A stretch of DNA of 32,963 bases, taken from NCBI GenBank assembly GCA_016763795.1, contig JAESTF010000358.1:1-32963 (forward strand). The letters run 5' to 3'. Shown piece after piece: positions 1 through 32,963 of this stretch (within the stretch, counting starts at the first letter, position 1; every line of letters starts with the position of its first letter). The position numbers and the translations under genes were made by a program. The stretch comes from Flavobacteriales bacterium. GTDB lineage: Bacteria; Bacteroidota; Bacteroidia; Flavobacteriales_E; Vicingaceae. The notes under the pieces are model-generated. The model had not been told where the DNA came from, ran no database searches, and saw only the letters and a program-made list of their open reading frames with translations.

Positions 1-2418
1 AAAGTAGAGAAGAAAGCTTTTGAAGATAAACTGAAAACAGATGCTAGTCTACAGAAAGAAGTAGAGATTCAAAGAGATGTAATCAAGGGAATAGAAAGAG
101 TTGGAGCAAAGCAATCTATCCAAAAAGCTTATAAGAAATACAAATTAGGTAAGTCTGGCTTCAATTTAGGATTGGGAACTATCATTTTGGTTGCTGTGGT
201 TTCTGCTTTCTTGTGGTATTCAGATAGTAATAAGGCTAAAGCAGATGTTTTACCGCAGTTTAATGAAAATGGAGAAGAAGTTTGGGTTGATGCAGATAAG
301 TATTTGGAATCACAAAAATTTACTGTTAATACATCCAAGGATACCGTGATAGAAACTGAGGGAGGAATAGTGATGTATATTCCATCGGGAAGTTTCTTAG
401 ATGATAATGGGAACGAAGTAAAAGGCGAAGTTGAGTTTGAGGTAAAAGAAGCGTTAAACACATCTCAAATCATTCAAGCGGGATTAAGTAGTAAGTCTGG
501 TGATAGATTATTAGAAAGTGCTGGAATGTTTTATGTGAACGCACGAAAAGATGGTAAAACGGTTCAGATAAATCCAGATAAAGGAATCTACACAGAAGTT
601 CCAGCTGATGACGTTAATCCAAATATGCAGTTGTTTGATGGGAAGAGAATGGCTGATGGTTCTATTGATTGGGTTGACCCAAAACCATTGGATAAATTCT
701 TAACACCTGTAGATATTAATTCTTTGAATTTCTATCCACCTAAATACGAGCCAAAATTGGCTGAGTTGGGTAGAGATGCTTCTAAATCCAACAAGGAATA
801 CAAAGATAGTTTGTATTATTCATTCAGTTGGGAAATAAATAACGCAAACATGGAAGAAGGAGAACGTTTGTTTTTTGCAAGTTGTATTGCTTGTCATTCT
901 ATTGGAGGTGGAAAAGTAATTGGTTCAGACTTGTATAATGTGTCCCAACGACATACAGCAGAATGGCTGTCAAGAGCAATCAAGAACTATGGAGCATTAG
1001 TAAAATCTGGAGACAATGAAGCCGTTAGAATTTTCAATTTATATAACAAATCTATTATGCCACCACAACCGATAAATGATGATGAAATGGTTAATTTATT
1101 AGCTTACATTAAACAAATGTCTGCTGCGAAATTTGCAGAAGATGAAGCCGAAAGAATGGTTCAAGAGATGTTTAATGGTTTAGAAGAAGAAATGGCTGAT
1201 ACTACGTCTGATTTGTTTGCTGACATAGAAGCTGCAGTTGATAGTAGTTCCTCAGATAGTGAGTTAGTTCCCTCGGTCTTAAGGAATAACGGAATTAATC
1301 CAGCGAAAATAAAAGCAATTTGGAGTAATGAGTTTAACAATACTTTAATTTCTACCAGAGAATTTGAAGAACGATTAAAAACCATATTCGGAACATGTAA
1401 TGACGCTGTATTGGACTTATACATAAACAACATGAACTTAAACCTATATGAAATAGATGAGATGGCAGCGTCAATGACTTCTGGAGAGAGCAAAACTAAG
1501 TTCATGGAGTTTGCATCACGTAAAGATGGTAAAGTGGAAATTGATGATAAGCGAGTTAAAAAACTACAGAAGCATTATGAGAGAAAGCAAAAAATGATTG
1601 CGGCAGCAGTTGCTAAAACCAAGAAGAAGTTTAATGGTAAACAAAGAAGGTTGGATGGTGAAATTCAAAAAGAAAGAAAAGAGCATAGTGAATCTGAGGT
1701 TAAGAGGAAGTCAGATAATTATGTGGAAGAATTTAATCTAAATTTAAAGGATGCATACAGACAATTGGGAATGAAAAAACCTAAACGATTGGATGCGGAA
1801 GGGATATATAAATTAACTCTAAAAACTGGAGGTTGGAAGAACGTTGATGCTTATGTGATGAAAAGCCTTAATAATAGAGAAACATTAGATTATACTGACC
1901 CAACAACAGGAAAGAAAGCAGTTATTAAGTATGAACCAATATCTGTTACTGTAGTGGATGAAGCTAAATATGATAGAGTATTGGTTTATATACTTCCAGA
2001 CAAGCTGAATAGCTTCATGAGAATGAAAAAGGGAGATGATAGATACACTGAGAATCTAAATGAGTTAATGAAAAACAGTGTAATTTGTTTAGCCTATATC
2101 GGAGAACAAGCATATTTCTATTCGGATGATGATGTTTCTCCAAAAGAACATAACATTGAGTTGGTTAAGATGTCGCAAGCAGAATTAAAAGGTAAGTTGA
2201 ATAGGTATGACAGTAAGCAGCGTAAAAATCTTTTGAAGGAAATTGATTATCAGTTTGTTGAGGTAATGGAGAGTGAAAGGCAAGATGTTTTGGTAAAAAG
2301 AAGACACCTTAGAGAAGAGATTGAAAAGGTAATATTTCCTTGTTCAATACCTTTGCCATCACATATTGTTCAAAATATTACTGAAGAAGCGATTGAAGTT
2401 GTTGACTGGGAAGAATAA
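1..2418 (+). CDS. Membrane-anchored c-type cytochrome domain protein (5' end outside window)
   Basis: The frame is open from base 1, so the N-terminus is missing; 805 codons are visible before TAA. Counting from base 1, residues 1-50 are charged and contain a stretch (about 8-30) like the N-terminal segment of Bacteroidota anti-sigma-like membrane proteins. A single membrane helix follows at about 57-75, so the rest is probably periplasmic. Residues about 90-180 form a beta-rich region of unknown role. A cytochrome c domain spans about 280-375: CIACH starts at residue 295 (bases 883-897) and the likely axial Met is in SIMPP at 353. Beyond is a long region with a Lys/Glu-rich probable coiled coil at about 515-590. 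Covalent haem binding is expected from the motif, but the redox partner is unknown. No biochemical function can be named. An upstream sigma-factor gene would fit the N-terminus but is not in view. Confidence 0.85.
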   Translation, partial: KVEKKAFEDKLKTDASLQKEVEIQRDVIKGIERVGAKQSIQKAYKKYKLGKSGFNLGLGTIILVAVVSAFLWYSDSNKAKADVLPQFNENGEEVWVDADKYLESQKFTVNTSKDTVIETEGGIVMYIPSGSFLDDNGNEVKGEVEFEVKEALNTSQIIQAGLSSKSGDRLLESAGMFYVNARKDGKTVQINPDKGIYTEVPADDVNPNMQLFDGKRMADGSIDWVDPKPLDKFLTPVDINSLNFYPPKYEPKLAELGRDASKSNKEYKDSLYYSFSWEINNANMEEGERLFFASCIACHSIGGGKVIGSDLYNVSQRHTAEWLSRAIKNYGALVKSGDNEAVRIFNLYNKSIMPPQPINDDEMVNLLAYIKQMSAAKFAEDEAERMVQEMFNGLEEEMADTTSDLFADIEAAVDSSSSDSELVPSVLRNNGINPAKIKAIWSNEFNNTLISTREFEERLKTIFGTCNDAVLDLYINNMNLNLYEIDEMAASMTSGESKTKFMEFASRKDGKVEIDDKRVKKLQKHYERKQKMIAAAVAKTKKKFNGKQRRLDGEIQKERKEHSESEVKRKSDNYVEEFNLNLKDAYRQLGMKKPKRLDAEGIYKLTLKTGGWKNVDAYVMKSLNNRETLDYTDPTTGKKAVIKYEPISVTVVDEAKYDRVLVYILPDKLNSFMRMKKGDDRYTENLNELMKNSVICLAYIGEQAYFYSDDDVSPKEHNIELVKMSQAELKGKLNRYDSKQRKNLLKEIDYQFVEVMESERQDVLVKRRHLREEIEKVIFPCSIPLPSHIVQNITEEAIEVVDWEE

Positions 2419-2558
2419 AAGGAGTGGGGAATAGAGTGGGGAGTGTAGCATAAAATAGCGTAATTTAGCCAAAAATTAAAAATAACAAAAGTTGTTGTAA
2501 CTACTGTTGTTGCTGAATTTGTAGAGGTTTATGGTTGAGGTTGTTATCTAACAATCCA

Positions 2559-2605
2559 CATTCATAACCCAGAGGTCAAGAATTTAAATCTCTTTTTTAT
2601 GAGAT
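2559..2605 (+). other. Possible decayed tRNA 3'-half fragment
   Basis: The stretch from CATAACCCAGAGGTC into a T-arm-like segment (loop TTTAAAT, flanking 5-base arms that pair at 4 of 5 positions) resembles the anticodon loop, variable loop and T arm of a CAT-anticodon tRNA. No matching anticodon stem, D arm or acceptor stem is visible upstream, so it is not a functional tRNA. It may be a relic or chance. It lies in the 228-bp gap between the cytochrome protein and the next gene, where I see nothing else. Confidence 0.2.
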
Positions 2606-2646
2606 GGAAGGGTACAAAAAGTTTTAAATGCTAAATAAGTACGAGT

Positions 2647-3387
2647 ATGAGTGAAGATAAAATAGCTAGAATAAATGAAGTGATAGCGGATTATTTTAAG
2701 AATAATCCCAAAGTAGAATGGATACTAGTAAAGGAAATAATGCCAGCATTAATAGAAGTAGGCGTTTTTTATAAAGATGAAAAGAGAGGGCTGCCTTTTC
2801 GATTAGTGTTGAGAAAATTAGATGTAGAAAAATCTTTGGATAAAATTCCTTCTGTTCATGCTGAAAGAAAAGGAATAGATACTTATTGGTATTTAGTAAG
2901 AGAAGGAGCTAAGTATGTTACAAAAGATAAGGTTCTTCCAGTATCAAGAAAACAACAATCAGTTCAAAAAAGAGAAAATAGTGATGAATATTACTTAGTT
3001 GGTTTGTGTAATGAGCTGTTAAATGAAAAGGCATTTCATCAGCATACGTTTAAGTTTCTATTAGGGGATTTTCATAGAGACGGTATAAGAAGAACAGCAT
3101 TGCCTGTAGATGCTTATTATGCTAAATTAAATATGGTAATTGAGTTGTTTGAAAAAGAGGATTTAACCTCACTTGAAGAAGAGAAAAAAACAATAAGTGG
3201 AGTAACAAGGAGTGAACAACGTAAAAAATATGCCGAACGAAAAAGAGAGGTGCTAAAGGAAAAAAGCATCGATTTAATAGAGATGGATTATGATGAATTT
3301 GAGTGTGATAAATCGAATAAATTAATCCGGAATAAAGAAGCGGACCTTAAAATTTTGAAAGATATTTTAAAGGATGTTTTGAAATAG
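2647..3387 (+). CDS. Uncharacterised protein with nuclease-like C-terminal half
   Basis: This 246-residue soluble protein has no signal peptide or membrane segment. Residues 1-95 form an N-terminal domain (conserved-looking GLPFRLVLRKL at 48-58, then DTYWYLVR at 78-85). After a linker, residues 110-218 carry a second domain: HTFKFLLGD (133-141), LPVDAYY (152-158), NMVIELFE (162-169), SGVTRSEQRKKYAERK (184-199) and a final IDLIEMDYDEFE (208-219). The order of an acidic residue in a beta strand (D155), a second acidic strand (E166/E169), an Arg/Lys-rich helix and a closing hydrophobic strand is the pattern of PD-(D/E)XK or Vsr-like endonuclease folds. I recognise similar proteins in Bacteroidota only as hypothetical. 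The nuclease idea is inference. It stands alone with gaps of over 220 bp on both sides, in an accessory-looking stretch. Confidence 0.75.
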   Translation: MSEDKIARINEVIADYFKNNPKVEWILVKEIMPALIEVGVFYKDEKRGLPFRLVLRKLDVEKSLDKIPSVHAERKGIDTYWYLVREGAKYVTKDKVLPVSRKQQSVQKRENSDEYYLVGLCNELLNEKAFHQHTFKFLLGDFHRDGIRRTALPVDAYYAKLNMVIELFEKEDLTSLEEEKKTISGVTRSEQRKKYAERKREVLKEKSIDLIEMDYDEFECDKSNKLIRNKEADLKILKDILKDVLK

Positions 3388-3554
3388 AAATTAAGTACTT
3401 ACAAAAATAGCTGTTTTCATGTACTGGAGTGGAGAAGATTAAATATTTGATAACTCTATTTTTTTGCTGAAAATCAAAAATATTTGAACAGTAAAATTAC
3501 CAACTTCCTTTTATTATTTCTTATTCAAATCCATAGATCCCGGTAAATAGCGAA

Positions 3555-3580
3555 AATGATATGATGAGAAGCTTATCATT
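3555..3580. repeat. Short inverted repeat upstream of the GGSW protein
   Basis: AATGATA (3555-3561) and TATCATT (3574-3580) form a 7-bp palindrome with a 12-base spacer, 36 bases before the TTG start. It could be an operator or a weak hairpin. Palindromes of this size arise by chance in AT-rich DNA. Confidence 0.3.
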
Positions 3581-3616
3581 CTACCTAATTAACGAATATT
3601 CTCAACTCTTCATATT

Positions 3617-4138
3617 TTGAGTACTTTTAGGTTTGTGAGTAAAAACAAAACATATTCTTCAGAATCAATTCACCATTTAGCAAAAGTTATAGATGGTGAA
3701 GATGAATCTTATGATTGGTTAAATAGTAATCAGTTTAAAGAACTAGCAGCATTTCATGATGTATTTGTGAATCAGAATAAAACAGCATTAGCTTGGCTTA
3801 AAAAGTATGACTTCGATTATTTAATAAATTTTTATTTTACACTTATTGGAAATATGGACGCACAACAGCATTTAATTAATTATTCAGAAAAAGAGTGGTA
3901 TTTTACTGTTGCTGCGTCAGTTGGAGAACATAAAGCGTTTGATTGGTTAATCGATAATGAATTTAAACATTTTGGGTTTTTGGCTATGATTTTAAATAAA
4001 GAATTTAGTAGCAGCTTTAATACTTTAGGGGCTATTGGTGGATTTGGAGGGTCAATAGGATCAACAGGAGGGAGTGGAGGATTCGGAGGATTTGGTGGAG
4101 GAAGTTTTGGTGGTGGCGGAGCAGGAGGGAGTTGGTAA
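3617..4138 (+). CDS. Hypothetical protein with WL helical repeats and Gly-rich GGSW tail
   Basis: The open frame begins after a TAA at 3590-3592. The first usable start is TTG at 3617, with a GTG at 3635 as alternative; no ATG is near. The 173 residues fall into two parts. Residues 1-130 are probably helical and contain repeated units ending in WL (DWLNSN, AWLKKY, DWLIDN) spaced by about 30-60 residues. Residues about 138-173 are almost only Gly, Ser, Phe and Ala, ending GGSW. A similar glycine tail closes TPM-domain and some other membrane-associated proteins, but no TPM domain or membrane helix is present here. The function is unknown. The gene is isolated, so no operon context helps. Confidence 0.65.
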   Translation: MSTFRFVSKNKTYSSESIHHLAKVIDGEDESYDWLNSNQFKELAAFHDVFVNQNKTALAWLKKYDFDYLINFYFTLIGNMDAQQHLINYSEKEWYFTVAASVGEHKAFDWLIDNEFKHFGFLAMILNKEFSSSFNTLGAIGGFGGSIGSTGGSGGFGGFGGGSFGGGGAGGSW

Positions 4139-4309
4139 AATAGCTGCTTTTTTTGTTTTTGGAGTTGGAAAGGTAATTTACAATTACAAAATTTTACTGT
4201 TATTCTTTCTTAAAAAAAGAAACCCACTTTGTAAATCTTTTAATAATGATTTTGGGTTAACTATTAAAATGATATATTTACTTTCAGATTAATTTATCAA
4301 GATATAGTT

Positions 4310-6060
4310 ATGATTAAAATATTATCAGATTTTTATTACCACCAATTAAATAATAACCCTAAAATAGATGCTTTCACCCAAAAAGAGGATGGAAAGTGGG
4401 TTTCTCTTTCATCAGAAGCATTTATAAATAAAGCCAAAAAATTTAGCATAGGGCTATTAGAGTTGGGTCTTAAGAAAGGGGATAAAGTAGCGGTAATTTC
4501 TAATAATAGAACAGAATGGCATTTAACCGATTTAGCGGTTCAGCAAGTAGGTATTGTAAATGCGCCATTATATCCAAATATAACAGAAGCAGATTATGAG
4601 TACATTTTAAACGATAGTGGAGCTAAAGTTGTTTTTATTTCGGATGAAGAAATTTTAGCTAAAATTTTAAATATAAAAGATAAAGTATCAACTTTAGAAC
4701 ATATTTATATGTTTAATAAGGTTGCAGGACAAAAACATTATACAGAGCTGTTAAGTGATAAAATTAATGAAGAAGCACTTGAGGCTGCAAAGAATACAAT
4801 TGATGAAGATGATTTAGCAACATTAATTTACACTTCAGGTACAACAGGAAACCCTAAAGGAGTGATGCTAACACATAGAAATTTAGTAAGTAATGTTTTG
4901 GGTGAAGAAGATCGTTTGCCAGTTGGTGAAAATCATAAAGCATTAAGTTTTTTACCCCTTTGTCATGTTTTTGAACGAATGTTAGATTACTTATATATTT
5001 ATAAAAGTGTATCAATTTATTATGCAGAATCGATAGAGAAAATTGGAGATAATTTAAAAGAAGTGAAACCACAATTTTTTGCTACAGTACCAAGATTGTT
5101 AGAAAAAGTGTATGATAAAATTGTAGCAAAAGGAACAGATTTAACAGGGATTAAAAAAGGGTTATTCTTTTGGGCATTAGAGTTAGGATTAAAATATGAT
5201 CCTATGGTTAGTGGTGGAGCAATGTATAACTTTAAATTAAAAATTGCGAATAAATTAATTTTTAGTAAATGGAGAGAAGCCTTAGGTGGAGAAATTATCG
5301 CAATAGTTTCAGGAGGAGCAGCCTTACAAGCCAGGTTAGCAAGAGTATTTACTTCAGCTCAAATTCCGGTGTTAGAAGGTTATGGCTTAACAGAAACCTC
5401 TCCAGTAATTGGTGTAAATAGCTTATTGCCAGGCGGAACAATGATTGGCAGTGTTGGAAAAGTGTTGGAAAATTTAGATGTAAAAATTGCAGAAGATGGA
5501 GAGATAATAGTAAAAGGTCCGAGTATTATGAAAGGATATTACAATCAACCAGAATTAACTAAAGAAGTAATTGATGAACAAGGATATTTCATACAGGTGA
5601 TATAGGTGTTTTAGTTGATGGTAAGTATTTGAAAATTACTGACAGGAAAAAAGAAATTTTTAAAACCTCTGGGGGTAAATATATCGCACCACAAGTGATG
5701 GAGAACAAGTTTAAAGAATCTCGATTTATTGAGCAAATAATGGTGATAGGTGAAGGACAGAAAATGGCAGGAGCTTTTATTCAACCAGATTTTTTATTTT
5801 TAAAAGGGTGGTGTGAAAGAAAGAAAATTAGTTATACATCTGATGCTGAAATAGTGAAAAATGAAACAGTTATTGCTAGGTTTGAAAAAGAGATGGTTGC
5901 CTTAAATACAGACTTCTCTAATTATGAGCAAATAAAAAAGTTTGAACTAATTGGAGCAGCTTGGAGTATTGATAATGGAGAGCTAACCCCAACATTAAAA
6001 CTAAAGCGTAAAAACATTTTAGCAAGAAACCAAGAGCTATTCAATAAAATATATAGTTAA
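4310..6060 (+). pseudogene. Long-chain acyl-CoA synthetase (AMP-forming), single-base frameshift
   Basis: The two parts together make a 583-residue ANL-family long-chain fatty acid:CoA ligase, which activates fatty acids to acyl-CoA through an acyl-adenylate. The first part (4310-5605, 431 residues) has the P-loop YTSGTTGNPKG at 174-184 and YGLTETSPV further on. It then reads GYF and runs into TAG at 5603. The expected continuation, HTGDIG and the hinge motif KITDRKKEI, is intact in the +1 frame from 5590 and runs to TAA at 6060. One base is missing at the T run 5587-5589; adding one T restores the frame and the family's normal length. The C-terminal domain is required for catalysis, so if the shift is real the enzyme is dead. 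No other lesion is visible, which favours a sequencing or assembly error or a very recent mutation. A gap of 109 bp separates it from the next gene. Confidence 0.9.
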
Positions 6061-6142
6061 GACGGTATTTTCTATTTTGAAATTTCATTTTAGAAATGCA
6101 TTCATAAGGTGGAATAGAATAGAATTAGCCTTCTTTTTTACA

Positions 6143-6150
6143 TATATTTG
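6143..6150 (+). promoter_or_regulatory. Bacteroidota -7 promoter element (TATATTTG)
   Basis: The sequence matches the TAnnTTTG consensus and lies 19 bases before the ATG at 6170. This supports the 6170 start for the DUF1573 lipoprotein and a new transcription unit after the acyl-CoA synthetase gene. No clear -33 TTTG is visible. Confidence 0.5.
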
Positions 6151-6169
6151 CATCCTCAAAATTATAAAT

Positions 6170-6637
6170 ATGAAAAAGATATTACTTCCAATTGCTGTGG
6201 GAATAGCATTGTTAGCTTCTTGCGGAGAAAATGCTCAAGAAGAAACATTAAATACAGATATTATTGACAACCCTATTTCTGCAGAAAGCTCAGCTGAGGA
6301 TGAAGGTAAACGCCCTTTCTTTGAATTTGTAGAAGAAATAAAGGAATTCGGAACAATTACACAAGGAGAGACTGTCTCCATGACATTTCGTTTCCGTAAT
6401 GTTGGTCAATCTAATTTAATAATATCTTCTGCCCAAGGAAGTTGTGGATGTACTGTTCCTGAATGGCCAAAAGAACCAATTAAACCAGGAGAAGAAGGTA
6501 AAATTAACATAATCTTTAATTCAACAGGTAAGCAAGGTTTACAAAATAAGACAATTACATTAATTGCCAATACAATCCCTAATACTAAGGTAATTGCAAT
6601 AAAAGGAGAAGTTTTGGTGCCAAATACAAATCAATAA
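6170..6637 (+). CDS. DUF1573 domain lipoprotein
   Basis: The 155-residue protein starts at ATG 6170. An in-frame TTG at 6077 would give a longer product, but the later ATG directly begins a lipoprotein signal (MKKILLPIAVGIALLAS followed by Cys18) and sits just after a promoter element. The mature protein has an acidic linker and then one DUF1573 domain (about 55-150), an Ig-like fold common in Bacteroidota, with GETVSMTFRFRNVG, SCGCTVPEWP and the GxQGLQNKTI strand. The two cysteines of SCGCT are typical of the family. Location is probably periplasmic or outer membrane; molecular function is unknown. The neighbours yajC (28 bp downstream) and coaE form a recurrent Bacteroidota arrangement. Confidence 0.88.
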   Translation: MKKILLPIAVGIALLASCGENAQEETLNTDIIDNPISAESSAEDEGKRPFFEFVEEIKEFGTITQGETVSMTFRFRNVGQSNLIISSAQGSCGCTVPEWPKEPIKPGEEGKINIIFNSTGKQGLQNKTITLIANTIPNTKVIAIKGEVLVPNTNQ

Positions 6638-6665
6638 TTTATAGAAATAACTTAATAGAAAAGAA

Positions 6666-7000
6666 ATGAAAGGAATAGGTATTTTATTACAAGCTCAAAC
6701 AGATGGAGCAACAGGTGGTGGATTTGGAATGGAGCAAATATTAATGTTTGGAGCCATTGGTTTAGTGTTTTATTTTTTTATGATAAGACCACAAATGAAA
6801 AAACAAAAAGAAGCCAAGAAATTTAAAGAAGTTTAGTGAAAGGAACTAAAATAGTTACCATTGGAGGAATTCACGGAAAGATTGTTGAATTAAAGGATGA
6901 TACCGTTATGATAGAAATAGAAGGAGGGAATAGGTTGAAGTTAGAAAAAACAGCAATTTCTAAAGAATTTGCTGCTGAAGAGATGGAACAAAAAAAATAG
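6666..7000 (+). pseudogene. yajC: YajC preprotein translocase subunit, single-base frameshift
   Basis: The start at ATG 6666 gives a short Gln/Gly-rich N-terminus, a membrane helix (ILMFGAIGLVFYFFM) and the YajC signature IRPQMKKQKE. The frame hits TAG at 6834. In the next frame from 6833 the protein continues as LVKGTKIVTIGGIHGKIVEL and ends at TAG 6998-7000. Adding one T in the run at 6832-6834 joins both halves into a 111-residue protein, the normal YajC length. YajC associates with SecDF in protein export. The truncated product would keep the membrane helix but lose the whole soluble domain. The defect is of the same kind as that in the acyl-CoA synthetase about 1.2 kb upstream, which suggests a systematic homopolymer error. 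The gene is probably co-transcribed with the DUF1573 gene. Confidence 0.9.
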
Positions 7001-7035
7001 GATTAAATTAGAATAATTTAACTTTAAAAATAATT

Positions 7036-7070
7036 GTAAAGCTTCCCTTTTGAGGAAGCTTTACGTGTTT
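7036..7070 (+). terminator. Rho-independent terminator-like hairpin between yajC and coaE
   Basis: GTAAAGCTTCC (7036-7046) pairs perfectly with GGAAGCTTTAC (7054-7064) over 11 bp around a 7-base loop, followed by GTGTTTTAT. The T tract is imperfect. The hairpin ends only 11 bases before the coaE ATG, so it could end yajC transcription, attenuate coaE or mask its start. Confidence 0.7.
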
Positions 7071-7075
7071 TATAT

Positions 7076-7666
7076 ATGATGAGGAAACCGTTATTAGTTG
7101 GATTGACAGGAGGTATTGGTAGTGGAAAATCTACCATTGCTAAAGTTTTTAAAGCTTTAGGTGTCCCTGTTTTTAATTCGGATGCTATTGCAAAAGATAT
7201 TATTAATAATAACAGGGAAGTTGTAAAACAAATTTCTGCTGAGTTTGGGGCAATTTATAGTAATGGAAAGCTAGATAAAGTAAAACTTTCAGGAATTGTG
7301 TTTAATGATAAAACAGCACTAGAAAAACTCAATAAGATTATTCATCCTAAAGTGTCTGAATATTTTGAGGCATGGATTGATGAAAATAAAAAAGCTTCAA
7401 TTCTAATAAAAGAAGCTGCTATTTTAATTGAGAGTGGAGCGTATCAACAAATGGATGAAATCATTTTAGTAACTGCTTCTGAAATGATAAGAATACAACG
7501 TGTAATACAGCGAGATAATACTTCAGAACAAAAAGTGAAAGATAGAATTAAAATGCAGTTATCGGATAAAGAAAAAATGACTTATGTTGATTTCACCATT
7601 ATTAATGATGGTGAAAAATTGGTAATACCACAAGTATTAGAGGTCTATAAAAGATTGAAAAGATAA
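7076..7666 (+). CDS. coaE: Dephospho-CoA kinase
   Basis: This 196-residue cytoplasmic enzyme phosphorylates the 3' hydroxyl of dephospho-CoA in the last step of coenzyme A synthesis. The P-loop GLTGGIGSGKST starts at residue 9. It is followed by the substrate-site stretch VFNSDAIAKDI (about 32-42), IIHPKVSEYF in the CoA-binding part, and the lid-region R-x-x-R arginines in IQRVIQRD. The length fits the family (about 195-205). ATG 7076 is immediately followed by a second ATG; either may be used. The gene closes the DUF1573-yajC-coaE cluster. The YbbR-like gene often found between yajC and coaE in this phylum is absent. A terminator-like hairpin stands directly before it, so how it is transcribed is unclear. 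Confidence 0.95.
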   Translation: MMRKPLLVGLTGGIGSGKSTIAKVFKALGVPVFNSDAIAKDIINNNREVVKQISAEFGAIYSNGKLDKVKLSGIVFNDKTALEKLNKIIHPKVSEYFEAWIDENKKASILIKEAAILIESGAYQQMDEIILVTASEMIRIQRVIQRDNTSEQKVKDRIKMQLSDKEKMTYVDFTIINDGEKLVIPQVLEVYKRLKR

Positions 7667-7821
7667 CTCTTTTTCCGCCCTTATTCGGGTAAGCGTAGAA
7701 TTGAAAGATGGTGTTTTTTTGATGTACTTAGAATCTAATAAAATCATAAGATTTTCATTATCAGATAGATATCTAGATTACATAGATTCTCAGTCAAGCT
7801 GTAGATAACAATTATAAGTAT

Positions 7822-7861
7822 AAAAAAAAGTCCGAAAACTCATGTTCTCAGACTTTTTTAA
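7822..7861. terminator. Bidirectional terminator between coaE and THX
   Basis: AAAAAAGTC (7824-7832) pairs with GACTTTTTT (7851-7859), and the stem continues inwards with two mismatches (GA and AAC pairing with TC and GTT). It lies between convergent genes and has an A run on one side and a T run on the other, so it can serve both strands. Confidence 0.75.
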
Positions 7862-7891
7862 ACCCTCACCTTAGTGGGGATATATGTTGTT

Positions 7892-8119
7892 TTATTTTTT
7901 TACAGCAGTTTTTTTCACTGGAGCTTTCTTTGCAGTAGTTTTTTTCGCTGGAGCTTTTTTAACAGCTTCTTTAGCTGGAACTTCTTCCTCTTTTTTAGGT
8001 TCAGCTTCCTTAGTATTTGGCTTAGCAACAAAAGTTACAGCCTTTTTCTTTTTTCTAGTTACACCGTAAGAACCAGAAAAAATTTTCCCTTTTTTCGTTT
8101 TTTTATCGCCTTTTCCCAT
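7892..8119 (-). CDS. 30S ribosomal protein THX with Lys/Ala/Pro-rich tail
   Basis: The first 26 residues (MGKGDKKTKKGKIFSGSYG, then VTRKKKK) match the bTHX family, a very small basic protein that binds the 30S subunit head in some bacteria including Bacteroidota. After a short acidic linker (EPKKEEEVPAKE), residues 51-75 form a tail of repeated (A/P)KK units such as KKAPAKKTTAKKAPVKK, resembling histone H1-type tails. The tail makes this version 75 residues long, much longer than the minimal family member. The start is the ATG complementary to 8117-8119. A TAnnTTTG promoter lies about 35 bases upstream. Plus-strand open frames over the same bases are its shadows. Confidence 0.85.
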   Translation of the reverse strand: MGKGDKKTKKGKIFSGSYGVTRKKKKAVTFVAKPNTKEAEPKKEEEVPAKEAVKKAPAKKTTAKKAPVKKTAVKK

Positions 8120-8153
8120 CTATATTTTTATTTTTTATAATTATCAATTTCAA

Positions 8154-8161
8154 CAAAGATA
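8154..8161 (-). promoter_or_regulatory. Promoter element for THX (TATCTTTG on minus strand)
   Basis: The reverse complement reads TATCTTTG, a full match to TAnnTTTG, 34 bases before the THX start. It lies in the 110-bp divergent region shared with the E1 gene. Confidence 0.5.
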
Positions 8162-8173
8162 GATAAAAAGCAC

Positions 8174-8204
8174 TTTTAAAAAAAGGAATAATTGCTTAAC
8201 TTCG
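8174..8204 (+). promoter_or_regulatory. Candidate promoter for fused E1 (TTTT-N19-TAACTTCG)
   Basis: TAACTTCG at 8197-8204 matches TAnnTTTG with one change, and TTTT at 8174-8177 stands 19 bases upstream in place of TTTG. The -7 element lies 25 bases before the ATG at 8230. Confidence 0.35.
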
Positions 8205-8229
8205 CAAGACTTCAAAAAATAAAATAGGG

Positions 8230-10644
8230 ATGAGCAACGATACGGTAGAAAAAACAAACACTAAAATTTCTAAAGATAAATTCAAAGAATCAATTCTGGA
8301 AGACTATCGATTGGTTTACATGAGTAGAGAAACTTCTTATTTAGGAAGACGAGAAGTACTTACTGGTAAAGCTAAATTCGGAATTTTTGGTGATGGTAAA
8401 GAGTTGCCACAATTAGCATTATCTAAACAATTTAAAGAAGGAGACTTTAGATCTGGTTATTATCGTGATCAAACCTTAATGATGGCAATTGGGCAATTGA
8501 CTGTTCAAGAGTTTTTCGCTCAATTATATGCTCATACCGATGTTAGTGCCGAACCATCTTCTGGTGGACGTTCTATGAATGGACATTTCGGAACAAGAAG
8601 CTTAAATGAAGATGGGAGTTGGAAAGATTTAACAAAGATGAAAAATTCATCGTCAGATATTTCGCCAACAGCAGGGCAGATGGCAAGATTGTTAGGCTTA
8701 GGGCAAGCTTCTAAAGTTTACAGAAACAATAAAGACTTGGCTTCTTTTACTAAATTTTCGAATAAAGGAAATGAAGTTGCTTTTGGAACAATTGGCGATG
8801 CCAGTACTTCAGAAGGTCCATTTTGGGAGGCGATAAACGCAATGGGAGTTTTACAAGTTCCAATTGTAATGTCGGTTTGGGATGATGGACAAGGAATTTC
8901 TGTTCCTAAAAAATACCAAACAACTAAAGAGAGTATTTCTGAAATATTAAGTGGATTTCAAAGAGAAGAAGGAACAAATGGTTTTGAAATTTTCAAGGTA
9001 AAAGCATGGGATTACCCTGCTTTAATGGACACTTACGAAAAAGCAGTAAAAATTGCAAGAGAAGAACATTGCCCCGTTTTAGTACATGTTGAAGAAGTAA
9101 CACAACCACAAGGACATTCAACTTCAGGTTCTCACGAAAGGTATAAATCTAAAGAAAGATTAGAATGGGAATTAGAGTATTGTTGTGTAAAAAAGTTTAA
9201 AGAATTTATTTTAGAAAATAAATTAGCAACAGAAGAAGAGTTAGAAACCATAGAAAAAGAAGGAAAGAAAGAGGTCTCAACACAAAAGCGTGCTGCTTGG
9301 GCGGCTTACCTCAATCCGATTAAAGAAGAACAAACAACTGTTGTAGATTTATTAGAAAAAGTAGCAGAAGGAAGTGAGAATGCAGCTTTTATTACTCCAC
9401 TAATTACTACTTTAAAAGGAAATACAGAGCCAATTAGAAAAGATATTGTTTCTACAGTTAGAAAAGTGCTACGAATTACAAGAAAAGAACACATTGCTTT
9501 AAAGCAAGAATTAATAACATGGTTAAGCACTGCTAAAATAGCAAATCATGATAGATTTAATTCTTCGTTATATTCTGAGTTTGAAACTTCACCAATGAAA
9601 GTTGAAGAAATAAAGCCAGTATTAACCGACAAAATGGATGATGGTAGAATTATTTTAAGAGATAATTTTATTAAAATATTTGAAAAATATCCAGAAGTTC
9701 TGACTTTTGGAGAAGATACAGGTAAAATAGGAGGTGTGAACCAAAGTTTAGAAGGTTTACAAGAACAATTTGGAGAGTTAAGAGTTTCTGATACAGGAAT
9801 TAGAGAAAACACCATTATTGGACAAGGAATAGGTATGGCTTTAAGGGGATTAAGACCAATCGCTGAAATTCAATATTTAGATTACTTATTATATTGTATT
9901 CAGGTATTGAGTGATGATCTATCAACGTTGCAATACAGAACAAAAGGTGGACAAAAAGCACCATTAATTATTCGTACACGTGGGCATCGTTTAGAAGGAA
10001 TTTGGCATTCAGGTTCGCCAATGGGAATGATTATTAATTCGTTAAGAGGGATGCATGTTTGTGTTCCACGAAATTTAACAGATGCAGCTGGTTTTTATAA
10101 TACTTTATTAAAGGGAGATGATCCTGCATTGGTAATTGAACCATTGAATGGTTACCGTACTAAAGAAAAAATGCCAAGTAATTTAGGCGAATTTACTACA
10201 CCTTTAGGAATTCCAAATATAGTAACCGAAGGAACTGATATTACAATAGTCTCTTATGGTTCTACGTGTAACATTGCAGAACAAGCAGTAAAACAACTGC
10301 AAGAAGTTGGCATTTCTGCAGAGCTAATTGATGTAAGAACGTTATTGCCTTTTGATATTAATTATATGATTGCAGAATCATTAAAGAAAACTAATCGTTT
10401 ATTAGTGGTTGATGAAGATGTGCCTGGAGGAGCTTCAGCATATATCTTAGATAAAATATTAGTTGAACAAAAAGGATATTATCAGTTAGATTCAGAACCC
10501 GTTACATTAGCTTCTAAAGCTCATCGACCAGCATATGGTACCGATGGAGATTATTTTTCGAAACCAAGTGTAGATGATGTGTTTGATGCAGTTTATTCAA
10601 TTATGAATGGAGTGGATGAAGAAGAATTTCCTGAGATGTATTAA
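8230..10644 (+). CDS. Branched-chain 2-oxoacid dehydrogenase E1, fused alpha and beta subunits
   Basis: The 804-residue protein joins an E1 alpha domain (about 20-350) to an E1 beta domain (about 475-800). E1 decarboxylates 2-oxo acids with thiamine diphosphate and passes the acyl group to the E2 lipoyl domain. In the alpha half, GDAS (189-192) and DDGQGIS (218-224) form the cofactor-binding signature, and QGHSTSGSHERY is the loop around the active site. In the beta half, FGEDTG begins at 493 and is followed by VSDTGIRENTIIGQGIGMAL and PLGIPN. Fused E1 of this type is widespread in Bacteroidota and is usually assigned to leucine, isoleucine and valine breakdown. Substrate choice cannot be read from sequence, and other 2-oxo acids are possible. 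No E2 or E3 gene is in the window. ilvE lies 3.6 kb downstream on the same strand. Confidence 0.92.
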   Translation: MSNDTVEKTNTKISKDKFKESILEDYRLVYMSRETSYLGRREVLTGKAKFGIFGDGKELPQLALSKQFKEGDFRSGYYRDQTLMMAIGQLTVQEFFAQLYAHTDVSAEPSSGGRSMNGHFGTRSLNEDGSWKDLTKMKNSSSDISPTAGQMARLLGLGQASKVYRNNKDLASFTKFSNKGNEVAFGTIGDASTSEGPFWEAINAMGVLQVPIVMSVWDDGQGISVPKKYQTTKESISEILSGFQREEGTNGFEIFKVKAWDYPALMDTYEKAVKIAREEHCPVLVHVEEVTQPQGHSTSGSHERYKSKERLEWELEYCCVKKFKEFILENKLATEEELETIEKEGKKEVSTQKRAAWAAYLNPIKEEQTTVVDLLEKVAEGSENAAFITPLITTLKGNTEPIRKDIVSTVRKVLRITRKEHIALKQELITWLSTAKIANHDRFNSSLYSEFETSPMKVEEIKPVLTDKMDDGRIILRDNFIKIFEKYPEVLTFGEDTGKIGGVNQSLEGLQEQFGELRVSDTGIRENTIIGQGIGMALRGLRPIAEIQYLDYLLYCIQVLSDDLSTLQYRTKGGQKAPLIIRTRGHRLEGIWHSGSPMGMIINSLRGMHVCVPRNLTDAAGFYNTLLKGDDPALVIEPLNGYRTKEKMPSNLGEFTTPLGIPNIVTEGTDITIVSYGSTCNIAEQAVKQLQEVGISAELIDVRTLLPFDINYMIAESLKKTNRLLVVDEDVPGGASAYILDKILVEQKGYYQLDSEPVTLASKAHRPAYGTDGDYFSKPSVDDVFDAVYSIMNGVDEEEFPEMY

Positions 10645-10683
10645 AAGTTTTTCAAAAAATAGTTTTTCATTTTAAATAATTGA

Positions 10684-10691
10684 TACCTTTG
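10684..10691 (+). promoter_or_regulatory. Promoter element TACCTTTG with a 200-nt leader
   Basis: This is a full match to TAnnTTTG downstream of the E1 gene. The next ATG is at 10894, giving a predicted 5' leader of about 195 bases if this is the promoter used. I see no strong hairpin or known riboswitch in the leader. Confidence 0.4.
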
Positions 10692-10893
10692 CCTCATATT
10701 CTTAAAAGGATGTTGAGAGTCAAAACAAATATTACCATTTTTATTTTTAGCAATTGCTGTAAGCATTTAGCTAATAGGGTTCATTATATGTAGAATTCTA
10801 TGTGGATTTTAAGATAATTTTAAGTCCAAACTCAACAAACTTCAATTAATATTTTCTTGAATTACAACGTTAAGGCGTTCAAATCTAATAAAA

Positions 10894-12060
10894 ATGGAAC
10901 AGGTTTTTAATACAATAATAGAACGATTAAATAATTTAATTATAGTAGCAAATCCGGAAGGATCAGTAGAATACGTAAGCCCTTCTGTTAAAAATATGCT
11001 TGGTTATAATCCATCTGAACTAATGGGAGATGGATGGTGGGAAAACACGAGGAGTGATGAACATGAATCAATTATGTTTAAAGATTTCATTAAAAAACAA
11101 TTTGAACTAAACCAAACTGCAGGTTTAACAGAAGTGAGTTATGAGCGGCAATTAAAAACGGCAAATGGTATAGAGAAATGGATATTATGGAACATGTCTT
11201 TAGGGCCAGATAACTCTGTAATTAGTATAGGTTCTGATATTACTAAACGTAAAAAAGCAGAAAAACTACTAGAAGAAAAGAATAGAATTCTACAACAAAA
11301 AAATGAAGATATTGTTGATAGTATTCAATATGCTAGAAAAATACAAGAAGCTATTTTACCAAGTATAAGTGTTATTGCTAAAAGTGTTGTTGATGCATTT
11401 GTTTTGTATTTGCCAAAAGATGTGGTGAGTGGAGATTTTTATTGGTATTACAAAAATGAAAATAAAATATTTATTGCTGCAGTTGATTGTACAGGGCACG
11501 GAGTTCCTGGGGCATTAATGTCAGTTGTTGGGAATTCTATTTTAAAAGATGTTATTGTAAAGCGAAAAATAGAAGACCCAAGTAAAATTTTAAGAGCATT
11601 AGATAACGATATAAATAATCTATTTCAGAAGGAAAATTCTTACGATGTAATGAGCGATGGGATGGATATCGTAATGGTTGTAATCGATTTAGAAACTAAT
11701 CTTTTGAGTTTTTCAGGAGCAATGCGTCCTTTATGGATTGTTAGAAATAATGAAATAATAGAAATTAAAGGAGATCGTTTCCCAATAGGATATTTTTATG
11801 GTGTAGAAAAAACATTTACAACACAAAAGATTCAGTTAAAAAGAGATGATCAACTGTATTTATTTTCTGACGGATATGCAGATCAATTTGGAGGAGAAAA
11901 AAATAAGAAGTTTAACCGTAAAAAAATGAAAGAATTATTAATTTCAATTAACGCTATGAATGTTGAGGAACAGCGAAGTTTCTTGGAATACGCGTTAAAA
12001 AACTGGCGACAAGAAATTGAGCAAACGGATGATGTGTTAGTTATCGGTTTAAGAATTTGA
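10894..12060 (+). CDS. PAS domain and SpoIIE-type PP2C serine phosphatase
   Basis: This 388-residue protein has no signal peptide or membrane helix. Residues 5-120 are a PAS sensor domain (VSPSVKNMLGYNPSELMG near the start, DITKRKKAEKLL at its end), followed by a coiled-coil linker (about 118-142). The SIQYARKIQEAILP motif then leads into a SpoIIE/PP2C phosphatase domain (about 160-388). Metal-ligand and core motifs are all present: VVSGDFYWY, AAVDCTGHGVPGALMS, GMDIVMVVID, LYLFSDGYADQFGG and the terminal TDDVLVIGLRI. Phosphatases of this type usually dephosphorylate STAS-domain antagonists in partner-switching cascades. A single STAS protein is encoded at 21319-21690, but no link between them is shown by the sequence. 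The signal sensed by the PAS domain is unknown. Confidence 0.92.
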   Translation: MEQVFNTIIERLNNLIIVANPEGSVEYVSPSVKNMLGYNPSELMGDGWWENTRSDEHESIMFKDFIKKQFELNQTAGLTEVSYERQLKTANGIEKWILWNMSLGPDNSVISIGSDITKRKKAEKLLEEKNRILQQKNEDIVDSIQYARKIQEAILPSISVIAKSVVDAFVLYLPKDVVSGDFYWYYKNENKIFIAAVDCTGHGVPGALMSVVGNSILKDVIVKRKIEDPSKILRALDNDINNLFQKENSYDVMSDGMDIVMVVIDLETNLLSFSGAMRPLWIVRNNEIIEIKGDRFPIGYFYGVEKTFTTQKIQLKRDDQLYLFSDGYADQFGGEKNKKFNRKKMKELLISINAMNVEEQRSFLEYALKNWRQEIEQTDDVLVIGLRI

Positions 12061-12204
12061 TTAAATCAAATAATAAAAATCAGGTAAGAACATTCTCAAC
12101 TTAATAGAGTATTTTGATAATAGAATTTAAAATTTAAAAGGGTCTTGAATTTTACAAAAGAGCTGAGCAATAAATATCCAATTAATACGTAATTTAGCCT
12201 ATTA

Positions 12205-13350
12205 ATGCATGATTTTTTGATGAGGAAGTTAATTTTCATTTTTTTATTATTCAGTACACTTATTAGTAACGCTCAAATTGGCGGAACAAATACGTATGAA
12301 TTTTTAAATATCCCTATTTCTGCACGAGTTGCAGCTTTGGGAGGAAGTGTAATAGCTGTGTATGATAATGACCCTACATTAGCTTTAGGAAACCCATCAC
12401 TGTTAAATTCTGAGATGAATGGAATGGTGACTTTTTCTTATCTCAATTATTTTGCAGATATCAATCATGGTTTTTTCTCTTATGTAAAAGATTTTAAAAA
12501 AGCAGGAACATTTTCAGCAGGTATTCGATATTTAGATTACGGAACATTTTTAGAAACAGATGAAGGAGGAAATGAATTAGGAAGTTTTACTGCTGCAGAG
12601 TATGCTTTTGTTCTAGGTTGGGGAAAAAAAATTGATTCTAATTTTTCGGTAGGAGTAAATCTAAAACCAATTTATTCTAGCCTATACATTTATAATTCGG
12701 CAGGTATTGCGATGGATTTTTCGGGAACGTATTTTAATAAACAGAAAGGCTTTACAGCGTCTTTAGTGTTTAAAAATGTAGGAGCACAGCTAAGTCCTTA
12801 TGTTGAGGGAGGAAAAAAAGAACCAATTCCTTTTGAGATTCAAGCAGGGATTTCAAAGAAATTTAAACACACGCCATTTAGACTGTCTATAGATGCTATT
12901 CAATTACAAAATTGGAATTTATCATATAATGATTCAATAGTTGCAACAAATAATAACAGTAAGTTAACTGAAGATGAAAAATCAGAAAGGAATAGAACTG
13001 GTTTATTAAATGAAACATTTAAACATCTAGTTATAGGAGGAGAATTTGTCCCATCTAAAAGTTTTATGTTGCGATTTGGTTATAGCTTTAAAAGAAGGTC
13101 AGAATTAGCTCACGATAATAAACCAGGCCTAATAGGGTTTAGTTGGGGGGTTGGTTTTAGGATTAAGAAAATTCATATCAGTTATGGAAGTGCAAAATAT
13201 CATTTAGCAGGACCGTCAAATCATTTTACGATAACAACCAATTTATCAGAATATTATAGAAGAAGTGGTGCAGCAAAACTTCCTAAAGAGAAAAAAATAA
13301 AAACAAAGAAAGTAAAAGAAAAGAGACGAAAGAAAAAAGAAGAGACTTAA
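12205..13350 (+). CDS. porQ: Type IX secretion system protein PorQ
   Basis: This 381-residue outer-membrane beta-barrel-like protein belongs to the type IX secretion system, which exports proteins carrying a C-terminal signal. ATG 12205 opens the frame, but ATG 12220 (MRKLIFIFLLFSTLISNAQ) directly begins a signal peptide and is the likelier start. The PorQ pattern follows: GGTNTYEFLNIP, ARVAALGG, DPTLALGNPSLLN and FADINHGFFSYV. The body alternates short amphipathic strands. The C-terminus ends in about 25 residues that are mostly Lys, Arg and Glu (from KEKKIK to KKEET), an unusual basic extension. cmk follows 101 bp downstream; the porQ-cmk neighbourhood is conserved in flavobacteria and supports the call. 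Confidence 0.9.
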   Translation: MHDFLMRKLIFIFLLFSTLISNAQIGGTNTYEFLNIPISARVAALGGSVIAVYDNDPTLALGNPSLLNSEMNGMVTFSYLNYFADINHGFFSYVKDFKKAGTFSAGIRYLDYGTFLETDEGGNELGSFTAAEYAFVLGWGKKIDSNFSVGVNLKPIYSSLYIYNSAGIAMDFSGTYFNKQKGFTASLVFKNVGAQLSPYVEGGKKEPIPFEIQAGISKKFKHTPFRLSIDAIQLQNWNLSYNDSIVATNNNSKLTEDEKSERNRTGLLNETFKHLVIGGEFVPSKSFMLRFGYSFKRRSELAHDNKPGLIGFSWGVGFRIKKIHISYGSAKYHLAGPSNHFTITTNLSEYYRRSGAAKLPKEKKIKTKKVKEKRRKKKEET

Positions 13351-13451
13351 TAGCTAGGTGCCAGTTCAATCGAAATTCTGTAAGAATTTTGACTAGTTGA
13401 TACTGAGTGAATTCGAAGTGAGAATAGTTTCCATATATAAAACAAGAAAAA

Positions 13452-14141
13452 ATGAATCGAATTATTATTGCAATTGATGGTTACTCTTCTTGTGGGAAAA
13501 GCACGATGGCAAAGGAGATTGCCAACCAATTAAACTATGTTTATATAGATACAGGAGCAATGTATCGTGCAATAACTTTGTATGCACTTCGTAATGATTT
13601 GGTATCTGATAATCATTTTGATAGGGAGCAGTTAATTAATTCGTTAACAAAAATGCATGTTTCATTTTCTTGTAGTTCAGATTTAAACCGTTCGGAAACG
13701 TATTTAAATAGCGAAAATATTGAGCAAGAAATTCGAGGGATTGAAGTTTCCAATCATGTAAGTAAAATTGCTCAAGTAAAAGAGGTTAGAGCTAAGTTAG
13801 TTCAAATTCAAAGACAGTTAGGTAAAGGTAAAGGATTGGTAATGGATGGGAGAGATATTGGTTCTGTGGTGTTTCCTAATGCCGAACTAAAAATATTTAT
13901 GACTGCAGACTATAGAATCCGTGCACAGCGTAGATTTGATGAATTACAAGCAAAAGGAGATGTGATTTCGTTTGATGAAGTGTTAAATAATATTATCTCT
14001 CGCGATAATGATGATACTAGTAGAAGTGAAAACCCGTTAATACAGTCTGAGGATGCAGTAGTGATAGATAATTCTGAAATAACTAAAGATGAACAACTTA
14101 AATTAGCACTACAATTGGCTGATGACAGAATAAGGCAATAA
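13452..14141 (+). CDS. cmk: Cytidylate kinase
   Basis: This 229-residue cytoplasmic enzyme transfers phosphate from ATP to CMP or dCMP. The P-loop GYSSCGKST begins at residue 10. IDTGAMYRAIT (about 32-42) and the nucleotide-binding MDGRDIGSVVFPNAELKIFM are both complete, and the lid arginines are in RIRAQRR and RDNDDTSRS. The length is normal for the family. ATG 13452 is preceded by an A-rich stretch and no Shine-Dalgarno sequence. It follows porQ on the same strand and may share its transcript, although 101 bp separate the two. Confidence 0.95.
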   Translation: MNRIIIAIDGYSSCGKSTMAKEIANQLNYVYIDTGAMYRAITLYALRNDLVSDNHFDREQLINSLTKMHVSFSCSSDLNRSETYLNSENIEQEIRGIEVSNHVSKIAQVKEVRAKLVQIQRQLGKGKGLVMDGRDIGSVVFPNAELKIFMTADYRIRAQRRFDELQAKGDVISFDEVLNNIISRDNDDTSRSENPLIQSEDAVVIDNSEITKDEQLKLALQLADDRIRQ

Positions 14142-14151
14142 TTGATTTTTT

Positions 14152-14184
14152 TTGATTACAATCATTAGCCATAGCCTATATTTG
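14152..14184 (+). promoter_or_regulatory. Promoter for ilvE (TTG-N22-TATATTTG)
   Basis: TATATTTG (14177-14184) is a full match to the -7 consensus, with TTG at 14152-14154 as -33 element and a 22-base spacer. It lies 37 bases before the first ATG of ilvE. Confidence 0.6.
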
Positions 14185-14221
14185 TAGAAAATACACCAAT
14201 AATAATTGCTATCTTTATAAA

Positions 14222-15313
14222 ATGATAGAAGGAGAAGATAATACAATGGATATAGTAAGAAATATTAAGATAGAAAAATCAGAAGGATCAAAATTAGCTT
14301 TTATTGATTTTGAGAATATAACCTTTGGAAAGCAATTTTCTGACCATATGTTTACGGCATCTTATAAAGATGGGGAATGGAGGGATTTAAAAATCACACC
14401 ATACGCACCAATTACTTTAAGTCCAGCTTGTGCAGCAATTCATTATGGACAATCTGTTTTTGAAGGGATGAAGGCCTACAAAAATGAAGCTGGAGAAATT
14501 TTCCTTTTTAGACCAGAAGAAAATGCTAAAAGAATAAATAAATCAGCCTCAAGGTTATGTATGCCAGAGGTTCCCGAAGAATTATTTATGGAAGCAATTA
14601 AGCAGTTAATTACATTAGATTCTGATTGGGTTCCTGCAGTAGAAGGGTGTTCATTATACATTAGACCGTATATTTTTGCTAGTGAAGAATTACTTGGAGT
14701 TAGACCTGCAACGGAATATAAATTTATGATTTTCACATCTCCAGTAGGAGGTTATTATCAAGATGAAATTCATGTAAAAATTGAAACAGAATACTCTAGA
14801 GCTTGTGAAGGTGGAGTAGGTTATGCTAAGGCTGCAGGGAATTATGCAGCAGCATTATATCCTGCAAAATTAGGAGAAGAACAAGGTTTTAGACAACTTA
14901 TTTGGACAGATGCAAAGGAGCATAAGTACATAGAAGAATCAGGAACAATGAACATTATGTTCCATATAGGAGATAAGTTGATTACACCCAATTTAGATTT
15001 AAAAACTACTTTAGCGGGAATTACAAGGGATAGTGTTTTAACATTAGCTAGAGAATTAGGTGTTAAAGTAGAGGAACGTAAAGTTTCTGTTGATGAGGTG
15101 ATTGAAGCGGCTAAAGATGGTTCCTTAAAAGATGTTTTTGGAACAGGAACAGCTGCAACACTTGCACAAATATCTTCTATTACCTATAAAGATGTAAAGT
15201 ATGAGTTGCCTGCGTTAGAAAGCAGAACATTATCTAATGAAATAGGACAGATTATACAAGATCTTAAAAGAGGTAGAGCAGAAGATACTCACAATTGGAT
15301 TTATAAACTATAA
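14222..15313 (+). CDS. ilvE: Branched-chain amino acid aminotransferase
   Basis: This 363-residue class IV PLP enzyme interconverts leucine, isoleucine and valine with their 2-oxo acids, using glutamate/2-oxoglutarate. It is of the longer BCAT type seen in eukaryotes and Bacteroidota: HYGQSVFEGMKAY (74-86), the PLP lysine K203 in GGVGYAKAAGNY, EESGTMNIMF for cofactor binding, and GTGTAATLAQ near the C-terminus. ATG 14222 gives the full frame; ATG 14246 (MDIVRN) lies eight codons inside, after a GGAG-containing stretch, and is an equally possible start. It has its own promoter. The product 2-oxo acids are substrates for the E1 at 8230-10644, so the two may act together in catabolism, although ilvE also works in biosynthesis. 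Confidence 0.95.
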   Translation: MIEGEDNTMDIVRNIKIEKSEGSKLAFIDFENITFGKQFSDHMFTASYKDGEWRDLKITPYAPITLSPACAAIHYGQSVFEGMKAYKNEAGEIFLFRPEENAKRINKSASRLCMPEVPEELFMEAIKQLITLDSDWVPAVEGCSLYIRPYIFASEELLGVRPATEYKFMIFTSPVGGYYQDEIHVKIETEYSRACEGGVGYAKAAGNYAAALYPAKLGEEQGFRQLIWTDAKEHKYIEESGTMNIMFHIGDKLITPNLDLKTTLAGITRDSVLTLARELGVKVEERKVSVDEVIEAAKDGSLKDVFGTGTAATLAQISSITYKDVKYELPALESRTLSNEIGQIIQDLKRGRAEDTHNWIYKL

Positions 15314-15339
15314 ATTAGTAGAGCAACTTTATAGTTTAT
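15303..15339. terminator. AT-rich inverted repeat at the end of ilvE
   Basis: ATAAACTATAAA (15303-15314) and TTTATAGTTTAT (15328-15339) form a perfect 12-bp stem with a 13-base loop that spans the ilvE stop codon. No T run follows and the stem has almost no GC, so it is a weak terminator or a boundary element. Confidence 0.45.
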
Positions 15340-15346
15340 TAACAAG

Positions 15347-15526
<180 letters not shown>

Positions 15527-15614
15527 TCACTTACTTTTTTTGAGATTTCTTTTTTAAGAAAAAAAATAACAACATAGAACTTATAGTGAGGTAGAGAGTT
15601 TTTTCAAGGATTTT

Positions 15615-15681
15615 GTTTAACGTTCAAGCCAAATATTCATATTTGCAAGCGAAGCGAAAATATGGGATTTAGGTGTTGCTG
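15615..15681 (-). repeat. attC-like imperfect palindrome downstream of the serine hydrolase
   Basis: On the minus strand the element begins CAGCAAC and ends GTTAAAC (a full match to the GTTRRRY core, bases 15615-15621). Between them, CC-T-AAAT pairs with ATTT-GG with one unpaired T, and CATATTT pairs perfectly with AAATATG around a 13-base loop. A 67-base length, AAC/GTT ends, a folded centre and an extrahelical base are the layout of integron attC sites. The left core CAGCAAC fits the RYYYAAC consensus poorly. It starts about 10 bases after the hydrolase stop, where a cassette attC would be. It could also be a MITE-like palindrome. Confidence 0.45.
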
Positions 15682-15691
15682 GCAGTAGTTA

Positions 15692-17218
15692 TTATTTCAT
15701 TTCTACTTCAATTATTCCTTGTCCGTTTTCTTCTAAATATTTCAGTAAAACTTCTTGAAAAGCTTCAGTCCCATTGTCGCTATTAGTGAAAATTATAAGG
15801 CCTTGTTTTGTCTTTGGAAGCATAAAAGCAATTGTATGTACACCAATGTCATCACCTCCATGCACTAAAGTAATATCACCATTTTTATTAATGTTTTCAT
15901 CAATCCAGAAACCTAAACCCCAATATTTAGAAGAATTAATTCTTACTTGTTCTTCTGACATCTCTTTTTGAAGCGATTCTGAAAGCTCTGCCCCATTAAT
16001 TATATACAATATAAACTTAGTGTAATCTTCTATGGTAGTCAATAAATCGTCCGCTGCAGAAACGTTATTATTTTTATAGGTATCATATAGTTCACCACCC
16101 GCAGTGTGCCATTTAGCAAATCTAGATTCGTCCATTTTTTTGTTCCAATAAAACCGAGTATCTTTCATTTTCAGAGGTTTGAAAATTAAGGAGTCAGCTA
16201 ATTTCTCAAGTGAAATTTTGAATTTGTTTTCAAGAGCTTTTTTTAGATATTCATATCCTTCTCCTGAATATTGATAATTTGTACCAGGGTTAAAATGGAA
16301 TGTCAATTTGTTTTCTGATTCTTTATCAAACCAACGCCAATTAGAAAATCCTGTTTGATGGCTTAATATGTGTCTAGTAGTAAGAGTTTTGTACCTATCA
16401 TCATTTTTTACATCCGGATCAATCCAATAATGATAAATAGGTTCGTCTAAACTCCAGTTACCATTACTTACTAATTTCAAAGTAATCAAAGTAACAATTG
16501 GTTTAGTTAATGAAGCTACATTCCAAATTGTGTTCTTCGGTGCTTTCCTCCCTTTTTCTAATTCACCAAAAACATTAATTTGCTTAATTTTTCCATCTTC
16601 AATATATCCAATTCCCAATGCAGGAATATTCTTTTGTTTTAACCACTTTTCTGTTTCGTCCTTGTCTTTGAATAATAACTCTTGGTTAATTGGTTTGTCG
16701 AAATCTTTATGGTCATAACTTAAACCTTTACTCAATTTCCATTTTCCATTTTCTAGGATCCATACATGAGTAAACTTTGCGATACTTGTTAGGTATTCTT
16801 TGGAGTTTTCCTCCAAAGAATAAAAGCTATGGACACCATTTTGAATAGCTCCATAAAGTACCGTATTGTTATGTAAAGGGTAAATTTCTGTTTTTGTTGA
16901 ATCTAATTTTCTTATGGCTTTATATTCAATGTTACAAACACTACTTTTAATATTGGAAATAAACTCGGATTTAGATTTTACAATCCCTGCTTTGTCGTGA
17001 TAAAACTTAAAACTTTCACTAACTAAATTTTCAAATTGATTCATATCACATTTGTTAAATCCAAGGTTAAAAAGAAGACTGTCTTTTGCTTTTATAGATT
17101 TGTATAGTTCAGATGATTTTTCAACTTGTGCAGTTGCTAGTACTGTAAGAAATAATAAATTAATTAATAGAAAATGGATTTTCATTGTTTGAATTTTATC
17201 GTTTGAGGCAAAATTCAT
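15692..17218 (-). CDS. Serine hydrolase (beta-lactamase/PBP-like) with N-terminal DUF4440-like domain
   Basis: The frame opens at 17218 (508 residues), but ATG at 17185 (residue 12, MKIHFLLINLLFLTVLATAQ) begins a signal peptide and is the likelier start. Numbering from 17218: residues 40-170 resemble a DUF4440/SnoaL-like domain, ending with the typical THVWILENGKWKLS. Residues 180-490 form a class C beta-lactamase-type serine hydrolase domain with nucleophile motif SLTK (236-239), second motif YSG (317-319) and HGG (452-454). Members include esterases, D-aminopeptidases and penicillin-binding-like enzymes; the substrate cannot be told. Export to the periplasm is expected. The XRE regulator gene lies 62 bp upstream on the same strand with a tandem repeat between them. 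An attC-like palindrome follows the stop codon, and a GAPDH relic lies beyond it. Confidence 0.88.
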   Translation of the reverse strand: MNFASNDKIQTMKIHFLLINLLFLTVLATAQVEKSSELYKSIKAKDSLLFNLGFNKCDMNQFENLVSESFKFYHDKAGIVKSKSEFISNIKSSVCNIEYKAIRKLDSTKTEIYPLHNNTVLYGAIQNGVHSFYSLEENSKEYLTSIAKFTHVWILENGKWKLSKGLSYDHKDFDKPINQELLFKDKDETEKWLKQKNIPALGIGYIEDGKIKQINVFGELEKGRKAPKNTIWNVASLTKPIVTLITLKLVSNGNWSLDEPIYHYWIDPDVKNDDRYKTLTTRHILSHQTGFSNWRWFDKESENKLTFHFNPGTNYQYSGEGYEYLKKALENKFKISLEKLADSLIFKPLKMKDTRFYWNKKMDESRFAKWHTAGGELYDTYKNNNVSAADDLLTTIEDYTKFILYIINGAELSESLQKEMSEEQVRINSSKYWGLGFWIDENINKNGDITLVHGGDDIGVHTIAFMLPKTKQGLIIFTNSDNGTEAFQEVLLKYLEENGQGIIEVEMK

Positions 17219-17248
17219 TTATATTAAATAAATTTATCGCTAAAATAA

Positions 17249-17270
17249 CCCGACAAATTCCCGACAATAA
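17249..17270. promoter_or_regulatory. Tandem CCCGACAA repeat, candidate operator
   Basis: CCCGACAA occurs at 17249-17256 and again at 17260-17267, an 11-bp period that places both copies on one DNA face. It lies between the XRE regulator gene and the serine hydrolase it precedes, where the hydrolase promoter should be. It is GC-rich in an AT-rich gap. No third copy is visible upstream of the regulator. Confidence 0.4.
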
Positions 17271-17280
17271 ATTGGCGTGT

Positions 17281-17820
17281 CTATAAAAAACTGAAATTCA
17301 GATTAATGTATAGCTTACTGGCTTTCTCAATTTCTATTGTATTTCTAAGGATAATATATAGGTTTATTATTACTAATAGAAGCATTGTTAGTGGAACTAT
17401 CTGATTACTTAAAGAAAGCCATTTACCCAAAAAGATAACTATTAACAAAATGACTGGAAATGATAAAGTCCATAATATTTGAATAGAAACAATTTGTTTT
17501 GTTACAGTATTTATTTCCTTTTTCCAACGCATAATAATTAATGGTATTATAATACTCCCGAAAGGAATTATTAATAATAATATGGAGGATAAATTAATAT
17601 ATTTGATGAGTTTTTTGTTGTCTTTTACTGATTCAACTTTTTCTTTTAGTAAATCATCTTTACTTATCTCTAAAGCCTTCGACAAGGCATTTAAAGTATA
17701 ACCTTTAGGTCTTATTCCAGATTCTACCCTTTGAATAGTCCTTACAGACACGCCTGATTTAGCAGCCAATTCTTCTTGTGTTAAGTTCAATTTTTCTCTG
17801 TACTCTAAAAGTTGTGACAT
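17281..17820 (-). CDS. XRE-family HTH regulator with C-terminal membrane segments
   Basis: Residues 1-60 are a Cro/C1-type helix-turn-helix (YREKLNLTQEELAAKSGVSV, then RTIQRVESGIRPKGYTLNAL). The C-terminal 100 residues contain three strongly hydrophobic segments, at about 76-95, 108-130 and 138-158, so the regulator is predicted to be anchored in the inner membrane with its DNA-binding domain in the cytoplasm. This HTH-plus-helices architecture is seen in Bacteroidota; the signal is not known. The gene precedes the serine hydrolase on the same strand by 62 bp, with a tandem octamer in the gap, so local control of the hydrolase is a reasonable inference. The last residues (NLNFSFL) are close to the stop, and there is no sign of truncation. 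Confidence 0.88.
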   Translation of the reverse strand: MSQLLEYREKLNLTQEELAAKSGVSVRTIQRVESGIRPKGYTLNALSKALEISKDDLLKEKVESVKDNKKLIKYINLSSILLLIIPFGSIIIPLIIMRWKKEINTVTKQIVSIQILWTLSFPVILLIVIFLGKWLSLSNQIVPLTMLLLVIINLYIILRNTIEIEKASKLYINLNFSFL

Positions 17821-17916
17821 TATTCAAGTTTAAGTTTTATAGTTTGAGTATTTTTAAATTACTACCAATGTACTTGTTGCTCGTGTTTTAATGCGATTTA
17901 CATTTTACGGAGAAAA

Positions 17917-19095
17917 TCAAATGCACTTTAATATCACCTCCCCAGCTTCTCTAATTTCTTTTTCAGTAATAGAAAGAGGAGGAGATAGCCTGAAAGCAGT
18001 TGGAGTAGATAAAAACCAAAAGCCAATAATTCCGTTTTCTAAGCACTTTTCAACTACTTGAGCTACTTTTTTTTGCGAACCTAAATCTACGGCTAAAAAC
18101 AAACCAGCTCTGCGTATTTCTTTTACTTGGTCTGATTTAGAAAGTATATCTTCTAAAATCTGTCCTTTTCGTTCTGCTTCAATTATCCAGTTTTCTTCTT
18201 TTAGTACATTAATACAAGCATTGGCAGCAGTACAATTAATAGGGTGACCACCAAAAGTAGTAATGTGTCCTAACATTGGATTATGTGTTAAACTGTGCAT
18301 AATTTCAGTAGAAGAAATGAAAGCACCAATTGGCATTCCGCCACCTAAAGCTTTACCTAAAGTTAAAATATCAGGGATAACATTGTAATGTTCAAAAGCA
18401 AAGAATTTACCTGTTCGTCCCATACCAACTTGTACTTCATCAAAAATTGATAAGGTACCAGTCACAGTGCATTTGTCCCTTAAAGCAGATATAAACTCTT
18501 GAGTTGGTTTAATTAAACCAGCATCACCTTGTATGGTTTCTATAATTACACAAGCAGAGTCTTCAGTGATGAGATTTAATGAATCAACATCATTGAACGT
18601 TATAAATTTAATATTAGGTAATAAAGGCTTAAAGCTTGATTGTTTTTCTTCATTTCCAGTAACACTTAAAGAACCATGAGTACTTCCGTGATAAGAATTT
18701 TTACAAGAAATTATTTCTTGTCTTCCTGTATATCGTTTAGCTAATTTAATAGCTGCCTCGTTTGCTTCTGTACCAGAGTTTACAATGTAAGAGCAATTTA
18801 AATTATCGGGTAGGATAGAAGCTAAGCTTTTTGCTAAATCCAATTGAGTATCTTGAATGTATTCGCCATACACCATTACGTGTAAATGTTTGTCCAATTG
18901 ATTTTGTATGGCTTCTATTACTTTCGGATGGCGATGTCCAATATTGTTTACAGCAACACCAGCAATCATATCTATATATTTCTTTCCAGATTTATCCCAA
19001 ATGTAAACTCCTTCAGCTTTATCAACATCAATTAAGTAAGGAGATTGATTGGTTTGACCCTGTAGATTTAAAAAGGTATTTAATCGATTACTCAT
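17917..19095 (-). CDS. Class III PLP aminotransferase (acetylornithine/aspartate aminotransferase family)
   Basis: This 392-residue enzyme has the full set of subgroup II aminotransferase motifs: NSGTEANEAAIKLA (106-119), SYHGSTHGSLS (134-144), IFDEVQVGMGRTG (217-229) and the PLP lysine K248 in TLGKALGGGMPIGAF. The length matches the acetylornithine/4-aminobutyrate group. Flavobacterial members are generally annotated only as aspartate aminotransferase family. No arginine-biosynthesis genes are nearby, so a role as ArgD is unsupported, and the true amino donor is unknown. The gene is the last of a minus-strand run with the ABM protein (28 bp upstream) and the SAM hydrolase, probably one operon. 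Confidence 0.9.
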   Translation of the reverse strand: MSNRLNTFLNLQGQTNQSPYLIDVDKAEGVYIWDKSGKKYIDMIAGVAVNNIGHRHPKVIEAIQNQLDKHLHVMVYGEYIQDTQLDLAKSLASILPDNLNCSYIVNSGTEANEAAIKLAKRYTGRQEIISCKNSYHGSTHGSLSVTGNEEKQSSFKPLLPNIKFITFNDVDSLNLITEDSACVIIETIQGDAGLIKPTQEFISALRDKCTVTGTLSIFDEVQVGMGRTGKFFAFEHYNVIPDILTLGKALGGGMPIGAFISSTEIMHSLTHNPMLGHITTFGGHPINCTAANACINVLKEENWIIEAERKGQILEDILSKSDQVKEIRRAGLFLAVDLGSQKKVAQVVEKCLENGIIGFWFLSTPTAFRLSPPLSITEKEIREAGEVILKCI

Positions 19096-19123
19096 TTGTA
19101 ATTTGATTTTTAGGATTTGTAAT

Positions 19124-19423
19124 TTACAGTTTCACTAAACTGTTCAGACTCCAAGCTTCTGCCTTTTCTATAAATAATGGCTTTGTTTTTGCCCATACAT
19201 TTTTAAATAAATCAGAATGGCGGTATTTTTCTAAATATTCTTCAGATTTCCAGATACTGTAGGTAAAATAAATGTTCGTGTGTGTGTTGTTGTTAAGTAA
19301 TTCCAAATGCTCAACACCTTCAAAACTTCTTATTTTATCTTTAACCTGATTAAAGTTATTTAAAAATTCATCCACTTTAGTTGGATCAAAAGTCATTTTA
19401 ACGATTCTAATCATAAAATTCAA
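19124..19423 (-). CDS. ABM-family (antibiotic biosynthesis monooxygenase-like) protein
   Basis: The 99-residue product is a single ferredoxin-like ABM domain: an N-terminal strand IRIVKMTF, helix VDEFLNNFNQVKDKI, strand HLELLNN, the typical TYSIWKSEEYLEKYR segment, then FKNVWAKTKPLF. Such domains form dimers and include quinol oxygenases and haem-degrading enzymes, but most members have no known activity. The frame opens at 19423 with a second ATG at 19414. Either start overlaps the end of the SAM hydrolase gene (stop at 19407), indicating translational coupling. The aminotransferase follows 28 bp downstream. Confidence 0.85.
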   Translation of the reverse strand: MNFMIRIVKMTFDPTKVDEFLNNFNQVKDKIRSFEGVEHLELLNNNTHTNIYFTYSIWKSEEYLEKYRHSDLFKNVWAKTKPLFIEKAEAWSLNSLVKL

Positions 19424-20189
19424 TTCTTATAATATCTCCTTGGTTAATTCCAAATAATTTATTGGCATTAGCCTTATTAATGGCGATTTCAATATAACCT
19501 GTAGAACTAAATAGTGCAACACGTTCACCTTCTACCACAGAAGAGTATGCAAGGCTAATCTCATCGATTTCATACTCTGCACTTCTAAAAAGTATTTTGA
19601 ATGACCGTCCGTTGCCATATTCTTTAAATAATTTTTCACTAATATTAGTAATTACGTTTCCATAGTGGTCAATATAAGTGGCAATGCCTTTTATAATGTT
19701 GTTTTCTGAAACAGCTCTAAACATTGTTCTAACGGAAAGTTCATGTTTAGCAGTACCAATAACTTCTAAAGTCCCTCCACGAGCAATGTGGCAAGCAGCT
19801 TTAACAAAAACATCTTTTGTAGGGAAAGTAATTCTATCCGTATCTTGAGAAATTGTTAATTCTACTACTTTTTCAGGAGGGTTATCAAAGATTAGTGAAA
19901 AGATACCATTGTCTGCACCAATAAAATAATGACCATTTGCGTAAAGTGCTACATGTGGTATATTCACATCAGCTTCTGAGTTTACACCAATAATATGAAC
20001 TGTTCCTTCAGGAAAATCTTGATAACAGTTTCTTAAAATAAAAGCAGATTTTTGAAGGTCAAAAGAAGGGACTTCATGGGTAATATCAACAATTGTAATT
20101 TCAGGAGTTTCTTTTAAAATGGCACCTTTAACAGAAGCTACGTAGTTATCTACAAGTCCTAAATCTGTTGTTAAAGTAATAACTGCCAT
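19407..20189 (-). CDS. SAM hydroxide adenosyltransferase (SAM hydrolase, DUF62 family)
   Basis: This 260-residue soluble protein begins with the family signature ITLTTDLGLVDNYVASVKG, followed by VDITHEVPSFD, the HIIGVNSEADV region and YFIGADNGIFSLI (family pattern PDNGLL). The second domain contains YIDHYGNVITNI, the usual link between the two domains. Characterised relatives hydrolyse S-adenosylmethionine to adenosine and methionine; the related fluorinases and chlorinases use halide instead. Nothing here suggests halogenase activity, which cannot be excluded by eye. The gene overlaps the ABM gene by 17 bases at its 3' end. It is transcribed divergently from phoH across a 53-bp gap, an arrangement common in flavobacteria. 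Confidence 0.92.
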   Translation of the reverse strand: MAVITLTTDLGLVDNYVASVKGAILKETPEITIVDITHEVPSFDLQKSAFILRNCYQDFPEGTVHIIGVNSEADVNIPHVALYANGHYFIGADNGIFSLIFDNPPEKVVELTISQDTDRITFPTKDVFVKAACHIARGGTLEVIGTAKHELSVRTMFRAVSENNIIKGIATYIDHYGNVITNISEKLFKEYGNGRSFKILFRSAEYEIDEISLAYSSVVEGERVALFSSTGYIEIAINKANANKLFGINQGDIIRIEFYD

Positions 20190-20242
20190 TAAAAATAGTT
20201 AATAAGTTATGTCTGTCTTTATTAATTTATTGTATCTAAATA

Positions 20243-21250
20243 TTGAAATTTAACGTACAAATTAAGAAGATTCAAAGTTATAAATTAAAAACAAATTATT
20301 TGAGCGAAAAAAATATTGAAATTTCAGGCGTAAATCCAGTAGAATTCTATGGGGTTAACGAAAGTAAATTAGGTGTAATAAGAAGTTATTTTCCGAAACT
20401 AAAAATAATTGCGAGAGGAGATGTTATAAAAGCCATTGGCGATGGTAATGAGATTTCAGTTTTTGAACAAAAAATAGGATTGCTAATACGCCACCTAACT
20501 AAATATAAACAACTCACAGAAAACAATATTGAACGACTAATGGATGAAGATGAATCGGAAGAGAAAAGTAAAACTTTAAAACACGATGCAGATGCTTTAG
20601 TCTTTGGTAATGGAGGTTTAGTTATAAAAGCACGAACAGCTAATCAACGAAAGTTAGTTAGTGAATCGGAAAATAATGATATGGTTTTTGCTATTGGACC
20701 CGCAGGTACAGGGAAAACGTATACAGCAGTAGCTTTAGCTGTTAGAGCACTTAAAAACAAAGAAGTTAAACGAATTATTTTAACTCGACCAGCAGTTGAA
20801 TCTGGAGAAAACTTAGGTTTTTTGCCAGGAGATTTAAAAGAAAAATTAGATCCTTACATGCAACCATTGTATGATGGATTAAGAGACATGATTCCTGCGG
20901 AAAAATTAGCAGAGATGCTAGAATCTGGCATTATACAAATTGCGCCATTGGCTTTTATGAGAGGTAGAACACTAGATAAGTCCTTTGTTATTCTAGATGA
21001 AGCCCAGAATGCTACAGAAAGCCAGTTTAAAATGTTTTTAACCCGTATGGGTAAATCTGCTAAATTTATTATTACAGGAGATCCAACTCAAGTAGATTTA
21101 CCAAAAAGACAACCTTCTGGGCTGTCGCAAGGATGGACTGTATTAAAAGATGTTAAAGGTATTGCTGTAATTACTTTTGATGAGAATGATGTTGTAAGAC
21201 ACAAATTGGTAAAAGCTATTATTGGAGCATATAAAAAGTTAGAGGAGTAA
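20243..21250 (+). CDS. PhoH-like ATPase
   Basis: This cytoplasmic P-loop ATPase has Walker A GPAGTGKT (152-159) and Walker B VILDEAQN (249-256). An N-terminal domain contains YFPKLKIIARGDVIKAIGD (49-67), and the PhoH core includes TRPAVESGENLGFLPGDLKE. PhoH-like (YbeZ) proteins are linked to ribosome and RNA metabolism, often with YbeY; no ybeY is in the window. The start is uncertain: the longest frame uses TTG 20243, but homologous proteins begin near residue 20, where TTG 20300 gives MSEKNIEISGV. No ATG is available upstream of the conserved part. The 335-residue frame is slightly longer than usual, in line with the later start. It is divergent from the SAM hydrolase gene. Confidence 0.92.
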   Translation: MKFNVQIKKIQSYKLKTNYLSEKNIEISGVNPVEFYGVNESKLGVIRSYFPKLKIIARGDVIKAIGDGNEISVFEQKIGLLIRHLTKYKQLTENNIERLMDEDESEEKSKTLKHDADALVFGNGGLVIKARTANQRKLVSESENNDMVFAIGPAGTGKTYTAVALAVRALKNKEVKRIILTRPAVESGENLGFLPGDLKEKLDPYMQPLYDGLRDMIPAEKLAEMLESGIIQIAPLAFMRGRTLDKSFVILDEAQNATESQFKMFLTRMGKSAKFIITGDPTQVDLPKRQPSGLSQGWTVLKDVKGIAVITFDENDVVRHKLVKAIIGAYKKLEE

Positions 21251-21288
21251 AATCTAAATTACAAATAGGTAAATTAGCTCAGATTATA

Positions 21289-21296
21289 TATATTTG
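21289..21296 (+). promoter_or_regulatory. Promoter element TATATTTG for STAS/rnz
   Basis: This is a full match to TAnnTTTG, 22 bases before the ATG at 21319. It lies in the 68-bp gap after phoH, so STAS and rnz probably form their own transcription unit. Confidence 0.5.
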
Positions 21297-21318
21297 TTTC
21301 ATTACAAAATAGAGAGCC

Positions 21319-21690
21319 ATGAGTTTTAAAACTGATCAACAAGATAATTATACCTTAATTAAATTTAGTACTGATAAATTGGATGCAATTGTAGCACCAG
21401 ATTTAAAAGCAGAATTGGTTTTAATTAGTAAACAAGGTGCTAATACAATTTTAGTTGATTTAGAAAGCGTAAGATATTGCGATTCATCAGGGTTAAGTGC
21501 ATTACTGATTGGACATAGAATTTGTAAAGAAACAAAAGGTTCTTTTATTTTGAGCGGATTACAACCTGCAGTAGAGAAACTAATTACTATTTCGCAACTT
21601 GATACTATTTTGAATATAAAAAAAACGGCTAAAGAAGCAATAGATTTAGCTTTTGTAGATGATATAGAACGGAATTTAGGTACTGAATAA
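21319..21690 (+). CDS. STAS-domain anti-sigma factor antagonist
   Basis: This 123-residue single STAS domain has the core VDLESVRYCDSSGLSALLIG at 46-65. Ser56 or Ser57, after the conserved Asp, is the phosphorylatable position in SpoIIAA-like proteins. Such proteins bind anti-sigma kinases when unphosphorylated and are reset by PP2C phosphatases. No kinase gene is nearby; a SpoIIE-type phosphatase is encoded at 10894-12060. The stop lies 5 bases before the rnz start, so the two are coupled in one operon. This STAS-rnz pairing recurs in Bacteroidota, and its functional sense is unclear. Confidence 0.9.
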   Translation: MSFKTDQQDNYTLIKFSTDKLDAIVAPDLKAELVLISKQGANTILVDLESVRYCDSSGLSALLIGHRICKETKGSFILSGLQPAVEKLITISQLDTILNIKKTAKEAIDLAFVDDIERNLGTE

Positions 21691-21695
21691 TTTAG

Positions 21696-22622
21696 ATGTC
21701 TAAATTTAGTGTACTTATATTGGGGAATGCTTCTGCCTCACCAACTTTAACAAGAAGTAATACTTCACAACTTATTAATATAGATGAGCAGTATTACTTA
21801 ATGGATTGTGGTGAAGGAACCCAACTTAAATTACGAGAGCACAAGATAAAACTCCAACGAATTAGCCATATTTTTATCAGTCATTTGCATGGAGATCATT
21901 ATTTAGGTTTAATAGGCTTGTTGCAAACCATGCACTTAATGGGACGAGAGTCTGAATTAACCATATATTGTCCTGGAAATATTAAAGAAGTAATAGACGT
22001 GCATTTAAAAGCTTCGGAAAGCCAATTGAGGTATCTGCTTCTCTATAAAACCGTAAATAATACTACATCAGAATTAGTTTTTGAAAATGATAAAATTGAA
22101 GTAGTATCTATTCCTTTAAAACATAGAATACCTTGTTCGGGTTACCTTTTTAAAGAAAAGGCAAAGCAAAGAAGAATTAATCCAAAAGCCATTAAAGCTT
22201 ATAACGTTCCTAAATATGAAATAAATAAGCTGAAAATAGGGGATGATTACGTTTTAGAAACAGGAGAAATAATCGAAAATAGTAGACTAACAATGGATGC
22301 TCTGCCATCTTTCTCTTATGCTTTTTGTTCAGATACTAAATATTATGAACCTATTTCGGATATAATTAAAGGGGTTGATCTGCTTTATCATGAGGCTACT
22401 TTTATTGAAGAACACATTGATAGAGCTAAGAAAACGTATCATTCAACCGCAAAACAAGCGGCTCAAATCGCATTTAAATCAGAAGCTAAAAGATTGATTA
22501 TCGGGCACTTCTCTAATCGTTATCCAGATTTGAATGTGCTTTTATCAGAATCTAAAACAGTTTTTAAGAATACCGAATTGGCAATTCAAGGAGAAGTGTT
22601 TAAAGTTGATGTTTCCCTTTGA
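21696..22622 (+). CDS. rnz: Ribonuclease Z
   Basis: This 308-residue metallo-beta-lactamase-fold endonuclease of tRNA 3'-end processing carries the zinc motif HLHGDH (63-68, with H63, H65, D67 and H68 as ligands). The early NASASPTLTRSNTSQL and MDCGEGTQLKL segments are typical of the family. Later ligands are in FCSDTKYYEP (Asp), YHEATF and IGHFSNRY (His). The length fits the short bacterial form. It follows the STAS gene by 5 bases. A partly degraded variable region (FKEKAKQRRINPKAIKA) corresponds to the exosite arm region. Confidence 0.93.
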   Translation: MSKFSVLILGNASASPTLTRSNTSQLINIDEQYYLMDCGEGTQLKLREHKIKLQRISHIFISHLHGDHYLGLIGLLQTMHLMGRESELTIYCPGNIKEVIDVHLKASESQLRYLLLYKTVNNTTSELVFENDKIEVVSIPLKHRIPCSGYLFKEKAKQRRINPKAIKAYNVPKYEINKLKIGDDYVLETGEIIENSRLTMDALPSFSYAFCSDTKYYEPISDIIKGVDLLYHEATFIEEHIDRAKKTYHSTAKQAAQIAFKSEAKRLIIGHFSNRYPDLNVLLSESKTVFKNTELAIQGEVFKVDVSL

Positions 22623-22662
22623 TAACAATGTTAATAGCATGTTAATAACTATTGAAGCTTAT

Positions 22663-22694
22663 ATTGTAAAGGTCTTGTAAATCCCCTAAATTTG
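22663..22694 (+). promoter_or_regulatory. Promoter for HU (ATTG-N20-TAAATTTG)
   Basis: TAAATTTG (22687-22694) matches the -7 consensus, and ATTG at 22663-22666 is a -33 element 20 bases upstream. The HU ATG is 35 bases further on. The spacing is typical of strong Bacteroidota promoters. Confidence 0.6.
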
Positions 22695-22729
22695 ATTACA
22701 TATTTATTAACAATTTAAAAATTAAAATT

Positions 22730-23002
22730 ATGAACAAAGGAGAATTAGTTGATGCAATTGCAAAAGATGCAGGATTATCAAAAGTTGACGCAGGAAATGC
22801 TTTAAATGCATTTGTATCTAACGTAACAAAATCTTTAAAAGGTGGTAACAGTGTACAGTTAATCGGATTTGGAACTTTTTCTATTTCTGCAAGAGCTGCA
22901 AGAACTGGTAGAAACCCACAAACTGGAGCTACTATTCAAATTAAAGCAAAAAAAGTTGCTAAATTTAAAGCTGGAAAAGCATTAGCTGATACAGTAAAAT
23001 AA
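22730..23002 (+). CDS. HU-family DNA-binding protein
   Basis: The 90-residue protein is a standard HU/IHF-type histone-like protein: an N-terminal helical dimerisation part ([20 protein letters not shown]), then [20 protein letters not shown] with the DNA-contacting arm [11 protein letters not shown], and a C-terminal Lys-rich helix. It bends and compacts DNA as a dimer. It has its own promoter and a strong terminator 20 bases after the stop, so it is a single-gene unit, probably highly expressed. Confidence 0.96.
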
Positions 23003-23022
23003 TTTAGATATATATCTAGAAG

Positions 23023-23059
23023 AAAGGTCCTAACGGTTTCGTTAGGACCTTTTTTTTAT
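23023..23059 (+). terminator. Strong Rho-independent terminator of HU
   Basis: AAAGGTCCTAACG (23023-23035) pairs perfectly with CGTTAGGACCTTT (23040-23052) across a GTTT loop, and the T tract continues to about 23057. It is the most convincing terminator in the window. Confidence 0.92.
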
Positions 23060-23077
23060 ATCTATTTTGAGAATGTT

Positions 23078-23127
23078 ACTCTTTTGAGGGGAAGGGATAT
23101 TGTACGCTTAAAAGTCCTCATAAGAGT
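23078..23127. repeat. Long stem-loop between two terminators
   Basis: ACTCTTTTGAGG (23078-23089) pairs with CCTCATAAGAGT (23116-23127) at 11 of 12 positions, with a 26-base loop. It lies between the HU terminator and a second terminator at 23163-23195. It may be part of a small RNA. No open frame or clear TAnnTTTG promoter is visible here. Confidence 0.35.
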
Positions 23128-23162
23128 CGTTAAGGTTGTTTCTTCAGGGTTTTAACTCACTA

Positions 23163-23195
23163 AAAAAACCACAAACAAATTGCTTGTGGTTTTTT
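23163..23195. terminator. Bidirectional terminator
   Basis: AAAAAACCACAA (23163-23174) pairs with TTGTGGTTTTTT (23184-23195) over 12 bp around a 9-base loop, with A and T runs on opposite sides. On the minus strand it ends the small membrane protein gene. On the plus strand it would end any transcript begun after the HU terminator. Confidence 0.8.
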
Positions 23196-23213
23196 ATTGA
23201 CTAAATTCTTTAA

Positions 23214-23435
23214 TTAAGAGTTCGGTGGCGGATTTAAATTATCATCACCACTTTTATAAATTACCGAGAATATAAATAAAATAATTGCCGAAGAAATAAA
23301 GATAATGAAGATCGAGTATAATGATTTCCATGCAATATTTTTAACATCTATAATTTCCCAAATACCTAAAATTGCCAATATGGTAAAAAACAATGTAAGT
23401 GTTGCTAATAAAATTGAGATTCCTTTTCTGAACAT
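23214..23435 (-). CDS. Small two-helix membrane protein
   Basis: This 73-residue protein has two hydrophobic helices, at about 6-28 (GISILLATLTLFFTILAILG) and 38-62 (SLYSIFIIFISSAIILFIFS), and a short polar tail ending NPPPNS. I do not recognise a named family. It is probably real: a TAnnTTTG promoter lies 24 bases upstream, a terminator lies just downstream, and composition is normal for an inner-membrane protein. No function can be assigned. Confidence 0.7.
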   Translation of the reverse strand: MFRKGISILLATLTLFFTILAILGIWEIIDVKNIAWKSLYSIFIIFISSAIILFIFSVIYKSGDDNLNPPPNS

Positions 23436-23458
23436 AATTTTAAGTTTTATGGTTTAGC

Positions 23459-23466
23459 CAAATTTA
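23459..23466 (-). promoter_or_regulatory. Promoter element for the small membrane protein (TAAATTTG, minus)
   Basis: The reverse complement is TAAATTTG, a full match to TAnnTTTG, 23 bases before the ATG at 23435. No clear -33 element is present. Confidence 0.45.
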
Positions 23467-23557
23467 GGTATAAACTATCTAAGTGGCTTAATTTTAACTG
23501 TTAAGGATTGTTAATTTTTTTGTTTGAAAATTGAAGTTTATGGTAATGAGTTTAATT

Positions 23558-26086
23558 TTAAAATTCAAAATGAAATTTTAAATTGAGTTGGCGAGAGGTA
23601 AGGTAATTAGGTACGGCATAAGTTCTGTTTGTAACATCTTTAATCCATAAGTAAGAAATTACATTGTTTATTTGTAATAGATTAAATACTTCGGCACTTA
23701 CCCAAATATTTTTAAACCCTTTTATGAGTTTGCTTTTATGTTCTTTATTAGCATCTTTTAATAGGTAAGAAAAACCTAAATCTACTCTTCGGTAAGGAGG
23801 TATTCTTAGCGTAGCTTTATATCTATCATGGTTGTCTGGTGGTCCAAAAGGAAGCCCTGTAGCATAATAGAGTGCTATGTGCATTTTTAAACTTGGTAAC
23901 CCAGGTATATAATCTTGAAAATAGAGTGCAAAATTTACTCGTTGGTCAGTTGGTCTAGGAATCCATCCTGGTTCAGTAATAAAACTATCTACGGCAATAG
24001 CATTTGTTGTAAACCCAGCAACAATAGTTTCTCCATCGCTATTTAAATAAGTAGTAAAAGAATCATCGGTTAAATTTTCTTGAGCTTTCATAATGGACAT
24101 GCTAAACCATGATTCTACACCCTTAACAAATTCTCCATTTATTTTAAAATCGATTCCAGCAGCGTAGGCGTTTGCATTATTGGTAGCAAAGTATCTAATC
24201 CTAACATTATCTACTTCATAAGGAATTACATTTTCCATGTGTTTATAATAGATTTCTGTAGTAAACTTAAAAGGTCTTCCCCAAGCTTCAAAATTATAGT
24301 CAGAACCTAAAACAGCTTGGTAAGAACGTTGAGATTTAATGTTTTTATTAATGTCCCCCTCAAAATCTCGCATTTCTCTATAAAAAGGAGGTTGGTAGTA
24401 AACACCTCCCGCTAGTCTAAATAAATAATCTTTTTTCCAATTTGGTTCAAAAGAAAAAGCAACTCGAGGACTAATTATTAACTCTTGGTTTAAATCCCAA
24501 AAAGCACTTCTAATACCAGCATTAAAGGTGTAGTTTATGCTATCGTGCTCCCAAACCCAAGAACGTTGTAAATAGGCACTATATCTATTACTATTTAAGG
24601 TTACTCTCGATTTTAAAACTTCATTAAGTTCTAATAACTCTTCTCCCTGCACCGATGGAGTTGTGTATCCAATAGAATCAGTAGTTGCACTTGGAATAAA
24701 AAATCCTGTAGAATCAATAAATCCCCATTCACTTAGTTTATCATCAATAAATTCGTGTTGGTATTTTACGCCCCAAAATGTAGTATGATTTTTTGTAATC
24801 TTTTTCCCTTTATGTTCAGCATTTAAAACATAAGCATCTAAGGTGTTCCTTGCATGGTCAAAAAAAGTTCCAACACCTCTATTAAATTTAACATCACCAA
24901 AATTATCGCTACTTAAATCTCTTTCTAATTCATCAATTCTATAAGCACCTTCAATATCAAATTTTTCATCTTCCAATGTACTAAATGCAGAAGTAATAAA
25001 TTTTAATTCTACCCCTTCTTTAGGGGTGAAAGTATTACTGATTGCTCCAAAGTAGGTTTGGAATTGGTCAACTTCTTGTCCTTCAAAAAATACTGTTAAT
25101 TGTAATGACTCATTAATAGTACCGAAATCAGTTTCTCTTGTTTCGGGTATGAACTTATATTTATTTTGAGCGATATTTCCTAAGAAACCAATCTCCCATT
25201 TTTCATTAATATCATAAGTAATAAAAGTTTGAACATCGAAGAAAGAAGGACGGTAGCTTCCATCAGTATCTAAACTTTGTAATATATATTGATTGGTTTT
25301 AAATCTAACTCCAGTTAAATAAGTTAATCGATGATTCTTACTTGCACCTTCAATATGCATTGCAGCACCTTGGAGGCTAGCTGTAAAAGATCCTGCAAAC
25401 TCTTCAGGCTCTTTATAGGTAACATCTAAAACAGATGACATTTTATCGCCATACCTTGCACCAAAACCACCAGCAGAAAACTTGATGTCAGAAACCAAGT
25501 TAGAATTAATAAAGCTTAGTCCTTCTTGTCTTCCAGATCGAGTTAAAAAAGGACGATAAATTTCTATATCATTTACATAAACTAAATTTTCATCAAAATT
25601 ACCACCTCTAACGGAGTATTGAGAACTTAATTCATTATTAGAGGAAACTCCAGGTAATGTTTTTAAAATGGCCTCAAAGCTACCCGAAGCGCTAGTGAAA
25701 TTTGAAGCAAGTTTTGGTTCAATTTTAACCATAGGATCACCACGATTTCCTTCTACTTCATGTCTATACTCATCTATGTTATGAGATTTTTGTTTCATTT
25801 TAAGAGAAAAACTTGCAGTTTCATTTGGTTTTAGGTTAAATGTTTTGATAATGGTTGAATATCCTATATAAGTTATACCTATCTGAATATCTTGGTTAGC
25901 AGGGATTTGTATAGAAAATTTTCCGTTTTTATCAGACTTAGTACCAGATGCACCAAGAATTGCAATGTTAGCATTTTCTAACGCTTTCCCTTTGGAGTCT
26001 ATTAAAAATCCAGAAACAGTTGCTTTCTGAGCATAAGACCCAATAGAAAGGAACATTAAAATGATGATATAAAGTGCTTTATTCAA
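23558..26086 (-). CDS. TonB-dependent outer-membrane receptor with CarboxypepD_reg-like domain
   Basis: The 842-residue precursor has a signal peptide (MNKALYIIILMFLSIGSYAQ). A CarboxypepD_reg-like beta-sandwich follows at about 22-105 (VSGFLIDSKGKALENANIAI and GITYIGYSTI). Next is a plug domain at about 120-235 with LKTLPGVSS, YSVRGGNFDENLVYVND and GGFGARYGDKMSSVLDV. The rest is a 22-strand-type barrel ending in QLNLKFHFEF, with the terminal Phe needed for barrel assembly. There is no SusD partner, so a glycan-uptake system is not indicated, and the substrate is unknown (siderophore, cofactor or peptide are possible). It stands alone with its own promoter. Length and motifs are complete. Confidence 0.92.
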   Translation of the reverse strand: MNKALYIIILMFLSIGSYAQKATVSGFLIDSKGKALENANIAILGASGTKSDKNGKFSIQIPANQDIQIGITYIGYSTIIKTFNLKPNETASFSLKMKQKSHNIDEYRHEVEGNRGDPMVKIEPKLASNFTSASGSFEAILKTLPGVSSNNELSSQYSVRGGNFDENLVYVNDIEIYRPFLTRSGRQEGLSFINSNLVSDIKFSAGGFGARYGDKMSSVLDVTYKEPEEFAGSFTASLQGAAMHIEGASKNHRLTYLTGVRFKTNQYILQSLDTDGSYRPSFFDVQTFITYDINEKWEIGFLGNIAQNKYKFIPETRETDFGTINESLQLTVFFEGQEVDQFQTYFGAISNTFTPKEGVELKFITSAFSTLEDEKFDIEGAYRIDELERDLSSDNFGDVKFNRGVGTFFDHARNTLDAYVLNAEHKGKKITKNHTTFWGVKYQHEFIDDKLSEWGFIDSTGFFIPSATTDSIGYTTPSVQGEELLELNEVLKSRVTLNSNRYSAYLQRSWVWEHDSINYTFNAGIRSAFWDLNQELIISPRVAFSFEPNWKKDYLFRLAGGVYYQPPFYREMRDFEGDINKNIKSQRSYQAVLGSDYNFEAWGRPFKFTTEIYYKHMENVIPYEVDNVRIRYFATNNANAYAAGIDFKINGEFVKGVESWFSMSIMKAQENLTDDSFTTYLNSDGETIVAGFTTNAIAVDSFITEPGWIPRPTDQRVNFALYFQDYIPGLPSLKMHIALYYATGLPFGPPDNHDRYKATLRIPPYRRVDLGFSYLLKDANKEHKSKLIKGFKNIWVSAEVFNLLQINNVISYLWIKDVTNRTYAVPNYLTSRQLNLKFHFEF

Positions 26087-26115
26087 AGTTAAACAGCCAA
26101 AAAAATATTGGGTTT

Positions 26116-26123
26116 CAAAAGTA
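26116..26123 (-). promoter_or_regulatory. Promoter element for the TonB receptor (TACTTTTG, minus)
   Basis: The reverse complement reads TACTTTTG, a full match to TAnnTTTG, 29 bases before the receptor start in the 238-bp divergent gap. I see no Fur-like or other known operator palindrome in the gap. Confidence 0.45.
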
Positions 26124-26263
26124 ACTAAAAATGTTACAATATATTGTATAGAGTTTAGAATGAAAATGAATGATTAAAGAATATTATACTCATCGTTTTT
26201 AACTTATAACCGAACATTAAGGAACCATTTGTATTAATATTTTACCACTTATGTATTTAGTTA

Positions 26264-26294
26264 TTTGTTAGCTGTTTTATAATTGTTAGTTTCG
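26264..26294 (+). promoter_or_regulatory. Promoter for the M16 peptidase pair (TTTG-N19-TAGTTTCG)
   Basis: TTTG at 26264-26267 and TAGTTTCG at 26287-26294 (one change from TAnnTTTG) are 19 bases apart, the usual spacing. The ATG is 30 bases downstream. Confidence 0.55.
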
Positions 26295-26324
26295 CATATA
26301 TAAACCATTAGAAAATAAAAAGGT

Positions 26325-27644
26325 ATGAAAAGAATTTTAATAGCGGCTAGTTTATGTGTTTCGATTTTAGGAGCAAATGCACAGTCAAAAATAGAGTTTG
26401 AGCAATACAAACTTAAAAATGGAATGAATGTCATTTTACATGAAGATCATTCTACACCTATTGTTGCAGTAACTATTTTATATCATGTAGGATCTAAAAA
26501 TGAAGTGAAAACAAGGACTGGTTTTGCTCACTTTTTTGAACATTTGATGTTTGAAGGATCAGAAAATATTGGTAGAGGAGAATACATGAAAACAGTTTCT
26601 TCTAATGGAGGAATTTTAAATGCAAATACTTCTTTTGATAGAACTTTTTACTTTGAAATTTTACCATCAAATCAATTAGAATTGGGTTTGTGGATGGAAT
26701 CGGAAAGATTATTACATTTAAAAGTAGATTCAATTGGAGTACAAACGCAACGAGAAGTTGTTAAGGAAGAGTACAGACAATCGGATAATCAACCTTATGG
26801 TTCTTTTTTAAGAGAAATGTTTAGTAGAGCTTTTGAAAAACATTCATACAATTGGGTGCCAATAGGTTCTTTAGACCATTTAAATGAAGCAACAATAGAA
26901 GAGTTTGTAGAATTTTATAAAACGTATTACGTACCAAATAATGCAACATTATCTATTGCAGGAGATTTTGACAAAAAACAACTAAAAAAATGGATTAACA
27001 CTTATTTTTCTACTATTCCGAAAGGGACAAAGAAAATGTTAAGACCAACAATTAAAGAGCCTATTAAAAACAAGGAAGTTAGAGATACAGTTTTTGATAA
27101 CATTCAATTACCTGCTGTTATGATGGGGTTTCATACTCCAGAACAAGGAACTCCGGATGCTTATGCAGTAGATATGTTAGCACAGGTGTTATCCCAAGGA
27201 AATAGTTCAAGACTTCAAAAGAGTATTGTTGATGAGCAAGAAAAGGCATTGTTTGTAGGAGCATTTCCTTTCCCATCAGAAGATCCAGGTTTATCATTAA
27301 TGTTTGGTATACCTAATGTAGGAGTTGAATTATTAGATTTAGAAGCAGCAATTGATTTAGAAGTAGAAAAGTTGCAAAATGAATTAATTTCTGAGAATGA
27401 ATTTCAAAAATTAAAGAATCAAATAGAGAACGATATGATTTCGCAAAATTCTAAAATAGAAGGTATTGCTGAAAGCTTAGCGAATTACTTTGTTTATTAT
27501 GGTGATGCAAATCTTATTAATACAGAGATTGATAGATATATGAAAGTTACCAGAGAGGATATCCAACGAGTAGCTAAAGAGTATTTTAGAAAAGATAATA
27601 GAGTAGTGTTACATTACTTGCCAAAACCAAAAGAGGAAAAATAG
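26325..27644 (+). CDS. M16 zinc peptidase, catalytic subunit
   Basis: This 439-residue precursor has a signal peptide (MKRILIAASLCVSILGANAQ), so it acts in the periplasm. The inverted zinc motif HFFEH is at 69-73, and the third ligand is a Glu in REVVKEEYR (148 or 149), 75-76 residues on. Both halves of the M16 fold are present; the second half begins near 225 (MMGFHTPEQG). Members degrade peptides or process exported proteins. The next gene encodes an M16 protein without the zinc motif, and the two probably form a heterodimer of the mitochondrial-processing-peptidase type. The 57-bp gap and common strand support one operon. Confidence 0.93.
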   Translation: MKRILIAASLCVSILGANAQSKIEFEQYKLKNGMNVILHEDHSTPIVAVTILYHVGSKNEVKTRTGFAHFFEHLMFEGSENIGRGEYMKTVSSNGGILNANTSFDRTFYFEILPSNQLELGLWMESERLLHLKVDSIGVQTQREVVKEEYRQSDNQPYGSFLREMFSRAFEKHSYNWVPIGSLDHLNEATIEEFVEFYKTYYVPNNATLSIAGDFDKKQLKKWINTYFSTIPKGTKKMLRPTIKEPIKNKEVRDTVFDNIQLPAVMMGFHTPEQGTPDAYAVDMLAQVLSQGNSSRLQKSIVDEQEKALFVGAFPFPSEDPGLSLMFGIPNVGVELLDLEAAIDLEVEKLQNELISENEFQKLKNQIENDMISQNSKIEGIAESLANYFVYYGDANLINTEIDRYMKVTREDIQRVAKEYFRKDNRVVLHYLPKPKEEK

Positions 27645-27650
27645 ATTATA

Positions 27651-27680
27651 AGACTTTGAGACATTAGACTTTTAGACTTT
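27651..27680 (+). repeat. Three AGACTTT repeats between the M16 genes
   Basis: AGACTTT occurs at 27651-27657, 27666-27672 and 27674-27680 in the 57-bp gap between the two peptidase genes. The spacing is irregular (15 and 8 bases). They may be slippage products rather than binding sites. Confidence 0.3.
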
Positions 27681-27701
27681 AAAAACTTATAAATTATAGA
27701 C

Positions 27702-29807
27702 ATGAAAAAAATAGTATCAATAATATGTGCATTAACACTTGTCACAGGTGTATTTGCTCAAAAATTAGATAGAAGTAAAAGACCTGTTGCAGGAGCAGCT
27801 CCAGAAATTAAATTAGGTAAAATAGAATCATTTACGTTAGCAAATGGATTAAAGGTATTTGTAGTAGAGAATCATAAGTTACCTAAAGTAGCTTATTCAT
27901 TAACCTTAGATGTAGATCCTGTAATGGAAGGAGATATGGCAGGTTATATAAGTACTACAGGCGAATTACTAGGAAGAGGAACAACAAATAGAACCAAGCA
28001 GAAAATTGATGAAGAAATTGATTTTATTGGAGCTACATTGAGTACTCGTGCAGGTGGAGCTTATGGATCGTCATTAAAAAAACATCAAGATAAGTTATTA
28101 GCAATTATGTCTGATGTAATTATGAATGCTAAGTTTACGCAAGAAGAGTTAGATAAAATTAAGAAACAAACTATTTCTGGTTTAGCAAGTGCAAAAGATA
28201 ATCCAGATGCAATTGCGACTAATGTAAAATCTGTTTTATTGTATGGAAATAAACATCCTTATGGAGAAATTACAACGGGAAAAACAGTTGAGAAAATTAC
28301 ATTAGAAAAATGTAAAGAATATTATACTACTTATTTTAGACCAAATGTTTCATACATGGCAGTTGTAGGAGATATTACTGTTGAAGAAGCAAAAAAGAAT
28401 GTAGAAAAGTATTTTGGATCATGGGAAAAAGGAGATGTTCCTACACACAAATACAGAACTCCTCAAGCACCTGCTAAAACAACAGTAGCATTTGTACATA
28501 AAGAAGGTTCTACACAATCGGTAATTAACATTACTTACCCAATTAACTTAAAGCACAATAGTCCAGATGTAATTAAAGCCAAAATAATGAACTCTATTTT
28601 AGGAGGAAGTGCAACAGCTCGTTTATTTATGAATTTAAGAGAAGGACATGGATTTACTTATGGTGCATATTCTAGAATAAGAGCTAGCCAATTGGTAGGA
28701 AACTTTAATGCAAATGCAAAAGTTAGAAACGAAGTAACAGATAGCTCTTTAGTAGAATTTATGGTAGAGTTAAATAGAATTGTTAATGAAAAAGTAACTG
28801 AAGAAGATTTACAAAATGTGAAAAATTACATGACAGGAACTTTCGCATATTCGTTACAAGACCCTCAAACAATTGCTCGTTTTGCAATTAATACCGAACG
28901 TTACAATTTATCTGCAGATTACTACGCTACGTATTTAAAGCAAGTAGCAGCAGTTACTGTTGATGATATACAAGCAATGGCTAAAAAATACATTAAGCCA
29001 GAAAATGCATTAATTTTAATTATTGGAGATAAAGAGGTGGCAGATAAAGCAGCACCGTTTAGTGCTGATAAAAAAGTTAGTTTTTATGATAATGGAGGAA
29101 ATGACTATGTAGAAGCATTAAAAGCTGCTCCAGAAGGAATGACTGCCGAAAAAATATTAGATAAAGCTATCGTGGCTAAATACGGATTACCAGTAGGAAA
29201 AGCCTTGGATAAGAAGTTAAAGAAAATTAAAGATGTTACGATTAAAATGGACGCATCTATGCAAGGGCAAACAATTAACTTTACGCGTTATGCAAAAGCA
29301 CCTAACAAATTTGCGTTAGCAATTACTATGGGGGCAATGGTTATTCAAAAACAAACTTTTGATGGTACTGAAGGTAAAACTACTGGTATGCAAGGAAATA
29401 AAGATATTGAAGGAGATGAATTAGCAGAGTTGAAAGAAAATTCTGTAATGTTTTCAGATATTAAATATGCTACATCAAGTAATAAGTACGCTTTATTAGG
29501 TGTTGAGCCAATTAATGATAAAGATGCTTACAAAATTGAAGTAACGAATACAGCTGGAGATAAATCTTCTGAATGGTATGATGTTGCTACAGGAATGCAA
29601 GTTAAGGCAATGAAAATTTCTGAAATGCCAGAGGAGGCAGGTGGTGGAACAATGACTTCTACTACTATGTATTATGATTACAAAATGGTAAATGGGATTA
29701 ATTATGCTCATAAAATAAATCAAGCGTCAGGACCACAGGTTTTTGATATGAATGTTACTTCTGTAGAACACAATACTAAATTAGGTGATGATGTTTTTGA
29801 ACAGTAG
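27702..29807 (+). CDS. M16-family protein without zinc motif, with C-terminal extension
   Basis: The 701-residue precursor has a signal peptide (MKKIVSIICALTLVTGVFAQ). Residues 35-470 are an M16 peptidase fold, but where HxxEH should be (about 79-92) the sequence reads AGYISTTGELLGRG, so zinc cannot be bound. The R/Y substrate-binding part that non-catalytic partners supply is present (RLFMNLREGHGFTYGAYS, 307-324). This agrees with a heterodimer with the upstream M16 peptidase. Residues about 480-701 are an extra beta-rich domain of unknown role, containing KDVTIKMDASMQG and EITNTAGDKSSEWYD-like strands. It resembles outer-membrane lipoprotein-like carrier domains, but this is only an impression. 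A strong terminator follows the stop by 15 bases. Confidence 0.9.
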   Translation: MKKIVSIICALTLVTGVFAQKLDRSKRPVAGAAPEIKLGKIESFTLANGLKVFVVENHKLPKVAYSLTLDVDPVMEGDMAGYISTTGELLGRGTTNRTKQKIDEEIDFIGATLSTRAGGAYGSSLKKHQDKLLAIMSDVIMNAKFTQEELDKIKKQTISGLASAKDNPDAIATNVKSVLLYGNKHPYGEITTGKTVEKITLEKCKEYYTTYFRPNVSYMAVVGDITVEEAKKNVEKYFGSWEKGDVPTHKYRTPQAPAKTTVAFVHKEGSTQSVINITYPINLKHNSPDVIKAKIMNSILGGSATARLFMNLREGHGFTYGAYSRIRASQLVGNFNANAKVRNEVTDSSLVEFMVELNRIVNEKVTEEDLQNVKNYMTGTFAYSLQDPQTIARFAINTERYNLSADYYATYLKQVAAVTVDDIQAMAKKYIKPENALILIIGDKEVADKAAPFSADKKVSFYDNGGNDYVEALKAAPEGMTAEKILDKAIVAKYGLPVGKALDKKLKKIKDVTIKMDASMQGQTINFTRYAKAPNKFALAITMGAMVIQKQTFDGTEGKTTGMQGNKDIEGDELAELKENSVMFSDIKYATSSNKYALLGVEPINDKDAYKIEVTNTAGDKSSEWYDVATGMQVKAMKISEMPEEAGGGTMTSTTMYYDYKMVNGINYAHKINQASGPQVFDMNVTSVEHNTKLGDDVFEQ

Positions 29808-29822
29808 TCAAAACAGCAATTA

Positions 29823-29854
29823 AAAAAATCCCACTCGAGAGAGTGGGATTTTTT
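29823..29854. terminator. Terminator after the M16 pair
   Basis: AAAAAATCCCACTC (29823-29836) pairs perfectly over 14 bp with GAGTGGGATTTTTT (29841-29854), with loop GAGA. The flanking A and T runs allow it to act on both strands between convergent genes. Confidence 0.92.
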
Positions 29855-29907
29855 GTTGAAATTATAAATTACTAAAATTGGGTACACTTTTAGTAATTTA
29901 TTTAAAC

Positions 29908-30729
29908 CTACTTTACGATATTTAATAGATTTTTAATTTTATCAGTTTGTATAAAATCAGGGAACTTATCTACTCCTATTTTATTATCACTTTTTGATTT
30001 TACTTCCCAAATAGTAATAAAAATATTATTATCATGAGCAATAGAAACTTGCTCTTTAGTAATGTTTTTTGTAGAATTAGAAATTCCATAAAGATTGAAA
30101 TCTTGAGCAATTTTCATGCCTTTATTAAAATCATCACGATTAATAAATAACTTATAATTGCTATTTTCTAGCTGTAATAGTTTTAAAAAATTAATGTCTT
30201 GAGATTCGATAAAAGAATTACCTAAACTATATTTATTAATAGTAGAATTAAGAGCATTAACATAATCGTTATAGTACTTTGTTTTATCAGCATTTTTAGG
30301 GTATAATTTACAATCAAATGTAAAAATATAAGAGTGTAAGTTTTTTATATTGGAAAAAAGCTGGTCAAGCGAAATGATACTGTAATTAGAATATAGAGGC
30401 TTACTGTATCTTCCATATTTGATTTCTGACCAATTTAAAGACCTTACTAATCCTCTGATATTTGTACTTGTAGATAAATCATGATCATGAAAAGCAATTA
30501 GAACATTATCTTTAGTTAGTTGAATATCCAATTCTGTGCCATCGGAACCTAAATTTAAAGATTTTAGTAACGATTCGAATGAGTTACGGGGGTAGATGTT
30601 TATATTTCCCATACCAGAATGGCCAAAAGCAGAAACTTTATTTCCATTAAGATTCTTTACTTTAACCTTTTCAGACTTACTACATGATAATGATATTACT
30701 AAAATGATATATATACTTGTTTTTTTCAT
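29908..30729 (-). CDS. GDPD-like phosphodiesterase lipoprotein (copy A)
   Basis: The 273-residue precursor has a lipoprotein signal (MKKTSIYIILVISLSC, Cys16). The glycerophosphodiester phosphodiesterase TIM barrel follows: GHSGMGN (about 37-43, family HRG), NSFESL, the catalytic-site GSDGTELDIQLTKDNVLIAF and HDHDLSTSTNIRG. The first His-Arg pair of the usual HRG motif is changed to HSG, so the Arg that contacts phosphate is missing. The acid pair in TELD and the HDHDL His are kept. A diester headgroup hydrolase is likely but substrate and activity are unsure. It is paralogous to the gene at 31259-32098, and an outer-membrane barrel gene lies between them. The gap to the barrel gene is 9 bp, so all three appear co-transcribed. 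Confidence 0.85.
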   Translation of the reverse strand: MKKTSIYIILVISLSCSKSEKVKVKNLNGNKVSAFGHSGMGNINIYPRNSFESLLKSLNLGSDGTELDIQLTKDNVLIAFHDHDLSTSTNIRGLVRSLNWSEIKYGRYSKPLYSNYSIISLDQLFSNIKNLHSYIFTFDCKLYPKNADKTKYYNDYVNALNSTINKYSLGNSFIESQDINFLKLLQLENSNYKLFINRDDFNKGMKIAQDFNLYGISNSTKNITKEQVSIAHDNNIFITIWEVKSKSDNKIGVDKFPDFIQTDKIKNLLNIVK

Positions 30730-30738
30730 CTTTATAAC

Positions 30739-31266
30739 TTAAAAAGCATAACCCACAGAAACCCCTCCCCAGTGACGATAATCGCTATAAAATTCGATTA
30801 TTGGAGTATAGTTTAATCTAAACATAAAGCCCCCTTTCTTTTTCTGGTAACGGTAACCAATAGTGAAATTTGTGTGAACATTAAAAACACGTTCAGGTTT
30901 ATAATTTTTTTTACTCGCTTGTACTATATTAGAGATTACTTGTCCCGCACCTAACTCTAAATTATGCTTATTACCATAAAGTGCATTAATTGAAATTGGA
31001 ATAATTATATCCGGATTAAACTTAGTGGTATAATCAGTAAAGTTTAAGGTACTAATTCCTGCACGTACACCAACTCTAATGGAACTGAAATTAAAAATAG
31101 TTCTCTCATAATTTAAAGAACCATAACCTCCAATACCTAAAATATCTAATGAAACAGAGTTGTTTGCAGTTGTGACTGTTGAGTCAGTTTGTGCAAAAGA
31201 AACGGAGTAGCTGAATAAAAATAAGATGAGGATGTAAATGTTGTATATCATAATAAATTTAATCAA
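30739..31266 (-). CDS. Predicted outer-membrane beta-barrel protein
   Basis: This 175-residue precursor has a signal peptide; either ATG 31266 or ATG 31251 (MIYNIYILILFLFSYSVSFAQ) can start it, and the latter gives the cleaner signal. The mature part alternates short amphipathic strands (SLDILGIGGYGSLNYERTI, RVGVRAGIST, NFTIGYRYQKK) and ends in VSVGYAF with the C-terminal Phe typical of barrel proteins. Its size fits an 8-strand barrel. I do not recognise a named family. The frame overlaps the end of the upstream GDPD gene by 8 bases and is 9 bp from the downstream one. Confidence 0.8.
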   Translation of the reverse strand: MIKFIMIYNIYILILFLFSYSVSFAQTDSTVTTANNSVSLDILGIGGYGSLNYERTIFNFSSIRVGVRAGISTLNFTDYTTKFNPDIIIPISINALYGNKHNLELGAGQVISNIVQASKKNYKPERVFNVHTNFTIGYRYQKKKGGFMFRLNYTPIIEFYSDYRHWGGVSVGYAF

Positions 31267-32098
31267 CTAAATGTATTAAGTTTTTAATTTTATCAGACTG
31301 AATAAAATCAGGATTTTTTCTAATCCCATCTTTATTAGCACTTGTTGAATGTATTCCCCAAATAGTTACAAATAAGTTGTTGTCATGAGCAATTCTAATT
31401 TGTTCTTTAGTAATATCTTCGGTAGAAATAGTTATACCAAATAAATTAAGTCGGATGGCAGTTTCTAATCCATTATCAAAAGATGAAGGGTATATAAAAA
31501 GCTTATAGTTACTATTTTTTAATTGTAATAATTTTAAAAAATCTTCATCTTGAGATTCTATATAGGAATTATTTAATAAATTGTATTTAGTTATTATTTT
31601 AGATAATTCATTAACAAAAGAGTTCAAATATTTATTCATGTTAGATGAACTCGAATTTAATTTAATATCGAACGTATATTTATAGGTATTTAGGTTTTCT
31701 ACATTTGCAAAAAAGTGATCCAACGTAATAATATTATAATTTGTATAGATAGGATTTTTATATACTGCTTTTTGTATTTCAGCCCAAGTTAATGAATGAA
31801 TTAAACCATTAATTGTTGTGTTTTCTGATAAATCAATATCATGAAAAGCAACTAAAATATTATCTTTTGTTAGTTGTACATCAAGCTCTGTACCATCAGC
31901 ACCAAAATTTAAGCATTTAAGTAACGATTCATAACAATTGAGCGGGTAGGTACTTCTATTACCCATTCCTGCGTGCCCATAAGCGTCAATTTTATTACCA
32001 TTTAAGTTATTGATAGTGAAGTTTTCATCTTTACTACAAGAAACAATAGTAATAGTTAATAAAATAAATGTTTTATAAATGATTGGTTTTAGTTTCAT
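31259..32098 (-). CDS. GDPD-like phosphodiesterase lipoprotein (copy B)
   Basis: The 279-residue precursor has a lipoprotein signal (MKLKPIIYKTFILLTITIVSC, Cys21). The GDPD barrel motifs are GHAGMGNRSTYPLNCYESL (first motif HAG rather than HRG), GADGTELDVQLTKDNILVAF and HDIDLSENTTINGL. It aligns over its length with the protein at 29908-30729, sharing DGTELD(V/I)QLTKDN, SQD-NFLKLLQL-NSNYKLFI and the C-terminal PDFIQ(S/T)DKIKNL. The two arose by duplication. Copy B keeps HDIDL in place of HDHDL. As the first gene of the minus-strand cluster it probably carries the promoter. The 188-bp gap to the next gene, on the other strand, is AT-rich and shows no clear TAnnTTTG. Confidence 0.85.
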   Translation of the reverse strand: MKLKPIIYKTFILLTITIVSCSKDENFTINNLNGNKIDAYGHAGMGNRSTYPLNCYESLLKCLNFGADGTELDVQLTKDNILVAFHDIDLSENTTINGLIHSLTWAEIQKAVYKNPIYTNYNIITLDHFFANVENLNTYKYTFDIKLNSSSSNMNKYLNSFVNELSKIITKYNLLNNSYIESQDEDFLKLLQLKNSNYKLFIYPSSFDNGLETAIRLNLFGITISTEDITKEQIRIAHDNNLFVTIWGIHSTSANKDGIRKNPDFIQSDKIKNLIHLVD

Positions 32099-32286
32099 AG
32101 CTGTAGTTACTTATGTAATAAAGTAAGTTAACAAATTCAAAGCTAATGGTTATTATTGATACAATAGTAAATCTGTATGACCTTAATAATTGATTTACTT
32201 TATTACGACATTTAGCCATTTTAATCTTATTATGAATGGGCTTTTTTTGTTTTATGGAATTGAGAATAAACTTACATCTATAAGAC

Positions 32287-32963
32287 ATGATATATAAAAT
32301 ACAGGAAATAATAGTAGGTATAATCTTGTTTAGTTTAATTGTTGGAACAACAAATAAAAAGTCTTTTTCAGAAGATAAAGTTGAATCAATTAATATTGTA
32401 ACAGGAGATATAAGTTTTATAAATAAGTTTGGAAAAAAGCCAATTTTAGAAACAAGTGAGACCTTGAGGCTAAAAACTCATTTGGAATATGTAGAGTTAT
32501 TATTAAGAAAAAAAAATGTTAAGGGTTTTTCTGAAAACAGGATAAAACAGAGAACTCATACACTAGATTTATTACATGATTATTGGGTTGCAGGAGTATT
32601 TCCTAAGAATTATGAATCTAAAGGAAAACGGTTGCCTTGTTTTATTGATAAGGATAGAAAAATCTGTGCAGTAGGTTACTTAATTGAAAAAACAGCAGGA
32701 AGGCAACTTTCAGAAAAAATTAATTTAACATACAAGTATGAGTATGTATTTAATATGAATGATAAAACTATTGATGATTGGATGCTAGCTAATGGTTTAA
32801 CAAAATTGGAGTACGCTATGATACAACCCACTTACGGTTTTGATAATTCAATAATTATTAAAGTATGGGATGGGAATGGAAAACATAAGAAGTACAATAA
32901 AATAAGATTATTAGTTGAGGAAGGTACGTTTAAGGATTACAAATTAATGAATGGAAAAAAATA
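32287..32963 (+). CDS. Uncharacterised secreted or anchored protein (3' end outside window)
   Basis: From ATG 32287 there are 225 codons without a stop to the window edge, so the gene is cut at its 3' end. Residues 7-22 (EIIVGIILFSLIVGTT) form a signal anchor or signal peptide. The conserved-looking core is LPCFIDKDRKICAVGYLIEK (116-135) with TAGRQLSEKIN, followed by DDWMLANGLTKLEYAMIQPTYG (in 163-184). The two cysteines C118 and C127 flank the FIDKD turn and could form a disulfide. I recognise the same core in uncharacterised Bacteroidota proteins but know of no function. It is divergent from the GDPD cluster across 188 bp. Confidence 0.8.
   Translation, partial: MIYKIQEIIVGIILFSLIVGTTNKKSFSEDKVESINIVTGDISFINKFGKKPILETSETLRLKTHLEYVELLLRKKNVKGFSENRIKQRTHTLDLLHDYWVAGVFPKNYESKGKRLPCFIDKDRKICAVGYLIEKTAGRQLSEKINLTYKYEYVFNMNDKTIDDWMLANGLTKLEYAMIQPTYGFDNSIIIKVWDGNGKHKKYNKIRLLVEEGTFKDYKLMNGKK

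Follow-up and report, generated by a model that had tools for sequence, protein, structure and literature searches.

The window, meaning the whole stretch of 32,963 nt analysed here from a 75% complete draft genome of a Flavobacteriales bacterium, carries on its minus strand a gene for an HTH regulator, then a serine hydrolase gene and, directly behind the hydrolase stop codon, the site under study. The elements of this region are listed below; R1 and R2 are two covariance models introduced later.

15621–17868, minus strand: proposed cassette of two genes, bounded by left border and GTT core (border pairing 9/9 with R''; start of homology; gene pair found elsewhere)
17860–17868, minus strand: core of the left border, TTGGTAGTA, with A in front where G is usual, complementary to TACTGCCAG of R''
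17281–17820, minus strand: HTH regulator, HTH_3 plus DUF4870 (Pfam)
15692–17218, minus strand: serine hydrolase, Beta-lactamase family (PF00144) with DUF4440 (Pfam)
15613–15691, minus strand: cassette-end site, covariance-model match (R1 27.7 bits; R2 18.1 bits, filters off)
15678–15687, minus strand: R'' core TACTGCCAGC (alignment with two homologous loci, L032 and L033, and with the site family)
15629–15673, minus strand: L''/L' outer stem, CCtAAAT (15673–15667) with ATTTGG (15634–15629), extrahelical T (read from sequence)
15664–15658 with 15644–15638, minus strand: L''/L' inner stem of 7 bp, CATATTT with AAATATG (read from sequence)
15615–15621, minus strand: R' core GTTAAAC (read from sequence); the bases after its G would be those of the recipient site, with the crossover placed by the rule seen in arrays

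The gene pair is flanked by ordinary aminotransferases, no recombinase gene was seen among the window ORFs, and Rfam and tRNA scans returned nothing. Just past the site, a frame-broken piece of a GAPDH-like gene (C-terminal; 15344–15512, minus strand) was observed. Elsewhere (29908–32098, minus strand), two similar ORFs of 273 and 279 aa surround a 175-aa ORF in what looks like a local duplication.

The site was originally predicted to be the attC-like end of a gene cassette, on the basis of a palindrome with attC cores. Its parts are indeed present: the GTTAAAC core lies at 15621–15615 of the minus strand, the inner stem and the outer stem with its extrahelical T can both be formed, and the site directly follows the hydrolase ORF. 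The palindrome itself, taken as a convincing signal, does not rise above chance. Folded as single-stranded DNA, the site reached -4.6 kcal/mol compared with a shuffled mean of -4.9 (z=0.16), 108 of 200 shuffles folded at least as well, and a second shuffle test gave z=0.2 for one strand and 0.7 for the other; the mean z of the cassette-site family described below is -2.2 to -2.6, against ∼0.2 here. The AAC proposed as the opening core does occur on the minus strand (15677–15675), but the R'' that matches the family is instead TACTGCCAGC at 15687–15678, homologous to TACTGCCAAC in the alignment of homologues. An early reading of R'' as CAGCAAC was dropped once these homologues were aligned. The window R' fits GTTRRRY, whereas its R'' does not fit RYYYAAC and has CCAGC where the family has CCAAC.

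A whole-site DNA search of the own genome and 199 relatives found no second full copy, only short chance pieces, and plasmid searches with the site DNA or the hydrolase DNA gave nothing useful. Two weak matches in the own genome, both at gene ends, share only the first ∼16 bases of the site, AACTACTGCCAACAAC. It was this R'' motif, and not the whole-site search, that opened the way to a family. The own genome contains the pattern AACTACTRCCARCAAM at four positions and its reversed control at none, while a degenerate pattern allowing two mismatches stayed at control level. In several other genomes the motif lies behind the stops of unrelated genes together with a matching right half, in the form of GTT cores such as CGTTGTGC or CGTTAGGC 75–205 bases downstream; the remaining pattern matches sit within genes and reflect chance. 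The L'' and L' arms differ among copies yet remain complementary, with 90% of pairs formed compared with 30–43% when one arm is slid.

A covariance model built from eight sites with the window left out (R1) scored the window site (15613–15691) at 27.7 bits, the runner-up in the window reaching 17.0, and had matches in 68 of 297 relatives and in most own-family genomes. A second model, R2, was built from 60 sites of other genomes, and its alignment formed 96% of pairs (22–41% when slid) with a covariation of 0.486 (0.117 when shuffled), values that lean towards structure because the alignment was fitted to it. Such covariation of the arms is consistent with recombination of one folded strand. 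R2 gave the window site 18.1 bits with filters off and left it unreported under default filters. At E≤1, R2 matches numbered 46 in the own genome, 57 in the genome of L032 and 21 in that of L033; the lack of a second site noted originally holds for the window and not for the genome. Directly past the hydrolase stop, the minus strand reads TAACTACTGCCAGCAACACCTAAATCCCATATTTTCGCTTCGCTTGCAAATATGAATATTTGGCTTGAACGTTAAAC, in which AACTACTGCCAGCAAC corresponds to the left half of the family; 15 of 16 bases agree with the family motif at exactly the expected place. Judged by sequence, the window site is a member of this Bacteroidota cassette-end family.

Family sites form arrays in one orientation, with eleven R2 sites at L180, seven at L181, and five each at L178 and L186. 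They start a median of 1.5 nt past an ORF stop, 63/82 falling between -7 and 37 nt from it compared with 26/410 random positions, and their commonest length is ∼140 nt. These properties bear on whether the sites are a MITE, which the original prediction had allowed for, a REP-like repeat or a transcription terminator preferring gene ends. Repeated, intergenic and hairpin-forming elements would suit such a reading, but neither the tight placement past stops nor the single orientation along arrays is expected from it, the copies are divergent, and it offers no reason for the complementary ends of one cassette across a gene that are described next. The many near-identical copies unrelated to gene ends that would mark a repeat of this kind did not appear: sites hug stops, and that of the window has no second full copy. 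For the family as a whole this reading is already refuted, and we give it next to no probability.

An integron cassette begins with TTRRRY at its left end and closes with R'' at its right end, and the two rejoin in the excised circle. We examined this relationship in 43 cassettes lying between neighbouring sites, the rule having played no part in site finding. The four bases before AAC were complementary to the four after GTT at the left border of the same cassette, perfectly so in 77% (mean 3.44). The same four bases matched the R' of their own site with a mean of 1.91 and random pairs with a mean of 2.01, and 0/5000 permutations reached 3.44. A second set of eleven pairs, ten of them on contigs of the own genome (including three shared with the first set) and the other on a Persicobacter plasmid, gave a mean of 2.9 compared with 1.7 for random pairs. 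Apart from the end of a recombining cassette, no repeat known to us would lead one to expect complementarity between R'' and the left border.

The same rule located a left border in the window, 48 nt before the HTH start, where TTGGTAGTA pairs with TACTGCCAG at 9/9 positions, two of them G-T pairs; 9/9 pairing with R'' occurs at 7 of 65,908 window positions. The nearest relatives of the hydrolase outside the own genome are at L032, in a Crocinitomicaceae MAG (78% identity), and L033 (69%), and homology to both starts exactly at position 17868 (z=4.7 and 6.1 within the cassette, -0.9 and 0.2 beyond it, respectively). The HTH and hydrolase genes occur together at L032, and the hydrolase is accompanied by an HTH remnant at L033. 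Both homologues carry AAACTACTRCCAACAAA immediately behind the stop codon, so the R'' motif directly after the stop is common to all three loci, and L033 has a complete cassette-end site scoring 74 bits with R1. Since the predicted border was found and homology begins there, the region 15621–17868 is, on this sequence evidence, a solo two-gene cassette of an integron-like system. Among 12 genomes of the genus the hydrolase adjoins that aminotransferase in none, and an empty site was not found there, gene order not being conserved. Solo sites far from a recombinase also exist elsewhere, for example in the one-contig genome G176.

Even with a genuine family, the window site might resemble it by chance, or might be a conserved 3' UTR of the hydrolase with no relation to it, as its weak fold and its R2 score of only 18.1 bits could suggest. 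The placement of the 15 matching motif bases, the motif in two homologues, one of them with a complete site, and the independent left border all speak against this, and we hold it to be very unlikely. The site is better described as a divergent, worn copy that is perhaps no longer active; given the low R2 score, the weak hairpin, the CCAGC in R'' and the A before the left border, we do not assume that it still recombines.

Upstream of the arrays, and in the same orientation, lies a gene for a tyrosine recombinase of ∼380 residues. Among the matches listed, order and orientation agreed on all 12 contigs with a recombinase and a site within 10 kb (G010:C5, G275:C13, G018:C38, G029:C37, G032:C14, G027:C9, G034:C8, G169:C7, G283:C1, G036:C10, G285:C20 and G131:C4). 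R1 sites occurred in 21/26 genomes with the close recombinase clade (at least 400 bits; co-occurrence counted by hand) compared with 47/271 others (Fisher P = 6e-11). Several genomes have sites and no recombinase match above threshold, and the more distant enzyme at L178 was included by linkage only. The residues R, K, HxxR, H and Y can be read from the recombinase sequence. It scores above the cut-off of NF040815 (XerA-type) and below that of the integron integrase model TIGR02249 (183.6 of 265 bits); its best profile and structure matches by sequence were NF040815 ('site-specific tyrosine recombinase/integron integrase') and PDB 4a8e and 5hxy. The ∼43-residue IntI insert is missing, as the catalytic arginine motif and HxxR are 92–93 residues apart compared with 135 in IntI1, and the same gap is visible against IntI4. 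The first 100 residues matched no Pfam family. In a tree with IntI1 and XerD, the long branches of these two prevented placement of the clade with respect to IntI.

These observations weigh on whether the cassettes are classical ones after all, that is, an IntI-dependent attC cluster without integrase (CALIN) whose IntI was lost or missed in drafts. The cassette logic of R'' and left border is the same, the window R' fits the classical core, and IntI has been reported for some Bacteroidota (PMC8618304, PMC9024848). On the other side, a different recombinase adjoins the arrays, and the R-box consensus, which served as a basis of the original prediction, is rare in the family (GTTRRRY in 16/94 R', RYYYAAC in 9/94 R''). 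The proposed search for an IntI gene returned no TIGR02249 match at E≤1e-40 in 46 own-family genomes, a result that is weak alone, as no control genome gave a match at that threshold either. We therefore consider classical cassettes unlikely. What stands of the attC-like cassette end is its function, argued for by ends that unrelated genes have in common, arrays in one orientation, the complementarity of R'' to the left border and the linkage to a recombinase; the palindrome with attC cores does not provide its basis.

In the close clade, most readable loci have a hairpin that begins within ∼25 nt of the recombinase stop, ends in YGTT (e.g. TGCGAATAAGTGCACCAGTGCACTTATTCGGTTGTTAGC) and is followed by a gene; this hairpin is likely the attI. 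In the own genome, the single intact recombinase gene lies at the end of C153, and a broken one is found on contig C365, with a site further down the same contig. Many draft contigs break just past the recombinase stop (e.g. G008:C103, G009:C146, G011:C143 and C153 itself), as expected if hairpin and arrays defeat assembly, so arrays are probably undercounted.

Several further loci carry related elements. Similar genes, dihydroorotase-like by translation, lie at L186 (after 3921) and L183 (near 7546), directly behind the attI-like hairpin of G029 (GTTAGCGGCAAT) and behind a cassette site of G275 (GTTAGCGGAAAT). It is as though a single cassette had changed places, the gene keeping the bases that follow GTT. 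On a mobilizable plasmid of Flagellimonas marinaquae (L229, 5902–6754; NZ_CP092416.1), adjacent to erm(F), a dihydrofolate-reductase-family gene (6044–6583, minus strand) sits between a strong site (5902–6042, 63.9 bits) and a weak one (6610–6754, 18 bits). Two complete replicons, the Persicobacter sp. JZB09 plasmids L227 and L228 (CP012862.1 and CP012852.1), encode recombinase relatives of 40–44% identity with sites 3–8 kb downstream in the same orientation, and would make good experimental material.

A gene annotated 'xerD' precedes tet(X3). On Acinetobacter plasmids (L231, 2552–4702, NZ_CP104735.1; L250, 4052–6190, NZ_CP041297.1), its product has 53% identity to the linked recombinase over residues 145–381. 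An attI-like hairpin ending in CCACTTGTTATGTGCC lies between 'xerD' and tet(X3), and behind tet(X3) there is a half site (CTACTAACAAGCAGTTTTGCAATAGTGGGG; R2 only 11 bits) that is cut off before the next gene. By sequence, this region looks like recombinase, attI and first cassette of a Bacteroidota platform.

We conclude that the window site is probably where a mobile cassette of two genes, belonging to an integron-like Bacteroidota system with a linked XerA-like recombinase, recombines at its 3' end. In the model that we propose, a cassette would consist of TTxxxx, the gene or genes, xxxxAAC, a spacer, L'', a loop, L', a second spacer and G. The linked recombinase, tied to the sites by correlation, would recognise the folded site with L'' paired to L', presumably as a single strand, and cross over at the GTT core, the exact base being predicted from the array rule. 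Excision would bring the cassette ends together and restore the pairing of R'' with R', and the circle could insert behind the attI-like hairpin of the recombinase gene, behind the site of a further cassette or, occasionally, at a lone site far away, as in the window. Cassettes may still be moving in this way. A broader reading, which we regard as evenly balanced, is that Bacteroidota possess a phylum-wide form of gene capture of integron design without IntI, with a XerA-derived recombinase that has an N-terminal domain of its own and whose gene end is fused to an att hairpin, and with sites recognised by structure, and that it also releases single cassettes onto chromosomes and plasmids, including resistance genes such as tet(X3).

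If these readings hold, cassette capture would be common in Bacteroidota and have been overlooked because the usual search requires an IntI domain. Genes such as tet(X3) might then originate from the system, which would also provide a natural test for any dependence of structure-guided recombination on the IntI insert. Integrons had been regarded as nearly absent from Bacteroidota. IntegronFinder 2.0 reported a single complete integron for Bacteroidetes proper, that of Salinibacter (PMC9024848), and we found no earlier description of a Bacteroidota cassette system in open-licence PubMed Central. The nearest experimental parallel, which supports such a system, comes from Riemerella anatipestifer, also of the Bacteroidota, in which aph(3')-IVb integrates without homology and takes along 27 bp of its 5' UTR plus a 140-bp stretch on the 3' side with an attC-like fold (PMC13148043). 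By this description the element resembles the sites reported here, ∼140 being also their commonest length; unlike our analysis, that paper names neither a recombinase nor an array, an attI or a core rule (PMC13148043). Our data may thus offer a candidate enzyme and site for this unexplained integration (PMC13148043).

Among other known systems, cassettes away from an integrase, which are defined with the classical attC model, share this position with the window cassette. The Bacteroidota recombinase differs from XerA-type enzymes in its linkage to cassette arrays and its N-terminal extension; known XerA acts on dif. Another close likeness is to integrons with IntI, attI and attC, both class 1 and sedentary chromosomal. 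Shared with these are tandem arrays in one orientation with a tyrosine recombinase at one end (the window cassette being solo), one or few genes per site, sites behind stop codons, arms conserved in structure rather than sequence, and R'' and R' rejoined across the cassette, in line with the complementarity of R'' to the left border in the 43 cassettes and at 9/9 positions in the window. In contrast to integrons, the Bacteroidota recombinase has no insert near patch III and is longer by ∼100 residues at the N terminus, its gene has the direction of the cassettes and the attI-like hairpin behind its stop, and its sites have a different R-box consensus from RYYYAAC and GTTRRRY. In conclusion, the Bacteroidota system works like an integron, and classical membership fails on IntI and the R-box consensus.
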